This document shows, piece after piece, positions 1-64,000 of a DNA stretch of 64,000 nt (within the stretch, counting starts at the first letter, position 1; each line of letters begins with the position of its first letter). The position numbers and the translations under genes were made by a program. The stretch lies in assembly GCF_001050275.1 (NCBI RefSeq), contig NZ_BBYA01000002.1, forward strand, positions 124,001-188,000, read 5' to 3'. The notes under the pieces were generated by a model that made no database searches, was not told the DNA's origin, and worked only from the letters and a program-made list of their open reading frames with translations. This stretch comes from Leptolinea tardivitalis (GTDB taxonomy: Bacteria > Chloroflexota > Anaerolineae > Anaerolineales > Anaerolineaceae).

Positions 1-1939
<1,939 letters not shown>

Positions 1940-1942
1940 ACC

Positions 1943-2824
1943 TTAATTTCCGGCCATAATTGCCATATTGTTCAGAGCGCTCCAGGATGCAAGAAAGACC
2001 TGGAGCGTTCTTTCATAATAACGACCGTTATCGGCAATGTAAACAGTGTTCGGTGTGTAGCCATACACAATGACTGTATGTTCGTAATAAGCTACTGTTG
2101 TGATGTTCCCGTCTGAATCTTGGTACTGAATCGGATTCCCTGGAACGGTATTATAGATAACCCAGGCAATTACCGGCCGGCTTGATGCAATTTCTGCCCT
2201 GATATCATCCCAGGAGAAACCCTTACCTGAGCGGGCGCTGACACCGAATTCGTTTAACAGATTTGCCACAGGATCTGCATGAACACCATAAGAATTGGGT
2301 GGTAATTGTCCCTGCACTCCATCATACCGACCTACAAAACCAATATCAGGGTTATCAGAGTGAGGAATCCGTCCTAAAAATTCATTCTCATCAATGCTTG
2401 TTCCAAAGAAAGCTGCCCAGTCAACGGCTGTACGGGCTTCACAATCCAATGTGAACCACTGGGGATTGCTTGGAACACCCTCTATCATGAAACTTTCTGG
2501 AGGAAAATCGAGTGCCGGATCATGTTCATTCTGCGGGGGAAGTATTGGTTCCTGCAGAGTGGGCACTGGAGTCGGGGTTGGATGAAATAAAAGACTGATG
2601 GATGTTGGAAACCGGATAGGCAAAAAAGGTGTTTTGGTTGGTTTGATTCCTGTTGGCTGAGATGAATTATTCGGCGCGGCTGCCTGAACAACAACTTCAC
2701 CCCGGTTCGCTACGCTCTGGTTAATATTCTGAATCGTCAGGAATGCGGCAAAAACAATGCAGATCAGGGTCATAAAAAGACCGGCTGCGATGATCAACCA
2801 CTGCCAGGATTTAATTCCATTCAC
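1943..2824 (-). CDS. Membrane-anchored C39-like papain-fold peptidase
   Basis: A 293-residue protein with an N-terminal membrane segment (about residues 8-30), a low-complexity Pro/Thr-rich linker (about 55-105) and a C-terminal domain resembling peptidase C39-like proteins. The likely catalytic Cys is in LDCEA (about residue 128). The His is in YEHTVIVYGY, and the downstream Asn/Asp is in YIADNG, matching the Cys-His-Asp/Asn order of the family. The topology puts the peptidase outside the cell. It lies 19 bases behind the Ig-like lipoprotein gene, which itself overlaps recA, so all three may share a transcript. No Shine-Dalgarno sequence is obvious before the start. The substrate is unknown, and it could be a non-proteolytic C39-fold protein. 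Confidence 0.75.
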   Translation of the reverse strand: MNGIKSWQWLIIAAGLFMTLICIVFAAFLTIQNINQSVANRGEVVVQAAAPNNSSQPTGIKPTKTPFLPIRFPTSISLLFHPTPTPVPTLQEPILPPQNEHDPALDFPPESFMIEGVPSNPQWFTLDCEARTAVDWAAFFGTSIDENEFLGRIPHSDNPDIGFVGRYDGVQGQLPPNSYGVHADPVANLLNEFGVSARSGKGFSWDDIRAEIASSRPVIAWVIYNTVPGNPIQYQDSDGNITTVAYYEHTVIVYGYTPNTVYIADNGRYYERTLQVFLASWSALNNMAIMAGN

Positions 2825-2843
2825 GTTGAATATTTTACCCGGT

Positions 2844-3410
2844 TTATCGTACGGGGGATGGTTCTACCCTGGGTATGACTTCGATTTCCACATAGACCGG
2901 ATCGCCGAAAGGTTTGGAATCAGGGGTGTAAGCCTGCCAAGAGGATCGGTATTTTCCACCTTTTTCAGGCGCTGTGAATGTAATTCGAATAACGGCCTGG
3001 CTTCCGGCAATGGCCGGAACAAGGGATTGCTCTTTTGGGGCACCCAGAGAATCTCCACCAGATAGGCGAAGAGAATAACGCGGGTTCCAATTGCATGTTC
3101 CCTGGTTTTCAACCAGCCAGCGTTTATCAATGCTTTCCCCCGGGGAAAACATTGAGCCATCCGGGATGGTTAGATCTTTAACATACGCCAGCAAATTGCT
3201 GCAACTTGCGTTTTCTGTCGGCCTGGGAACATCCGGCGTAGAAACGCTGATTGTTGGTCCGGGAATGGGTGTCGGAGTAACAGCAACTGTCGGCGGAATA
3301 AATACGGCAGCTTCTTCCCTCTTCGGCGATAACGGAATACAACCCGACAGAAAGAGAAGAAGACTGACAGCAACCAACTGGAATTTAATCCGCTGCTCCT
3401 TCGTCGCCAT
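2844..3410 (-). CDS. Lipoprotein with NBR1-type Ig-like domain
   Basis: A 188-residue secreted lipoprotein. The N-terminus is a signal sequence ending in a lipobox (LLLFLSGC, Cys near residue 23), followed by a Pro/Thr-rich linker. From about residue 85 it has a single Ig-like beta domain of the next-to-BRCA1 (NBR1) central-domain type. Its hallmarks are the [11 protein letters not shown] stretch, the SGGDSLG segment and a terminal YVEIEV strand. In Chloroflexota such domains are common cell-surface modules, probably for protein or carbohydrate contact. Its start codon lies 26 bases inside the 3' end of recA, so translation is probably coupled to recA. The protein has no recognisable link to DNA repair. 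Confidence 0.78.
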
Positions 3411-4479
3411 CGCCGCTCAATGCAAGAGGAATGTCGCCCCCCATGGCGCGCTGTCGGACAGCCGTTTCAATTTCATGGCTGAGCTCAGGGTTCTGCAGCA
3501 GGAATTCCTTGGCATTTTCCCGACCTTGCCCGAGACGAATATCACCATACGAGAAAAATGCCCCGCGTTTGGTAATGATTTCCAGCTGAGTGGCCAGATC
3601 GATGATATCGCCAACTTTGGAAATACCCTGGTTATACATAATGTCAAATTCGGCAGTCCGGAATGGCGGAGCAACCTTGTTCTTTACCACCCGAACCCGT
3701 GTGCGGCTGCCGGTTACTTCATCACCCGATTTTATGTTTTGAATCCGGCGTGTATCCAACCGTACCGATGCATAAAACTTCAACGCCAGGCCGCCGGGAG
3801 TGGTTTCCGGGTTGCCAAACATTACCCCGATTTTCTGACGCAACTGATTGGTGAAGATCATCGCTGTCTTGGTCTGATTGATGGCACCTGAAAGTTTGCG
3901 TAGTGCCTGAGACATCAACCGCGCCTGCATGCCCATCGAAGCATCACCCATATCGCCCTCAATTTCGGCACGGGGAACCAGGGCCGCTACGGAATCCACT
4001 ACAACCAGGTCAACAGCACCGGAGCGAACCAGTGTCTCGGCAATTTCAAGTGCCTGTTCACCGGTATCCGGCTGAGAGATCAATAAATTATCGAGGTTGA
4101 CACCGCAATGGGCAGCGTAGACAGGATCCAGCGCATGTTCCATATCTATATAGGCCGCTGTTCCCCCAGCTCTCTGAGCTTCCGCCACAATATGCTGACA
4201 AATGGTGGTCTTACCGGACGATTCAGGTCCGAAAATCTCTGTGATTCGACCGCGGGGAATACCGCCCACGCCAAGAGCGATATCCAATGACAATGATCCG
4301 GTAGGGATGGCTTCGATAGTCATATGGTGAGCTTCTCCCATGCGCATAATTGCACCCTCACCGTAGCGTTTGGTGATGTCAGTCAATGCCTTTTCCAGAA
4401 CAGCCCGTCGGGCTTCATCCATGGCGGTTGGCATGGGGATATTTGCCGTCGAATCATTTGAGCTCGATTTTCGTGCCAT
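3385..4479 (-). CDS. recA: Recombinase RecA
   Basis: A 364-residue RecA. It forms ATP-dependent filaments on single-stranded DNA, performs strand exchange and triggers LexA self-cleavage. Walker A is GPESSGKTT at residues 84-92, Walker B is in [12 protein letters not shown], and the L1/L2 DNA-binding loops lie in the [10 protein letters not shown] and NQLRQKIG regions. The ATG has AGGAG about eight bases upstream. A good sigma-70-type promoter lies at 4507-4534. The 3' end overlaps the next gene by 26 bases. The N-terminal extension before [12 protein letters not shown] is about 28 residues, slightly longer than in E. coli. Confidence 0.98.
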
Positions 4480-4506
4480 CTCAATCTCCTGTGCAGTGAT
4501 TGTTTC

Positions 4507-4534
4507 AGTATAGCATTATTGTTCTAAAAGTCAA
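4507..4534 (-). promoter_or_regulatory. recA promoter (sigma-70 type)
   Basis: On the minus strand the sequence reads TTGACT, 16 bases, TATACT, with the -10 box about 28 bases before the recA ATG. The leader contains the AGGAG ribosome-binding site. I do not see a textbook E. coli or Bacillus LexA box overlapping it, though the LexA motif of this phylum is not something I can assume. Confidence 0.7.
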
Positions 4535-4789
4535 GGCGACTGGTTTTCCTGGGCAATCTCATATTATCAATTGTATCTGTACAGTAGGAATAACAAAAGG
4601 AACAACGTAAGTTTGAATTTTCGTTGAAATGCTGATTGGCCTTTCTCTACGGCTTTTCTAACCCAAAAATGGGAAAGAGAGGAATTAAATGGAGACCGAT
4701 CAGGATTTGATCCATTCAAGTTGTTTTTCGAAAGCCATTTTGTCTGAGTGTCAAATATACGTGCCCGTGATTTAAATACCCAGACATTA

Positions 4790-5029
4790 ATGACTGCTCA
4801 AAAGGCACGAGCCTCCACGTATGATGACCTTGATAAGGCGTGATTTAATAAGACCGATCTTATACTAGAGGCCACCGAAGAGGACTGGGTCGCGGAATTT
4901 TTGTCGGAAAGAATAACAATCCTATGGCAGATTGGTCACTCATGTTATGGCTTTGCGATCCTTCATGTGATGGAAGGAAATAGCTATCAATTTCGAGAGT
5001 CAGCAATTTTAGAATCAGACCTAACCTAA
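4790..5029 (+). pseudogene. Decayed short reading frame, Uma2-like N-terminus
   Basis: From ATG 4790 one frame reads MTAQKARASTYDDLDKA, meets a TGA at 4841-4843, then stays open in the same frame for another 61 codons to a TAA at 5027-5029. The opening resembles the start of Uma2/DUF820 family nucleases (an Ala/Lys run followed by a TYEDL-like motif). The expected catalytic region of about 150 residues is absent, and the rest is not recognisable. A gene remnant with an internal deletion and a nonsense change is the simplest reading. The family assignment is weak. Confidence 0.28.
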
Positions 5030-5442
5030 CATTCCATTGATTTAAGTCTTTCAGAGACAATTTCAATGATCGATTAAATTGAAAAGCAATCAGTGAAATG
5101 CGAATGCAAGCACCAGATATCCCATTGAAGCTGTGTGCGTGGTTGAAGCAGGCAAAAGTTTCTCTTTAATGACAGAACAAAAGAATAAACTCATTGATTC
5201 ATTTTGTGGAATAGCAACCATTATGGAACTGAAGGACAGAACGTTAAAACAACATCTGACAGGATCGAAAAATCCAGGAAAAATTAAATTGAGAAGAATA
5301 ATCTTGCCAAAATCCTTTCGATTCATTCATCCATTTCGTAAATACTGATCAAAACCGTTTACAATAATGATTGTTATAGAAATATAGGAAGAACCCTCCA
5401 ATCTCCTAATTATTTCTATAAATGACATATTTTTATATCAGG
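5030..5442. other. Intergenic stretch, no gene recognised
   Basis: This AT-rich stretch lies between the decayed frame and the glnA promoter region. Short open frames occur on both strands (for example plus-strand 5133-5348), but none has a ribosome-binding site, a recognisable domain or convincing amino-acid composition. No tRNA-like fold or riboswitch-like structure was seen. It may be further gene debris. Confidence 0.4.
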
Positions 5443-5469
5443 TTTACTGAATGTTATACGTTCAGTAAA
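5443..5469. promoter_or_regulatory. Perfect palindrome upstream of glnA (candidate operator)
   Basis: TTTACTGAA, 9 bases, TTCAGTAAA: 9-base perfect inverted arms centred about 75 bases before the glnA ATG. A TATGAT box follows at 5471-5476, so the palindrome would cover the -35 region and spacer of a promoter using it. No poly-T tract follows, so it is not a terminator. A regulator controlling nitrogen assimilation is the likely ligand, but the sequence does not match the Bacillus GlnR/TnrA consensus. Confidence 0.45.
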
Positions 5470-5529
5470 TTATGATATGTATTTGCTGATCGTTTTGTAT
5501 TGTTCGGTTTTGGGAGCAGGAGATGGGGA

Positions 5530-6867
5530 ATGGACAAGAAAGAACTATTGGAGCGGGTAAGCGCTGATGGGGTGAAATTTATCTCATACCAGTTCACAGA
5601 TGTTGTCGGGTCTGTGAAATCGGTCGATTCACCTGTCGAAAGATTGCGTGAAACTTTGGATCGCGGTGTTTGGTTTGATGGCTCATCGGTGGAGGGTTTC
5701 ACCCGGATTCAGGAAAGCGATATGCATCTGCGAATTGACCCAGATACCTACGCCGTTTTACCATGGTCACCCCCGGAATTCCGGCGTGCACGTGTTATTT
5801 GCGATATTTATTCTCCAGACGGCGAACCCTTCGCCGGTGATCCGAGAGGTTTGCTTAAACGAAAATTGGAGGAAGTCCGAAAGAACGGATATTCTTTCAT
5901 GTTAGGTCCCCAACCGGAATTTTTCCTGTTCCGGCACAATGATAGCAATTCCATTAACCCTGTTCCGCATGATGTAGGCGGGTATTTTGATTTTTCTCCG
6001 TGTGACAAAGCAATTCGAGTGCGAACAGAATTAATGTCAGCCCTATCCAATATGGGTTTGCAAGTGGAATTAGGCCATCATGAAGTGGCTCTTGGACAGC
6101 ATGAAATTGATTTCAAATATGACGAAGCCCTGCGTGCAGCAGATAATGTACTGACTTTAAAATATACGGTAAAAGCCATTGCCGCCCAACATAATTTGAT
6201 CGCATCTTTTATGCCAAAACCTGTTTCCGGGATTTTTGGCTCCGGAATGCATGTTCACCAATCATTGTTAAATGAAAAAAATGAAAACATCTTCTTTGAT
6301 GCCAAGAACGAATTCAAGTTGTCAACTAAAGCAAACGAATTTATCGCGGGACAGTTAAAACATGCCCGGGCACTCTCAGCCATTGTGTCACCTTCTGTTA
6401 ATTCATATAAACGGCTGGTTCCGGGAAAAGAGGCGCCTGTCTATATCGGCTGGGCTCAAACCAACCGATCTGCTCTTATTCGTATTCCACGATACACTCC
6501 CGGAATGCACCAGGAAACGAGAATTGAATTTCGTTTACCCGATCCATCCTGCAATCCATACCTTGCTTTTGCGGCCATTCTGGCAGCCGGTATGGATGGA
6601 ATTAATTCTAAATTGACAGTTCCCAACCCACTGAATAATATTAATATCTATGATTTAACAGCCAAAGAACGTGCAAAAATGAAAATCGGATCTTTGCCTG
6701 GTTCATTGGGAGAAGCCCTGTCAGAATTGGAAAAAAGCACATTTTTGAAATCTGTTATGGGTGAATATCTGTTTGAGGCGTACTTGAGAGCCAAATGGGC
6801 AGAATGGAATGATTATCAAATGCATGTCACTGATTGGGAAGTCAACCGTTATCTTGAAATCGCCTGA
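5530..6867 (+). CDS. glnA: Glutamine synthetase type I
   Basis: A 445-residue GSI that makes glutamine from glutamate, ammonia and ATP as a cytoplasmic dodecamer. Metal and substrate motifs are intact: GFTRIQESDMHL near the N-terminus, the ELGHHEVALGQHEIDF segment, NSYKRLVPGKEAP with the ATP/glutamate-binding residues, and EFRLPDPSCNPYLAF. The length and the absence of the adenylylation-type C-terminal extension fit the GSI-alpha (Firmicutes-like) class, which is feedback-regulated rather than adenylylated. The ATG at 5530 is chosen because AGGAGA lies seven bases upstream; a TTG at 5500 in the same frame would add ten residues and has no such site. It is transcribed alone, ended by the hairpin at 6887-6919. 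Confidence 0.95.
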   Translation: MDKKELLERVSADGVKFISYQFTDVVGSVKSVDSPVERLRETLDRGVWFDGSSVEGFTRIQESDMHLRIDPDTYAVLPWSPPEFRRARVICDIYSPDGEPFAGDPRGLLKRKLEEVRKNGYSFMLGPQPEFFLFRHNDSNSINPVPHDVGGYFDFSPCDKAIRVRTELMSALSNMGLQVELGHHEVALGQHEIDFKYDEALRAADNVLTLKYTVKAIAAQHNLIASFMPKPVSGIFGSGMHVHQSLLNEKNENIFFDAKNEFKLSTKANEFIAGQLKHARALSAIVSPSVNSYKRLVPGKEAPVYIGWAQTNRSALIRIPRYTPGMHQETRIEFRLPDPSCNPYLAFAAILAAGMDGINSKLTVPNPLNNINIYDLTAKERAKMKIGSLPGSLGEALSELEKSTFLKSVMGEYLFEAYLRAKWAEWNDYQMHVTDWEVNRYLEIA

Positions 6868-6886
6868 GAAAAATTATTGAAACATG

Positions 6887-6919
6887 AAAAACCGCAGGAT
6901 GTTTCGATCCTGCGGTTTT
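6887..6919. terminator. Bidirectional intrinsic terminator
   Basis: AAAACCGCAGGAT and ATCCTGCGGTTTT form a 13-base perfect stem with a GTTTCG loop. A-run and T-run flanks serve both directions. It separates glnA from the converging lipoprotein gene. Confidence 0.85.
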
Positions 6920-6936
6920 GGTTACGTGGATTTTTA

Positions 6937-7719
6937 TCAATTTCCATATGACGATTGCAGGCACTCCAAAAATTGTTGAATTTCAGGTTGTGGCTGCAAC
7001 GGTGTAATGGCGATGACCGGAATGGTCTGCGCGCCTGGATCAATACCTTCAATTGCTACTTCTTTGAGATTATTACTTAACCACCGGGCGGGCAGCCAAC
7101 CAATAGCCCCTGGATTATTGGTGATGGATTCAACCAGGTTTTTGGGTGCTGGTGCCAGCCATACCGGATTTAATCCGGCAGAATCAATTTCAGGAACAAG
7201 TCTGGATAATTCACCATGAATATCGGTTCCGGCAGAATACTGCCAGGGCTCAACAGCCGTTTTCCTGAATGTTTCTGAGGCAGTGCAATTCGGACAATAT
7301 TGATCCAATGCATCTGCCCATGTTCCAAGTCCGCCTCGTAGTAATACTATCATCTGTGATTTTTCGAGCAATGTCACCGGATTTTCTTTATGAACCGCGA
7401 ACACCAGACGGTCAGACCCAATTCGATAAACGAACTGATTCTCTTTTAATCCAATATCACCCCAACGCAAAGAGACGTCTGCTCCCGTTTTGGACATTTC
7501 ACCAACCGGTTTCTCTTCCAGGACAATATGGATTGACCCAACCTGCAGACTGCATGCCTGTATGGCTGGAGACAGGTATTCCAGGGTTGGAGACAGTTCC
7601 AATCGCACAGATACCGGTTTCATAGAAGCCGATTCACTGTTCTGCTGGCAGGCAGTCAACAGAGCAAACACCAAAAAAAGAATGGGAAGGCGTCTTCCCT
7701 TAACGAAGGAAGGAAACAA
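6937..7719 (-). CDS. PstS/PBP-like substrate-binding lipoprotein
   Basis: About 260 residues with a lipoprotein signal (LPILFLVFALLTAC) followed by a periplasmic-binding-protein-like fold. Hallmarks are DRLVFAVHKENP, the LRGGLGTWADAL stretch and NNPGAIGWLPARWL, as in phosphate-binding (PBP-like) lipoproteins that capture anions or small solutes. No permease or ATPase is adjacent, so it may act as an orphan sensor or carrier. The start is uncertain. TTG at 7719 gives a normal signal peptide; in-frame GTG 7746 and TTG 7758 lie further inside uppP. It overlaps the uppP 3' end by 20 bases and is the last gene of the tgt-uppP operon. Confidence 0.68.
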   Translation of the reverse strand: MFPSFVKGRRLPILFLVFALLTACQQNSESASMKPVSVRLELSPTLEYLSPAIQACSLQVGSIHIVLEEKPVGEMSKTGADVSLRWGDIGLKENQFVYRIGSDRLVFAVHKENPVTLLEKSQMIVLLRGGLGTWADALDQYCPNCTASETFRKTAVEPWQYSAGTDIHGELSRLVPEIDSAGLNPVWLAPAPKNLVESITNNPGAIGWLPARWLSNNLKEVAIEGIDPGAQTIPVIAITPLQPQPEIQQFLECLQSSYGN

Positions 7720-8521
7720 CCAGAACCAGAGCTCCCACAACAGCACAATAGATGGCAAATACCGAAAGAGGTTTCTTGTTAAGGAAGGAAAGCAACCACT
7801 TGATGGAAAAATATCCTACAATGGCCGCTACGACCATTCCAACCAGGATTACTGGCAGGAATGAGGATAAATTGGCAATATCTTTCAGATCAAGAGCACT
7901 GTACAGACCAGCCGCCAGCATGATCGGGATGGACATCAGGAAAGAAAACTTGGCGGCATCTGACCGTTTTAATCCTCGCATTACACCAAAAGAAATGGTG
8001 GCACCAGAACGAGAGATTCCAGGGAAGATAGACATTGCCTGGCCGATGCCAATCATCAGGGCATCCAGCCAGGTAATGGATGTGAATATCCGTTCTTTAC
8101 GTCCGATAAATTCAGCAATGAGAAGAAGGATGGCTGTAATGAATAACAGGCAGCCAACAGCGACAGGGCTCGAAAAAGCGGCTTCAACAACAGGTTTGAT
8201 TAAAACACCCGCTAACCCGCCGGGAACAGATGCCAGGATAATAAGCCAACCCATGCGGGCTTCGGGGGTCTCAAAAGGTTTGCGCGCAGCAATACTTTTA
8301 AAAAACTCGATGATAATGTTGATCAGATCATTCCAAAAATATACGATTACAGCCAGCAAGGTACCCAACTGCACCAGGACATCAAATACAAAGATCTGGT
8401 CTTCGGGGAAAGTCCATCCGAGAAGAAAAGGAACGATAACAAGATGGCCGGAACTGGAAACAGGCAGATATTCGGTCAATCCCTGGACGATACCCATGAT
8501 AATGGCTTGGAAAATGGTCAT
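7700..8521 (-). CDS. uppP: Undecaprenyl-diphosphatase
   Basis: A 273-residue multi-pass membrane protein of the BacA/UppP family. It dephosphorylates undecaprenyl pyrophosphate to recycle the carrier lipid for peptidoglycan and other wall polymers. The (E/Q)-rich N-terminal motif is present as QGLTEYLPVSSSGH (residues 14-27), and the second catalytic motif as PGISRSGATIS. Eight or so hydrophobic segments match the family. A GAGG site precedes the ATG. It lies 18 bases after tgt. A full complement of motifs predicts an active enzyme and background bacitracin tolerance. Confidence 0.95.
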   Translation of the reverse strand: MTIFQAIIMGIVQGLTEYLPVSSSGHLVIVPFLLGWTFPEDQIFVFDVLVQLGTLLAVIVYFWNDLINIIIEFFKSIAARKPFETPEARMGWLIILASVPGGLAGVLIKPVVEAAFSSPVAVGCLLFITAILLLIAEFIGRKERIFTSITWLDALMIGIGQAMSIFPGISRSGATISFGVMRGLKRSDAAKFSFLMSIPIMLAAGLYSALDLKDIANLSSFLPVILVGMVVAAIVGYFSIKWLLSFLNKKPLSVFAIYCAVVGALVLVVSFLR

Positions 8522-8539
8522 GTTTACCTCAATGTAGAA

Positions 8540-9655
8540 TTATTTCACAGGATGATTGTACTGCGATAGAAAATCCTGCGCGAAAGAAGTGAAACGCTGC
8601 TCCAGAATGGCTTCGCGGCACAGGCGTACTAACCGCAGAAGCGTATACAGGTTATGGATCGAGATCAGGGTGGATGAAAGCATCTCGCGGGCAGAGATTA
8701 AGTGCCTGATGTATGCCCGGCTGAAATGCTGACATGTGTAACAGCTGCACGTTTCATCAATAGGATTGGGATCATGCGTATGAATGGCATTCAGCATATT
8801 GATTCTGCCGGTCAAGGTCATGGCGGATTGGTGCCTGGCCAGACGGGTGGGGAGGACGCAATCGAATATATCGATCCCCCGGAGGATCCCGTTGACCAGA
8901 TCTTCTGGTGAACCAACACCCATCAGATAACGGGGTTTATCCTGGGGAAGCAGCGGGACGACCTTATCCATCACGGCATGCATTTCTGTTTTGCTCTCCC
9001 CAACAGATAAACCTCCTATAGCCAGTCCGTCAAACGGTTGGGATGCCGTCCACTCTGCCGATTTAATGCGCAGGTCATCAAAAACGCCGCCCTGTACAAT
9101 ACCAAAAAGTGCCTGGTCATCGCGAGTTTTGGTCTGTAAACAGCGCTGCGCCCAGGCTGTTGTTCTTTCCAATGCCTGTTCATTGTAGGCCCGATCATGC
9201 GGTGGGGCGCATTCATCAAATGCCATGATGATATCAGCCCCCAATTTTTGCTGGATGTCTATGGATTTCTCAGGAGTCAAACGGTGCATGGAACCATCAA
9301 TGTGACTTTTAAATGTGGCACCATCGGCATCAATTTTCCGAATCCCTGCCAGCGAAAACACCTGAAACCCGCCGGAATCTGTCAGGATAGGGTTGGGCCA
9401 TTGCATAAAGGAATGAAGTCCACCCATCTCGGCGACCAGATCGGCCCCGGGTCGTAAATAAAGATGATAGGTATTGCTTAACACCAGCGATGCCCCCAGT
9501 TCATGCAACTGCGCCGGAGTGACAGATTTCACCGTTGCCTGGGTTCCTACCGGGGCAAAAATGGGTGTGGGAATGTCACCATGCGGAGTATGGTAAATAC
9601 CGGCACGGGCTGAACCGTCTACGGCAATTCTGGTATAAGAAAATTGACTGGACAT
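8540..9655 (-). CDS. tgt: Queuine tRNA-guanine transglycosylase
   Basis: A 371-residue base-exchange enzyme that replaces guanine-34 in tRNAs with GUN anticodons by a queuosine precursor. LTDSGGFQVFS carries the catalytic Asp, DIFDCVLPTRLARH carries the second (nucleophilic) Asp, and a C-terminal zinc site reads CSCYTCQHF with a downstream His. The ATG is at 9655. No ribosome-binding site is evident; a TAAAAT box ends seven bases before the ATG, so a leaderless start is possible. A TATAAT also lies at 9696-9701 on this strand. The promoter region is shared with the divergent alr gene. Confidence 0.96.
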   Translation of the reverse strand: MSSQFSYTRIAVDGSARAGIYHTPHGDIPTPIFAPVGTQATVKSVTPAQLHELGASLVLSNTYHLYLRPGADLVAEMGGLHSFMQWPNPILTDSGGFQVFSLAGIRKIDADGATFKSHIDGSMHRLTPEKSIDIQQKLGADIIMAFDECAPPHDRAYNEQALERTTAWAQRCLQTKTRDDQALFGIVQGGVFDDLRIKSAEWTASQPFDGLAIGGLSVGESKTEMHAVMDKVVPLLPQDKPRYLMGVGSPEDLVNGILRGIDIFDCVLPTRLARHQSAMTLTGRINMLNAIHTHDPNPIDETCSCYTCQHFSRAYIRHLISAREMLSSTLISIHNLYTLLRLVRLCREAILEQRFTSFAQDFLSQYNHPVK

Positions 9656-9712
9656 ATATCAGATTTTATCCCTGGATTTTTCAGGCTGGATTGCGATTAT
9701 ACCTGAAGGTGC

Positions 9713-9741
9713 TTGCGTTATCTTCTGCCTGTGGATATACT
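9713..9741 (+). promoter_or_regulatory. alr promoter, leaderless arrangement
   Basis: TTGCGT, 17 bases, TATACT, then exactly seven bases to the alr ATG at 9749. Transcription from this promoter would begin at or next to the A of the start codon. No Shine-Dalgarno sequence is present. Confidence 0.65.
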
Positions 9742-9748
9742 ACCGTCC

Positions 9749-10867
9749 ATGATTATCAACGATCACACTGATTGGCTTGAAATTGATCTGGGTGCATTTA
9801 AAAAGAATATTGAGAAGATGAAAGAAATCACCGGTAGACCGGTGATGGCGGTGATTAAAGCCAATGCATACGGCCACGGGCTGGCAGAAATTGCGAAGGC
9901 TGCTTTGCAGGGCGGGGCATCCATTTGCGGAGTAGCCCGTGTGGAAGAAGCATTCCGCATCCGCCGCAAGGGAATCCATGGAAAAATGCTGGTACTGGGC
10001 GGGGCCATGGCAGATAGTATTCCTTTTGCCCTGGCGGAAGATGTCTCCCTGACCATATCTGACCCGGTTACAGCAAAGATTTTTTCTGATGAAGCTGTGC
10101 GTCTGGGTGGTGTAGTTCATGTGCATGCCAAAGTGGATACCGGTATGAACCGGCTGGGTGTGCCGGTGGAAGAAGGCATTGAATTTTTGCGGTTGTTAAA
10201 ATCTCTTCCCGGTTTGAGAGTTGACGGCCTCTTCACGCATTTTGCCCGGGCGGATGAAGTGAATGCCGGTACAACCGAGATCCAATTGGATAGATATAAC
10301 CGGTTTTTAACTGATGTACGAGGAGCAGGATTATTGCCGCCTTTGGTGCATGCCGCCAATTCGGCGGCCTCTTTGTTCTTCCCGGCTGCCCGTTATGATA
10401 TGGTCCGCCCTGGCATAGCCCTATTTGGAATTAATCCTGCAGAAGATGCTGTCTTGCCGGACGGGTTTACTCCTATTATGGAATGGAAAACCCGGTTGAT
10501 TTCCATCAAAGATATCCCAGCCGGCAGTGGAATCAGTTACGGTCATAAATATACGACAACCCACACTGAGAGAGTCGGCGTTATTGCTGTGGGATATGCC
10601 GATGGTTTCCGGCGGGTGGAAGGTAATAAAGTCCTCATCCGCGGACGTTATGCTCCTGTGCTGGGTTCAGTCTGCATGGATCAATGTATGGTCAGTCTGG
10701 ATGATATCCCGGATGCGCGGTTGGAAGATGAAGTAGTGCTAATCGGTTCACAGGGCGGCAAACAAATTTCTGCTGAAATGATTGCCCATAAATGGGGAAC
10801 CATTGCGTATGAGGTCGTCTGCGGATTAACAGCCAGGCTTCCACGCATCTATAGGGATGAAGCATAA
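9749..10867 (+). CDS. alr: Alanine racemase
   Basis: A 372-residue fold-type III PLP enzyme making D-alanine for peptidoglycan. The PLP lysine is in AVIKANAYGHG (Lys37), and the second catalytic Tyr is in ISYGHKYTT. The C-terminal beta domain contains GSVCMDQCMVSL. ATG 9749 is chosen because homologues begin just before WLEIDLGAF and because a promoter ends seven bases upstream. In-frame GTG 9731 and TTG 9713 lie inside that promoter. The stop overlaps the recJ start by one base (TAATG), so alr and recJ form an operon diverging from tgt-uppP. Confidence 0.96.
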   Translation: MIINDHTDWLEIDLGAFKKNIEKMKEITGRPVMAVIKANAYGHGLAEIAKAALQGGASICGVARVEEAFRIRRKGIHGKMLVLGGAMADSIPFALAEDVSLTISDPVTAKIFSDEAVRLGGVVHVHAKVDTGMNRLGVPVEEGIEFLRLLKSLPGLRVDGLFTHFARADEVNAGTTEIQLDRYNRFLTDVRGAGLLPPLVHAANSAASLFFPAARYDMVRPGIALFGINPAEDAVLPDGFTPIMEWKTRLISIKDIPAGSGISYGHKYTTTHTERVGVIAVGYADGFRRVEGNKVLIRGRYAPVLGSVCMDQCMVSLDDIPDARLEDEVVLIGSQGGKQISAEMIAHKWGTIAYEVVCGLTARLPRIYRDEA

Positions 10868-12606
10868 TGGATAGTTTCATTAACGGTAAAAAACCCAAGC
10901 GCTGGATTGCTCCCGAAATCATTACACCTGAAGCAGAACATGAGTTGGAAGAATATCCCGTTGTCTTCCGTCAGGTATTATTTTCGCGTGGATTGGATAC
11001 AACCGAAAAGGCACATGAATTTCTGCAAAACTCGATGGCCGAACATAACCCGCTGCTCATGAAAGGTATGGAGGAAGCAGCGGAAATAATTAAAACCAGT
11101 ATTCTGATGGGGAACCCGATTGTTGTCTACGGGGATTATGATGTGGATGGTGTTACGGCAACCGCTCTAATGGTTCAGGTTATCCGGGAACTGGGTGGGG
11201 TAGTGATGGAATACATCCCGAACCGGTTTGACGAAGGCTACGGGTTAAATCTTGATGCCATCAATGAGTTACATCATCAAAATGTTTCCCTTATCATCAC
11301 GGTTGATTGCGGTATTCGATCTGTAAAGGAAGCTGAACTTGCCCGTGAACTGGGGATTAAGCTTATCATCACCGATCATCACCATCCTCTGGAAACCATC
11401 CCGGGAGCTGATGTAGTTATCTGTCCTCGTCAGGAAGGTGATGATTATCCGTATAAAGACCTGGCTGGCGTAGGAATTGCTTATAAAGTCGCCCGCATCC
11501 TGTTTGGAAAATTTGGTAAAGATCCGAAGGAAGCCGAACGTTGGCTGGATCTGGTGGCTCTGGGTACTGTATCGGATGTTGCCCCTTTGACAGGCGAGAA
11601 CCGGCTTCTTGTGAAACTCGGTTTGGATTCGATTAACACAAATACACGGACAGGATTGTATTCTCTGTTGGCTGTTTCAGGAATGATCTCGACGGATTCA
11701 AAACCCATAAAACCTAAGAAGGTGACCGCTGGGGATATTGGCTTCAAACTGGGCCCCCGCTTGAATGCCGCCGGACGCATGGAATCTGCGATGAAAGCCC
11801 TGCATCTCTTGATGAGTGATGATATTCAGAATACTGGTCTGCTGGCGCAAGAATTACAACAACAAAATAACATGCGTCAAGAAAATACACTTAAAAATCA
11901 ACAAAATGCTGAAGCCAAGCTATCTGACATTGAGAACCTGCCCATGTTGATAGCCTTTGGATCAGAAGAAGAATTTCATTCGGGCATTGTTGGTCTGGTG
12001 GCTGCCCGGTTGGTGGAAAGTCATTACCGGCCGGCCATTGTTGGTGTGATCGGGGAAGAAACTACACGCGCTTCCTGCCGAAGTATTGATGAATTCCATA
12101 TTACAAAAGCTCTGGATGAATGTGCTGATTTACTGGTTCGTCATGGTGGGCACAGCAAGGCAGCTGGCTTTACAGTATCCAATGAAAACAGGGAAATTCT
12201 GAAAGAACGTTTATTGGAAATTGCCTCACGTCAATTGAATCCTGACGAATTGGTCCCCGCGATTCATTACGATGCTGAAGCACAATTGGACGATTTGAAG
12301 ATCGATGTATACCGACTTCTTGAACAAATGGAACCTACGGGTAATGAAAACCCAAAACCTGTTTTCCTGACAAAAAATTTAAAAGTTATTCGAAAATCAT
12401 TGATTGGCACGGAAAAAAATCATTTGCGGATGACTGTAAGAAATGAGAATGGGTTGACAATAGATGCCATCGGGTTCCGTATGGGTACCTGGTACGAAGA
12501 AATGCCGGAAAAAGTGGATATTCTCTATCATTTTGAGTTGAACGTATACAAAGACCACGAATCGTTTCAGCTAAATTTATGTGATATTCGTCCGTCGGAA
12601 GTGTAG
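10867..12606 (+). CDS. recJ: Single-stranded-DNA-specific exonuclease RecJ
   Basis: A 579-residue 5'-3' exonuclease of the DHH superfamily, used in recombinational and mismatch repair. Motifs run in order: DYDVDG at about residues 93-98 (motif I), the HDHHHP-like stretch ITDHHHPLE (motif III, metal binding), LGTVSDVAPL, and GGHSKAAGFTV in the DHHA1 domain. An OB-like C-terminal domain follows. Length is at the short, ordinary end of the family. Translation is probably coupled to alr by the one-base overlap. The following EamA gene starts seven bases after the stop. Confidence 0.95.
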   Translation: MDSFINGKKPKRWIAPEIITPEAEHELEEYPVVFRQVLFSRGLDTTEKAHEFLQNSMAEHNPLLMKGMEEAAEIIKTSILMGNPIVVYGDYDVDGVTATALMVQVIRELGGVVMEYIPNRFDEGYGLNLDAINELHHQNVSLIITVDCGIRSVKEAELARELGIKLIITDHHHPLETIPGADVVICPRQEGDDYPYKDLAGVGIAYKVARILFGKFGKDPKEAERWLDLVALGTVSDVAPLTGENRLLVKLGLDSINTNTRTGLYSLLAVSGMISTDSKPIKPKKVTAGDIGFKLGPRLNAAGRMESAMKALHLLMSDDIQNTGLLAQELQQQNNMRQENTLKNQQNAEAKLSDIENLPMLIAFGSEEEFHSGIVGLVAARLVESHYRPAIVGVIGEETTRASCRSIDEFHITKALDECADLLVRHGGHSKAAGFTVSNENREILKERLLEIASRQLNPDELVPAIHYDAEAQLDDLKIDVYRLLEQMEPTGNENPKPVFLTKNLKVIRKSLIGTEKNHLRMTVRNENGLTIDAIGFRMGTWYEEMPEKVDILYHFELNVYKDHESFQLNLCDIRPSEV

Positions 12607-12613
12607 GTGAAGC

Positions 12614-13507
12614 ATGTTGACCGGCGTGCCATCAAAACGGAAAGCCATTATCCTGGCCGCCGTTGTCACTACCATCTGGTCTACCAGCTGGGTATTGATC
12701 AAGATCGGATTGAAGGAAATTCCGGCTTTGCCATTTGCCGCTTTCCGGTACACACTGGCCTCACTAATCCTGCTACCCGGATTGTTGAGAACTCCGTCCC
12801 GGAAGGTGATTTGCTCATTCGGGTGGAAAGATTGGCTGGTGCTTGCGGGTCTGGCTTTGCTGACATATCCACTCAATCAGGGAGGATTGTTTGTTGCCCT
12901 GAGTTATTTGCCCAATACGACAGTAAGCCTGCTGCAGAATTTCAGTCCAGTTTTCATTGCTTTATTGGGAAGCTGGCTGCTGAAAGAAGTGGTAAACGGC
13001 CGGCAATACCTTGGGATGCTCATATTGCTTGCCGGGGCGCTGGTATTCTTTCTGCCTCTGCAATCTTATAATCTTTCGATCCCCGGTTTGATCGCTTCCT
13101 TCGTCACCATGATGGCCAATGTGTTCGGCTCGCTTTATTCCCGAAAATTGCTGCGCACAGGAACATACCCGGTGCTGGTTATGACCGGTATCTGTATGTC
13201 TATTGGATCCATTGTAATGTTTGTCGGTTCACGTGCCTGGGAGTACATCCCAAAGATCAGCCTTCACCTTTGGGGAATTTTGCTGTATCTGGCTCTGGTT
13301 AACACAGCACTGGCATTCATGGTCTGGAATACTTCATTGCAGCGATTAACGGCGTTTGAAGCGAATATCATCAACAATACCATGCTGGTACAAATCGCCC
13401 TCCTTTCCTGGATATTCCTTGGAGATGCCATCAGTTGGAAAATGGCAGCCGGTATGGCTCTGGTAATGGGTGGAGCGGTGCTGGTTAATTTGCGAAACAC
13501 AACCTGA
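12614..13507 (+). CDS. EamA-family (DMT) transporter, copy 1
   Basis: A 297-residue inner-membrane protein with ten hydrophobic segments in two EamA repeats (about residues 10-140 and 155-292). Drug/metabolite-transporter features include the TTIWSTSWVLIKIGL opening and NQGGLFVALSYLPNTT. The substrate is not predictable; family members export amino acids, nucleosides or other metabolites. AGGTGAAG precedes the ATG. It sits seven bases after recJ and 64 bases before a clearly paralogous copy, with the two proteins aligning along their whole length. This indicates a tandem duplication. Confidence 0.88.
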   Translation: MLTGVPSKRKAIILAAVVTTIWSTSWVLIKIGLKEIPALPFAAFRYTLASLILLPGLLRTPSRKVICSFGWKDWLVLAGLALLTYPLNQGGLFVALSYLPNTTVSLLQNFSPVFIALLGSWLLKEVVNGRQYLGMLILLAGALVFFLPLQSYNLSIPGLIASFVTMMANVFGSLYSRKLLRTGTYPVLVMTGICMSIGSIVMFVGSRAWEYIPKISLHLWGILLYLALVNTALAFMVWNTSLQRLTAFEANIINNTMLVQIALLSWIFLGDAISWKMAAGMALVMGGAVLVNLRNTT

Positions 13508-13571
13508 ATTTTCGCTGAATTTGTAACGACAATTTAGACCTTCATGATTTTATTGGAATAGGAAAGACACA

Positions 13572-14465
13572 ATGTTGACAGGAATTCCTTCAAAAAAGAA
13601 TGCCATCATAATAGCCAGTCTGACCACAATTGTGTGGTCAAGCAGTTGGATTTTTATCAAAATTGGATTAAAAGAGATTCCGGCTTTACCTTTTGCCGGA
13701 ATGCGCTATATCATGGCCTTTCTTTTCTTTCTCCCCTGGTTATTGAAGAGCAGTTCCATTAAAGCAATTCGCCGATTAACAAGAAAAGAATGGCTGGTAA
13801 TGATTGCACTTGGATTGCTGACATATCCGCTCAATCAGGGTTGTCTGTTCATGGCCATGACGTATCTGCCCAATACAACCATCAGTTTGATCACAAATAT
13901 GGCTCCCATATTTCTGGCATTGCTTGGTGGTATTTTTCTGGATGAAAAATTAAATCGCTGGCAGTATTTTGGCATGGCTATCACCATCAGCGGAGCACTG
14001 GTGTTTTTCCTGCCATTAACGGGTAATAATATGTCTGTACCCGGATGGATATTTTCATTCACCACCCTCTTCGCCAATGTGATCGGGGCGGTTTTAGTTC
14101 GGAAGATGTTGAAAGCCGGTTCAATACCTGTTCTTGTGGTGACAGGTGTTCCGATGGGGATAGGTTCGATACTTATGGCGTGTGGTGCATCTGTATGGGA
14201 ATGGATTCCCCGAATCAGCCTGACAGTCTGGGGAATTTTGCTCTTTCTATCTCTGGTTAATACAACCATTGCCTTTACAGTTTGGAATGTGGCATTACAA
14301 CGTCTTACAGCATTTGAGGCCAATGTGATCAGTAACACCATGTTGGTGCAGATCGCTCTGCTATCATGGTTCTTCCTTGGTGATGCCGTCACCTGGAAAA
14401 TGGCGGCTGGTATGGCATTGGTGATTGGTGGGGTGGTATTGATCAATCTCAAAGGGGACAGTTGA
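13572..14465 (+). CDS. EamA-family (DMT) transporter, copy 2
   Basis: A 297-residue paralogue of the preceding gene, of identical length and with the same motif spacing: it opens TTIVWSSSWIFIKIGL and ends in GMALVIGGVVLINL. Ten membrane segments are predicted. The ATG has AGGAAAG upstream. Conservation is strongest in the membrane helices and weakest in the loop after helix 3, which is more basic here (RRLTRKEW). The gap between the copies has no clear terminator, so they may be co-expressed while having diverged in substrate. Confidence 0.88.
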   Translation: MLTGIPSKKNAIIIASLTTIVWSSSWIFIKIGLKEIPALPFAGMRYIMAFLFFLPWLLKSSSIKAIRRLTRKEWLVMIALGLLTYPLNQGCLFMAMTYLPNTTISLITNMAPIFLALLGGIFLDEKLNRWQYFGMAITISGALVFFLPLTGNNMSVPGWIFSFTTLFANVIGAVLVRKMLKAGSIPVLVVTGVPMGIGSILMACGASVWEWIPRISLTVWGILLFLSLVNTTIAFTVWNVALQRLTAFEANVISNTMLVQIALLSWFFLGDAVTWKMAAGMALVIGGVVLINLKGDS

Positions 14466-14522
14466 TGGATATATCCTGCGCGTAGTCATGTGACATTCAA
14501 CAAATTTACCTTTTTATTTTTC

Positions 14523-14740
14523 GAAACTTATGCAGGGTAGAAGCAACCGGGAGGTGTCCGGTCAGAAGGATAAACCATGCTCCGGTTGCTTCTACCGGAA
14601 TGTAACACGGTAAGGCCGCTGGTTGAAGCAGGCGGAAATGATAGCCGGTTGCTGCCCAAGAACAATACTGCCTGCTTCAACCCTGCATAGAGCCGTTTGG
14701 TTTCATGAAACATTTGCAGGGGAGATGCAACCGGGCATAA
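14523..14740. repeat. Intergenic block of alternating direct and inverted repeats
   Basis: A 29-base unit at 14523-14551 recurs in the same orientation at 14707-14735 with 25 of 29 matches. Between them lie inverted or partial copies. GGTAGAAGCAACCGG (14536-14550) pairs perfectly with 14582-14596. GGTTGAAGCAGG (14621-14632) pairs perfectly with 14671-14682. TATGCAGGG (14529-14537) pairs with 14681-14689, closing both hairpins. A further partial copy is at 14643-14656. The layout predicts a multi-branched RNA or DNA fold. It could be a small mobile repeat, a structured RNA or a protein-binding array. No open frame inside looks coding. Confidence 0.7.
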
Positions 14741-14775
14741 CCTGCTATGGCGTTCCACTTATCAAAGTTAAAAGT

Positions 14776-15303
14776 TTACAGATTGATCCAAAAAATCTGA
14801 ACCGTTTTGTTATCTGTATGAACAAATTCTCGGTCAAGAATTCCACCGCATTTTTCGATTGTTCTACGTGAGCCTGTATTATTCTTTTCACAGGCCAACA
14901 TAACCCGGTCCAATTTCAAGTTGCGGCAGAAAGCTAGCCCCAGATTTAATAGTTGTGTTGCATATCCCTTGTTTCTCTCTGAGGGACGGACACCGTACCC
15001 AATGTGACCGCCATATTCCCGCAAGAAATCATTCAGCGTGTGCCGGATATCTATCATGCCGACAATGCGATGATCATTCTCTCTAACACCAAAGAAAGTG
15101 CTGGATACCACCCATCCCGGTTTGACGGTTTCAACCGTAGAATTACACGCCAGGTGATCAAGCCAGTCTTCATACGATTTAATCTGATCAAACAATGAAC
15201 TACCGTGGAGCAATTTTTCGCCATGATCAAAGTGCTCTTGACGATATTCGAGGGCGGCCTGTTTATGAGCTAAGGTAGGTTTAACCAAGTGGATTGCATC
15301 CAT
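14776..15303 (-). CDS. GNAT-family N-acetyltransferase
   Basis: A 175-residue protein of the predicted-acetyltransferase group COG3981. It carries the opening HLVKPTLAHKQAALEYRQEH and the acetyl-CoA loop region GYGVRPSERNKGYATQLL (about residues 105-122), followed by ACEKNNTGSRRTIEKCGG. It should move an acetyl group from acetyl-CoA to an unknown amine. ATG 15303 is used because AGGAA lies ten bases upstream and homologues start here; an upstream in-frame ATG at 15432 would add 43 residues unlike the family. The gene stands alone beside the repeat block. Confidence 0.82.
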   Translation of the reverse strand: MDAIHLVKPTLAHKQAALEYRQEHFDHGEKLLHGSSLFDQIKSYEDWLDHLACNSTVETVKPGWVVSSTFFGVRENDHRIVGMIDIRHTLNDFLREYGGHIGYGVRPSERNKGYATQLLNLGLAFCRNLKLDRVMLACEKNNTGSRRTIEKCGGILDREFVHTDNKTVQIFWINL

Positions 15304-15432
15304 AAAATTATTCCTGATATCCGATTGGGAAATTTCCTTTTCTTTGAGACTGATCTGGATGATCCCTGGCATTTCCACTGGTAATGTTGCCGGATTATTA
15401 AGCCGTCTTTTCAACAGAAGATGTAATTTCAA

Positions 15433-15776
15433 CTGTCAGGCGGCAATTCGCCGGCCAACTCAGATTCAGGTCCTCTGCCAGGGTATTCGTGAGATTTCAT
15501 AAAATCTCCGGGAAGATAATCCCAACCACGAATATTTTATTGCCTTTTCCATTCAAAGCATCAGCCAGGCATTCCACGAGGTGACCATCCAATGTCCAGA
15601 ACGGGTGATAATTTAGGATTTCTTCTTAATTCCAAAGTTAATTAGGTATTTACTTCGTTTGAATTCATTATTCAATTGCTGCAGACGTGATCTTTGCTAT
15701 CGCACCCTCCGGTGAAAATTCGTTCATCAACTGACCGCTCCACTTGTACTCAATACCAATTCTATTCTGTCTGAAA
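15433..15776 (-). pseudogene. Coding-like debris on the minus strand
   Basis: About 340 bases without an intact gene. Read on the minus strand, one frame gives a coding-like stretch ending EFSPEGAIAKITSAAIE and a stop near 15685. Further on, fragments in two different frames meet near 15530 (one containing FWTLDGHLVECLADALNGKG, the other GWDYLPGDFMKSHEYPGRG). This looks like a frameshifted, truncated gene, but I cannot name the family. Confidence 0.25.
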
Positions 15777-15783
15777 ATTAAAA

Positions 15784-15804
15784 AAGGTGCCTGAGAAGCA
15801 CCTT
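15784..15804 (-). terminator. Intrinsic terminator of the GT2 gene
   Basis: AAGGTGC/GCACCTT stem with a seven-base loop. On the minus strand it is followed by a run of Ts, 28 bases after the glycosyltransferase stop. Confidence 0.8.
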
Positions 15805-15832
15805 GAGAGAAATTATTGGTGGGAAACTGAGA

Positions 15833-16516
15833 TCAGTCGGTAAACCGGTAGCGTATCAACGTCCAAACGGCGATAAAACCATCCCAGGCTTTTATCTTCT
15901 TCCCCTGATCATAATCACGAGGATTAAAAGTAATGGGTACCTCAAAAATCCGAATATGACGTTTCAGTATCTTGGCTGTGAACTCTGGTTCAAATTCAAA
16001 ACCGTGAGCATGCAGTGGAATATCCTTGACCTTTTCTCGGTAGAACACCTTGTATCCAGTTTCCATGTCTGAAAGGATATTGTTGTACAGAATATTGGTC
16101 AGGAAGGTGAGAATTTTATTGGCGACCATGTTCCAATACAGAATTGGCCGGCGGGCGCCGCCCAAGAAACGTGAACCGTAGACAACTTCGGCAATGCCCT
16201 CTTGAATGGGTTTCAACAGGGTGGGGTAATCACGGGGATCATATTCAAGATCAGCATCCTGGATGATCAATACATCACCGGTGGCAGAAAGGATGCCGGT
16301 ACGAACGGCAGCACCTTTCCCCATATTTTTTTCGTGCAAGAATACTTTGACGACAGGATCATCTTTGTACGTTGCCAGAATATCGCGAGTGCCGTCAATA
16401 GAGCCGTCATCCACAATGACAATTTCACTGACAATATTGGTGGCTTTTACCCGGCGGATAATTTCTTCAATGGTGCTTTTTTCGTTAAAAACAGGGATAA
16501 TAGTAGATACATTCAT
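15833..16516 (-). CDS. Glycosyltransferase family 2 (dolichyl/polyprenyl-phosphate sugar synthase-like)
   Basis: A 227-residue cytoplasmic or membrane-associated GT-A enzyme. STIIPVFNE opens the fold, DDGSIDGT binds the nucleotide, and DADLEYDP holds the metal-binding DxD equivalent. The C-terminal part has [10 protein letters not shown] and [12 protein letters not shown], as in polyprenol-phosphate mannose/glucose synthases. It lacks C-terminal membrane helices, so the product is probably a soluble-type Dpm1-like enzyme that feeds a lipid-linked sugar to other transferases. ATG 16516 is chosen over 16525 and 16609. A near-consensus promoter has its -10 box ending seven bases before 16516, and 16525 would lie within that box. 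Confidence 0.85.
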
Positions 16517-16523
16517 GGGCAGC

Positions 16524-16552
16524 ATTATACGGGCGGGTGTGAGAACTGGCAA
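16524..16552 (-). promoter_or_regulatory. Near-consensus promoter of the GT2 gene, leaderless arrangement
   Basis: Minus strand: TTGCCA, 17 bases, TATAAT, then exactly seven bases to ATG 16516. There is no Shine-Dalgarno sequence. The predicted first transcribed base is the A of the start codon. Confidence 0.75.
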
Positions 16553-16573
16553 GGATTGATAATAACCTGTTAA

Positions 16574-16602
16574 TTGAGTAGAACCGCCTGCAATGCTATA
16601 AT
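16574..16602 (+). promoter_or_regulatory. Promoter of the AAA+ ATPase operon
   Basis: TTGAGT, 17 bases, TATAAT, about 78 bases before the ATPase ATG. The leader holds an AGGAAGGGAG ribosome-binding site. This is a conventional leadered promoter, unlike the divergent GT2 promoter 22 bases away. Confidence 0.75.
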
Positions 16603-16679
16603 CATTCAAGAATACATATAACCTTTGGGCTTCCTCTAAAAGCAGCGGGTTAGACTACAGAGGAAGGGAGTATATCGAA

Positions 16680-18035
16680 ATGGCGACTGTTGCACCGAAT
16701 CAACCCCAAACACAAACATCCGTCACCACCAGGCAGGAAGCCCCGGCGGCTTTTGTGCCCCCACCTATTTCCCGTATTGAAGATACCGGAATCCCGGCTC
16801 TCTGGCTGCAGGATCTTATATTGAAGATCATGTATTTTCAAGGCTATATGTCAGGATTCAAGATTGCCGAAGAAATTGCCCTGCCTTTTACCGGTGTGGT
16901 GGATATTTTGATGGAAACCTTGAAACGGGATAAATTGGTGGAAGTGCGTTCCTCTCAGGTTGGACTCGGTGAAGGTGCGTATCTGTTCGCCATTACCGGG
17001 ACCGGAATCAACCGGGCGAGGGAAGCGCTGGACCGTTGCCAGTATGCTGGCCCGGCTCCGGTACAGCTTCAATATTATGTTGAAGCCTGCCGTAAACAAA
17101 CCCGGCGAAGAATCCAGGTCACATCTGCCATGCTTCAAGAGGGTTTTTCCAGCCTGGTGCTCTCAGAACGGATTATCAGCCAGTTAGGGCCGGCTATTAA
17201 TTCAAATACATCCATTTTTCTTTATGGCCCTCCTGGAAATGGAAAAACAAGTATCGCTAAACTGATTGGAGAAATGCTGTTCAACCAGTCAATTTATATT
17301 CCATTTTCCATCTATGTAGATGGACAGGTGATCAAGTTATATGATGCCGTTAATCATCGACTGGCCAGCCGAGAAGAAGTCACCCCGGCTGGAACAGGCA
17401 CATTGCGCGCCGGAATGCGCCGGGATCCCCGCTGGGTTTATATACAACGCCCCTTCATTATGACTGGCGGTGAACTCACATTGGATGGTCTTGACCTCGT
17501 TTTTGACGATACATTGAAATTCTATGAAGCTCCTTTTCAGGTAAAAGCCAATGGCGGGATTCTGCTGATAGACGACTTTGGCCGTCAACAGGTGAAACCG
17601 CGCGATTTGCTGAACCGCTGGATTGTTCCACTGGAAAACCGCATTGATTATTTGAACCTACATACCGGCCGCAAACTTGAAGTTCCGTTTGATGTACTGG
17701 TCATCTTCTCGACAAACCTTCCGCCTCGCGAGCTGGTGGATGAAGCATTCCTACGGAGGCTTCGCCATAAGATCGAAGTACGCAACCCGAGTTATGATGA
17801 ATACCGAGAAATTTTCAAACGCGTTGCCGCCACAAAGAATGTAAAATATACCGATCCTGGTCTGGCATACCTGCTTCAGGAATGGTACATCAAACGGAAA
17901 CGATTACCCCGTGCGTCTCATCCGCGCGACTTGTGCGATCAGATTATCGATTACGCCCGTTTTACCAACCAGGAACCTTCTCTTACCAAAGAGTTGATTG
18001 ATCCGGCAGCTGAATCCTATTTTGTTGAAGTGTAA
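16680..18035 (+). CDS. AAA+ ATPase with N-terminal winged-helix-like domain
   Basis: A 451-residue cytoplasmic protein. Residues 1-35 are Pro/Thr/Gln-rich. Residues 40-110 look like a winged-helix (LWLQDLILKIMYFQGYMSG, then a MDILMETLKRD-like helix). An AAA+ module follows, with Walker A GPPGNGKT at 183-190, Walker B GILLIDDFG at about 291-299, a sensor-1-like VIFSTNLPP and a C-terminal helical lid containing LPRASHPRDLCDQ. It is not a typical NtrC, MoxR or Lon member. Similar proteins are seen in Chloroflexota and cyanobacteria, to my knowledge without an assigned role. It is followed after nine bases by the GH3-like gene, suggesting a shared envelope-related task. Confidence 0.75.
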   Translation: MATVAPNQPQTQTSVTTRQEAPAAFVPPPISRIEDTGIPALWLQDLILKIMYFQGYMSGFKIAEEIALPFTGVVDILMETLKRDKLVEVRSSQVGLGEGAYLFAITGTGINRAREALDRCQYAGPAPVQLQYYVEACRKQTRRRIQVTSAMLQEGFSSLVLSERIISQLGPAINSNTSIFLYGPPGNGKTSIAKLIGEMLFNQSIYIPFSIYVDGQVIKLYDAVNHRLASREEVTPAGTGTLRAGMRRDPRWVYIQRPFIMTGGELTLDGLDLVFDDTLKFYEAPFQVKANGGILLIDDFGRQQVKPRDLLNRWIVPLENRIDYLNLHTGRKLEVPFDVLVIFSTNLPPRELVDEAFLRRLRHKIEVRNPSYDEYREIFKRVAATKNVKYTDPGLAYLLQEWYIKRKRLPRASHPRDLCDQIIDYARFTNQEPSLTKELIDPAAESYFVEV

Positions 18036-18044
18036 GGTAAGCGA

Positions 18045-20855
18045 TTGTCACCCATAAAGGCATTGAAAAGAACCAGCAAAACTGGTAGTGTTTTTACGTG
18101 CATCCACAGGCTGGTGGTTATTTTCTTTTGCCTTTTTAATTTGTTCCCCCTGACAACGGTTTTTGCTGAAGCTCCCACTCCAACTGCGAATAAGATCGCG
18201 GCAAAAAATCTGCTGGCAAAAATGACTCCGGAAGAAAAGGTGGGGCAACTGTTCCTCGTTACGTTTAAGGGGACAGATACTACCACCGCGTCACAAATCT
18301 ATAATCTAATTGTCAAACGACATATCGGTGGTGTGATGCTCTCCGCAGAGAACGGCAATTTCCCTGCCTCGGAGAATCCTGCGAAAGATGCCTACCAATT
18401 AATCCAGATTCTGCAAAAAATCCGGATAGATGCCGCGTCGGCCGATTCGAGCATTGATTGTATTCCATTATTCATTGGGATATCGCAGGAAGGCGACCAA
18501 TTTCCCAATGATCAAATTCTATCCGGGCTGACACCCATGCCGGATGCCATGTCTATTGGTGCCACCTGGAATCCTGAAATGGCCAGAAGTGTAGGAGCTG
18601 CCTTTGGCGATGAGTTACGCCGGTTGGGTTTCAACCTTTACATGGGGCCATCTCTTGATGTTCTCGCTAATGTTCCCAGTAATGGAACGGAAGATCTGGG
18701 AGTGCGTACCTTTGGGGGGGATCCCTACTGGGTGGGGGAGATGGGTAAGGAATTCATCGCTGGTCTGCATGAAGGTTCAGACGGCCGGATGGTAGTAATT
18801 TCAAAACATTTCCCCGGCCGTGGTGGATCTGACCGTCCAGCAGATGAAGAGGTGGCCACTGTTCGAAAATCCCTGGAGCAATTGAAACAAATCGAATTGG
18901 CTCCTTTCTTCAGTTCAACAGATTTGAATAATTCACCAGAGAGCATCACGGATGGTTTTCTTGTTTCGCATATCCGGTATCAGGGATTTCAGGGAAACAT
19001 CCGGGCAACCACTAAACCAGTCAGCTTTGACAGCGCAGCGCTTTCTCAATTGATGGCTCTTCCACAATTACAACCCTGGCGTGAGGCGGGAGGTGTGTTG
19101 GTCAGCGAGAACCTCGGCAGTCAGGCTATTCGAAAATTCTTTGATCCTACCGGGATGTCTTTCGATGGACGTCAGATTGCCCGAAACGCTTTACTGGCTG
19201 GCAATGATATGCTGTATGTCAATAATTTCATCTCGACCGGCGACAAAGATGCATTCGATACGCTCACCAAAACAATGGATTTCTTTACACAAAAATATCG
19301 AGAAGATCCTGCTTTTGCCCAGCGAGTAAATACATCTGTAGAACGGATTCTGTCCTTGAAATACAAGCTTTATCCGAAGTTTGATGAAAAGACAATTCTT
19401 TTGCCAGAAGCCAGTATTTCTCATCTAGGCGAATATGAACAGGTTTCTTTCGATGTTGCACAGCAGGCTGTTACATTAATCAGCCCCAATGAGGCTGATT
19501 TGCAGAATGTGCTTGCCCGACCGCCGGAAATGCGGGAACGTATGGTTTTTCTCACTGATGTTGTCAGCGGGACACAATGCCAGAAATGTCCGGAACAGGT
19601 GACGATGAAGGTGGACAGCCTCCAAAAGGCAGTACTCCGTTTATATGGGCCACAGGCTGGTGGACAGGTAAGCGGTGCACGTATGTCGTCGTACAGCTTT
19701 GCTGATCTGGACCAGATGTTGAGTGGAGCAGCAAATACAGAAACCCTGTCATCTGAAATTCGTGAAGCTGATTGGATTGTATTTTCATTCCAGAAAATAT
19801 CCTCTGACCGGCCAGTTTCACTGGCCATGAAGCGACTTCTTTCAGAGCGGCAGGATTTGGTTCGGAATAAAAAAATCGTAGCTTTTGCTTTCAACGCCCC
19901 ATATTATCTAGATTCGACAGATATATCCAAATTGACTGCGTATTATGCCCTTTACAGCAAAATTCCTTCTTTTATTGATGTTGCTGCGAGGGTACTCTTT
20001 CAGGAGATTCCGGCAAAAGGTATTCCACCTGTCACAGTTCCAGGAATTGGGTACGATTTGATTAAAGCCACTACACCGGATTCAACTCAATTGATTTCGC
20101 TAACACTGGATTTGCCCGAAATCCAGAATCCTATCGGTGGAGTTCAACCTCCAACAACTGCACCGACTCAAATCCCTCTATTCAAAGTTGGTGATAATCT
20201 TCCTGTCAGAACAGGTATCATCCTTGATCAAAACCACCATCCAGTGCCTGATGGTACCGTGACAAAATTTGTATTCACTCTGGGTGATGAGAAGAGTATT
20301 GTTCAGCAGGTTGAGACGGTTACGAAAGCTGGTATTGCGCACGCATCATTCCGAATTCAAGCATCAGGACTGTTGGAAGTGAGAGCGGTATGCGAACCTG
20401 CCATGACATCACAAATCCTTCAATTGGATGTGACGGGAACGGAAGGTGCACAGGTTACTGCGATTGCGCCAACACCTCTTCCCACTCAGACGGCCGCCCC
20501 TGAACCTACGCAGGAACCCACCCCCACCGTTGTCCCTACAATTACCGCTGGCGAGATCAGGGCAAGATCATTTGGTGGTTGGTTGGCCGGACTAATGGTA
20601 TTAATCGGCCTGATCATCCTCTTTTACCAGGTAACATCTCATAGAATCTCTGTCCGCTGGGGAGTACGATTTGCCCTGCTTACCGCTTTGATGGGCAGCT
20701 TTGGACTGATTGTTTACGGTCTGACACCGATTGGGAAACCATTACCGGAAATCTGGAATGCTCTGATATTCAGCGGGGCAGGAGGATTAATCGGCAGCCT
20801 GATTGCATGGATATGGTATTCCTATCCACGCTGGTTTTCTGAGAAACCTGAATAA
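18045..20855 (+). CDS. GH3-like membrane protein, probably catalytically altered
   Basis: A 936-residue protein. An N-terminal signal or anchor segment ends near LTTVFAEAPTP. A glycoside-hydrolase family 3 barrel (about residues 60-440) contains EEKVGQLFLVTF and SKHFPGRGGSDRP. A middle domain is followed by an Ig-like segment (about 715-810), a Pro/Thr linker and three C-terminal hydrophobic helices. In NagZ-type GH3 enzymes the acid/base Asp-x-His dyad follows KHFPGHG, and the nucleophile is the Asp of an SDD/TDD motif. Here the first region reads GRGGSDRPADEE without the His, and the second reads VLVSENLGS with Glu for Asp, so N-acetylglucosaminidase activity is doubtful. It starts with TTG preceded by AAGG. 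Confidence 0.75.
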   Translation: MSPIKALKRTSKTGSVFTCIHRLVVIFFCLFNLFPLTTVFAEAPTPTANKIAAKNLLAKMTPEEKVGQLFLVTFKGTDTTTASQIYNLIVKRHIGGVMLSAENGNFPASENPAKDAYQLIQILQKIRIDAASADSSIDCIPLFIGISQEGDQFPNDQILSGLTPMPDAMSIGATWNPEMARSVGAAFGDELRRLGFNLYMGPSLDVLANVPSNGTEDLGVRTFGGDPYWVGEMGKEFIAGLHEGSDGRMVVISKHFPGRGGSDRPADEEVATVRKSLEQLKQIELAPFFSSTDLNNSPESITDGFLVSHIRYQGFQGNIRATTKPVSFDSAALSQLMALPQLQPWREAGGVLVSENLGSQAIRKFFDPTGMSFDGRQIARNALLAGNDMLYVNNFISTGDKDAFDTLTKTMDFFTQKYREDPAFAQRVNTSVERILSLKYKLYPKFDEKTILLPEASISHLGEYEQVSFDVAQQAVTLISPNEADLQNVLARPPEMRERMVFLTDVVSGTQCQKCPEQVTMKVDSLQKAVLRLYGPQAGGQVSGARMSSYSFADLDQMLSGAANTETLSSEIREADWIVFSFQKISSDRPVSLAMKRLLSERQDLVRNKKIVAFAFNAPYYLDSTDISKLTAYYALYSKIPSFIDVAARVLFQEIPAKGIPPVTVPGIGYDLIKATTPDSTQLISLTLDLPEIQNPIGGVQPPTTAPTQIPLFKVGDNLPVRTGIILDQNHHPVPDGTVTKFVFTLGDEKSIVQQVETVTKAGIAHASFRIQASGLLEVRAVCEPAMTSQILQLDVTGTEGAQVTAIAPTPLPTQTAAPEPTQEPTPTVVPTITAGEIRARSFGGWLAGLMVLIGLIILFYQVTSHRISVRWGVRFALLTALMGSFGLIVYGLTPIGKPLPEIWNALIFSGAGGLIGSLIAWIWYSYPRWFSEKPE

Positions 20856-20860
20856 GGTCT

Positions 20861-21847
20861 TTATCGAAGTAAGGCTGCCAGCAGACTGAAAACAGTAAAA
20901 CCTACTGAAAGCCAAAGGAGCGTACGTTCGGGATTTGTGGATAAATAATCCGATGGATGCCGGGGCTTGGTAATAGGGTGGGTGATGGATGCCACCCGGT
21001 CTCCCAACAGACTCTCCTGGAAGGCTTTAATGGTGGGCGGACGGTCATCTGGATGCAGATTCATAGCCCAGAGGATCGCTTTTTCCGTTCGCGGGCTGAT
21101 TTCAGGATTGATTTGTTGCATGGGTATCAGGCTTTCGGGATGCAGGAACCTTTCACGGGCATCTGCTGGAGGGGTATTTGTCAGTAAATGGTACAGCGTT
21201 GATCCAAATGCGAAAATGTCCGAGCGGATGTCAGTATGACCGCTATCGCCACCGTATTGTTCCAATGGTGTGTACAGGGCGGTACCCTGTCCCTGTAGAA
21301 TGGTGATGGTAATTTCTCCAGGTGCCAGTACTTTTACCAGTCCAAAATCTACCAGTTTGATCAAACCGGTGGGGGTTTGTTTTAAATTGCTTGGTTTGAT
21401 ATCACGGTGCAAAATGGGAGGAGTCTGACTATGCAGGTAGGTTAATGCATCGGCCAGTTGATTCGCCCAACTTAATACCAGGTTCTCATCCAGGAATTCC
21501 CCGTTTTGACGGGCTTCCATCATTAACATCCGCAGATCCTTGCCGGGGATATAATCCATCACAAGGTAATCGAGCGAACCAACGGAAAAGAAATCGGAAA
21601 CTTTGGGAAGATTGGGATGATCAAGACGCGCCAGAACAGTGGCCTCGCGAAGGAATTGTTCACGGGCTTCCTTCACCATCTCGGTGGGAAGACTACGGTC
21701 GTGTTCAACTTCTTTCAACGCGGTCTGACGGCCTTCGAGGCGCATATCGTCAGCCAGGTAAATACAACCCATACCACCCTGGCCGATAATTCGACGAATA
21801 CGATAGCGCCCGCGTAACACATCCCCGGTTTTTAATGGGATTGGCAT
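20861..21847 (-). CDS. Hanks-type Ser/Thr protein kinase with C-terminal membrane anchor
   Basis: A 328-residue kinase. The glycine loop is GQGGMGCIYLADD (about residues 20-32), followed by the ATP lysine in TALKEVE, the catalytic loop HRDIKPSN and the metal-binding DFG in LVDFGLV. The usual APE-like anchor is replaced by YTPLEQYGG, as in several PknB-like kinases of this phylum. A single hydrophobic segment ends the protein (about 308-326) with almost nothing outside, so it is tail-anchored rather than a PASTA receptor. It diverges from an FHA-domain regulator, a likely phospho-target or reader. A GATAAT box ends six bases before the ATG with no ribosome-binding site, so a leaderless start is possible. 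Confidence 0.92.
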   Translation of the reverse strand: MPIPLKTGDVLRGRYRIRRIIGQGGMGCIYLADDMRLEGRQTALKEVEHDRSLPTEMVKEAREQFLREATVLARLDHPNLPKVSDFFSVGSLDYLVMDYIPGKDLRMLMMEARQNGEFLDENLVLSWANQLADALTYLHSQTPPILHRDIKPSNLKQTPTGLIKLVDFGLVKVLAPGEITITILQGQGTALYTPLEQYGGDSGHTDIRSDIFAFGSTLYHLLTNTPPADARERFLHPESLIPMQQINPEISPRTEKAILWAMNLHPDDRPPTIKAFQESLLGDRVASITHPITKPRHPSDYLSTNPERTLLWLSVGFTVFSLLAALLR

Positions 21848-21984
21848 GCGGTAATTATCTCTTCTCTTCCCGGATGCAATGAAACTATCGGCGTCGAGTG
21901 CATCATCTCATCACGAGATTACAAAAACGGACAAATTCTGCTATATTATACCGCGTAGGTTGAATTCATTTTCAGGAAAGAATC

Positions 21985-22665
21985 ATGGGAAAATCTCCAG
22001 ACTCAAGAGAAATACCTGAATCACCGGTTTTCATTGCCCAGAGCGGGGTATTGAGCGGGCAACGCTGGTCAATTGACCGGGAATTAACCATAGGTCGTGA
22101 CCCAACCTGTTCTCTGGTAATTCCTGACCGACAGGTATCACGCATTCATGCCCGGTTGAGTCTCACCCCGCAGGGGATTCTTCTGGAAGATTTGGGAAGT
22201 AAAAATGGCACATTTGCCAATGGAGAATTAATCATTGATCCTGTGATTTTGAACGATGGCGATGAAGTGCAGGTTGCCATGGTGCAGACCTTTATTTACT
22301 TAAGCTCCGATGCGACAATGCCTTTGGAATCGACCATGCGTCCATCGCATGGAAAGACGCGCAGGCTGCGCATAGATATGCGATCCAGACGAGTATGGGT
22401 TAGAGGGACTGAAATTGTTCCGCCTCTTTCTGTTCCCCAATTTAAGGTGGTTCAGATATTAAACGAAAATCCAGGCGAAGTAGTTTCCCGGCAAGACTTG
22501 ATTTCACAGGTGTGGGGCGATGAGGTGTCACAAGGGGTTTCAGATCAGGCGTTGGATGCTCTGATCCGGCGCCTGCGTGACCGGATTTTCCAAATTGATC
22601 CGGATCATGATTATCTTGTTACGGTCAGAGGTTTTGGTTTTAGAATTAATAACCCGGAAGAATAA
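21985..22665 (+). CDS. FHA-domain winged-helix transcriptional regulator
   Basis: A 226-residue cytoplasmic regulator. Residues 25-105 form a forkhead-associated domain that binds phosphothreonine (TIGRDPTCSLVIPDRQVSRIH in two parts, then LEDLGSKNGTFANGE). Residues 125-224 are an OmpR/PhoB-type winged helix (VVSRQDLISQVWG, ALDALIRRLRDRI, LVTVRGFGFRI). It has no receiver domain, so a Ser/Thr kinase rather than a histidine kinase should control it. The divergent kinase 137 bases away is the obvious partner. AGGAAAG supports the ATG. A terminator follows. Confidence 0.9.
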   Translation: MGKSPDSREIPESPVFIAQSGVLSGQRWSIDRELTIGRDPTCSLVIPDRQVSRIHARLSLTPQGILLEDLGSKNGTFANGELIIDPVILNDGDEVQVAMVQTFIYLSSDATMPLESTMRPSHGKTRRLRIDMRSRRVWVRGTEIVPPLSVPQFKVVQILNENPGEVVSRQDLISQVWGDEVSQGVSDQALDALIRRLRDRIFQIDPDHDYLVTVRGFGFRINNPEE

Positions 22666-22686
22666 GAGAAAGTCGTAAAAAGAAAG

Positions 22687-22713
22687 GATGCTTACATCTG
22701 TAGGCATCTTTTT
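22687..22713 (+). terminator. Intrinsic terminator after the FHA regulator
   Basis: GATGCTTAC/GTAGGCATC stem (one G-T pair), four-base loop, followed by TTTTTATTTG. Confidence 0.8.
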
Positions 22714-22870
22714 ATTTGTCTGCCAATCGTATAAAAACAGACTTGATGTTTTTTTTAATTTCCGAATTAACTGAAAATTTCGTAAAAAAATTATTAGAAA
22801 TGGCTGAATGGTTAATCGGAGAAGTTCGATTGTAGTAGACTTATTTTGATTTTCGTGGATTTGCACATTG

Positions 22871-22901
22871 AACTACAGGTTCACTATCAAAACTACAGGT
22901 T
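22871..22901 (+). promoter_or_regulatory. Direct repeat before htrA (candidate operator)
   Basis: AACTACAGGTT occurs at 22871-22881 and again at 22891-22901, exactly 20 bases apart. That is about two helical turns, so a dimeric activator could bind both on one DNA face. The second copy also supplies the AGGTT that precedes the htrA ATG. Confidence 0.4.
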
Positions 22902-22907
22902 GAACAA

Positions 22908-24068
22908 ATGCAAAAAGAGATTCGTATCATACTCATAAGCATTGTACTTATTTTGTTTTCGCTTGGAAGCGGGGCAGTAGGCGGCGCCGCCATCATCTTT
23001 CTGGCAGTAAATCAGGGATTATTCGTTCCAGCCACCAGCTCAACACCTACATCTCAAGTGGCAACGGTTTCTACTGCTGCGACGCAAACTCCCAACCATC
23101 TGGTTGTTTCTACAACCGAAATTGAGACAGCTATTACAAAAACGGTTGCCGGGGTAGGACCAGCCGTAGTGACCATTGTTGGGAATATTCCCGGGCAGCG
23201 TGGATTTTTTGGACAAACAGCTGACCAGGAAGTAACCGGCAGCGGCGTCATTATCTCTGACCAGGGCTATATCCTTACGAATAACCATGTGGTTGAAGGT
23301 ACATCTACGCTTGTGGCAATTCTGGCCAATGGCGAACAACGTTCCGTCAAGCTGGTGGGCACCGATAAGTTTGCCGATATCGCTATTTTGAAAATTGAAG
23401 GAAATATTCCGGCTTACGCCTCTCTGGGAAACTCAGATACCCTGAATGCGGGTGAAACGGTAATTGCCATTGGATCTCCACTGGGTGACTTGAAAAATAC
23501 TGTAACGGTGGGTGTAATTTCTGCGACCGGCCGCAGTCTGGATTCAGGAAATGGTTACCAATTAACTGACATGATTCAGACGGATGCCGCCATTAACCAC
23601 GGCAATTCTGGAGGACCTCTGGTTAACCTGGCCGGACAGGTAATCGGGATCAATACGCTGGTTGTACGCGGCAGTGGTTCAAGTTCAGATACGGCTGAAG
23701 GGCTGGGTTTTGCTGTGCCATCCAACACGGCTCGGGCTATTGCCGACCAGATCATTCAAAAAGGCTACTTCGCCCGACCATACCTGGGTATCCGATACCA
23801 ATGGATCACACCGGATATTGCTTCTATGTATGATCTGCCTGTTCAGTGGGGCGCATATGTTGTTCAACTTGATTCGGGCAGCCCGGCTGTAAAAGCGGGA
23901 ATCAAACGCGGAGACATCATTACAAAAATTGGCAGCCAGACGCTTGATGACAGCCATCCGTATATTAATGCTCTGTTTGCCCAATCACCGGGAGTAGTCG
24001 TTCAATTAGAAATAGTCCGGGCAGGGAAAACCATCCAGCTTGAGGTAACACCGGGAGAAAGCCAGTAG
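22908..24068 (+). CDS. HtrA/DegP-like trypsin-type serine protease with PDZ domain
   Basis: A 386-residue membrane-anchored protease for envelope protein quality control. An N-terminal hydrophobic segment spans about residues 7-33 and is followed by a Thr-rich linker. The trypsin-like domain has His in LTNNHVVEG, Asp in KFADIAILKI and Ser in HGNSGGPLVN, all intact. One PDZ domain follows (about residues 285-380, PYLGIRYQW to the C-terminus). The single PDZ domain and anchor match the DegS/HtrA-type group. The 240 bases upstream hold the FHA terminator and a paired repeat. Confidence 0.93.
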   Translation: MQKEIRIILISIVLILFSLGSGAVGGAAIIFLAVNQGLFVPATSSTPTSQVATVSTAATQTPNHLVVSTTEIETAITKTVAGVGPAVVTIVGNIPGQRGFFGQTADQEVTGSGVIISDQGYILTNNHVVEGTSTLVAILANGEQRSVKLVGTDKFADIAILKIEGNIPAYASLGNSDTLNAGETVIAIGSPLGDLKNTVTVGVISATGRSLDSGNGYQLTDMIQTDAAINHGNSGGPLVNLAGQVIGINTLVVRGSGSSSDTAEGLGFAVPSNTARAIADQIIQKGYFARPYLGIRYQWITPDIASMYDLPVQWGAYVVQLDSGSPAVKAGIKRGDIITKIGSQTLDDSHPYINALFAQSPGVVVQLEIVRAGKTIQLEVTPGESQ

Positions 24069-24111
24069 ATTTTTCCGTTCAAATCTTGCGTTAAGGCACT
24101 ATCGAAAATTC

Positions 24112-26427
24112 TCAATTCACCTTGAATTGTTTGACTACCTGTCTCAAGCCTTGTGATAATTCCGATAGTCTATGGGCTGAAGCAGATACTTCTTCTACAC
24201 GGGCAGCCATTTCTTCTGTTGAGGCTGAAACTTCTTCTGCAGCGGCTGAATTCTCTTCAGATACTGAGGCAATGTTTTCCACTGCCTGAGTCACTTCCGT
24301 TGTTGAGGCAGTCATTTCTTCGGTTGCTGCGGTATTTTTCTCAACCACGCGAGATACAGTATCCACTTCAGAGACCAACTCGTTGGCATAGGCTGTCATT
24401 TTTTTCGCTGCATTCGCCGCTTCTTCTGCCTGCATATTTACTGCTTCTGCCGTGGTGAGGATTTCTGTCAAGGCAACACCAGCCTGATTGGCAAGGGTAA
24501 CTCCTTTTTCCATCTCGGCTGAACCCTCAACCATTGCCTGGTTGGCTTCAACCACACTTTTTTGAATTCCCTTGATAAGGTCATCAATTTCATGGGTGGA
24601 ATGAGAAACCCTTTCGGCCAATTTTCTCACTTCATCGGCGACCACAGCAAATCCTTTGCCTGTTTCACCTGCACGGGCGGCTTCAATGGCCGCATTCAAG
24701 GCCAGCATATTAGTTTGTGTTGCTATATCTTCAATAGTGGTTAGTATATTGCCAATTTGACCGGAACGATCACCCATCTCCTGAACTTTTTGAGACGAAA
24801 TATCCACCGAACGTTTGATTGATTGCATCTCATCCAGTGTGGATTGAACAGTAATAGATCCCTTGCGGGCTGCTTCTTTGGCTGAAGCAGAACCCTGAAC
24901 CACTGCTTGTGCATTTCCTGATACTTGATTAATCACTTCAGATAAATGACTGGTTACCTCAGATGCTTTTAAAATCGCGCTAGCCTGCTCCTGCGCTCCG
25001 TCTGCAACACTGCGTACCGCTGATGAAAGGTCTTCCACGTTGGAAGCCGTATGGGTGATTGATTCGGTCTGCTGTGTGGTTCCCCGGGCAACTTGTTGAA
25101 TGGTTGTAGCAATTTGATTGGTTACGCCGTCTACTTCAAGAGCTGTTTGAGCCAGTTCAACCGATGAACTATCCAGAGTACTGGCGTGATCAATGATTTC
25201 ACGAATTACTTCACCGAGTCGTTTTACCATGCGCCCGAAGGACTGCCCAAGAATATCCTTTTCCGAATGAGCCTGAACTTGAACGGTTAAGTCTCCATCC
25301 GCCAACCGTGCGGATAGTTCAGAAATGTCTTTAAAATACGCAATAATTTCCTGAAATGATCGAGCCAGCAGGGCAATTTCATCTTTCCCATTAATTTCAA
25401 TATCTTCTTCCGGAATTTCTCCATGAGAAATCTGTTTAGAGAGAGAAGCCATTTTTAGAATGGGTTTGGTGATGTTGTTGCTGATGAGCAGGGCTAAAAC
25501 CACGACCACCAGAATGGCTGCTGCAATCAACACAAGATACATAACCTGTAATAATCTGACGACACTCAAAACTTCTGAGGATCGCTGTTCCATCACAAGT
25601 CCCCAACTGGTACCCTTAACCGGGGCAAAGGCACCAATAACCGGTTCTCCTAATACATCTGTGTACTCCTCCACCCCTGATTGTCCGGCCAAGATTGATT
25701 TTGCTGCAATAGTATTTGGTTGTAATTCAAGTTCAGATCGCTCTTTAATTCTTCCAGCCTGCAAGAGTGCTTCTGTATGATTAGAAGGTGTAATTAAAAA
25801 TCCTTCTTTATTCAAAAGGAATCCATCACCTTTTCCGAGATCCTCTGAATTCAAGAAATCCTTAAAAACCGTGGTTGGTATTGAACCAGTAATTACGCCA
25901 ACAATTTCATCATTTTCCACCACGGGTGAGGCAACTACAAATACAATATTTCCTGACGCTTTTGAAATAACAGGATCAGAAATAGTTGTCTCATTTTTTA
26001 ATGCACTTAAAAAATACGGTCGATCCGCAACAGTTATGGCCGTATTGTCTGTTCGGTAAACGGTCTCTCCTTTGAGATTATAGAGGCCAATATTCTCATA
26101 TAGTTTCCATTGTTTAAAATATTGATCAATGGCTTCTTTGGCGGTTTTTGGATCCATGGATCGGATTCTTGCGATGCCAGCCAGAGTGATCAAATTATCT
26201 TTTCGCTCTTCCAGATATGTTGTTAACATAGTGGATTGGAGCTCTGTCTGGATTTGTAGATCAGTTTTTATTCGGTTCACTAAAAATGACTGGGTTTGTA
26301 TATAGCTGATGGTTCCAATAATGGCCATAGGAACAATTGATAAAACTAAAAAAAACAATAATAATCGAGTACGTAATGAATACCTGGATGGAATCCCTGT
26401 TTGATTATTCAATATTGTTCTTTTCAT
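24112..26427 (-). CDS. Methyl-accepting chemotaxis protein (dCache-HAMP-MCP)
   Basis: A 771-residue chemoreceptor. A first membrane helix (about residues 20-42) is followed by an extracellular dCache sensor (about 45-285), with the [16 protein letters not shown] and VVASPVV stretches typical of amino-acid or small-ligand sensing. Then come a second helix (about 292-317), HAMP, and a long cytoplasmic signalling domain. The hairpin tip [16 protein letters not shown] is intact and should contact CheA and CheW. No other chemotaxis gene is in the window, so the core operon is elsewhere. A strong GGAGAGGG ribosome-binding site precedes the ATG. Confidence 0.94.
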
Positions 26428-26640
26428 TTTTCAACCCTCTCCAAAAAAAATATGCGTAAAAAGAATCATATATATGGGGGAGATTTGATGTTTGCTGGCT
26501 ACTATGAAAAGAATTTTGTTCTGCAACCCATAGAAAATATACATGAAAAAGCAAGCAGGATTAAATACCACCCTGTCATTTTCTCCGTATCAATCATTAT
26601 GCATTCGGAGGATAATTTGAATAAATATGGTGTAAAAAAA

Positions 26641-26671
26641 ACAACGGGATGACAAATCATCATCCCGTTGT
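26641..26671. terminator. Bidirectional intrinsic terminator
   Basis: ACAACGGGATGA/TCATCCCGTTGT, a 12-base perfect stem with a seven-base loop. A-run and T-tract flanks are present. On the minus strand it ends the CpXC gene. Confidence 0.8.
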
Positions 26672-26691
26672 TTGTGTTATTTTCAGATTGG

Positions 26692-28044
26692 CTATTTTTT
26701 TAAATTCTGTTCCATCGAGAATTTTAAGACTTCTCTGTATACATTTTTAATGGCTTCCAGGGCTTCAGGAGGCTGGTTTTGCTGTTGTTCACTCTGAGTA
26801 ATGATGTTGTTCAACAACGATACAAGCTCGGGAGTGATCAGAGCGGCATTTTCCTGCATCGCCTTAAGGCGTTCTTCCGGTTTTTCTAGTGACATCAGCA
26901 ATTCAATAAATTGCACTTCCGGCGGAGGGGCGCTGGCTTTCTGAATTACACCGGCGATCTTCTGCAATTTCTCAAGCCGGACCATATCGTTAAGCTGGCG
27001 GGCGGATTGAATCTCCTGGCGGAGGAGCTCGACAAATAGATCTGACATCGAATCAAGACCCGCTTCAGTAGCTTTCTCTATATCAGTTTCTGACAGAATC
27101 TTATCCAAAAGGGCGCGTGCGTTGGCGATTTCTTCCTGCATTACCCGGTCAATTTCTTTGGTCAATTCCAAAAGATGGTCTCGTAAATCTTCGAGCCGTT
27201 TTTTCTCATCGCCATTTGTCGAGTTGATTTTCGTGGAAAGTTGCTCAAAGAAGGTGTAATCCAACCCGGCGCGTGCCATAGAAACCAGTGTATCTACCTG
27301 CGTCATACTGGAGGCGGTTATGATTAACTCCATCAATTTTTCCCGGGTCAAACCCTGTTTACTGGCTTCTTGAAGTGACTTAACGGCTGCTTCAGTTTCT
27401 TCGGCCTGTTTTTTGAGATTACGCCCGAATTCGGTTTCTTCTAGAGCGGCTTTTTGGACGCCAGCCAATGCCCGGGCAGATCGTTGGTCACCCTGCATAA
27501 GGGATGCTTCTACCAACCGGTTCAGGATGCTGAAGAATGCTGCGTCTATTAGAGGTTCTTCATTTTTTAATACATCAGCAATGGCATCCGGTGAGGTCGT
27601 CAACAGACGTTGGATTAGACCCACCCGTTTCTGCTGCTCATCCAACATTTCTTTGGTGATTCCGTCACCTTCGAGGATTTTCTCGACCATTGACTGATAG
27701 GTGAGCATTGTCTGGGGGCGAAGGATATATGCTTTACGTTTCTCCAATGGGAGAGCATTGACCACCTGATTAATGATCGGGCCGATCATCCGTTCCTGTT
27801 CGTTGACTGGCAGCCCCAACTCGGGCGGGAAGAAAGTGAGCAGCAACTCTTTATCAGGGTCATGATAGACCAGAGGCGATGGGACAGCTCCCTGATAACC
27901 GCAATTCTGGCAGTGTACAATGTTGTAATTTCCCGAAAGCAAAATTTGTTTTGCCTGGGGATCCGTATTTAAATCAAAAAGCTGCCTCATATCCACTAAT
28001 GCGGGTTGGTGGCAGCGGGGACACATTGTTTGGGTTTTGGCCAT
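26692..28044 (-). CDS. CpXC-domain protein with long helical tail
   Basis: A protein of about 450 residues. Residues 1-130 form a CpXC domain with two zinc-ribbon-like pairs (MCPRC and HCQNC) and the conserved LLLTFFPPEL segment. The remainder is almost wholly alpha-helical, charged and Gln/Glu/Lys-rich, with no membrane span, so it is probably a cytoplasmic coiled scaffold. Function is unknown; CpXC proteins are widespread in anaerobic bacteria. ATG 28044 is chosen for homology at MAKTQTMCPRC, but an in-frame ATG at 28059 is possible, and neither has a good ribosome-binding site. A TATAAT lies about 25 bases upstream. Confidence 0.72.
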   Translation of the reverse strand: MAKTQTMCPRCHQPALVDMRQLFDLNTDPQAKQILLSGNYNIVHCQNCGYQGAVPSPLVYHDPDKELLLTFFPPELGLPVNEQERMIGPIINQVVNALPLEKRKAYILRPQTMLTYQSMVEKILEGDGITKEMLDEQQKRVGLIQRLLTTSPDAIADVLKNEEPLIDAAFFSILNRLVEASLMQGDQRSARALAGVQKAALEETEFGRNLKKQAEETEAAVKSLQEASKQGLTREKLMELIITASSMTQVDTLVSMARAGLDYTFFEQLSTKINSTNGDEKKRLEDLRDHLLELTKEIDRVMQEEIANARALLDKILSETDIEKATEAGLDSMSDLFVELLRQEIQSARQLNDMVRLEKLQKIAGVIQKASAPPPEVQFIELLMSLEKPEERLKAMQENAALITPELVSLLNNIITQSEQQQNQPPEALEAIKNVYREVLKFSMEQNLKK

Positions 28045-28093
28045 AAAAGACACTCTCATTGAAAAGGATAAGAATGATTATACTCGCTAAACG

Positions 28094-29653
28094 TCAGCCG
28101 TTGGCCGGACGGGGAAGTGTAAAGAAAAAACGCGCTCCCTGAGGAGATGGATCCACCCAGATACGTCCACCATGAGCTTCAATAATCGCCCTGGAGAGAT
28201 ACAACCCCAGGCCGGCACCTTTGGTGGCACGCGCCATTTCAGGGGATCGGTAGAATCTGTCGAATACGTGTGGGATGTCATTGGGTGAAATACCGGGACC
28301 TTCATCGCTTACTCCAATGATGATCCGGTCTGGGCGCACCTGACCGCTGACGCGGATTTCTCCACCGGGTGAATATTTAATCGCATTTGAAATCAGGTTG
28401 GAGAGAACCTGTTGAATGCGGGTTTCATCGGCCAGAATAACGGGAAAATCCGGTGGAAAATCGGTAACCAGAGTATGTTTATCGGTCTGAGTCTGGAAAC
28501 GTTTGACCAGACGTTCAGCCATATCTGATAACAAAATATCAGATTGCTTTAACTTGACTCCACCAGCCTGAAGGCGAGATGCGTCAAGCATATTCTCGAT
28601 AAGACCGGTCAAGCGGTCAGCTTCTTCTTCTATAACCTGCAGGCTTTCATTGACGACTTTCCTGTCCCAACGGGCATCATCACGCCGCAGAGTGGAAACA
28701 TATCCTTTGATCAGGGCAACCGGTGTCTTCAGTTCATGACTGATAATGGATATAAACGTGCTTTTCAATTCTTCGGCTTCGCGGAATCGTGTGATATCAC
28801 GAATGGTGGCAATAATATTCAAAAGATTGCCTTCTTCCGAAAGCAAAGGCGCATAGGTGATGCCGATGGGCAAAGGCACCTGATTATTCCTGCGTTTCAA
28901 GTCGCCTTCCACATAAAGCTGGGCATGTGGAGAGAGAGGCCAACCACCGGCTTCTGCCTGTTCCAACGTGATTCCCTGGGTAGGACCGTTCCACTGGATA
29001 ATCTGGTCATGGCTGCTGCCCTGGATTCGATCTGAATCCAGTCCATATAACCGGCTGAAAGACGCATTACAGACTTGAATACGTCTATCTGGATTTAATA
29101 TCAAAATACCATCCCCGGCATTATCCAGAAGTGCTTCCATGCGTTGTTTTTCATGGATTACCTGTTTGTATAATTGTGCATTTTGTACGGCGACGGCGGC
29201 CTGGTTGGCAAAACTTCGCAGCAACGTCCGGTCATTTTTCGAAAAAATACCGGGATAACTGCGAAAAATGTAAATCACGCCCACAACCTTCTGCCGGGCG
29301 GTTAATGGGAGGCCTACACCGGTCAGAAAACCCATACTGGCTGCAAACGTCAGATGGTCAAGCAGGCGGTTGATTTCTGGAATTTCTGCTTCTACCGATT
29401 CGACGGATGCTGGAATATCTGCCAGTAAAGGGGTAATGGCTCGTAAAAAGGCTGGTTGAATGCCAACACTGGTCTGTATTTTCCATCCCTGTGTTTCAGA
29501 ACGAAGGGCGATGAGGCCGCCCTGACCGGCCAGCATTTCGATACTGACGCTTAAGATGCGTTCAAGCAGGGTTTTAATATCTAATTCACCGGCCAGTGCG
29601 GCAGCTATTTCGAGCAGGTAATCTCTCTGGCGGACACGGAAATCAGGAAGCAT
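28094..29653 (-). CDS. Soluble sensor histidine kinase (GAF-PAS-HisKA-HATPase)
   Basis: A 519-residue kinase with no membrane segment. A GAF domain spans about residues 20-165, then a short coiled linker, then a PAS domain (about 185-295, MEALLDNAGDGILILNPD). The HisKA domain has the phospho-His in ISHELKTPVALIKGY. The HATPase domain has N box NLISNAIKYSPGG, G1 VSDEGPGIS and G2 GAGLGLYLSRAI. It should sense a cytoplasmic or diffusible cue. No response regulator is adjacent, so it is an orphan. ATG 29653 is chosen because a TATAAT box ends six bases upstream; a longer in-frame version starting at 29803 would run through the divergent yvcK promoter. Confidence 0.9.
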   Translation of the reverse strand: MLPDFRVRQRDYLLEIAAALAGELDIKTLLERILSVSIEMLAGQGGLIALRSETQGWKIQTSVGIQPAFLRAITPLLADIPASVESVEAEIPEINRLLDHLTFAASMGFLTGVGLPLTARQKVVGVIYIFRSYPGIFSKNDRTLLRSFANQAAVAVQNAQLYKQVIHEKQRMEALLDNAGDGILILNPDRRIQVCNASFSRLYGLDSDRIQGSSHDQIIQWNGPTQGITLEQAEAGGWPLSPHAQLYVEGDLKRRNNQVPLPIGITYAPLLSEEGNLLNIIATIRDITRFREAEELKSTFISIISHELKTPVALIKGYVSTLRRDDARWDRKVVNESLQVIEEEADRLTGLIENMLDASRLQAGGVKLKQSDILLSDMAERLVKRFQTQTDKHTLVTDFPPDFPVILADETRIQQVLSNLISNAIKYSPGGEIRVSGQVRPDRIIIGVSDEGPGISPNDIPHVFDRFYRSPEMARATKGAGLGLYLSRAIIEAHGGRIWVDPSPQGARFFFTLPRPANG

Positions 29654-29659
29654 GGGATT

Positions 29660-29688
29660 ATTATAGTAGGGTTCAGAAGATATGGCAG
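29660..29688 (-). promoter_or_regulatory. Promoter of the histidine kinase gene, leaderless arrangement
   Basis: Minus strand: CTGCCA, 17 bases, TATAAT, then six bases to ATG 29653. There is no Shine-Dalgarno sequence. Confidence 0.65.
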
Positions 29689-29723
29689 GTTCGTTGCAAC
29701 GTTTGGCGTAGGTATATCGTTGG

Positions 29724-29752
29724 TTGACTCGGAAGTCGATTCCTGCTATATT
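29724..29752 (+). promoter_or_regulatory. yvcK promoter, leaderless arrangement
   Basis: TTGACT, 17 bases, TATATT, then nine bases to ATG 29762. An in-frame ATG at 29756 lies too close (three bases) to be on the transcript. The promoter is back to back with the histidine-kinase promoter. Confidence 0.7.
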
Positions 29753-29761
29753 CCTATGGCT

Positions 29762-31108
29762 ATGCAAAAAAAATCTGCCAGTTGGTTGTCGCATTTTGGT
29801 CAACAGTTTGTCAGAGAATTACGCTGGCTTGCCCCCGGTCTGGGGGTAAAGCGGTGGCTGCTGGTCATCTTGATTGGAGCTATGCTTATTGGGCTTGGTT
29901 TTGCCGTGCTGGTTCTGGATGTATACCGATCAGCACCGGAAACCTGGTGGCTTCCAGTTCTTTCATATTTATCTCTTCGATTTCTTGAACGTCCTTTACG
30001 GGCCGTGATTTTTGGTGGTTTCGGTCTGGTTTGCATTCTCTTCGGGACATATAAACTAAACAGGGCTTTACTGCGCCCATATATGACACCCGGAAAACCA
30101 GTATTGGATGCCGTCAGCGCCTATCGAAAAAAAGAACGAGGCCCTCGCATTGTGGTCATTGGCGGCGGAACAGGACTGTCTGCCTTGTTGCGTGGGTTAA
30201 AGAATCACACGAATAACCTTACGGCGGTGGTTACTGTGGCAGATGACGGGGGCTCATCCGGTGAACTACGACGCAACATGGGAGTTCTTCCACCGGGTGA
30301 CATTCGCAACTGTCTGACCGCCCTCTCAAACGATGAGGCTATGCTTACCCAGATTTTCCAGTACCGCTTTGGTGAAGGAGCCGGTTTGAATGGACATACC
30401 CTGGGGAATCTTTTCATCACGGCGCTGGCAGATATCACCGGCAGTTTTGAAGAGGCCGTGGCGGAATCAGGTCGAGTATTGGCTGTACAGGGCAGAGTAT
30501 TACCGTCAACACTGCATGATGTAAGGCTGGTGGCTGATAAAACCACCAACCACAATCAATCGGATATCCGCGTTTCTGGCGAAAGTAACATCCCGTTGAT
30601 CGAAGGCAGGATTACACGGGTCTGGTTGGAACCGGATAATCCTCTGGCATATCCTCCGTCTGTACAGGCTATTTTGAATGCTGACTTGATCATTGTGGGT
30701 CCTGGGAGCCTGTTTACCAGCATTTTGCCGAACTTACTGGTCCCTGATTTATCAGAAGCGATCAAGGCAAGCCGGGCGACCAAATTTTACATTTGTAATG
30801 TTGCCACTCAGTCTGGTGAAACAGATGGTTTTACCACGGCTGATCATATAAGAACGATCGAAAAGCATCTCAATCAGCGAATATTCGACCTGGTGATCTG
30901 CAACCAGAAACAGGATATCGATTTACCAGAGGGTGTTGACTGGGTTCGTATTGATGAAAAACTGGGTGAAGAATATTCAACCTATTCCAGCGATCTGGTT
31001 GATCCACAAAATCCCTGGAGACATGATTCAGGAAGGCTGGCACAGGTTATAATGGACTTATTCTATGAGAGAACCGGTCCATTAATAAATAAAGAAACAG
31101 TACAATAA
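29762..31108 (+). CDS. yvcK: YvcK/CofD-like protein with N-terminal membrane segments
   Basis: A 448-residue protein. Two hydrophobic segments (about residues 28-52 and 70-98) form a membrane-anchored N-terminus not found in Bacillus YvcK. A Rossmann-like YvcK domain follows, with IVVIGGGTGLSALLRGL, VADDGGSSGELR and GHTLGNLFI. YvcK proteins bind UDP-sugars and are needed for cell-wall synthesis and shape during growth on gluconeogenic carbon. It lies directly before gap and pgk. Here it may be regulated separately, since it has its own promoter. The start is set by that promoter. Confidence 0.88.
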   Translation: MQKKSASWLSHFGQQFVRELRWLAPGLGVKRWLLVILIGAMLIGLGFAVLVLDVYRSAPETWWLPVLSYLSLRFLERPLRAVIFGGFGLVCILFGTYKLNRALLRPYMTPGKPVLDAVSAYRKKERGPRIVVIGGGTGLSALLRGLKNHTNNLTAVVTVADDGGSSGELRRNMGVLPPGDIRNCLTALSNDEAMLTQIFQYRFGEGAGLNGHTLGNLFITALADITGSFEEAVAESGRVLAVQGRVLPSTLHDVRLVADKTTNHNQSDIRVSGESNIPLIEGRITRVWLEPDNPLAYPPSVQAILNADLIIVGPGSLFTSILPNLLVPDLSEAIKASRATKFYICNVATQSGETDGFTTADHIRTIEKHLNQRIFDLVICNQKQDIDLPEGVDWVRIDEKLGEEYSTYSSDLVDPQNPWRHDSGRLAQVIMDLFYERTGPLINKETVQ

Positions 31109-31112
31109 ACAC

Positions 31113-32222
<1,110 letters not shown>

Positions 32223-32243
32223 TCTGAAAGATACCTGACCAAC

Positions 32244-32292
32244 AAAGAATGCGTAATCCCGGGTCTTTCGATCACAGGATTGCGCATTCTTT
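32244..32292 (+). terminator. Intrinsic terminator between gap and pgk
   Basis: AAAGAATGCGTAATCC pairs with GGATTGCGCATTCTTT (one G-T pair) across a 17-base loop. The short T-tract suggests partial read-through into pgk. Confidence 0.65.
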
Positions 32293-32322
32293 ATAAATTC
32301 ACAGAATCATGCGAGGGAAAAT

Positions 32323-33498
32323 ATGTTCAACAAAAAAACTGTTGAGGATATGGATGTAAAAGGCAAAAAGGTTCTGGTCCGGGTGGATTTCAACGTGCCG
32401 ATTAAAGACGGCAAAGTTGGAGATGATACCCGTATCCGGGCTGCCCTACCGACCATCGAATATTTACTTAACAAAGGCGCTGCGGTAATCCTTTGCTCGC
32501 ATCTGGGACGCCCCAAAGGCGGACCGGATCCCAAGTATTCCCTGAAGCCCGTTGGTGAATATCTGAGTGATTTAATGAAGAAACCGGTGGCTTTTGCTGA
32601 TGACTGTGTCGGTACTTCTGCTGAAGCAGCAGCCAAAGTCTTAAAACCGGGCGAAATCCTTTTGCTTGAAAACACCCGCTTCCATCCGGAAGAAGAGAAG
32701 AATGACCTCGACCTGGCTAAAAAGATGGCTTCACTGGCCGATGTATTTATCAATGACGCCTTTGGGACGGCTCACCGCGCCCATTCATCCACCGAGGGTG
32801 TTGCCCGCTTCTTGCCGGCAGCGGCTGGATTCTTGCTGGAAAAAGAGATCAAATACCTCGGTCAGGCTGTTGCCGAACCCAAACGTCCATTTGTGGCCAT
32901 TCTGGGTGGTTCCAAGATCAGCGACAAGATCGGTGTGATCAAGAACCTGTTGACCAAAGCTGATGTCATCCTCATCGGCGGCGGCATGGCCAATACCTTT
33001 TTCAAGGCACAGGGTTATCCTGTTGCGGATTCTCTGGTTGAAGATGAGGCTCTCGATACAGCCAAAGAATTGCTTGCCAATGGCGGCAGCAAACTGCGTC
33101 TGCCTGTGGATGTGACTATTGCCGATAAATTTGATGCAGAAGCTGCCTTCAAGGTTATGGATATGGCACCCATTCCGGATGGCTGGCGCATCCTCGATAT
33201 CGGACCTAAAACAGTGGAAGCCTATGCCAAAGCATTGAAAGGTGCCGGCACGGTTGTCTGGAATGGCCCTATGGGAGTTTTTGAATTCCCGAATTTTGCC
33301 AAGGGAACGTATGCTGTTGCCAAAGCCGTGGCAGACAGCGGTGCAGTCAGCATTATCGGTGGTGGTGACTCCGTGGCTGCTATCCAGGAATCTGGATTGG
33401 CTGATAAGATCACCCATATTTCCACCGGCGGCGGCGCCTCCCTAGAAATGCTGGAAGGTCTTGTACTCCCTGGACTTGCAGCACTGCAGGATAAATAG
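32323..33498 (+). CDS. pgk: Phosphoglycerate kinase
   Basis: A 391-residue cytoplasmic monomer that makes ATP and 3-phosphoglycerate from 1,3-bisphosphoglycerate. It has RVDFNVPI near the N-terminus, the substrate-binding SHLGRPKGG, the hinge and nucleotide region [11 protein letters not shown], and the C-terminal [14 protein letters not shown] precedes the ATG. It follows gap by 100 bases with a weak terminator between, so the two glycolytic steps are probably co-expressed with adjustable ratio. It is well conserved and of full length. Confidence 0.97.
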
Positions 33499-33514
33499 AC
33501 CTGATTTAATTTGT

Positions 33515-33558
33515 GAGAGGCTCTGAGGAGATTTCCTCAGAGCTTCTCTTTTTCTTTT
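33515..33558 (+). terminator. Strong intrinsic terminator after pgk
   Basis: GAGAGGCTCTGAGGA/TCCTCAGAGCTTCTC, a 15-base stem with one G-T pair and a four-base loop, followed by TTTTTCTTTT. Confidence 0.88.
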
Positions 33559-33594
33559 ATAATAGAGAAATCGGGTGGTATTAGGAGGTAAACG

Positions 33595-34041
33595 ATGAAA
33601 CCAGTCGGCAAGGTATTGATGGTAATCTTTGGTCTGGCTGTGGCGGTTTTTATATTGATCCAGTTTGTCCCGTATGGGAAAAATCATATCAATCCTCCAG
33701 TCACAGGTGAACCCGCCTGGGACAGCCCGCAAACCCGCGAATTGGCCAAACGAGCCTGTTTTGATTGCCATAGCAATGAGACGGTCTACCCCTGGTACAG
33801 TAATGTAGCTCCGGTCTCCTGGCTGGTGCAACATGATATTGAAGAAGGCCGCGGCCGATTGAATTTCTCTGAATGGGAAGCTGGCAGCCGCAGAGCCCAG
33901 CGGGCAGGGAATGAAGTGCGGGAGGTCATCTCAAGCGGCGAGATGCCGATGCCAATCTATGTTTTACAACACCCATCCGCCAAACTTACCGATGCCGAGA
34001 AGATGGCATTGATAGCCGGTCTGGAATCTTCTTTGAAATAG
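33595..34041 (+). CDS. Haem-binding-domain (cytochrome c-like) membrane protein
   Basis: A 148-residue protein of the Haem_bd family. An N-terminal anchor spans about residues 5-25. A periplasmic-side domain follows, with one haem-attachment motif CFDCH (about residues 58-62) and the diagnostic NETVYPWYSNVAPVSWLV. Such proteins carry one covalent c-type haem and occur near oxidases or as general redox carriers. Here the neighbours are glycolytic and ribosomal, so the partner is unknown. AGGAGG supports the ATG. Presence of c-type haem implies a cytochrome c maturation system elsewhere in the genome. Confidence 0.85.
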   Translation: MKPVGKVLMVIFGLAVAVFILIQFVPYGKNHINPPVTGEPAWDSPQTRELAKRACFDCHSNETVYPWYSNVAPVSWLVQHDIEEGRGRLNFSEWEAGSRRAQRAGNEVREVISSGEMPMPIYVLQHPSAKLTDAEKMALIAGLESSLK

Positions 34042-34146
34042 GGGAAAAAGAATGCAGGAAAAACGGATATAAAACCCTTCTTAAGATCATGGTTTTCTGG
34101 TAAAATACGTCCCTGCTAATGTAAGGATTAATTTCGGAGGACGAAG

Positions 34147-34407
34147 TTGGCTAATATCAAGTCTGCAATCAAGCGCAATAAACAGAATGAAAAGAAACGC
34201 ATCCGCAATCGCGTTTTCCGCGGTGCTGCCCGTACCTATATCGCCAAAGCCCAGAAAGCCATTGTTGATGGCACACCTGAATCAGCTGAGGCAGTAAAGA
34301 ACGCAATCAGCGCTCTGGATAAAGCCGCAGAAAAAGGCGTTCTTCACAAAAACAATGCTGCCCGCCGCAAGAGCCGCCTGATGAAACGGCTCAATGCTGC
34401 AAAGTAA
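34147..34407 (+). CDS. rpsT: 30S ribosomal protein S20
   Basis: An 86-residue basic, helical protein binding 16S rRNA early in 30S assembly. The MANIKSAIKRNKQNEKKR opening and the AARRKSRLMKRL tail are typical. It starts with TTG, supported by GGAGG eight bases upstream. A TTG start is also known for S20 in enterobacteria, where it permits autoregulation of translation; whether that applies here is not visible. It is a single-gene unit ended by a strong terminator. Confidence 0.95.
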   Translation: MANIKSAIKRNKQNEKKRIRNRVFRGAARTYIAKAQKAIVDGTPESAEAVKNAISALDKAAEKGVLHKNNAARRKSRLMKRLNAAK

Positions 34408-34442
34408 GCCTGATACTATTGATCCCAGGTTTTGTTTGAATG

Positions 34443-34467
34443 GCGGGAGGACAACCTCCCGCTTTTT
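34443..34467 (+). terminator. Intrinsic terminator after rpsT
   Basis: GCGGGAGG/CCTCCCGC stem with an ACAA loop, followed by TTTTTG. Confidence 0.88.
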
Positions 34468-34596
34468 GTGTTCATGCAATCTTGTCGTGTTGATTTTAGT
34501 GCGGTATTTCGATCAATTTTGAAAGTGATATAATCGCACAGCACCGCTGTAACGAGCGGAAGATCTATCCATACTCTACTACTCATGGGAAGCGGC

Positions 34597-36366
34597 ATGT
34601 TTCAAACTGAACAATCTGCTGTCGAACAACAAATACTCAGTTATTTCAAGAAAAACAATCTTCCGATCGAAACTGTTCAGTGGAATTGGATTCCGTTCAG
34701 CGGGCATTGGGGAATATCCACATCATTTTTCCAGGCGGCTGCCCTTGAAGCGCGGTCAGGAAAAGGTGGGAATGTAGGAGCCCGGGCAAATGAGATGGCT
34801 GCTGAAGTGGCTGCCGAGTTAAAGCAAAATGGTCAGCCTCCTGCCGGTTTTGAACGGGTCGAAGCCGTAAAAGGGTACTTAAACCTGTATTTTTCCACAT
34901 TCTCTTTTGCCAGCAGAGTCGTGGGAACAGTATTAACGGATGGCAAACAATACGGAATTAATCAAAAAGTCAATCAGCGGGTGATGGTAGAGTTTTCTCA
35001 GCCGAATACCCATAAGGCGTTTCATGTAGGCCATTTACGAAATGTCATCCTGGGGAATGCTGTCTGCAATATTCTTACCAGTGCCGGATATGATGTAGTC
35101 AGAGCCAATTATATTGGCGATATCGGCCTGCATGTCATTAAATGGTTGTGGAATTACCTGACTTATCATAAAGGTGAGCAACCGGGCGAAGACCGCTACC
35201 GCTGGATGACCGACCTGTATACGGAAGCAGACCGTCGATATAATGATGATCCCGAAGCAGAACCCCAGGTTAGGGCTCTATTTGCCCGTTGGGATGCGCG
35301 CGATCCGGAATTGGTGAATTTATGGGAACAAACCCGGCAGTGGTCCCTTGAGGGGTTTGCCCAGATCTATAAAACGTTGAACGTTCCCTTTGACCATTAT
35401 TACTATGAGAGTGAGGTGGAAGAATCGGGGAAAGAGTTTGTTGAACGTATGATCAAAATGGGCATTGCCCGTGATGAACGGCCGGATGGCGCCGTGATCG
35501 TCCCTCTGGATGACCTGGCCGGAACGAAAGAGAAATATCGCGTTCTGGTAGTATTGCGGTCTGATGGTACATCTCTGTATTCAACGAAAGACCTTCCGCT
35601 GGCTGTGAAGAAATTTGAGATGTTCCACCTCGACAGGTCGGTTTATGTCATTGATGTCCGCCAATCCCTCTATATGCAGCAGATTTACAAAACCCTTGAC
35701 CTGATGGGATATGACTTCGCCAAAAAATGCTACCACCTGGCGTATGAGATCGTCAACCTGCCGGGTAACGTGACCATGTCTTCACGGGATGGTACGGTGG
35801 TTTTGTTGGAAGATTTGATCAACGAAGCCACTGCCCGTGCATTAAAAATTGTTGAAGAAAAGAATCCCGATCTTTCACTGGAAGACAAACAGGCCGTGGC
35901 CCGGATGGTGGCATTGGGTGGAATTAAGTATTCGATGCTTTCACGCGACAATACCAAAATTGTGACGTTTGATTGGGAAACTGCGCTGACATTCGAAGGG
36001 CAGGCGGCACCTTACATCCAGTATGCTTTTGTACGGGCGAACAGCATTCTGCGGAAAGCCAACCAGCAAATTCCAGATGAAAAACCCGTTGAATTTGAAT
36101 TGTCACCTCAGGAAATTCAATTGATTGACTTGATCTCACGATTTAGCCATGAGATTGCCCGTGCAGCCGCAGAGTACAAACCCATGTTGATTGCCAATTA
36201 TTCCTTTACTCTGGCCCAGGCTTTCAACGATTTCTATAATACCTGTCCGGTATTATCGGCGGAAGAACCTGCCCGCAGTTTCCGGCTGAGATTGACGGCG
36301 GCCGCCCGGCAGGTAATTTCTAATAGTCTGGCTCTTCTGGGGATTGATTCCCCCGAAGTTATGTAA
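34597..36366 (+). CDS. argS: Arginyl-tRNA synthetase
   Basis: A class I synthetase of about 589 residues. An N-terminal Add-1 domain is followed by the HIGH-type motif HVGHLRN (about residues 144-150) preceded by EFSQPNTHKAF. The KMSKS equivalent is the non-canonical TMSSRDG, as in many ArgRS that lack the canonical lysine. The C-terminal DALR anticodon-binding domain ends near LLGIDSPEVM. An alternative ATG at 34585 adds four residues. GGGAAG lies just before 34597 but close, so the start is not certain. An extended -10 promoter element (TGATATAAT) lies about 50 bases upstream. Confidence 0.94.
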   Translation: MFQTEQSAVEQQILSYFKKNNLPIETVQWNWIPFSGHWGISTSFFQAAALEARSGKGGNVGARANEMAAEVAAELKQNGQPPAGFERVEAVKGYLNLYFSTFSFASRVVGTVLTDGKQYGINQKVNQRVMVEFSQPNTHKAFHVGHLRNVILGNAVCNILTSAGYDVVRANYIGDIGLHVIKWLWNYLTYHKGEQPGEDRYRWMTDLYTEADRRYNDDPEAEPQVRALFARWDARDPELVNLWEQTRQWSLEGFAQIYKTLNVPFDHYYYESEVEESGKEFVERMIKMGIARDERPDGAVIVPLDDLAGTKEKYRVLVVLRSDGTSLYSTKDLPLAVKKFEMFHLDRSVYVIDVRQSLYMQQIYKTLDLMGYDFAKKCYHLAYEIVNLPGNVTMSSRDGTVVLLEDLINEATARALKIVEEKNPDLSLEDKQAVARMVALGGIKYSMLSRDNTKIVTFDWETALTFEGQAAPYIQYAFVRANSILRKANQQIPDEKPVEFELSPQEIQLIDLISRFSHEIARAAAEYKPMLIANYSFTLAQAFNDFYNTCPVLSAEEPARSFRLRLTAAARQVISNSLALLGIDSPEVM

Positions 36367-36397
36367 TCCAAACTTATCTCCAAGGAGAAACGATCGA

Positions 36398-37720
36398 ATG
36401 GCTGGAACAAGAACGTTGATTATGGGAGCAGCAGGACGGGATTTTCACAATTTTAATGTTTTCTTCCGTGATAATCCTGATTACGAAGTGGTTGCTTTCA
36501 CTGCGACGCAGATTCCAAATATTGAAGGCCGCAAGTATCCGACGGAATTGGCCGGAAAACTTTATCCGGCGGGAATACCCATCTACCCTGAAAGCGATCT
36601 CGTAAAATTAATCAAAAAACACAATATTGAGCTGGTGATCTTTGCCTACAGTGATGTTCCGCATGATGTGGTGATGCACAAGGCTTCCATTGTGTTGGCC
36701 GCCGGGGCGGATTTCCGAATGATGGGCCCAAAAACTACCCAGGTGAAATCGATCAAACCGGTGATTTCTGTATGCGCTGTTCGAACCGGTTCCGGTAAGA
36801 GTCAGACAACCCGCCGGGTTTCACTGATCTTGCGGGATATGGGTTACAAAGTGGCAGCCATACGGCACCCCATGCCTTACGGCGACCTGGTCAAACAGAA
36901 GGTACAACGGTACGCCAGTTATGCCGATCTGGACAAACATGAATGCACCATTGAAGAACGCGAAGAATATGAACCGCATATTGATAATGGTGTCATTGTC
37001 TATGCCGGTGTAGATTACGAAGCCATTTTACGGCAGGCAGAACAGGAAGTAGATATTGTCCTCTGGGATGGCGGTAATAATGACTTTTCCTTCTACGTTC
37101 CTGACTTGAGTATTGTTGTGGCCGATCCACACCGCCCGGGGCATGAATACATGTACCACCCGGGTGAAACCAACGTCCGTTCTGCCGATGTGTTCGTGAT
37201 TAACAAAGTGGATACGGCTGATCCTCAGGCAGTGATTGCCGTACGCGAACGCTTAAACGAGCTTAATCCGTCTGCTACAGTAATCGAAGCAGCTTCACCA
37301 CTGTATATAGACAATCCCGAAGCCATTCGCGGCAAACGAGTTCTGGTGATTGAAGATGGCCCGACCCTGACACATGGCGAAATGGCGTATGGTGCCGGTT
37401 ATGTGGCTGCCAAACGGTTTGGTGCAGCGGAAATTGTAGATCCCCGTCCATTTGCCGTAGGAGAAATCACAGCCACCTACAAGAAATATCCCAAGACCGG
37501 CCCCATCCTCCCTGCTATGGGATATGGGGAAGAAATGACGCGCGACCTGGAAAAGACCATTGACCGGGCAGATGTAGACCTTGTGGTCATCGGTACACCG
37601 ATTGACTTGAATCGGGTAATGAAAATCAAGAAACCCAATCAGCGGGTTCGTTATGAATTACAGGAAATTGGAAAGCCTACGCTGGAAGACCTGTTGAAAG
37701 CAAAATTCGGTAAGAAGTGA
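36398..37720 (+). CDS. Cyclic 2,3-diphosphoglycerate synthetase-like P-loop protein (COG2403)
   Basis: A 440-residue cytoplasmic protein of the predicted-GTPase group COG2403 that includes archaeal cyclic 2,3-diphosphoglycerate synthetase. An N-terminal Rossmann-like domain opens TLIMGAAGRDFHNFN. A P-loop VRTGSGKSQTTRR is at about residues 129-141, and a NKVDTAD motif follows. It ends in a conserved VDLVVIGTPIDLNRV segment. The archaeal enzyme makes a thermoprotective and phosphate-storage metabolite from 2,3-bisphosphoglycerate. Most bacterial members are uncharacterised. GGAG supports ATG 36398. It overlaps obgE by four bases (GTGA) and heads the obgE-nadD-MFS operon. Confidence 0.7.
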   Translation: MAGTRTLIMGAAGRDFHNFNVFFRDNPDYEVVAFTATQIPNIEGRKYPTELAGKLYPAGIPIYPESDLVKLIKKHNIELVIFAYSDVPHDVVMHKASIVLAAGADFRMMGPKTTQVKSIKPVISVCAVRTGSGKSQTTRRVSLILRDMGYKVAAIRHPMPYGDLVKQKVQRYASYADLDKHECTIEEREEYEPHIDNGVIVYAGVDYEAILRQAEQEVDIVLWDGGNNDFSFYVPDLSIVVADPHRPGHEYMYHPGETNVRSADVFVINKVDTADPQAVIAVRERLNELNPSATVIEAASPLYIDNPEAIRGKRVLVIEDGPTLTHGEMAYGAGYVAAKRFGAAEIVDPRPFAVGEITATYKKYPKTGPILPAMGYGEEMTRDLEKTIDRADVDLVVIGTPIDLNRVMKIKKPNQRVRYELQEIGKPTLEDLLKAKFGKK

Positions 37721-38982
37721 TTGATGAAGCTGAAATTTATGTAAGAAGCGGGCGCGGTGGAGATGGCATGGTCCATTTCCACCGTGAGAAATTTGTCAAC
37801 CGGGGCGGCCCGGATGGTGGTGATGGCGGACGCGGCGGGGATGTGATCCTTGAAGTGCGTCCGACGATGAATACACTGTCAGTTTTCCGTCACCAGTTAA
37901 AATACATCGCCCAGGATGGCAAAAATGGCGGGCCGAACAATATGTCCGGCAAGTCTGCTGAGAACCTGGTGGTGTATGTTCCACCGGGTACCATTGTAAT
38001 CAACAAAGAAACCGGAAAAGTACTGGGTGACCTGGTTGAAAGCGGGCAGCAACTATTGATCGCCCGCGGCGGCCGGGGTGGAAGGGGAAACCAGCATTTT
38101 GCCACTTCCCGAAACCAGGCTCCACGGACGGGCGAAAAGGGAGAACCGGCGGAAGAGTTCACCATTAAACTTGAACTCAAACTGATCGCTGATGTTGGTC
38201 TGGTTGGATTGCCGAATGCCGGTAAATCCAGTTTTCTGGCGGCGGTTACCAACGCCAATCCAAAAATCGCCGATTATCCATTTACAACACTGGAAGCTGC
38301 TCTGGGTGTTGCCCAGATCGATGAAGAAAATTCTCTGGTCATAGCAGATATCCCAGGTCTTGTGGAAGGCGCCCACAAAGGAGTAGGTCTTGGGTTTGCC
38401 TTTCTCAAGCATGTTCAACGCAACCGTGTGCTGATTCATATGATTGATGGACTGGCGGAAGATCCGCTGGCAGACTACACACAGATAAATAATGAACTGG
38501 CATTATTTGATCCAAAACTGGGTTCAAAACCGCAAGTTGTGGTGATTAATAAGATTGATCTGCCAGACGTAAAAAACCGGTTGCCTGCCATTCGCGCCAG
38601 TTTTAAGAAAGCTGGGATCCAGGTGATGACTATCTCAGCCCTGGCACGCACCCATGTTGTGGACGTGTTAAAGAAGGTTCAGGAACTTCTACAACAGACA
38701 CCAGAACCGGAACCGTTAGGGCTTGAAACGGAACTCCCTGTTTATCGGCCTGAAGAAAATCGTTATGAATTCTCCATTGAGCGAATTCCGGAAGGATGGC
38801 GGGTATCAGGAAAAGGTATTGAGCGGGCGGCTGCCATGACACTGTGGGAACATGAGGGATCTGTTCGTCGATTCCAACATTTGATGGAAAAGATCGGTCT
38901 GGATGATGCCTTGCGGGATGCCGGTGTAGAAGAAGGCGATACCGTTTTTATCGCTGATTTTGAATTGGAATGGATGGATTGA
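37717..38982 (+). CDS. obgE: GTPase ObgE/CgtA
   Basis: A 421-residue ribosome-associated GTPase needed for 50S assembly and stringent-type control. A glycine-rich OBG fold fills residues 1-158 (VRSGRGGDGMVHFHREK, GGRGGRGN). The G domain has G1 GLPNAGKSS, G3 DIPGLVEGAH and G4 NKID. A C-terminal OCT domain (about 345-421) ends DTVFIADFELEW. It starts with GTG overlapping the preceding stop, and nadD starts two bases after its stop, indicating tight translational coupling. Confidence 0.96.
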   Translation: MIDEAEIYVRSGRGGDGMVHFHREKFVNRGGPDGGDGGRGGDVILEVRPTMNTLSVFRHQLKYIAQDGKNGGPNNMSGKSAENLVVYVPPGTIVINKETGKVLGDLVESGQQLLIARGGRGGRGNQHFATSRNQAPRTGEKGEPAEEFTIKLELKLIADVGLVGLPNAGKSSFLAAVTNANPKIADYPFTTLEAALGVAQIDEENSLVIADIPGLVEGAHKGVGLGFAFLKHVQRNRVLIHMIDGLAEDPLADYTQINNELALFDPKLGSKPQVVVINKIDLPDVKNRLPAIRASFKKAGIQVMTISALARTHVVDVLKKVQELLQQTPEPEPLGLETELPVYRPEENRYEFSIERIPEGWRVSGKGIERAAAMTLWEHEGSVRRFQHLMEKIGLDDALRDAGVEEGDTVFIADFELEWMD

Positions 38983-38984
38983 CC

Positions 38985-39584
38985 ATGACGAGGATTGGAC
39001 TATTTGGGGGTACGTTTGATCCGCCGCATCTTGGTCATATGATTCTGGCTGCAGAAGCATTTCATTCACTATCACTAGACCGCATCTTCTGGATTTTGAC
39101 ACCTCAATCTCCCTTGAAAGATGAACGGACCATTTCTTCGGTTCAACAGAGACGCGAATTGGTCCTCGCCGCCCTCCAAAATGTACCGGAATTTGAGCTT
39201 TCTCAGGTGGATATTCTTCGTGAACCGCCTTATTATGCTGTCGATACAGTCAAAATATTAAAACGCGAATACCCTGGAACTGATTTCGTTTATTTAATGG
39301 GCGGGGATTCTCTTCGCGACTTGCCCGCATGGCATGATCCGAATCAGTTTGTTCAAGAACTTTCAGGATTGGGTGTTTACCGAAGGCCTGGTTCGCAACC
39401 TGATCTCGAAATTCTCGAAAAGTTGTGTCCGGGAATCAAAACAAAAACAACTATCTTTCAAGCACCTCAGATTGAGATATCGGCTGCGGATATTCGCCAA
39501 CGAATTCGTGAAGGGCGGCCTTTTCGTTTTTTTCTGCCTCCCGAGGTCTATCAACTGATCTGTGCTCAGAACCTGTACAGGTGA
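38985..39584 (+). CDS. nadD: Nicotinate-nucleotide adenylyltransferase
   Basis: A 199-residue enzyme that joins nicotinate mononucleotide and ATP to form deamido-NAD in de novo and salvage NAD synthesis. GGTFDPPHLGHM at residues 8-19 is the nucleotidyltransferase signature, and the C-terminal EISAADIRQRI is the ISSTxIR equivalent. An in-frame ATG at 38970 lies inside obgE and would add five residues. ATG 38985 gives the family-typical MTRIGLFGG start. The obgE-nadD order is widely conserved in bacteria. Its stop overlaps the next gene by four bases. Confidence 0.94.
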   Translation: MTRIGLFGGTFDPPHLGHMILAAEAFHSLSLDRIFWILTPQSPLKDERTISSVQQRRELVLAALQNVPEFELSQVDILREPPYYAVDTVKILKREYPGTDFVYLMGGDSLRDLPAWHDPNQFVQELSGLGVYRRPGSQPDLEILEKLCPGIKTKTTIFQAPQIEISAADIRQRIREGRPFRFFLPPEVYQLICAQNLYR

Positions 39585-40789
39585 AATCTGTGGAAACCGA
39601 AACATTGCAACCGAAACCCGGCGTTTTCCAGGACCGCATTTTAAATTCGCTGGTTATGGGGCACTTTATCGTTGATGTCCTAAATGGCCAACGCACAATC
39701 GTCCTTACATATCTCAGTCTCTTTCTGGGATTAAGCAACTACGGTCTGGGGATCATCACAACAATCTATGTGGTTTCCAGTGCATTGGCACAGCCAATTT
39801 TTGGATATGTGTCTGACAGGGTGGGAGCCCGTTGGGTGGCCGCCGGTGGGATCCTGTTGATGGGGGTGTTTTTCTCATTGGCCATGTTCTTTCCGGGCTG
39901 GCCGGCGGTGATATTGCTGGTTCTCGCGAGTATCTGTTCAGGGGCATTTCACCCGGCTGGCGCCACAGAAGCCACACTGGCTGGCCGAGAGCGTATGCAA
40001 GGCCGTGAAGCCACCGCTTCATCCCTCTTTTTCCTGTTTGGCCAAATGGGATTTGGCATTGGTCCGATGATAGGCGGCCCATTATTAAGTAATCTAGGCA
40101 TGCCGGGATTCTTAATCCTATCAATTTTTACAATCCCCATTGGTCTTTTTGCTGCCAGTGAGCTTAAATCACTGATAAAACCGATGAATAAACCAAAACC
40201 AGTTGAAAAGCCGGTGAAATCCACGTCTCCAAAACTGGTGATCTCAAAATCACTCCTGTTAATGATTGGAATATCTGCTTTTCAGTCCTGGTCACAATCA
40301 AATATCACGGCGTATATGCCGCGATACCTGGCTGATATGCAACTGACACCATCTGTCTATGGCGTTATCATCGGTCTGTTCACAGCCGGTTCAGCAATAG
40401 GCTGCATGGTTGGCGGTGAACTGGCAGACCGGACAAGCCGGAAAACAGTGATTACCTGGAGCCTGTTGTCATCCACTATTCCACTTTTACTGATTGCCTT
40501 TACTGGATTAAGTTATTGGCTTTATCCGCTGATGTTCATCGCCGGTGGATTGACAGGCGGTTCCTTTAGTGTAATTGTGGTACAGGCGCAAAAGGTCATC
40601 CCGGGAGGAATGGGTCTGGCATCGGGTTTGATACTTGGTTTTATATTCTCTGCTGGAGCCATTGGCACCATGTTCACCGGCAAGATCGCCGATGTGTGGG
40701 GATATCAACCGGTTTTCTATTTCACCGCTCTGATAGCTTTGCTGGGTGGAATTCTTGGTTTGATGCTCAAAGAAGAAAGAGCCGGTTAA
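39581..40789 (+). CDS. Major facilitator superfamily transporter (fosmidomycin-resistance-like)
   Basis: A 402-residue inner-membrane protein with twelve predicted helices. The loop 2-3 signature is present as GYVSDRVGARW, with its repeat GGELADRTSRK between helices 8 and 9. The opening MGHFIVDVLNGQR resembles Fsr-type exporters. The substrate is unknown. It starts with GTG in a GTGA overlap with nadD, so it is translationally coupled although functionally unrelated. It converges on the C45 peptidase gene with 12 bases between. Confidence 0.85.
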   Translation: MKSVETETLQPKPGVFQDRILNSLVMGHFIVDVLNGQRTIVLTYLSLFLGLSNYGLGIITTIYVVSSALAQPIFGYVSDRVGARWVAAGGILLMGVFFSLAMFFPGWPAVILLVLASICSGAFHPAGATEATLAGRERMQGREATASSLFFLFGQMGFGIGPMIGGPLLSNLGMPGFLILSIFTIPIGLFAASELKSLIKPMNKPKPVEKPVKSTSPKLVISKSLLLMIGISAFQSWSQSNITAYMPRYLADMQLTPSVYGVIIGLFTAGSAIGCMVGGELADRTSRKTVITWSLLSSTIPLLLIAFTGLSYWLYPLMFIAGGLTGGSFSVIVVQAQKVIPGGMGLASGLILGFIFSAGAIGTMFTGKIADVWGYQPVFYFTALIALLGGILGLMLKEERAG

Positions 40790-40801
40790 CTCGACACAAG
40801 A

Positions 40802-41905
40802 TCATTCATCCATCTGGAAGGTATGATATTTATTGGCACATGGATTACCCCAGGCAACGTGCATCTGTCTGGCAGTTAGATCCATAACAAGGCTGGTGAT
40901 GGTTTTTTCTCGATCGAGAGGATCGGTATCATTCACTGCGTGGTTGCAGATCGAATCGGGATAGTTTACATGGTCCCGCAGGATTGCCTGGAGAGTTTGA
41001 GCTGTATGTTGATTTGTCTGTTCCAATAAACGGCGGGCACGGAAATATCGGACCCGTGTGCAAACGAGTTCATCAGGTTCGTCTTCCACCTGCTGCATTA
41101 AAGGATCAAGATAGTGATTGGTATGGGCAATTGCTCCGCTTTCTGAATAGAGCAGGGCAAAATGCCGCGCAGAGACTTCCACGTTATACATTTCACCGCT
41201 GTCGTGTGCCAGCAAATGATTGTAACCGGCGGCGCGGAGTGGGGCCAGCATATGTCGGATGGCTTCCGCAGGAGTTCGGGCTGAAAGTACGGCTCTTGAA
41301 AGCACTACACGGGGAATGCCAATTCGGCAATCAGATGGATATACGGAATCACAGCACTGAGCTATACCGGCCGCATTAAAACCGATATTGGGCAGCAAGC
41401 CGCCATATGTCATGGCCAGGAATGTTGGTTCGTCATCTGGTGTACCATGAATGATAAACACATCTGGTTCATCTTCAGGAACCCAGTCTTCATTATGACC
41501 GATTAAGATATGTCCATTGGCCGTTCGCTGCTCATTGACACCGATGCTGGTGCATTTGGTTAAATGAAGGGCATCCGTTGTCACAGCTTCCATAGCATTC
41601 AAGACCACAAGATCGGAAAAGGGAACATCGGCCCCTTCAGCTATGCCCTGCAATTCTTCAACGACTTTTGGATAACGTTCCTGGGCGAACGGTAGATATT
41701 TTCGCGCCTGAATTTCGGCGCCTTCCCAGGTTAACTGAAGAGATTCATAGGTGGAAGCCAGCAGGTTTCGGGCATCCTCCAGACTGTGTTTGACCTGCGA
41801 GGAAGTTTGTTCACCAATTTGACGACCCATTTCACGGTGTGATCCGCTTACATGTATCAACATCGGTGGACTGTTATGTGTGGGGGTGAAATTATCATTG
41901 CTCAT
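40802..41905 (-). CDS. C45-family autoproteolytic acyltransferase/hydrolase
   Basis: A 367-residue Ntn-hydrolase fold protein related to isopenicillin-N acyltransferase (peptidase C45). The nucleophile Cys is in LTKCTSIG (about residue 115), followed by NGHILIGHNEDWVPED, where the HNxDW pattern is diagnostic. The precursor should cleave itself before this Cys, leaving a subunit of about 114 residues. Bacterial members hydrolyse or transfer acyl groups on peptides or amides of unknown identity. No signal peptide is seen, so it is probably cytoplasmic. The start ATG lies seven bases after a -10 box with no ribosome-binding site. Confidence 0.85.
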   Translation of the reverse strand: MSNDNFTPTHNSPPMLIHVSGSHREMGRQIGEQTSSQVKHSLEDARNLLASTYESLQLTWEGAEIQARKYLPFAQERYPKVVEELQGIAEGADVPFSDLVVLNAMEAVTTDALHLTKCTSIGVNEQRTANGHILIGHNEDWVPEDEPDVFIIHGTPDDEPTFLAMTYGGLLPNIGFNAAGIAQCCDSVYPSDCRIGIPRVVLSRAVLSARTPAEAIRHMLAPLRAAGYNHLLAHDSGEMYNVEVSARHFALLYSESGAIAHTNHYLDPLMQQVEDEPDELVCTRVRYFRARRLLEQTNQHTAQTLQAILRDHVNYPDSICNHAVNDTDPLDREKTITSLVMDLTARQMHVAWGNPCANKYHTFQMDE

Positions 41906-41912
41906 AGGTATA

Positions 41913-41941
41913 ATGATACCGGTAGTTCAATACTTAATCAA
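41913..41941 (-). promoter_or_regulatory. Promoter of the C45 gene, leaderless arrangement
   Basis: Minus strand: TTGATT, 17 bases, TATCAT, then exactly seven bases to the ATG at 41905. There is no Shine-Dalgarno sequence. Confidence 0.68.
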
Positions 41942-42033
41942 GCTGACTGTATGAATTATTTTTTCGGCGATATCATTTGAGCAGAAAAATCCTCAATTAG
42001 AAAAGATGTTGAAAAACTAATTTGAGAAATAAA

Positions 42034-42070
42034 AGAAGAAGAACGGAATTTGAATCCGTCCTTCTTCTTA
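42034..42070 (-). terminator. Terminator of the sigma-factor operon
   Basis: A stem of AAGAAGAACGGA with TCCGTCCTTCTTCTT (small bulge) and a short loop. On the minus strand it is followed by TTTTATTTC, 24 bases after the lipoprotein stop. Confidence 0.7.
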
Positions 42071-42093
42071 TTTTAATGATGCGAAACCTGCTA

Positions 42094-42966
42094 TCAGAGA
42101 GAATTCCCATTCTCGCTGATTAATTCCAGATTGCCAACGCCCATGTCGATTTCAATCTTCAATTCAGGGCCAGATGACTTTTGTGTCCTGTATTTATTGG
42201 AATCCACTGTCCATGTTCCTTTCAGGGAAACATTGCTTACGCCTCCAGAAAGGGTGATTGTGGCAGCCCGGTCGGATGGAATGATAATCTTCATATTGCT
42301 CAAGCCGCTTTTTATTTCGACTCGGGCATCCTGTTTCATATCGCCATTAAAGTCCAGTGTATACGAACCGGCGCCGCTTTCAAAAAAGAGATTCTTGAAA
42401 TTTGCATTTCCAAGGTTGAGTAAACTGACCTGGGATGCCCCGGTGTGATACCGGAAATCTTCCAGAGTGGTTTTATTCGGCTGATTAAAAACGACCTTTG
42501 ATTGAGATGCACCGTCATCGATGGTTAATTCCTGAACCTGGATATCACCGAATGTGATATTGCTGGTATAGGCACCGGCGTTTATATCCAGGTTGATGGG
42601 TTTCTGTTTGCCGACCTTCAAATCCCAGTTGTTAATGAGATCTCCGGATGGAATGGTTACTGAATCTGTTTTGTCACCCTGAGAGATTGTTACTTCATCA
42701 TCAGAACGGGAGATTTCCGGTTTCCAGATCGACACGTTGGTACGAATTTCACCTTCAACAAATTTCTCTGAGCCTTCATTGATGTTTAATTTTCCGGCAC
42801 CCATTTTAATCGCAAGCCTGGGGGTATCTGTCGTTGACGGATAGGCTTCTGATATTTTTGTCACAACTTCCGGGCCGGTTTTCACTTTGGGCCATTGCAC
42901 CGAGAAGTTGCAGGCCATAGAGGTCATTAGTAATATTGAAAGGATTATCAGGATCTTCTTTTTCAT
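42094..42966 (-). CDS. LiaF/DUF2154-like lipoprotein
   Basis: A 290-residue lipoprotein (lipobox LLMTSMAC, Cys about residue 19). Most of the mature part is a right-handed beta-rich repeat of short strands (KLNINEGSEKFVEGEI, LDINAGAYTSNITFGD, VEIKSGLSNMKIIIPS, GVSNVSLKG, GVGNLEL), matching the DUF2154/LiaF C-terminal (toastrack) fold. In Firmicutes, LiaF-type domains modulate envelope-stress signalling. ATG 42966 is chosen because AGGAAA lies upstream. It is the last gene of the sigma operon, 22 bases after the bactofilin-like gene, and is probably an output or feedback element for envelope stress. Confidence 0.75.
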   Translation of the reverse strand: MKKKILIILSILLMTSMACNFSVQWPKVKTGPEVVTKISEAYPSTTDTPRLAIKMGAGKLNINEGSEKFVEGEIRTNVSIWKPEISRSDDEVTISQGDKTDSVTIPSGDLINNWDLKVGKQKPINLDINAGAYTSNITFGDIQVQELTIDDGASQSKVVFNQPNKTTLEDFRYHTGASQVSLLNLGNANFKNLFFESGAGSYTLDFNGDMKQDARVEIKSGLSNMKIIIPSDRAATITLSGGVSNVSLKGTWTVDSNKYRTQKSSGPELKIEIDMGVGNLELISENGNSL

Positions 42967-42988
42967 TCTATTTTTCCTGTAAAAAATA

Positions 42989-44176
42989 TCAGTCAATTTT
43001 TTTCTCAGATTGATTTTCTTCTCCAGATTTCTGAGATCGGGATTTTACTTTTTTCTCTGGTTTCACGGAATCTTCGGCTGGAGGGACTTCACTTGCAGTA
43101 TTCGTTTCTGAAACAAAGGTGGAGTCAACAACATCGACTGATTTTTGAGGGGATGCAGACGCCACATATTGCGACTGAAATGGATTGGCGGGCGGGATAG
43201 GTGAGGCGGGGGGAACTTCAACCTGAATAGTTGGTCTGCCTCCGGGTTTTTGAATATTGCGGGTACCAAAAGCGGACATCACAACACCACCTGTTGCCAC
43301 CAGTGCAATAATCACTGGAATCACCCAGCCCACACAGGGGATAGCTCCCAAAAGGGAGGAAAGAATGGATAAGAAAAATGTACCTACACCTGCGCTTACA
43401 GCCGGAGCCCAAGTACTCTTGAACAGACTTGCGATGCGATCACCTAAAAGCTGACCTACAGCGATCCAACCTAGAATTACGCCAAGACCAAAAATAACAA
43501 TAGCGATAAGACTCAACGGGATCAGGATCAACGTGATTGCCAGAATGATGATTACAAAGGGGAAGAGTATCCACGTCAAGAGGCCAATGGCACCACCCGC
43601 AACCGGACTATCTTCGATAGCTTTGGTCACATTATTGGTCTGGCGGGGTGCAAAGAGCATCACCAGTACTGCCAGAAGTGCGATTACAAGAGACCGCAGG
43701 AGGCTTCCCATAGCATCACTGAAGGGTTTAACAATGGCGGGTACAGCCACTTTCGGAACATCCGGAATCTCAACGCCACTTTCTGATTGTGTAATAAATT
43801 TGCCTTGAATGACGGCTGAATCTGATTTGTTCACACTTGCGGCAACAGTAGATACATCGCCCTGAACGACTGCGGTATCATCCAGTGTGATGGACCCGCC
43901 CAGACCATTGATTCCACCATTGATCGTTCCGGCTGCAATAACACTTCCCCCAATAACTGTCACATCGCCGTTGACAGTTGATCCTTCATCTAGACTTACA
44001 GCCCCTCCAAAAATGGACAAATTACCATTAATCGTCTCGCCTTTTGACAGACGGTATGTTCCACCCATAATAAACTTATCACCATCATTGGAAGAACTGG
44101 CACACCCTGATGTAAACAGGGCGAACAACAGGACAACGAAGGCGATTCCAAACATTAACCGTAGTTTTTTATTCAT
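42989..44176 (-). CDS. Secreted bactofilin-like lipoprotein with C-terminal membrane helices
   Basis: A 395-residue protein. A lipoprotein signal (LLFALFTSGC) precedes a short bactofilin-type beta-helix (about residues 38-125) of turns such as INGNLSIFGGAV, VNGDVTVIGGSV and VVQGDVSTVAASV. It is followed by about four membrane helices (about 150-310), a Pro-rich segment and a Lys/Glu-rich cytoplasmic tail. Bactofilins normally polymerise in the cytoplasm; the lipobox and topology place this beta-helix outside the membrane. The start overlaps the anti-sigma gene by eight bases. Probable role: envelope structure or stress response. Confidence 0.75.
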   Translation of the reverse strand: MNKKLRLMFGIAFVVLLFALFTSGCASSSNDGDKFIMGGTYRLSKGETINGNLSIFGGAVSLDEGSTVNGDVTVIGGSVIAAGTINGGINGLGGSITLDDTAVVQGDVSTVAASVNKSDSAVIQGKFITQSESGVEIPDVPKVAVPAIVKPFSDAMGSLLRSLVIALLAVLVMLFAPRQTNNVTKAIEDSPVAGGAIGLLTWILFPFVIIILAITLILIPLSLIAIVIFGLGVILGWIAVGQLLGDRIASLFKSTWAPAVSAGVGTFFLSILSSLLGAIPCVGWVIPVIIALVATGGVVMSAFGTRNIQKPGGRPTIQVEVPPASPIPPANPFQSQYVASASPQKSVDVVDSTFVSETNTASEVPPAEDSVKPEKKVKSRSQKSGEENQSEKKID

Positions 44177-44723
44177 TTGTTTTTACTCCTTGTGTGGAGA
44201 CTTTCCATACAGATATGATCCATCCACTCGTCAGCAATACAACCAGACTGGCAGAACCGGCCACAATGGCCAGGGTGATCGGAAGCGGAATGTAATGCAT
44301 CCAGGTTTTCACCATCTGGAGCATATTGTCCAGTTGAAAAGCAGCCTGAATGGTAGAACTCATCAATCCCGAGATTACCTCATTCGGGGATTGCGTAAGG
44401 AATAAGGTTCCGAGGTAACCAATTGATACAATAACAGTAATCACGAGTGTCCAACCGAGAAAAAAGTACGATTGAAGACGCCGGGCTTCCTCTTCGCGTT
44501 GAGCAGCCAATACAGCGAACCTTCGGGAAAAACCGGGAGAAGGAGATTCGAATGTGGATGATCTGATCAGGTCTTCCACACCGGATAATCCTTCTTGAAT
44601 AGATTTGCAATGCGGGCATATGGACAGATGATTATCCAGTTCTGTCAGCTGAGATGGTGTCAATGGATCTCCTGAAAGAATCCAGTTTTCAAAGGGCTGG
44701 TGTTCCATGTAGGCTCCTTTCAA
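44169..44723 (-). CDS. Membrane anti-sigma factor with zinc-finger domain
   Basis: A 184-residue protein. The N-terminal ZAS-type domain reads HLSICPHCK (His-x3-Cys-x2-Cys, residues 28-36), the zinc-binding anti-sigma motif. A helical linker (about 60-85) leads to two membrane segments (about 88-112 and 150-172). It should hold the ECF sigma factor at the membrane until an envelope signal releases it, by redox change at the zinc site or by proteolysis. The start lies 35 bases inside the sigma-factor gene, giving coupled, roughly equal expression. Confidence 0.88.
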   Translation of the reverse strand: MKGAYMEHQPFENWILSGDPLTPSQLTELDNHLSICPHCKSIQEGLSGVEDLIRSSTFESPSPGFSRRFAVLAAQREEEARRLQSYFFLGWTLVITVIVSIGYLGTLFLTQSPNEVISGLMSSTIQAAFQLDNMLQMVKTWMHYIPLPITLAIVAGSASLVVLLTSGWIISVWKVSTQGVKTNE

Positions 44724-45276
44724 GTTCAGCAGGGGCAGAAGATTGATATTCTTCGGCCAACTGCCTGCGTGCGCGAAATAACCGACTCTTCACGGCACTA
44801 GTGGAGAGTTGTAATGTGCTGGCAATTTCTTCTTCAGTCATTTCATACCAATACCTTAATACAATGGCTGCACGATCTTGCGGTTGCAATTTATCCAGCA
44901 GTCTGTGTAAAACTTTGTTTTCCATTTGTTTACTTATCACTCTCTCCGGATTAGGAGATGGATCTGGAGCATCTTCTTCAGGAAGGATATCGATATCTAC
45001 CATGGGTAATTTGCGCTTGCGCTGCTGGTCGATACAATAATGAGCCGCAATTGAAAGCAGCCATGTAGCAAATGAACGGGACGTGTCATATTTCTTCATA
45101 TTCTGATAAGCACGCCAGAATGTTTCTTGAGCCGCATCCTCCGCTTCCTGGGCATCACCCAGCATGCGATAGCATAGGTTGAATACTGGTCTTTGGTACG
45201 TTTCAACCAATTGCGTAAATGCATCCATGTTTCCCTGGAGAGCTTGCTCCAACCAGGTATTCTCTGCTGTGATCAA
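44689..45276 (-). CDS. ECF-type RNA polymerase sigma factor
   Basis: A 195-residue sigma-70-family ECF factor. Region 2 (about residues 20-95) has FNLCYRMLGDAQEAEDAAQETFWRA and contacts the -10 element. Region 4 (about 130-185) has YWYEMTEEEIASTLQLSTSAVKSRLFRARRQL as its helix-turn-helix in two adjoining helices. It starts with TTG, supported by AGGAG seven bases upstream. GGAACC, the usual ECF -35 core, lies at 45318-45323 on this strand, so the operon may be self-activated. It is followed by its anti-sigma factor in an overlapping arrangement. Confidence 0.93.
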   Translation of the reverse strand: MITAENTWLEQALQGNMDAFTQLVETYQRPVFNLCYRMLGDAQEAEDAAQETFWRAYQNMKKYDTSRSFATWLLSIAAHYCIDQQRKRKLPMVDIDILPEEDAPDPSPNPERVISKQMENKVLHRLLDKLQPQDRAAIVLRYWYEMTEEEIASTLQLSTSAVKSRLFRARRQLAEEYQSSAPAELERSLHGTPAL

Positions 45277-45317
45277 CGAATACTCCTATAATTTTCTCTA
45301 TAAAAGTATACGGAGAA

Positions 45318-45323
45318 GGTTCC
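45318..45323 (-). promoter_or_regulatory. Candidate ECF-type -35 element
   Basis: GGAACC on the minus strand, 42 bases before the sigma-factor start. A TATACT at 45305-45310 on the same strand offers an alternative, housekeeping-type -10 box. Which one is used cannot be settled from sequence. Confidence 0.35.
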
Positions 45324-45336
45324 TAATAGTTGCAAA

Positions 45337-45361
45337 AAAAGACGCCTGTCAGGCGTCTTTT
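45337..45361 (-). terminator. Intrinsic terminator of the deoxynucleoside kinase gene
   Basis: AAAAGACGCCT/AGGCGTCTTTT with a three-base loop. On the minus strand a seven-T run follows. Confidence 0.85.
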
Positions 45362-45369
45362 GAAGATTT

Positions 45370-46014
45370 TTATGAGTTTGTAAATGTTATTTCTTCTTTT
45401 CCTGCCAGTTTATTCTGGATGGTGGTTATCACCTGATTCATATGTTCGGGCTTATGCACAAAATCCAGATCATCAGTGCGGATGGTGAGAACGGGGCACA
45501 GATCAAAAGATTTCAGCCAATCATTATAAAAGCTATCAAGCAGACTCAGATAATCGGCAGTGATGGTGCTTTCCATATCACGAGCCCGATTGTGAATCCG
45601 ATCCATCAAAACGTCCACCGGACATTTCAGGTAAACAAGTAGAGAAGGGGCCGGCAAACCATGGATCACCAGATCAAATACTGATAGGTAGGATTGATAA
45701 TCAAGGTCTGTGAGGTTGCCCATCTTGTTTAACGCCCGGGCGAAGATGAAAGCATCTTCATAGATGCTTCGGTCTACAATGGCAGAACGTTCATCATTCC
45801 ATAAATCCATATGCTGGCGGGCGCGGTGACCCAGGAAGTAGATTTGCAGGTGAAATGCCCAGGTGCGCATATCTGCATAAAAATTTGGCAGGTAAGGGTT
45901 ATCGGCTACTGATTCATAGGCTGTTCGCCAACCGAGTTTTTCACCGATCCGTTCCGTCAATGACGTCTTGCCCGATCCAATATTTCCTGCTACGAGAATG
46001 AGTTTTTTCGCCAT
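45370..46014 (-). CDS. Deoxynucleoside kinase (dAK/dGK-like)
   Basis: A 214-residue P-loop kinase phosphorylating deoxynucleosides for salvage. Walker A is GNIGSGKTSL (residues 10-19), and the catalytic/ERS-like motif reads DRSIYEDAFIFA. The lid arginines are in DRIHNRARDME. The Asp in DRSIYED is typical of bacterial deoxyadenosine/deoxyguanosine kinases, where the animal and TK2 types have ERS. CAGGAAC supports the ATG. It is a single-gene unit with its own promoter-like TATAAT about 50 bases upstream and a terminator. Confidence 0.88.
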   Translation of the reverse strand: MAKKLILVAGNIGSGKTSLTERIGEKLGWRTAYESVADNPYLPNFYADMRTWAFHLQIYFLGHRARQHMDLWNDERSAIVDRSIYEDAFIFARALNKMGNLTDLDYQSYLSVFDLVIHGLPAPSLLVYLKCPVDVLMDRIHNRARDMESTITADYLSLLDSFYNDWLKSFDLCPVLTIRTDDLDFVHKPEHMNQVITTIQNKLAGKEEITFTNS

Positions 46015-46094
46015 GAAGTTCCTGTTTTTGTGGAGAATAAAGTGCAGGACGATCTGGAATGAATTATACGGGGACTTGCATCCACTGTGCAGGT

Positions 46095-47123
46095 TTATTC
46101 ATCACCGCTTTCAGTATATTTGTGCATATTTGAAAAAAGAAAAACAACCAGAATAACAATGAATAAGGCAAATATGATGAGAATTCCTGTTTCGCGGGTG
46201 TTGATGGATGATGGTTTGGGGGTGGATGCTGGAATGGGAGTGTTGGAGGGCGGCACTTGTGTGGCAGAAGGAATGTTGGTTTCTGATACAGATACAGGTA
46301 CTGTTGCAGTCATAGGGGCAACAATGGGCGTATCAACTTTTTTAATAAACAATCGCTGACCGGCAAAAATAGTGTTGGCATCGATATTGTTGATCCGGAC
46401 CAGATCTTTTATATCCATTCCATAGATGCGGGCAATGGTCCCCAGAGTCTGCCCGTATCCAACGACATGATAGACAGATCCATCTGACATTGGAGTGGAT
46501 GTCACCAGAGGTAAGATGACCGGGGTTCCGATAGATGAATTCCCTGGCTGTGTTTCGGCTGTGGCATTATTCACCATTAAATTGAGTGTTTGAGATGAAT
46601 CTTTGGTTACTCCAGCCAGATTTAGAGTGATATAGACCATTTTGTCATCGCTGGCGATGCCCACCCCGGCATCCTGATATTTCGGATTGATCATGGCTCC
46701 ACGATGGACTGGATCTGCCCAGATTTCATTCAAGATGATTGGCAGCATACCTTTCGTTCCCAGACTCAGGCTGGCAACATTTTCACCCGCAACAATAGGC
46801 TGACCATTACCATAGCCTGAGGCCGCCACTCGGGAAGTGACGATTTCTCCTGAAGCGCCGGCATGGCTGGATTGATGCATGGAAGCCTGATACTCTGAAT
46901 GTGCCTGGGCGACCGCCATGATGGTTGCGTTAATATTGACGGGCGGAAGTCCTTGTTTCTGGCGGATGGTATTCACCCCGGCGATTAAATCGTATGCCGT
47001 AAAATCGGCACCTTGAACCTGGGTAGTAAAACCAGAGGAGATGTATGCAACACTTCCCAAAATACTGATCAATGTCAGGAATTTTGTAAAAGCCTGGAGA
47101 AGTCCATTTTTGATTCCTGCCAT
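46095..47123 (-). CDS. CAP/SCP-domain protein with LysM repeat
   Basis: A 342-residue exported protein. The signal segment is about residues 10-40. A CAP (SCP/PR1, CxxN-type) domain spans about 45-185, with LIAGVNTIRQKQGLPPV, AQAHSEYQASMHQ and WADPVHRGAMINPKYQDAGVG. A single LysM module spans about 210-256 (YHVVGYGQTLGTIARIYG). A Pro/Thr linker and a C-terminal membrane helix follow. LysM should bind peptidoglycan; CAP domains bind lipids or act in the wall, and their enzymatic role is unsettled. ATG 47123 is preferred, with MAGIKNG giving a normal signal peptide; an in-frame ATG at 47147 is possible. Confidence 0.85.
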   Translation of the reverse strand: MAGIKNGLLQAFTKFLTLISILGSVAYISSGFTTQVQGADFTAYDLIAGVNTIRQKQGLPPVNINATIMAVAQAHSEYQASMHQSSHAGASGEIVTSRVAASGYGNGQPIVAGENVASLSLGTKGMLPIILNEIWADPVHRGAMINPKYQDAGVGIASDDKMVYITLNLAGVTKDSSQTLNLMVNNATAETQPGNSSIGTPVILPLVTSTPMSDGSVYHVVGYGQTLGTIARIYGMDIKDLVRINNIDANTIFAGQRLFIKKVDTPIVAPMTATVPVSVSETNIPSATQVPPSNTPIPASTPKPSSINTRETGILIIFALFIVILVVFLFSNMHKYTESGDE

Positions 47124-47317
47124 ATTACACCGTTCGGTCACATGCAACTTTCAATAATTTATCTCGTACATGAAGATGATCAGATGATTTTTCGAAATCT
47201 TGCCTGAACTTGATATGAATTAATTCGAATAATTGTAAAGATCAATGAAAATGCCAAAGCTAAACTGACGTTGAGCAGGTATCAGATCTTTCTCTATAAA
47301 ACCGCCCGTGAAAATTA

Positions 47318-47357
47318 CAGGAGGTTGTTCCAGAACACTATCTGGAACAGCCTCCTG
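47318..47357 (-). terminator. Strong hairpin, probable terminator of yciH
   Basis: CAGGAGGTTGTTCCAGA/TCTGGAACAGCCTCCTG, a 17-base stem with one G-T pair and a six-base loop, 14 bases after the yciH stop. The following T-tract is short. Confidence 0.65.
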
Positions 47358-47371
47358 ATAAATTGAAAACT

Positions 47372-47725
47372 TCAGCCTCCGGCCAGCTTTACCTGAAAGC
47401 CGCGTTTTTTCAACTCGTTGAAAACAGTATCTCGATGATCTCCCTGTATTTCAAGATTGCCGTCTTTGATGGAGCCACCGGAACCACATAATCGTTTGAG
47501 GTCGCTATGCAGATCATGCAATGCCTGTCCGTCCAGAGGAACGCCTGTAATCAGGGTGACAGTTTTCCCTTTGCGGGATTTGGAATCACGGAATATCCGG
47601 ATAATGCCATCCCCTTTGGGTCTGGCTGAGATTTTACGGCAGACGCATTGATCAACCGGTTTTCCGCATTTTGGACATATCCGTCCGGTGGATGTGGAGT
47701 AAACAGTCGGATTCTCATCTCTCAT
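47372..47725 (-). CDS. yciH: SUI1/eIF1-like translation factor YciH
   Basis: A 117-residue protein homologous to eukaryotic eIF1. An N-terminal zinc-ribbon CPKCGKPVDQCVC (residues 17-29) precedes the SUI1 domain, with SKSRKGKTVTLITGV and LCGSGGSIKDGNLEIQGDH. Bacterial YciH affects start-codon fidelity and may repress translation under stress. Its link with non-canonical initiation is notable because several genes here look leaderless. A TAAAAT box ends six bases before the ATG without a ribosome-binding site, so this gene may be leaderless itself. Confidence 0.93.
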   Translation of the reverse strand: MRDENPTVYSTSTGRICPKCGKPVDQCVCRKISARPKGDGIIRIFRDSKSRKGKTVTLITGVPLDGQALHDLHSDLKRLCGSGGSIKDGNLEIQGDHRDTVFNELKKRGFQVKLAGG

Positions 47726-47871
47726 GCAATTATTTTATCTGATTCCATTTGGATCAAAGATCGTTTTTGTATATGATTAAGATACTCTATCTGACATTAT
47801 AGAACTCCATGAACCAGGGAAGAGATACTGTTATACCGTTATCAGTACATCCTGAATATTCATGAGGTCAA

Positions 47872-48837
47872 ATGGATACTTCCGATCTATCCCGGATAAA
47901 TACGTATTCAAAAAATGAACTGTATCAAAAAGTGGTTGAATTACAATCGCGTGTGCAACAGTTGGAAGAACAACTGAAGGAACAGACTGATCAATTATCC
48001 ACTTTGGTCTTGAATGAGGAAAAGTACAAAGTCTTGTTGGATGGATCAAGTGATCCGATTTTTTCTTTTTCACGCGATGGAGAATATCAATACGTCAATT
48101 ATGCCTTTGCCGAAGGTGTATGCCGGAAGATTGAGGAGATTATTCATCATAAAATCTGGGATGTCTTTCCGCAGGATGAAGCCGATAAGCGGTTTGCTGT
48201 GGTAAAAGCTGTTTTCGAGACCGGAGAAATTCAAACCATCGAAGTCCGAGTTCCTCGACCAGATAAAGACAGGTATTACCTGACCACAGTCAAACCGATC
48301 TTTGACCGGGAAGGAAAGGTCGCTCTGGTTATTTGTATTTCCAAAGAAATCACAGAACGAAAACAGCTTGAAAAAGAATTAATCCGGTTGAGTAATTTTG
48401 ACACGTTGACTGGTCTCTATAACCGCCATTATTTCGAAGTGGAAATGGAACGGTTGCAGGTTAGCCAGATGTTTCCAGTAAGCATCATCATATCCGATAT
48501 GGATAAGTTAAAAGTGATCAATGATCAATTCGGCCATGCAGCCGGAGATATTGCACTTCAAAAAATGGCCATGGTTCTACAAGATTCGATCCGTACAGAC
48601 GATGTGGCTGCTCGGATCGGTGGGGATGAATTCGCTATTCTTTTAACATTAACCAACGAAGAAACTGCTGCAGAGATTGTCAGGCGGATCAAAACCAATA
48701 TTCATGCCCTGGATGATGCCAAAATGCATCTTTCCATTGGATTTGCCACAGGAGAAGCCGGGGCAAACCTTGTGGATGTTTTTCGTCTGGCAGATGAGCG
48801 GATGTATCTGAACAAGCGGAACGGTATTCGGGATTAG
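47872..48837 (+). CDS. PAS-GGDEF diguanylate cyclase
   Basis: A 321-residue soluble protein. A short coiled coil (about residues 18-45), a PAS domain (about 50-165, LLDGSSDPIFSFSRDGEYQYVN) and a GGDEF domain (about 170-321) with GGDEF intact. The product-inhibition site RTDD sits five residues ahead of it. It should make cyclic di-GMP from GTP in response to a cytoplasmic ligand or redox cue. GAGGTC precedes the ATG. It converges on DUF4180. Confidence 0.92.
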   Translation: MDTSDLSRINTYSKNELYQKVVELQSRVQQLEEQLKEQTDQLSTLVLNEEKYKVLLDGSSDPIFSFSRDGEYQYVNYAFAEGVCRKIEEIIHHKIWDVFPQDEADKRFAVVKAVFETGEIQTIEVRVPRPDKDRYYLTTVKPIFDREGKVALVICISKEITERKQLEKELIRLSNFDTLTGLYNRHYFEVEMERLQVSQMFPVSIIISDMDKLKVINDQFGHAAGDIALQKMAMVLQDSIRTDDVAARIGGDEFAILLTLTNEETAAEIVRRIKTNIHALDDAKMHLSIGFATGEAGANLVDVFRLADERMYLNKRNGIRD

Positions 48838-48844
48838 AAAGACA

Positions 48845-49210
48845 TTATGCCAATCCGTCAAACCACTTGATGGCTTCTTCCCGGGTCTCAAAAAACCGAA
48901 AATCATTCCGACGGTTGTTTTCCAGAACCATCTCATAAAACCGGCCATGGCCAATCAGATTTGATGGAATTACAGCTGCGGCAGGCACGCGGTATGTGGA
49001 TAGTTTAAGCAGGAGTTTTCCGGCAAGACCTGTTTTCAGATCAAAAAAATCCGGCGGTAAGTTACCTGCAAAAAGAAGCAACCCGGTTTTTTCACTCATA
49101 CCGCATTCCCCAATCAAATCGAGAATGTCTTGCTCAGAGTGAATCAATCCACCTTCCGGCATGCATTCCAGGATTGTACGGTTGTTTCGCTCAACTATTT
49201 GATAGTCCAT
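48845..49210 (-). CDS. DUF4180-domain protein
   Basis: A 121-residue cytoplasmic protein of the DUF4180 family, recognised by NLPPDFFDLKTGLAGKLLLK and the terminal RFFETREEAIKWF. The fold is STAS-like (SpoIIAA family), suggesting a regulatory or binding role, but the function is unknown. It lies 18 bases after the nitroreductase gene and is probably co-transcribed with it. No clear ribosome-binding site is visible. Confidence 0.75.
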   Translation of the reverse strand: MDYQIVERNNRTILECMPEGGLIHSEQDILDLIGECGMSEKTGLLLFAGNLPPDFFDLKTGLAGKLLLKLSTYRVPAAAVIPSNLIGHGRFYEMVLENNRRNDFRFFETREEAIKWFDGLA

Positions 49211-49228
49211 TTTTCTTACTTTCGGATA

Positions 49229-49855
49229 CTACCATGTGTCATGATGAATTCGTTCAGATGGATTGATTGTCACCTGCCGGGTACGGACCGCACCATCTTT
49301 GGGATATCCTAATGCCAGCCAGCAGGGAATATCGTACGCCAAAGGGATATGGCAGTAATCTTTAATCGCCTGACGTTCCCTGTCCATCGGGATACGGGTC
49401 ACCCCAAATATACCCTCTGCAGCGGCTGCCAGCAGAATATTTTCAATGACCAGCCAGATGGATGCCAATCCGTTCAGGTCAGAAAGACTCTTAGGTTTTA
49501 AAATATTGATTTCCTGCCGGTAACAGGGAATGACAAGACAGCCGCAAGTCAGCAGCATGGAAGTCTGTTTGGGGATGGCATCGATATACATATCACGCTG
49601 AGATTCGTCTTTCATCTGCCAGCGGTTCACTATGTTAATGGCACTTTTCCTGGAAACCGGTTTTATTGTTTGGGTTAATAACTCCTCTCGTTTGTTCCGG
49701 TCATTCAAAAAAATGAAATGCCAGTCGCGCATATGATTGTTTGTTGGGGCGAGAAAACCGGCCGAGATGATCTTTTGCATGATTTCTTCTGGTACAGGGC
49801 GGTCGGCAAAATCGCGGATTGTCATTCTTTTTTGAATGGCTTCGTAAACATCCAT
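49229..49855 (-). CDS. Nitroreductase-family FMN enzyme
   Basis: A 208-residue NAD(P)H-dependent flavoprotein of the nitroreductase family, with AIQKRMTIRDFADRPV for the FMN phosphate site, FLAPTNNHMRDWHF, and the C-terminal LALGYPKDGAVR. Natural substrates are unknown; the family includes quinone, nitro-compound and dehalogenation-related reductases. ATG 49855 is chosen because GAGGG lies seven bases upstream. The in-frame ATG at 49861 directly abuts that site. Confidence 0.88.
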   Translation of the reverse strand: MDVYEAIQKRMTIRDFADRPVPEEIMQKIISAGFLAPTNNHMRDWHFIFLNDRNKREELLTQTIKPVSRKSAINIVNRWQMKDESQRDMYIDAIPKQTSMLLTCGCLVIPCYRQEINILKPKSLSDLNGLASIWLVIENILLAAAAEGIFGVTRIPMDRERQAIKDYCHIPLAYDIPCWLALGYPKDGAVRTRQVTINPSERIHHDTW

Positions 49856-49960
49856 TTCCATCCCTCGGAAAAATAGAATATTAGACCTATATTATACAGA
49901 CGCCTGGCCAAATAAACAAGAACAAAGATACTATACTTTGGTTTAGCGAATTGACTTTTA

Positions 49961-49993
49961 AATATATTAGTAATATATTAGTAATATATCAGA
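49961..49993 (+). promoter_or_regulatory. Three tandem 11-base repeats over the gntR promoter
   Basis: AATATATTAGT occurs at 49961-49971 and 49972-49982, with a variant AATATATCAGA at 49983-49993, ending three bases before the gntR ATG. A TTGACT at 49951-49956 is 17 bases before a TATATT inside the second repeat. The one-turn period places the repeats on one DNA face, fitting autoregulation. Confidence 0.55.
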
Positions 49994-49996
49994 ATC

Positions 49997-50707
49997 ATGA
50001 ACGAAAATAATCCTTCTCATTTGCTTTCATCCCAGGCATATCGGTCCATAAAGGATGATATTGTTGCCTGCATATTGACTCCCGGCCAATTTATTGCGCA
50101 GATTGATCTTGTCGAAAAATATGGAATGGGGTTAACACCCATCAGAGAGGCACTGCGTCAACTCACGCAGGAGGGATTTGTTCAACCCGTACCCCGGCTT
50201 GGGTATATTGTCAGTCCGATAACCGCCAGAGATGTTCAGGAGATTTACGAAATGCGCAGTATTCTGGAAACCTCATCTGTTCGACTGGCGGCAATGCGTG
50301 GATCTGACGAGGAATTTCAGACTTTATTGGATTCGGCAGATTTTTCTTATACGTATAAAGATCATCCCAGTTATTCCCGGTTTCTGGCACAAAACAAGGA
50401 ATTTCATGTATCTATTGCCATCTTGTCTCGGAATCATCGGCTTGAACAACAAATTGCCCGCACCATGGATGAACTGACCCGTGTATTTCACCTGGGGTTA
50501 GATATCCGCGACAGCGCCGAAAAAATGCGGGATGATCATCTGGCACTATGCCGGGCTTTGATGGAGCGCGATGCCAACCAGGCTGAACGATTGATACGTC
50601 AGGAGATCTTATTATCACGTGAACGAGTGATGGAAGCCCTGAAGTCTTATTCTGGTCAGGCTATAACCCCGGAAAATTTACTCAGTTTGACAATGCTGCA
50701 TACATAA
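49997..50707 (+). CDS. GntR-family (FCD/FadR-type) transcriptional regulator
   Basis: A 236-residue regulator. A winged helix fills residues 10-80 (LVEKYGMGLTPIREALRQL, GFVQPVPRLGYIV), followed by a helical FCD ligand-binding domain (about 85-220, EIYEMRSILETSSVRLA with the acidic/His metal-site residues). FCD regulators usually sense carboxylates, sugar acids or amino acids. It lies 45 bases before an aminotransferase gene, whose substrate is therefore a likely effector. Three tandem repeats cover its promoter. Confidence 0.92.
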   Translation: MNENNPSHLLSSQAYRSIKDDIVACILTPGQFIAQIDLVEKYGMGLTPIREALRQLTQEGFVQPVPRLGYIVSPITARDVQEIYEMRSILETSSVRLAAMRGSDEEFQTLLDSADFSYTYKDHPSYSRFLAQNKEFHVSIAILSRNHRLEQQIARTMDELTRVFHLGLDIRDSAEKMRDDHLALCRALMERDANQAERLIRQEILLSRERVMEALKSYSGQAITPENLLSLTMLHT

Positions 50708-50752
50708 TTCATGAGTTTCTTTTACGGTTTGGATGAAGATAAAGGAGATGTT

Positions 50753-52216
50753 ATGAATATCTTTAAAAATAACCCGAAACAGAATTATTCTGATGAAACC
50801 AGTAAAGCCATGAAAAACATAGATTCGGAATTTATCTCTAAATTTCCAGAGTATTTAACCACCGGAAAATTGGATTTTATCCGTGAAAAGGACTATTCCA
50901 GAATTGACACACACGGGCATGTTTATCTTGATTACACAGGGGGAGGACTCTACAGCGAAAAACAAGTTGAAACACATATGAGATTGCTGTTAGAGAATGT
51001 GTTTGGAAATCCGCATTCCACCAATCCAACTTCACTGGCAGCCACCCAATTGGTGGAGAGTGCCCGCGCCAGCGTTCTGGAATTCTTTCATGCCTCACCT
51101 GAGGAATATGTTTGCATCTTCACTCAGAATGCCAGCGGTGCTCTGAAACTGGTAGGTGAGTCGTATCCCTTTGGCTCTGGAGATACCTACCTTTTGACTT
51201 TTGATAATCACAACTCAGTTAATGGAATACGGGAATTTGCCCGGGCAAAAGGAGCCGTTATCCATTATTCACCGGTACTTCCACCTGAGATGCGTATAGA
51301 TGAAGAGAAACTGGAAAATTACCTGGATTTTAAAAAGAGCGGTGGAAATAATCTGTTTGCCTATCCGGCTCAATCGAACTTTTCAGGGGTCCAGCACTCA
51401 CTGGATTGGATTGAACGTGCTCATGCGAAAGGATGGGATGTACTTCTGGATGGGGCGGCATTTGTTCCGACAAACACATTGGATTTAAGCAAGGTCCATC
51501 CTGATTTTGTGAGTCTCTCTTTTTACAAAATTTTCGGTTATCCAACTGGAGTAGGCGCATTAATTGCCAGCAAGAAAGTGATGGCCAAACTTCATCGTCC
51601 CTGGTTTGCCGGTGGAACCATCACAGTGGCTTCGGTGCAGGGAGATACATACTATCTGCATAAGGGTGCCGAGGGTTTCGAAGACGGTACATTGAATTAT
51701 CTCAGCCTTCCGGCAGTCGAGATTGGATTGAAACACATTGAGCAAATTGGATATGACGTAATTCATACCCGGGTGGCATGTTTAACAGCCTGGCTTTTAG
51801 AAAAACTCGATCAATTGCATCACAGTAACGGAAATCCGGTTGTAAAAATCTACGGTCCAATTGAAAATGAAAATCGTGGGGGAACCATTGCCTTAAACTT
51901 TTTTGATCAACAAGGTCATTTCATTGACCATTTACTTGTGGAATCACGTGCCAATCAACGCAACATATCCATTCGTACCGGATGTTTCTGCAATCCGGGT
52001 GGGGGAGAATTGGCACTGGGCATTTCGGCCAGCGAGCTGACGTCTTGTTTTGCTCTTCGACCGAACATGGAATATCAAGATTTCCGCCGTTGCATTGATG
52101 ACAAAAGCAATGGCGCAGTAAGAATTTCAATGGGTCTTGTTTCTAATTTTCAGGATGTACAACAGTTTTATGAATTTGCCCGCGAATTTGTAGATAAAAA
52201 CAGCGAGGAAATTTAG
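50753..52216 (+). CDS. Class V aminotransferase / cysteine-desulfurase-like PLP enzyme
   Basis: A 487-residue fold-type I PLP enzyme resembling the N-terminal domain of molybdenum-cofactor sulfurases. The PLP lysine is in LSFYKIFGYP, the cofactor aspartate is in LLDGAAFVPT, and a C-terminal loop RTGCFCNPGG carries the candidate sulfur-accepting cysteine. No MOSC domain is attached. It could be a cysteine desulfurase for a dedicated target or a kynureninase-like lyase. ATG 50753 is chosen because AAGGAG lies seven bases upstream; ATG 50711 in the same frame has none. The preceding GntR regulator probably controls it. Confidence 0.8.
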   Translation: MNIFKNNPKQNYSDETSKAMKNIDSEFISKFPEYLTTGKLDFIREKDYSRIDTHGHVYLDYTGGGLYSEKQVETHMRLLLENVFGNPHSTNPTSLAATQLVESARASVLEFFHASPEEYVCIFTQNASGALKLVGESYPFGSGDTYLLTFDNHNSVNGIREFARAKGAVIHYSPVLPPEMRIDEEKLENYLDFKKSGGNNLFAYPAQSNFSGVQHSLDWIERAHAKGWDVLLDGAAFVPTNTLDLSKVHPDFVSLSFYKIFGYPTGVGALIASKKVMAKLHRPWFAGGTITVASVQGDTYYLHKGAEGFEDGTLNYLSLPAVEIGLKHIEQIGYDVIHTRVACLTAWLLEKLDQLHHSNGNPVVKIYGPIENENRGGTIALNFFDQQGHFIDHLLVESRANQRNISIRTGCFCNPGGGELALGISASELTSCFALRPNMEYQDFRRCIDDKSNGAVRISMGLVSNFQDVQQFYEFAREFVDKNSEEI

Positions 52217-52222
52217 TTCATT

Positions 52223-52612
52223 TTACAGTTCTTTCTTATTCTGGCATCCCGGACAGATTCCATAGAGGATCAGGTGATTTGTAATGATCTGAAAATGACT
52301 TTCCTGTTCAATTTTTGAAAACAACGGATTGATCTCGTCTGCAGGAATAGTAATGATCTGATGGCAATGCTGGCAGACGAGGTGATGATGCATTCCATTA
52401 CCCACAAGTTCATACACCAGAGATCCAGTTCCAATATCAGAGATAGAGACTTTTCCCTGAGAGACCAACCGATCCAATGATCGATATACCGTTGACCGAT
52501 TGACAGCAGGCAAACGGGTTCTAATCTGCTCGAATATTTGTTGTGATGTGTAATGATATTGTTTTTGACCCAGTAAATCTGCAATAATTTGATCAACCGA
52601 TGACGTCTTCAT
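52223..52612 (-). CDS. Fur-family metal-dependent regulator
   Basis: A 129-residue repressor. A winged helix fills residues 1-75 (YTSQQIFEQIRTRLPAVNRSTVYRSLDRL in two helices). The dimerisation domain has MHHHLVCQHCHQ, and a second CxxC pair lies near the C-terminus (CPGCQ), forming the structural zinc site. It diverges from the CbiM-CbiQ-CbiO importer, so nickel, cobalt or zinc sensing is more likely than iron. AGAGG precedes the ATG. Confidence 0.9.
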   Translation of the reverse strand: MKTSSVDQIIADLLGQKQYHYTSQQIFEQIRTRLPAVNRSTVYRSLDRLVSQGKVSISDIGTGSLVYELVGNGMHHHLVCQHCHQIITIPADEINPLFSKIEQESHFQIITNHLILYGICPGCQNKKEL

Positions 52613-52630
52613 TTATCCTCTCTGTCCATA

Positions 52631-52660
52631 ATTATATCCTGCATATATTCGCAAATGCAA
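52631..52660 (-). promoter_or_regulatory. fur promoter with overlapping palindrome
   Basis: Minus strand: TTGCAT, 18 bases, TATAAT. A TGCAT-N10-ATGCA palindrome (52640-52659) spans the -35 box and spacer, an apt place for autorepression and for control of the divergent metal importer. Confidence 0.5.
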
Positions 52661-52726
52661 CAAATCGCGTTATAATTTGACTGCCGGCAAAACAGCGTGT
52701 TACATGAATAAATAGGAGGAAAAACA

Positions 52727-53683
52727 ATGCTCTTCTCTGTCGTACATCCAATGCACATACCGGACGGTTTCCTTTCGGTAGCTGTATCCATCATCATGTG
52801 GATTATTTCCATTGCCATGATCGCCATTGCACTACGTAAAGTCAAGAATGAACTGGGTGATCGTGAAGTTCCATTAATGGGTGTTCTGGCAGCAGCCATC
52901 TTTGCCGGGCAGATGTTAAACTTCAGCGTTTCAGGCGGAACTTCCGGACATTTATTGGGAGCTGCCATTGCTACCATACTCCTCGGCCCGTGGACGGCCG
53001 TACTGGTGATGACATCTGTTGTTTCGGTTCAGGCTCTGTTATTCCAGGATGGTGGCGTGTTGGCTTTAGGTGCCAACATTTTTAATATGGGCGTGGTTGG
53101 TGTATTTGTTTCTTATGCTGTTTTCCAATTGTTGCAAAAAGCTTTTGGGAAACAAAAGTGGGGACTATTTGTTTCTGGAAGTCTGGCAGCCTGGACATCC
53201 ATTTTTATCGCCTCTTTAGCCTGTGCTCTGGAACTTGCCATTTCTGGCACCTCACCAGCGAATATCGCTGTTCCTGCAATGGGTGCCATTCATGCCATTA
53301 TTGGAATTGGTGAAGCGCTGATCACACTTGGTGCCCTGGCTTTCCTCTATGCCACTCGTAAAGATTTGTTTGAGAAATCCAGCAAGAAATTAAATGGAAA
53401 TAAAGGTATTCTGATCGGTGGTGGAATCATCGCCGTGGTTCTGGCTATTCTATCTCCACTGGCTTCCAGTCATCCTGATGGATTGGAATGGGTGGCAGAA
53501 CAGAAGGGATTCCTTGAAATGGCCCGGGCTGCCTTCTACAACATCATGCCTGATTATGCCTTCCCGGGGATTTCTGATCCAAATATTTCCACAATTGTTG
53601 CTGGTATACTTGGTGCAGTGATTGTTTTTGGTGTGGCATTCGGAATTGCCCGGTTGGAGAAACATTCTGCCACTCAGGAATAA
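52727..53683 (+). CDS. cbiM: CbiM-type S component of a cobalt/nickel ECF importer, with PDGLE domain
   Basis: A 318-residue membrane protein. The CbiM core (about residues 9-215) opens with MHIPDGFLS and has NFSVSGGTSGHLLGA. A PDGLE-type C-terminal domain (about 225-318, SHPDGLEWVAEQ) takes the place of separate CbiN/NikN. In characterised CbiM/NikM the amino-terminal Met-His binds the metal. The strong AGGAGG site points to ATG 52727, which puts MLFSVVHP in front of that motif; ATG 52751 would give MHIPDG directly but has no ribosome-binding site. It is followed by cbiQ and cbiO. Confidence 0.92.
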   Translation: MLFSVVHPMHIPDGFLSVAVSIIMWIISIAMIAIALRKVKNELGDREVPLMGVLAAAIFAGQMLNFSVSGGTSGHLLGAAIATILLGPWTAVLVMTSVVSVQALLFQDGGVLALGANIFNMGVVGVFVSYAVFQLLQKAFGKQKWGLFVSGSLAAWTSIFIASLACALELAISGTSPANIAVPAMGAIHAIIGIGEALITLGALAFLYATRKDLFEKSSKKLNGNKGILIGGGIIAVVLAILSPLASSHPDGLEWVAEQKGFLEMARAAFYNIMPDYAFPGISDPNISTIVAGILGAVIVFGVAFGIARLEKHSATQE

Positions 53684-53697
53684 CCAGAGGGAATAAT

Positions 53698-54489
53698 TTG
53701 CTGGAACAGTACCGCGATAGGAATAGTCTCATCCATACAGTTCATGCAAGGGTGAAGATCATCTTCACCCTTGTTTTCATTTTGGCTGTCAATCTCACTC
53801 CGGCTGGAACCTGGACTGGCTTCATTCTGTATTTCTCGATTCTCATATCTATCATTATGTTATCCAGGCTTGGTATCAGGTATGTTCTTAAACGATCGCT
53901 TTTTGCTCTTCCATTCATTCTTTCCGCCATTCCGCTAATATTCTGGGGGCCGGAACCTGTTAACCATATCTGGCTTCTAAATAGGGTGCAAGTCCCATTT
54001 AGCCTGGTTGGATTGGAGCGTTGTATCAGTATTACCCTGAAGGCGTGGCTGTCGGTTCAAGCTGCCATTGTGTTGACAGGAACGACACCCTTTTCCAGCA
54101 TTATTGAAGGTTTCAGGCAAATCCACGTTCCATTGATACTTATTTCCATTATCGAGTTGATGTGGCGGTATCTATTTGTCATTGTAGATGAGGTTACCCG
54201 CATGATGAGAGCAAGAACCAGCCGTAGTACACAAATAGGAAAACCATATCACAGCGGCGGCTCTGTACTCTGGCGTGCGCAAGTGACTGGTAATATGGCC
54301 GGAAGTCTATTCCTTCGATCCATTGAAAGAAGCGAGCGTGTGTATGCCGCCATGCTTTCCCGGGGATATACCGGAGAACCGCTATCAGTAAGTTCGACGA
54401 ATCTGTCTAAAAAAGACCAATGGATTACTGTTTTCTCCTGTATGATGATTCTGGCTGTGTTTATTTTTAGTCTATTTACTGGCAGGTAA
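53698..54489 (+). CDS. cbiQ: ECF transporter T component CbiQ
   Basis: A 263-residue membrane protein coupling the S component to the ATPase. About five to six hydrophobic helices are present. Two cytoplasmic coupling helices carry the Ala-Arg signatures: RARTSRST (about residues 163-170) and SRGYTG (about 217-222). It starts with TTG, supported by GAGGG. It lies 14 bases after cbiM and five bases before cbiO, forming one operon. Confidence 0.9.
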   Translation: MLEQYRDRNSLIHTVHARVKIIFTLVFILAVNLTPAGTWTGFILYFSILISIIMLSRLGIRYVLKRSLFALPFILSAIPLIFWGPEPVNHIWLLNRVQVPFSLVGLERCISITLKAWLSVQAAIVLTGTTPFSSIIEGFRQIHVPLILISIIELMWRYLFVIVDEVTRMMRARTSRSTQIGKPYHSGGSVLWRAQVTGNMAGSLFLRSIERSERVYAAMLSRGYTGEPLSVSSTNLSKKDQWITVFSCMMILAVFIFSLFTGR

Positions 54490-54494
54490 TTCTT

Positions 54495-55199
54495 GTGGAA
54501 CCTCTGATCAAAATACAACAATTATCCTTTTCCTATCCAGATGGGAAGAATGCACTGACAGATATCAATTTATCTGTATATCCTGGTGAGAAAATTGGTA
54601 TTGTCGGCGCGAATGGGGCCGGTAAGTCAACACTGCTGATGCATATCAATGGAATTTTCACCGGTGAAGGTTCCGTCATTATTGATGGTATGGAATGTGA
54701 TCGCAAGCATCTTGAAAAGATACGGGCCAGGGTGGGTGTTGTCTTCCAGAATCCAGATGACCAGTTGTTTTCTATTACAGTTTATGATGACGTTGCTTAT
54801 GGCCCCCGGTATCAGGGATTACCAAAAGAGGAAATTCATTCACGGGTGGAAAAAGCCCTGGCGGCTGTTCAGATGGAGGGATATGCTGATCGAAATCCAT
54901 ATCATCTGTCAGGCGGTGAGAAGAAAAGGATAGCCATTGCCACGGTCCTATCCATGAATCCAGACATACTTGTATTTGATGAACCGACGGCGGGATTGGA
55001 CCCGAGAGCCAGACGTGAATTGTTGGAATTGCTTGGACGATTGCCGCAAACACTGCTTATCGCCACTCATGATCTTGAATTGGTGGACCAATTGACAACC
55101 CGGATGATCGTCATGAACGCCGGAAAAATTGTGGCTGATGGACCAGGGAAAGAATTATTACAGGATCAGCAACTGTTATTCAACAATGGATTAATATAG
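54495..55199 (+). CDS. cbiO: ECF transporter ATPase CbiO
   Basis: A 234-residue ABC ATPase energising metal uptake. Walker A GANGAGKST (about residues 39-47), Q-loop VFQNPDDQLFS, ABC signature LSGGEKKR, Walker B ILVFDEPTAGLD and the switch His in ATHD are all intact. The NPDDQ Q-loop is typical of ECF ATPases. Only one ATPase gene is present, so it should act as a homodimer. It starts with GTG. Confidence 0.93.
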   Translation: MEPLIKIQQLSFSYPDGKNALTDINLSVYPGEKIGIVGANGAGKSTLLMHINGIFTGEGSVIIDGMECDRKHLEKIRARVGVVFQNPDDQLFSITVYDDVAYGPRYQGLPKEEIHSRVEKALAAVQMEGYADRNPYHLSGGEKKRIAIATVLSMNPDILVFDEPTAGLDPRARRELLELLGRLPQTLLIATHDLELVDQLTTRMIVMNAGKIVADGPGKELLQDQQLLFNNGLI

Positions 55200-55219
55200 G
55201 TAATACAACCGGTGCTATT

Positions 55220-55253
55220 CTCTTGGAATGTCATGTAAAATCATGATCAAGAG
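55220..55253. repeat. Inverted repeat upstream of the alcohol dehydrogenase gene
   Basis: CTCTTG at 55220-55225 pairs with CAAGAG at 55248-55253, with an inner CATG/CATG pair around TAAAAT. There is no T-run, so it could be an operator or a leader hairpin for the dehydrogenase gene. Low certainty. Confidence 0.3.
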
Positions 55254-55289
55254 TGTATTCATTTGTCCAAGGAATATAACGGAGGAACC

Positions 55290-56468
55290 ATGAGTTTTAC
55301 ATACCACATCCCCACGAGAATTCTTTTCGGGGCCGGAACATTGAATGCATTGGAAACTGAAAACCTTCCCGGCAAAAAAGCTCTGATTGTTATTTCTGCC
55401 GGGAAATCCATGCGAAAGAATGGTTACCTCGACCGGGTCACGTCTCTACTGACGAAACAGGGTGTCAGCTATGTGGTTTTCGATAAAATCCTGCCGAATC
55501 CGATCAAGGCTCATGTGATGGAAGCTGCTGATCTGGCCAGGAAAGAAGGCTGCGATTTCATTATTGGATTGGGAGGCGGGAGCAGCATTGATTCAGCCAA
55601 GAGCATTGCTGTGATGGTCAAGAATCCGGGAGATTACTGGGATTATGTTGGTGGCGGAACCGGAAAAGGACTTCCGACCACGAATGGAGCTCTGCCCGTA
55701 GTAGCCATCACCACCACGGCCGGAACAGGAACAGAAGCTGACCCATGGACGGTCATCACTCAAGAGGAAACCCATGAAAAAATCGGCTTCGGCAATATCC
55801 ATACATTTCCGGTGCTCTCTATAGTAGATCCAGAATTAATGTTGACAGTTCCACCAGAATTGACGGCGTATCAGGGGTTTGATGCCTTCTTTCATTCCGT
55901 TGAAGGCTATCTGGCCACGATTGCTACACCGGTCAGTGATGTTATGGCGTTGAAGAGTATTGAACTGGTGGCAAAATACCTGCCTGATGCCGTAAAAGAT
56001 GGGAGTAATGTCGAAGCCCGAACCCAGGTCGCCCTGGCCAACACACTGGCTGGCATGGTTGAATCTATTTCCAGTTGTACGTCTGAACATTCCATGGAAC
56101 ATGCCTTGAGTGCATACCATCCCGAAATTGCCCACGGCGCGGGACTGATCATGCTTTCAGAGGCTTACCATAGTTTCTTTTTGGATAAAGCCCCAGAGCG
56201 TTATTTCGACATGGCGCGTGCTATGGGTGAAACGGTTGACGGCTTAAAACCAGCTGATGGTGCAAAAGCCTTTGTGAAAGGATTACTGAAACTCCAGAAG
56301 GCCTGTAATGTAGATAACCTCAAAATGTCTGCCTTTGGAGTAAAGTTGGATGAAATTCCTACTCTGGCAGAGAATACGCGGCATGCCATGGCAGGATTGT
56401 TCAAAATGGATCCGTACACATTATCTCTGGACGAAACTGAACAGATTATCAAAGCCGCATATAAATAG
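55290..56468 (+). CDS. Iron-containing alcohol dehydrogenase
   Basis: A 392-residue group III alcohol dehydrogenase, NAD(P)H-dependent, interconverting alcohols and aldehydes (lactaldehyde or butanol-type). The nucleotide site is GLGGGSSIDSAK. Metal ligands are in the AYQGFDAFFHSVEGY and CTSEHSMEHALSAYHPEIAHGAGL segments. ATG 55290 is supported by GGAGG; an in-frame ATG at 55263 is not. With methylglyoxal synthase 2.7 kb downstream, lactaldehyde or methylglyoxal reduction is an attractive but unproven role. Confidence 0.92.
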   Translation: MSFTYHIPTRILFGAGTLNALETENLPGKKALIVISAGKSMRKNGYLDRVTSLLTKQGVSYVVFDKILPNPIKAHVMEAADLARKEGCDFIIGLGGGSSIDSAKSIAVMVKNPGDYWDYVGGGTGKGLPTTNGALPVVAITTTAGTGTEADPWTVITQEETHEKIGFGNIHTFPVLSIVDPELMLTVPPELTAYQGFDAFFHSVEGYLATIATPVSDVMALKSIELVAKYLPDAVKDGSNVEARTQVALANTLAGMVESISSCTSEHSMEHALSAYHPEIAHGAGLIMLSEAYHSFFLDKAPERYFDMARAMGETVDGLKPADGAKAFVKGLLKLQKACNVDNLKMSAFGVKLDEIPTLAENTRHAMAGLFKMDPYTLSLDETEQIIKAAYK

Positions 56469-56503
56469 ACTGAAGCCAAATTCCACTACAATAATAGTGC
56501 AAA

Positions 56504-56548
56504 ATCATCCAGACCGGTGTTACGACACCGATCTGGATGATTAATTTT
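56504..56548 (+). terminator. Intrinsic terminator after the alcohol dehydrogenase
   Basis: ATCATCCAGACCGGTGT/ACACCGATCTGGATGAT, a 17-base stem with one mismatch and a TACG tetraloop, followed by TAATTTTC. Confidence 0.75.
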
Positions 56549-56576
56549 CTATAAAATTGATAAATAAAAACCAGAT

Positions 56577-59069
56577 ATGAAGTTAGTTAATGGTTTAATG
56601 AAATCATCTATCGGTAGATGTCGAAAGAATATGACTGAAAAGACACGATTCCGGCCATTTATACTTACCTGTCTGATCATCTTCTTAGTGATCATCTTTC
56701 ATATCATCTTTATCCAATTGTCATTGGATAAAGATGTTCGAATGGTAGTCTCTGATGTAGAAGCACCTTTGGTTGGATTGGGCAGCCTGATAGCTCTTTT
56801 TCTGGCCACGAATCGCACAAAACAATATTCAAAAAAGCTTGCCAGGGCATGGTTTTTTCTGGCATTAGCTCAGTTATGCACAGTTCTTGGTGATACGATC
56901 TGGGCGGTTCTTCAATTGGGATTTCATATTTATCCCTATCCTTCTATCGCTGATCTCTTCTATCTTCTATATTACCCACTCTTTTTTGTTGCTGTTGTCC
57001 TTTTCCCTGTTCAAAAACATGGATCCAGTTATTGGATCAAGCGGACAATCGATTTTTCTGCCATTTCCATAGGATTGTTGGCAGTTTTTTGGAATTACCT
57101 GCTTGGTCCTTCGATCATAACTCATGCTGATGTCTCATTTCAGGATTGTTTCCTGGCGTATGCATACCCTATTGGCGATCTGTTGATTCTGTGGGGAATG
57201 TTGATTCTGACGTATAACCGTTTGCATGAAAGGGCTGGTGGACCACTTGTACTGATTTCAATTGGTGCAATCGTGATGGTCATAACAGATAGTGCGTTTG
57301 TTGTCCAATCCATAATTGGAACATATAAAGCAGGAGATATTCTTGATTCAGGTTGGTTACTTCAAAATATCTTGATTTGGATCGCGGCTGTCTGGCAAAT
57401 TATGATCGCCCGGAAGATTACCGAAACAGATAAGATCTCATCCACTCTTTCGGATGCCGCCAATACATTATTTTCTTATTATCCGGTTATCTGGTTGCTG
57501 GTTGTAATAGGGATGATGTATCAAAGCAGCACAAAATCACTTCCAATGTCCTATCACCAACTGACTCTGGTAGCTTTATTAATCTGGGTACTGGTTGTTT
57601 TGCGGCAAATTATCTCGAATATTGAAATCCGGCGTTTGTTTAACCAGGTGGACCAATCTATACGGATGGTAAAAAAACAATCTGTCGAATTGGAGACAGC
57701 CAACCAGGTTCTTGGATTTGAGATTGCAGAAAGAAAAAAAGCCGAAGAACGCCTGGCATTTGATGCTCTTCATGATTTCCTGACCCATCTGCCCAACCGA
57801 GGGCTTTTTTTGGATCGCCTCGATATGGCGATCAACCATACGAAGAGGTATGAAAAAGATGCATTCTCTGTTCTTTTTCTCGATCTGGATCAATTTAAGC
57901 AAATTAATGATACAAAAGGGCATTCAGTCGGTGATGAATTATTAATCCAGGTCGCCCAGCGGTTGCGTGATTGTGTTCGCGTGAGTGATACTGTTGCAAG
58001 ATTGGGTGGCGATGAATTTATTATCCTGTTGGAAAATGTTGATGAAAAAGAAAACGCTTTGCTCACTGCAGATCGGATCCTTCGGGAATTTCGACCAGCT
58101 TTTGAAATTTGTGGTGAAAAGATTTATATATCCGTAAGTATTGGTGTTGTGATCAGTCTGGCAGGATATGAAAATTCGAGTGATATCCTGCGAGATGCTG
58201 ATATTGCCATGTATCATGCAAAAGAAGCCGGTAAATCACGCTTTGAAGTGTTCAATCCAGAAATGCGAACGCAGGCGATTCATAAGGTAATGATAGAGAA
58301 TGAATTGCGTTATGCCATTGAATATAACGAATTCTATTTACAATACCAACCAATTTATTCATTAAAAACAGAAAATATCACAGGATTTGAGGCATTAATC
58401 CGCTGGAATAATCCAAGGCTGGGTGTGCTTTCACCGGGTGTATTCATTCCGGTTGCAGAAGAGACCGGTTTAATAATTGAAATTGGTTATTGGGTATTAG
58501 AAGAAGCATGTACACAATTAAAGAAATGGTTTGATCTTTTCCCGGAGTTAGGTGAACTCACCATGAATGTAAATATATCCGGACGACAATTCGCACAACC
58601 CGATTTTATACGTAGACTGATGGAAATTTTAAAAAAATCTGGCTTGAAGCCTGAATTATTGAAGCTGGAGATTACAGAAAGCGTTTTATTAGGTGAACAG
58701 CAAACTGACTCGAATACATTTGAAGAACTAAAAAAAATTGGTATTCATTTGCAGATTGATGATTTCGGAACAGGATATTCTTCGCTAAGCTATATCCAGC
58801 ATATTCCTGTAGATACTATTAAGATTGACAGATCTTTCATTGCTGAAGTAGGCCATGGTCAGAAATATCTCGAATTAATACATGCCATAATTCGGATGGC
58901 TCACAGCCTGGGTATGGATACAAATGCCGAGGGAATCGAGACATTGGAACAAAAAGAAGTTTTACGATCATTTGGTTGTAATTACGGTCAGGGTTATTTA
59001 TTTTCAAAACCATTAGACCGGAAACAAATTGAAAAAGATCTTCTGCCTGTTCAAGGGCAAATATTGTGA
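56577..59069 (+). CDS. Membrane GGDEF-EAL protein
   Basis: An 830-residue protein. Nine or so N-terminal membrane helices (about residues 25-345) form a large sensor, then a coiled linker, a GGDEF domain (about 400-560) with GGDEF and an RVSD inhibition site, and an EAL domain (about 575-825). The EAL domain keeps FEALIRW, NVNISGRQF, KLEITES, DDFGTGYSS and EGIET. Both catalytic sites look intact, so it could make or break cyclic di-GMP. The start is uncertain: ATG 56577 has no ribosome-binding site and the next in-frame ATGs are at 56598 and 56631. Confidence 0.88.
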   Translation: MKLVNGLMKSSIGRCRKNMTEKTRFRPFILTCLIIFLVIIFHIIFIQLSLDKDVRMVVSDVEAPLVGLGSLIALFLATNRTKQYSKKLARAWFFLALAQLCTVLGDTIWAVLQLGFHIYPYPSIADLFYLLYYPLFFVAVVLFPVQKHGSSYWIKRTIDFSAISIGLLAVFWNYLLGPSIITHADVSFQDCFLAYAYPIGDLLILWGMLILTYNRLHERAGGPLVLISIGAIVMVITDSAFVVQSIIGTYKAGDILDSGWLLQNILIWIAAVWQIMIARKITETDKISSTLSDAANTLFSYYPVIWLLVVIGMMYQSSTKSLPMSYHQLTLVALLIWVLVVLRQIISNIEIRRLFNQVDQSIRMVKKQSVELETANQVLGFEIAERKKAEERLAFDALHDFLTHLPNRGLFLDRLDMAINHTKRYEKDAFSVLFLDLDQFKQINDTKGHSVGDELLIQVAQRLRDCVRVSDTVARLGGDEFIILLENVDEKENALLTADRILREFRPAFEICGEKIYISVSIGVVISLAGYENSSDILRDADIAMYHAKEAGKSRFEVFNPEMRTQAIHKVMIENELRYAIEYNEFYLQYQPIYSLKTENITGFEALIRWNNPRLGVLSPGVFIPVAEETGLIIEIGYWVLEEACTQLKKWFDLFPELGELTMNVNISGRQFAQPDFIRRLMEILKKSGLKPELLKLEITESVLLGEQQTDSNTFEELKKIGIHLQIDDFGTGYSSLSYIQHIPVDTIKIDRSFIAEVGHGQKYLELIHAIIRMAHSLGMDTNAEGIETLEQKEVLRSFGCNYGQGYLFSKPLDRKQIEKDLLPVQGQIL

Positions 59070-59090
59070 AAAAAAAAGAACTTTCAAATG

Positions 59091-59133
59091 AAAAAACGGG
59101 AGAGCTGGTGTGTGTGGCTCTCCCGTTTTTTTT
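59091..59133. terminator. Bidirectional intrinsic terminator
   Basis: AAAAAACGGGAGAGC/GCTCTCCCGTTTTTT, a 15-base perfect stem with an 11-base loop. It separates the GGDEF-EAL gene from the converging mgsA. Confidence 0.88.
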
Positions 59134-59138
59134 GAGAC

Positions 59139-59609
59139 TTATGAGTTTACCTGGGGAATCTTGCGTGTTCTATATGATTCATAATCCGGCACGAGCCGGT
59201 CGTATTCACCATCCATTAATGGAGATGAGATCATAAAATCTGCCGACGACCGGTTGCAGGCGGTAGGGATATTCCAGACCATTGCCATGCGTAACAGGGC
59301 TTTCACGTCAGGATCATGGGGAACAGGCTCGAGCGGATCCCAGAAAAAAATGAGAAAATCGATTTTGTTTTCGGTGATCTTGGCTCCAATTTGTTGGTCT
59401 CCACCGAGAGGGCCGCTCTGTAATTTATTGATTTTGAACCCGAGTTCTTTTTCGAGTAATTCTCCCGTGGTGCCCGTAGCATATACTTTATGGTGCGCCA
59501 GCAGATCGCGGTTGAATTTTGCCCATTCGAGCAAATCTTTTTTCTTGTTATCATGAGCAACAAGGGCGATCTTTTTATCGTGCTCCATGGCAACTTTTCG
59601 ATAGTTCAT
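59139..59609 (-). CDS. mgsA: Methylglyoxal synthase
   Basis: A 156-residue enzyme that converts dihydroxyacetone phosphate to methylglyoxal and phosphate, a bypass relieving sugar-phosphate accumulation. It has [11 protein letters not shown] at the N-terminus, [10 protein letters not shown] for phosphate binding and the catalytic Asp in [11 protein letters not shown]. The allosteric region [18 protein letters not shown] is followed by [16 protein letters not shown] 59609 is used because AAGGGAG lies nine bases upstream; ATG 59618 directly abuts it. Confidence 0.94.
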
Positions 59610-59782
59610 AATGATCATCTCCCTTCTAAATCGTCAGAATTTTCAAAAAAAATTTTTTACAAATTATAAAATTTTATGAATTGAATCTTAATTAACCAAC
59701 GGTTAAAACTATTGATAGCCAATTCAATTTCTTTATACTATTTATACTCTATTCTTTATTTGTTTCAGGTATTCTACTGTTA

Positions 59783-61030
59783 ATGAAACATTCACTTTTT
59801 TCCATTACCAATTCCAGTATCACTCCAGATAGTTCACTTTCCAGAGGGAAACTATCAGAATTCTCCGGTCAGGTGGATAGGCTGCTGGATACCGGTTTCA
59901 AACGACTCCATTTTTCTGAAGAATTGGAAAACCTTTTTTTGCGGGAAACCAGTCCTTACCGACAGCAACAGGTGGCCATTTGTCTGTTGATCGCTGTGTT
60001 TATGTATGATTTTTTCCTGATTACAGACAGGACGATGTTATCTGATATTTTTACCATTGTTGCCAGCATTCGTCTCTTTGTTATTACCCCCGTTCTCTTG
60101 CTGTTGGTTTTGTTGATTTATGGTGGTGTGCAGGAAAAATTTCGGGAAATGTCTCTCCCAGTACTCACTTTTTTTATAGGAATTTCATTAATCTACTTTA
60201 TGTCAATCAGCCAGAATCCGAACAAGATTTTCTATCATCCGGGTTTTCTGCTTATCGTCATCTTCGCAAACGTTGTTTTACGATGTCAATTCACCTATGC
60301 AGTGGCTTCATCTCTGGCTCTTTTCATTTCTTATACGTTTTTTTACCCATCACTGGAAGCAATGCCCCCCGAAATCAGGATGGTGGATACAACCATGCTC
60401 TTTTCATGTATTGTTCTTACACTGTATACCAATTACACACTGGAATACGAGCAGCGGATGAGTTATCTGTTTTCACTGCGGGAGCGGATCAGACAGGAAG
60501 CAGTACTTGCTCAGAACCGTCGGTTGACACGCATGGTATCCACGGATCCATTGACACGACTGGCAAATCGGCGGGAAGTTGACGATTTCATTGACAGATT
60601 GGCGGAAGAACCCCATCCCAGCCAATTGTCTGCTATTGTTTTGGATATTGACCATTTTAAGAAATATAACGATTTTTACGGTCATCTCGCCGGTGATGAA
60701 TGTCTGCGGCATGTAGCTCATGAAATGCGCAGAGTAGTTCAACGGAAAGGAGATTTGATAGGACGAATTGGTGGAGAAGAATTCGTCGCTTTATTGCCCG
60801 ATGCAGATTTATCGGCCGGGATGGAAATAGCAGAGAAAATCCGATCCAGTATCTATTCGAAACAAATTCCACATGCGGGTTCGGAAAATGATACATGTGT
60901 CACCATCAGTGCTGGTGTGTCTTCAGGAATTGTCTCGGGGAAGACCGATATACATACATTAATGGAAGAAGCAGATGCCGCCTTGTACAGGGCAAAAGCA
61001 GGCGGCCGAAATCGGGTTGTATCAGCTTAG
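59783..61030 (+). CDS. Membrane diguanylate cyclase, copy 1
   Basis: A 415-residue protein. A soluble N-terminal stretch of about 65 residues precedes six membrane helices (about 68-215), a short coiled segment and a C-terminal GGDEF domain. The active-site motif is GGEEF, with the RKGD inhibition site five residues upstream, so catalysis and product feedback are expected. There is no EAL domain. The membrane domain is not one I can name but is shared with the next gene. A TATTCT box ends seven bases before the ATG and no ribosome-binding site is seen. Confidence 0.9.
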   Translation: MKHSLFSITNSSITPDSSLSRGKLSEFSGQVDRLLDTGFKRLHFSEELENLFLRETSPYRQQQVAICLLIAVFMYDFFLITDRTMLSDIFTIVASIRLFVITPVLLLLVLLIYGGVQEKFREMSLPVLTFFIGISLIYFMSISQNPNKIFYHPGFLLIVIFANVVLRCQFTYAVASSLALFISYTFFYPSLEAMPPEIRMVDTTMLFSCIVLTLYTNYTLEYEQRMSYLFSLRERIRQEAVLAQNRRLTRMVSTDPLTRLANRREVDDFIDRLAEEPHPSQLSAIVLDIDHFKKYNDFYGHLAGDECLRHVAHEMRRVVQRKGDLIGRIGGEEFVALLPDADLSAGMEIAEKIRSSIYSKQIPHAGSENDTCVTISAGVSSGIVSGKTDIHTLMEEADAALYRAKAGGRNRVVSA

Positions 61031-61040
61031 AGGTGGATGA

Positions 61041-62318
61041 TTGGACAAATTCTTTCCTTTTCCTAACAGGAAGAAAACGAAACAGGCTGATATTCTGGAT
61101 GGCAATTCGTTTCAAACGAATTGTCTTCTGGCAGAAACTGTTGATGCAGAATTAAGGTCTGAGCGGAAGCATATTCAATTTCCCCCGGTTCTCGAGCAGA
61201 TTTTTTATAAAGAAGTAATTGAACGTACTCGTTTATTTCTTCTAGTGGGAGGAATGATTGGTCTTTTGATTTATGACCTTTTTATCTTTTTAGATAGAAG
61301 AGTCTTGCGTGATGTTTATGATCTTGCACTCATTATTCGACTGGGAATTGTGACACCGATAGCCATTACCCTGACAATCTTGATGTTTCAAAAGATCCCC
61401 GGATGGGTACGAGAAATACTCAAATCAATCATAACAATTGGAGTATGCGTCAGTATTGTCTTTCTTGTATACACGAGTAATACACGTGAAGCTGATCTTT
61501 ATTTTCCAGGAATTATGCTGATCGTGGTATTTGGCAATATCTTTATCAAGCTACAATTCTGGTACGCCTGTGCCACATCGTTAATCGTATTTATCTTGTA
61601 TATCTTTTTTTATCCTGTTGATCCATTTTTCCCTCCACAGGTTCATTTCACAAATGCTTCATTTTTATTTGCCTGCATTTTTATGACATTATTGGCGAAT
61701 TATCAGCTGGAACAGCGTCAAAGAAGAAGTTTTCTGATATCTTTACAGGAAAGACTGCAACGCCGTTTGTTGGCCGAGAAAAATACTCAACTATCTGAAT
61801 TGTCTTCGCTGGATGCCCTGACAGGTCTGGCAAACCGCCGAGAAATTGATAAATACCTGTCGAACCTGAACCAGATCCGTCCGGATATGCTGGCGATTAT
61901 CATGCTTGATATTGATTATTTTAAGCAGTTCAATGATACATATGGCCATAGTGCCGGGGATGAATGCCTAAAAGAAGTGGCCAAAATACTGGCTGCTTCA
62001 GTTCATCGAAAACGTGATCTGGCAGGCCGATATGGAGGTGAAGAATTCATCGTAATTTTGCCGGATACTTCTTTACAGGATGCCGAACGGATTGCCAAAA
62101 ACATTTTGGAAGACACTTATTCAGCTGCTATTCCGCATGCAACATCGTCTACGGCACCGGTTGTTACATTAAGTGCAGGGGTGGGGTGGGGCGAATTTAC
62201 TGCCAGTGTCACCACAACGGTGCTCGTCAAGGCAGCCGATGAAGCTTTATACATGGCAAAAGCATCCGGCCGGAATAATATCCAAAGCCTGCCGATCATC
62301 CCATATACGCCGGAATGA
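61041..62318 (+). CDS. Membrane diguanylate cyclase, copy 2
   Basis: A 425-residue paralogue of the preceding cyclase with the same layout: soluble start, six helices (about residues 60-220), coiled segment, GGDEF domain with GGEEF and an RKRD inhibition site. It starts with TTG, supported by AGAGGTGG, ten bases after the first copy, so the pair is an operon born by tandem duplication. The membrane parts have diverged more than the GGDEF parts, suggesting different input signals with one output. Confidence 0.9.
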   Translation: MDKFFPFPNRKKTKQADILDGNSFQTNCLLAETVDAELRSERKHIQFPPVLEQIFYKEVIERTRLFLLVGGMIGLLIYDLFIFLDRRVLRDVYDLALIIRLGIVTPIAITLTILMFQKIPGWVREILKSIITIGVCVSIVFLVYTSNTREADLYFPGIMLIVVFGNIFIKLQFWYACATSLIVFILYIFFYPVDPFFPPQVHFTNASFLFACIFMTLLANYQLEQRQRRSFLISLQERLQRRLLAEKNTQLSELSSLDALTGLANRREIDKYLSNLNQIRPDMLAIIMLDIDYFKQFNDTYGHSAGDECLKEVAKILAASVHRKRDLAGRYGGEEFIVILPDTSLQDAERIAKNILEDTYSAAIPHATSSTAPVVTLSAGVGWGEFTASVTTTVLVKAADEALYMAKASGRNNIQSLPIIPYTPE

Positions 62319-62327
62319 TCAGGCCTT

Positions 62328-63356
62328 TCAACTCAGTTCTTTTTGCAACTGATCCAGACCATTCTGGATGGTTTCTCTAAGACGGCTCTTTTCATTTTCT
62401 GGCAGCAGGCAAACATCCACAGCATTCAATAGCAATTTCCGGATTTGTTTTTCATCCAATCCAAACGTTTCATTAACGTGTAGGTATTCATCCGTAAGTG
62501 TTGTATTAAACATGGCCGGATCATCCGAATTGAGGGTGATGATCAGTCCCTCTTCGAGAAGTCGGGGCAATGGATGAGCTGCCATATTGGGGACTACCTT
62601 CAGGCACACGTTGCTGGAAGGACATACCTCCAGAGGAATTTTATGCTCTCGCAAATAGACAACGAGAGAGGGATCTTCGAGGCAGCGGACTCCGTGACCA
62701 ATCCGCACAGCCCGCAGGGATTTGATGGCTCCCCAGATACTTAGTGGTCCTTCTGTCTCGCCTGCATGTGGAGTGGCTGGCAGACCAGATGCCACGATGC
62801 GGTTGAATGTGGATGTGAAGACTTCCGGCGGATTGCCTACTTCGGGTCCACCCAGACCCAGTGAGACAATTCCATTATTATGGTTTCTGGCTGCCCAATC
62901 AGCCACCAGAAAGCTATTTTCAACAGGCCTCATCTCACGGGATATATCAGGCGCCATATTGATCTTAACACCGTATTTCTCTTCGCCCATGCGGCGGGCA
63001 CGATTGATGGCGGCAAGTTGGTCATCCATCGAAATATGAGTCAGATGAGTATAAGGTGTAAAAATGACTTCGCTGTATTTAATATTCTGATCTGCCCGAT
63101 CTTTGATAAATTCACTGGTGATCAGTTCCATATCATCGGCATTTCGAATACAGTTACAAATAGACAGATAGACTTCAACAAAATGATCAAATCCTGTAAA
63201 TTGATACCAATCTTTTAGACCATCGAGGGTTTGAACAGGCAGTGTCACATTATTCCGTTCCGCCAGTTTCAATAACGTTTGAGGATGGATGGAACCTTCT
63301 AAATGTACGTGGAGTTCCACTTTTGGCATTCGGCGTATAAATTCTTTTATGTCCAT
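62328..63356 (-). CDS. add: Adenosine deaminase
   Basis: A 342-residue zinc amidohydrolase turning adenosine or deoxyadenosine to inosine. Motifs run in order: KVELHVHLEGSI (zinc His pair, residues 12-23), TPHAGETEGP (zinc His and catalytic Glu), IGHGVRC and LNSDDPAMFN (zinc Asp). ATG 63356 gives the family-typical start; a longer in-frame version at 63401 overlaps the neighbouring gene and has no ribosome-binding site. Adenine deaminase is a close relative, but the TLNSDDP context and length favour adenosine. Confidence 0.9.
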   Translation of the reverse strand: MDIKEFIRRMPKVELHVHLEGSIHPQTLLKLAERNNVTLPVQTLDGLKDWYQFTGFDHFVEVYLSICNCIRNADDMELITSEFIKDRADQNIKYSEVIFTPYTHLTHISMDDQLAAINRARRMGEEKYGVKINMAPDISREMRPVENSFLVADWAARNHNNGIVSLGLGGPEVGNPPEVFTSTFNRIVASGLPATPHAGETEGPLSIWGAIKSLRAVRIGHGVRCLEDPSLVVYLREHKIPLEVCPSSNVCLKVVPNMAAHPLPRLLEEGLIITLNSDDPAMFNTTLTDEYLHVNETFGLDEKQIRKLLLNAVDVCLLPENEKSRLRETIQNGLDQLQKELS

Positions 63357-63397
63357 GATGGGATTTCGCTTTCTTTGAAAAAATATAGTGAGGAATA

Positions 63398-64000
63398 TCA
63401 AAAAGTAAATTCGAGGAGACGATAACGGGGAATAAAGCCGGCTTTTTCAAGGCAATGTCTCGAGGCTGTGTTTTCAATATCACATCCGGCCTGAGGCGGC
63501 CATTGATTTTGTCGACAATATTGGATCAAATGTTGAAGAATTGCACAACCATACCCCTTGTTACGAAATGCCGGAACAACCAGCATGCCAATATCTCTGG
63601 CAGGACGGCCTTCAATAATTTGCGAATAGATGCCAAAACCGATCAGATCATTTTCCTTTTCATACAGGAAAATTTGACTGGATTCTATATATTCCATCAC
63701 TTCTTTCGCGGAATCAAAAACATTTTCATTAATCGAAACAATCATTGGTTCATCTGCTGGAACGGCATGTCTGATGCTGAAAGGGAATTGTGAGACTGCC
63801 TGCCGGGGTGATTGAATTTCAGGAAAGAGAATTCCGATAGCCCGGGATTTTTTTTGATATTGATAACAAGATGAAAGTAGAAATGCATCATAGCTTTTAC
63901 ACAGGGCTTTCCTGATGGAATATTTCTCTATCAGGTTTCCAAGTAGAACATCCTCCTGATTTGCCCATTCGGGAAGCATGAAGTATTCCAGCAAGCAGCC
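63398..64000 (-). CDS. GNAT-family N-acetyltransferase, two-part protein (5' end outside window)
   Basis: The frame is open to the right edge, so the N-terminus is missing. The visible 200 residues have an N-terminal helical part (EWANQEDVLLGNLIEKYS...) of unknown type and a C-terminal acetyltransferase domain (about the last 125 residues). The acetyl-CoA loop reads VVPAFRNKGYGCAILQHLI, followed by ENTASRHCLEKAGF. The substrate is unknown. It lies 41 bases upstream of add in the same direction and may share its transcript. Confidence 0.75.
   Translation of the reverse strand, partial: GCLLEYFMLPEWANQEDVLLGNLIEKYSIRKALCKSYDAFLLSSCYQYQKKSRAIGILFPEIQSPRQAVSQFPFSIRHAVPADEPMIVSINENVFDSAKEVMEYIESSQIFLYEKENDLIGFGIYSQIIEGRPARDIGMLVVPAFRNKGYGCAILQHLIQYCRQNQWPPQAGCDIENTASRHCLEKAGFIPRYRLLEFTF

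Follow-up and report, generated by a model that had tools for sequence, protein, structure and literature searches.

The window (the whole 64,000-nucleotide stretch of Leptolinea tardivitalis DNA analysed here) contains four same-strand genes at positions 45276-42094, minus strand, encoding an ECF sigma factor, an anti-sigma factor, a bactofilin-fold membrane protein (BacTM) and a Toastrack lipoprotein. Probably, the operon directs an autoregulated, ECF-controlled envelope-stress response of the PSP/Lia-like kind, in which the anti-sigma factor has a dedicated working partner, a membrane protein whose bactofilin fold faces outward. The linkage of the genes, fused reading frames and a common promoter element, all read directly from genome sequences, are the basis of this model.

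Organization of the operon and its products

The following features were assigned:

45307..45334, minus strand: ECF-type promoter element TGCAAC-N16-CGTATA (-35-like part 45334-45329, -10-like part 45312-45307)
44689..45276, minus strand: ECF sigma factor of 195 aa starting with TTG; both sigma-70 profiles (Sigma70_r2, Sigma70_r4_2) exceed their cut-offs
44169..44708, minus strand: predicted membrane anti-sigma factor, 179 aa, best start ATG 44708, with HLSICPHC and two membrane helices
42989..44176, minus strand: BacTM, 395 aa, with signal peptide, beta-helix, membrane helices and variable tail
44102..44176, minus strand: BacTM signal peptide ending at lipobox Cys25 (FTSGC); Gly24-Cys25 invariant in 5/5 aligned near relatives
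43787..44077, minus strand: BacTM beta-helix (residues 34-130; predicted strands, 6rib alignment, charge), for which a location outside the membrane is predicted
43262..43705, minus strand: BacTM membrane region (residues 158-305), with four helices according to hydropathy and five according to alignment and charge pattern
42094..42966, minus strand: Toastrack (DUF2154-type) predicted lipoprotein, 290 aa, ATG 42966, Toast_rack_N E 3.2e-16
42033..42069, minus strand: intrinsic terminator 3' of the operon, 15-pair stem and T-rich tail

The sigma and anti-sigma genes overlap by 20 nt and the anti-sigma and bac genes by 8 nt, while 22 nt separate bac from the Toastrack gene. A reading made earlier from the sequence alone had described four overlapping or closely spaced genes followed by a terminator, and the coordinates, the stem and its T-rich tail agree with this. 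The terminator scan is weak taken alone, since it returned 8 terminator-like sites against 4.8 expected.

The first gene product matched Sigma70_r2 (residues 23-89, E 1.9e-20) and Sigma70_r4_2 (residues 123-173, E 5.5e-17). It thus has regions 2 and 4 but lacks regions 1 and 3, and is an ECF sigma factor, as the sequence-only reading had stated. The same reading had called the second product a zinc anti-sigma factor. Its HLSICPHC motif, read directly from the sequence, has the form HxxxCxxC, and hydropathy places membrane helices at residues 87-105 and 142-160, with a further helix ahead of the membrane part. Profile scores stayed below cut-off (Pfam zf-HC2, E 0.026; NCBIfam antisigmaE, E 0.0063), and the assignment to the zinc-type (ZAS) anti-sigma factors is made on the motif, the adjoining, overlapping ECF sigma gene and the membrane helix. 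HxxxCxxC is absent from 18 of 79 anti-sigma ORFs.

The last gene had been taken for a LiaF-like lipoprotein with a beta-repeat fold. Its product is a predicted Toastrack lipoprotein (Toast_rack_N, 59.8 bits against a cut-off of 22; PDB 4qrk, E 8.6e-12) whose only membrane helix is that of the signal peptide. The LiaF part of the claim did not hold, as PF09922 (19.6 bits against 29) and NF040535 (18.2 against 57) remained below their cut-offs. A cysteine follows the signal peptide in 12 of the 13 linked Toastrack homologues; the N-terminus of the other one, L087, could not be placed.

BacTM has a bactofilin fold and is predicted to face outward

The by-eye call of a bactofilin was right with respect to the fold but had overlooked four to five membrane helices. 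Two models of BacTM were calculated, model 1 from the single sequence without an alignment (mean pLDDT 59.0, with a good beta-helix but a poor membrane part) and model 2 from five sequences (mean pLDDT 54.7). As model 2 was overall no better, fold searches were run with model 1, whose beta-helix has pLDDT values of about 74-93 per block of ten residues. The Thermus bactofilin 6rib was the best VIA-align partner of the beta-helix (Z 13.4, 92 residues, 2.2 A), while BacA (2n3d) reached Z 11.3. Foldseek gave nothing at E 0.001 or better with 6rib as its top row (E 0.048), and the fold is supported by the VIA-align score and the Pfam matches of relatives, 22 of 30 of which matched PF04519 at E 0.1 or better. 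The window's BacTM itself did not match Pfam Bactofilin even at E 1, nor in the search of its own genome. With 6rib leading in both structure searches, the domain is assigned to the bactofilin beta-helix fold. On the other hand, classical bactofilins are cytoplasmic and without membrane helices; because of its signal peptide and membrane helices, BacTM was named a bactofilin-fold protein and not a classical bactofilin.

Both in unfused proteins and in forms fused to an anti-sigma part, the beta-helix is predicted to lie outside the membrane. Among 30 relatives, it contains 5.1% K+R against 13.1% D+E. K/R residues make up 11.9% of the loop after TM1, 0% of the TM2/3 hairpin, 15.7% of the TM3/4 loop and 0.4% of the TM4/5 turn. 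Signal peptides of most of the class end in the manner of signal peptidase I substrates (by a crude regular expression, 85 ends comprised 78 of type I, 4 of type II and 3 unclassified), and the lipobox cysteine is kept in the window's BacTM and its four near relatives. The lipobox was accordingly rejected as a general rule for BacTM and is regarded as a lineage trait. Thus, from the earlier claim that a lipobox-bearing bactofilin faces outward, the topology is retained as a prediction and the lipobox is confined to the window's lineage. It could be objected that characterised bactofilins are cytoplasmic and that the N-terminal helix is just an anchor for a domain on that same side. Such a location is most improbable given the cleavable-type signal peptides, the lipobox in the window's lineage, the charge pattern and the fused forms, which place the domain on the same side; a cytoplasmic bactofilin segment, which would have spoken against the sequence-only reading, is contrary to what the signal peptides and K/R pattern predict.

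Linkage across Chloroflexota and fused reading frames

Neighbourhood conservation had been proposed as a check of the operon. Of 143 Chloroflexota loci fetched, 131 (78/83, 34/40 and 19/20 by sub-set) have a sigma gene in the same orientation no more than 4 kb upstream of the bactofilin-fold gene, and three of the 12 misses (L089, L106, L175) run into a contig end upstream. Judged by gene order, the sigma, anti-sigma and bactofilin-fold genes are a conserved unit. The concern that the lipoproteins might not accompany the sigma genes elsewhere is dispelled for the bactofilin-fold gene, while the Toastrack gene is a minority feature, linked in 13 of the 143 loci.

In four genomes of two families, a single ORF comprises anti-sigma-type and bactofilin parts, recognized by matches to both profiles in L178 and L185 and by resemblance in L172 and L302. 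Three of the four fusions belong to one family (f54). L185 alone kept the zinc motif; its HxxxCxxC is accompanied by sub-threshold matches to zf-HC2 (E 0.001) and Bactofilin (E 1.8e-4). As far as can be judged from the sequences, these frames favour a role of BacTM in a regulatory complex.

It is conceivable, if rather unlikely, that BacTM is a mere output, i.e. an envelope stabiliser made together with the sigma factor and having no part in its control. Being encoded in an autoregulated operon, BacTM is probably co-induced, and a Toastrack gene sometimes lies between the anti-sigma and bac genes (six loci; about 2 kb intervene in L283). Moreover, there are long unlinked BacTM paralogues built in the same way, such as L115 of the same genome, that have no sigma gene in the fetched stretch, so this architecture does not by itself imply a regulatory role. 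This explanation, however, has to face the near-constant pairing of anti-sigma and BacTM over the phylum sample and the single-frame fusions in two families.

The sequence-only reading had proposed a beta-helical scaffold outside the cytoplasm that the sigma factor builds or monitors. Known bactofilins polymerise through their beta-helix fold, and the fold and outward topology of BacTM would fit a polymeric scaffold. Yet BacTM is a multi-helix membrane protein, each beta-helix being attached to membrane helices and, where fused, to the anti-sigma part as well, and the Toastrack partner is usually missing from the linked loci. A scaffold of this kind is thus improbable: "builds" found no support in the results, and since the fusions favour a regulatory role, they come nearer to "monitors".

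Promoter element and putative regulon

Of 111 regions upstream of sigma genes, 99 contain the core AAC-N15..17-CGTA (80/83 in the class-level set, 19/28 in other classes), compared to 3.3 expected in resampled sequence. Self-control had originally been deduced from GGAACC. The single copy of this sequence (45323-45318) sits inside the spacer of TGCAAC-N16-CGTATA and was rejected as a -35, and GAAC-anchored spaced motifs were not enriched in sigma upstream regions. Autoregulation of the sigma gene is nevertheless supported, through a different element. Within the L. tardivitalis genome, the strict element occurs ahead of the operon's sigma gene and of none of 15 other sigma genes (of 16; the clipped L318 was left out), while a relaxed match lies upstream of two of the others. 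AAC...CGT is a general ECF form, and sites might therefore be shared with other sigma factors.

The strict element also precedes 14 of 30 PspC genes (0.05 expected), one gene per genome having been tested among the matches listed. All 14 belong to the 20 genomes with the linked trio, against 0 of 10 without it (Fisher p 0.0003, phylogeny left uncorrected), absence of the trio being judged from searches of draft genomes in which some matches lie near contig ends. The genomes were sorted by a one-sequence search; G096 was then counted as "with" after the profile search and G026, which has a bac gene without an upstream sigma gene, as "without". A previous split had given 14/21 against 0/9 (p 0.0009), and counting roughly by genus gives 14/20 against 0/7 (p 0.002). 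The PspC gene of the window's own genome (L207/L228) is preceded by the element, its link to the PSP/Lia systems being one of the promoter element alone.

Ten scanned genomes contained 23 strict sites, compared to 9 for the reversed pattern. Six sites precede the operon's sigma gene and 14 precede genes for PspC, small two-helix, DUF2807, LiaF-TM, DUF2085 or DUF7544 proteins. The strict element was found before 4 of 17 small-protein genes and 3 of 17 DUF2807 genes (17 of 19 loci; L337 and L338, which are parts of another gene of G005, were excluded), but not upstream of the DUF2807 gene of the window's own genome, where one-mismatch sites numbered 14 against 8 for the control. By these sites, the regulon varies among genomes. 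The sigma switch appears to turn on membrane-protection genes, supporting the envelope-stress theme of the earlier reading.

Proposed mechanism and relation to known systems

The two-helix zinc-type anti-sigma factor would hold the sigma factor at the membrane, acting jointly with BacTM, whose beta-helix would be located on the outward side of the membrane. BacTM is therefore most likely the extracytoplasmic arm of an inhibitor complex, either as a sensor or as a stabiliser (co-anti-sigma), and would in its unfused form contact the anti-sigma factor. A disturbance of the envelope, felt via the beta-helix or the membrane helices, may free the sigma factor, which would then transcribe its own operon and PSP/Lia-like membrane-protection genes, PspC above all. 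In the window's lineage, a predicted Toastrack lipoprotein is a further product of the operon.

In Bacillus subtilis, SigM is controlled by the two-protein membrane anti-sigma YhdL-YhdK. In both systems one operon encodes an ECF sigma factor, a membrane anti-sigma factor and a further membrane protein, and they have an envelope-stress regulon and autoregulation in common. What separates them is the partner, which is small and without a bactofilin fold in the SigM system, whereas here it carries a bactofilin-fold domain predicted to face outward and is in several genomes fused to the anti-sigma part. BacTM shares its beta-helix fold and, in relatives, PF04519 matches with the bactofilins 6rib and 2n3d but differs from them in having a signal peptide and membrane helices, in its predicted position outside, and in being controlled through an ECF sigma operon. 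Archaeal halofilins, reportedly described by Curtis et al. in 2024, are said to be a distant bactofilin-fold family. A search by title and start of the abstract found no description of a bactofilin link to an ECF sigma/anti-sigma pair; the ECF reclassification and halofilin literature may contain one. The Toastrack, PspC and LiaF-TM parts are shared with the PSP/Lia systems treated by Ravi et al. (2024, PMC11237479), which contain Toastrack, PspC and LiaI-LiaF-TM. That paper notes sigma factors linked to Toastrack operons and argues that Toastrack is intracellular, unlike the protein studied here, which has a lipoprotein-type signal. The word "bactofilin" is absent from the text of that paper.

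Going further, it is a tempting but rather doubtful idea that throughout the Chloroflexota a single ECF sigma factor governs the PSP-like membrane-stress response, and that the complex inhibiting this factor senses the cell surface by means of a bactofilin-fold beta-helix. A cytoskeletal filament fold, transferred to the outside of the cell, would then serve as the sensor arm of an anti-sigma factor, perhaps gating release by assembly or disassembly on the membrane surface. For Chloroflexota, whose envelope-stress responses have received little description, the operon would provide a master switch that can be tested, and the conserved promoter element would make the regulon readable from genome sequence. 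The fused forms may offer a single protein for studying the passage of a signal across the membrane, and the bactofilin fold would gain a second use, extracytoplasmic and tied to the control of transcription.

Organization of the operon

The operon comprises four genes, all on the minus strand; its features and the gene that follows it are:

45334-45307, minus, promoter element (TGCAAC-N16-CGTATA) with the conserved AAC-N15..17-CGTA
45276-44689, minus, ECF sigma gene
44708-44169, minus, anti-sigma gene
44176-42989, minus, gene for the bactofilin-fold membrane protein (BacTM)
42966-42094, minus, Toastrack gene
42069-42033, minus, terminator-like stem (15 pairs, T-rich tail) 3′ of the Toastrack gene
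40802-41905, minus, AAT gene (acyl-CoA:6-aminopenicillanic acid acyltransferase family, E 2e-26) after the terminator

Sigma and anti-sigma genes overlap by 20 nt, anti-sigma and BacTM genes by 8 nt; a 22-nt gap separates BacTM from Toastrack. A strong inverted repeat (AAAAGACGCC...) at 45337-45361 lies at the end of the upstream deoxynucleoside-kinase gene. Since it closes this gene immediately before the -35 sequence, the operon looks insulated.

Linkage of sigma factor, anti-sigma factor and BacTM

BacTM matches were present in 138/199 sampled Anaerolineae genomes (E 0.001) and in 105/201 sampled Chloroflexota genomes at a profile threshold of E 1e-6, which also picks up long unlinked paralogues. 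We compared 143 loci: 4 named, 79 from the class, 40 from family, order or phylum and 20 more (19 class, 1 phylum). Near relatives from Leptolinea and Anaerolinea (Anaerolineae, Chloroflexota) were retrieved by name. A same-strand sigma gene lay no more than 4 kb upstream of BacTM in 131/143 loci (78/83 named and class, 34/40 family, order and phylum, 19/20 additional), including 28/34 from other classes (L152-L185). Loci were chosen by match strength, mostly best first, and cover 98 of the 138 class genomes in which BacTM was matched, so weak matches are less well sampled in this rate. No sigma gene was found within this distance in L039, L089, L105, L106, L107, L171, L174, L175, L180, L181, L182 and L293; in L089, L106 and L175 the contig ended upstream of BacTM. 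The anti-sigma profile was unmatched in nine of the 131 linked loci.

By its own terms, the sequence-only reading would be refuted if the lipoprotein genes stood apart from sigma genes elsewhere. BacTM is linked to them, while linkage of Toastrack is a minority feature (13/143), positioned 3′ of the BacTM gene in seven loci (L032-L035, L146-L148) and between anti-sigma and BacTM in six (L055, L056, L064, L086, L087, L154). Ravi et al. 2024 (PMC11237479) already describe PSP-like systems in which a sigma factor is linked to Toastrack, and argue that Toastrack domains are intracellular. By contrast, the Toastrack-type proteins of the window (42094-42966), L205 and L206 carry lipoprotein-type signals.

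HxxxCxxC is missing from 18/79 anti-sigma ORFs of L032-L114. Some of these, such as the ORFs of L053, L085 and L103, start near the PGFxxRVxxR helix that precedes membrane helix one, which looks like loss of the zinc part. In L097 and L108, sigma and anti-sigma genes are followed by two tandem bactofilin-fold genes.

Promoter element and putative regulon

Counting words in the sequence upstream of 111 sigma genes, that of the window and those of 110 loci, yielded TGCAACTTT-like and GCGTATA words. AAC-N15..17-CGTA occurred in 99/111 (class level 80/83, other classes 19/28), compared to 3.3 expected in first-order resampled sequence; the spacer was 16 or 17, other lengths occurring at chance numbers. 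The strict form [TC]G[ACT]AAC-N16/17-CGTA was present in 92/111. The L. tardivitalis genome has 17 sigma70-region-2 matches; among 16 sigma genes read, only that of the window is preceded by the strict form, two others by a relaxed match.

In ten genomes, TGHAACY-N15-CGTATA gave 23 sites, compared to 9 with a reversed control pattern. Directly 3′ were the sigma gene of the trio (6), PspC (3), a small two-helix protein with a weak DUF5362 match (4), DUF2807 (2), DUF2085 (2), LiaF-TM (2), DUF7544 (1) and another membrane protein (1), classes resting on Pfam for one representative each (both LiaF-TM) and otherwise on resemblance; at two sites no convincing downstream gene was found. Within 200 nt upstream of PspC domains in 30 class genomes, the strict element occurred in 14/30 (0.05 expected) and the relaxed one in 16/30 (0.37 expected). 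The strict hits fell in 14/20 genomes with a linked trio vs 0/10 without (Fisher p 0.0003, kinship ignored; about 0.002 by rough genus count). The strict element also preceded the small two-helix gene in 4/17 (0.04 expected) and the DUF2807 gene in 3/17 (0.035 expected); it was not found upstream of the L. tardivitalis DUF2807 gene. Judged from these sites, PspC is the best supported candidate target of the sigma factor, and the other candidates vary by lineage.

With one mismatch allowed, L. tardivitalis gave 14 sites vs 8 in the control, and the extra sites are therefore weak. One-mismatch elements of this genome lie upstream of genes for a transglycosylase-associated (GlsB-like) protein and a holin-family protein with 4 TMS (L218, L220).

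Predicted topology and fused forms of BacTM

Fold, signal peptide, membrane helices and topology of BacTM are all predictions. The window protein gave no Pfam match at E 1, and 22/30 relatives matched PF04519 Bactofilin at E ≤0.1 (best 2.3e-8). In a model built from one sequence, mean confidence is low (59.0), while the beta-helix, spanning residues 34-130 or so, is predicted well. Thermus bactofilin 6rib was the model's top Foldseek row (weak, E 0.048) and top VIA-align row (Z 13.4, 92 residues, 2.2 A). A signal peptide precedes the beta-helix. Its lipobox Cys is invariant across the window protein and four near relatives; the remaining class proteins mostly show AxA-type ends (crude count 78/85). 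Hydropathy places four membrane helices C-terminal to the beta-helix, five in some relatives. K+R content across 30 relatives (beta-helix 5.1%, first loop 11.9%, hairpin 0%, next loop 15.7%, turn 0.4%) fits a predicted arrangement with beta-helix, hairpin and turn outside and both loops inside.

L. tardivitalis carries both this predicted outward-facing protein and a classical short bactofilin (G000:C11:124378-124668, 157-aa frame, PF04519 E 8.7e-23). On the same contig, L115 (3933-5339) encodes a longer secreted bactofilin-like membrane paralogue, and L171, L174 and L180-L182 hold similar ones; these paralogues are about 390-470 aa long, and no sigma gene was found in the stretches retrieved around them.

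Anti-sigma and BacTM profiles matched a single ORF in L178 and L185; L172 and L302 were assigned the same layout by resemblance. Three fusions belong to one family (f54: L172, L178, L302) and lack HxxxCxxC. The fourth (L185, f103) retains it (zf-HC2 E 0.001, Bactofilin E 1.8e-4, both under curated cut-offs). Hydropathy helices between the N-terminal anti-sigma-type part and the beta-helix, read in three of the four, are consistent with the former lying inside and the latter outside.

Proposed mechanism

ECF/ZAS switches, bactofilins, Toastrack and PspC are each known already. Our literature search, with ECF classification and halofilin papers outside its coverage, found no paper on the trio, and the word bactofilin is absent from the searched text of Ravi et al. 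2024 (PMC11237479). The main rival reading takes BacTM as a mere effector. The fused forms suggest instead that anti-sigma factor and BacTM act as one membrane unit, and such a complex, its signal and a release step most likely operate as follows. The anti-sigma domain would hold the sigma factor at the inner membrane face. Envelope stress sensed outside or within the membrane would set it free, and the freed sigma factor would raise expression of its own operon along with membrane protectors of the PspC type.
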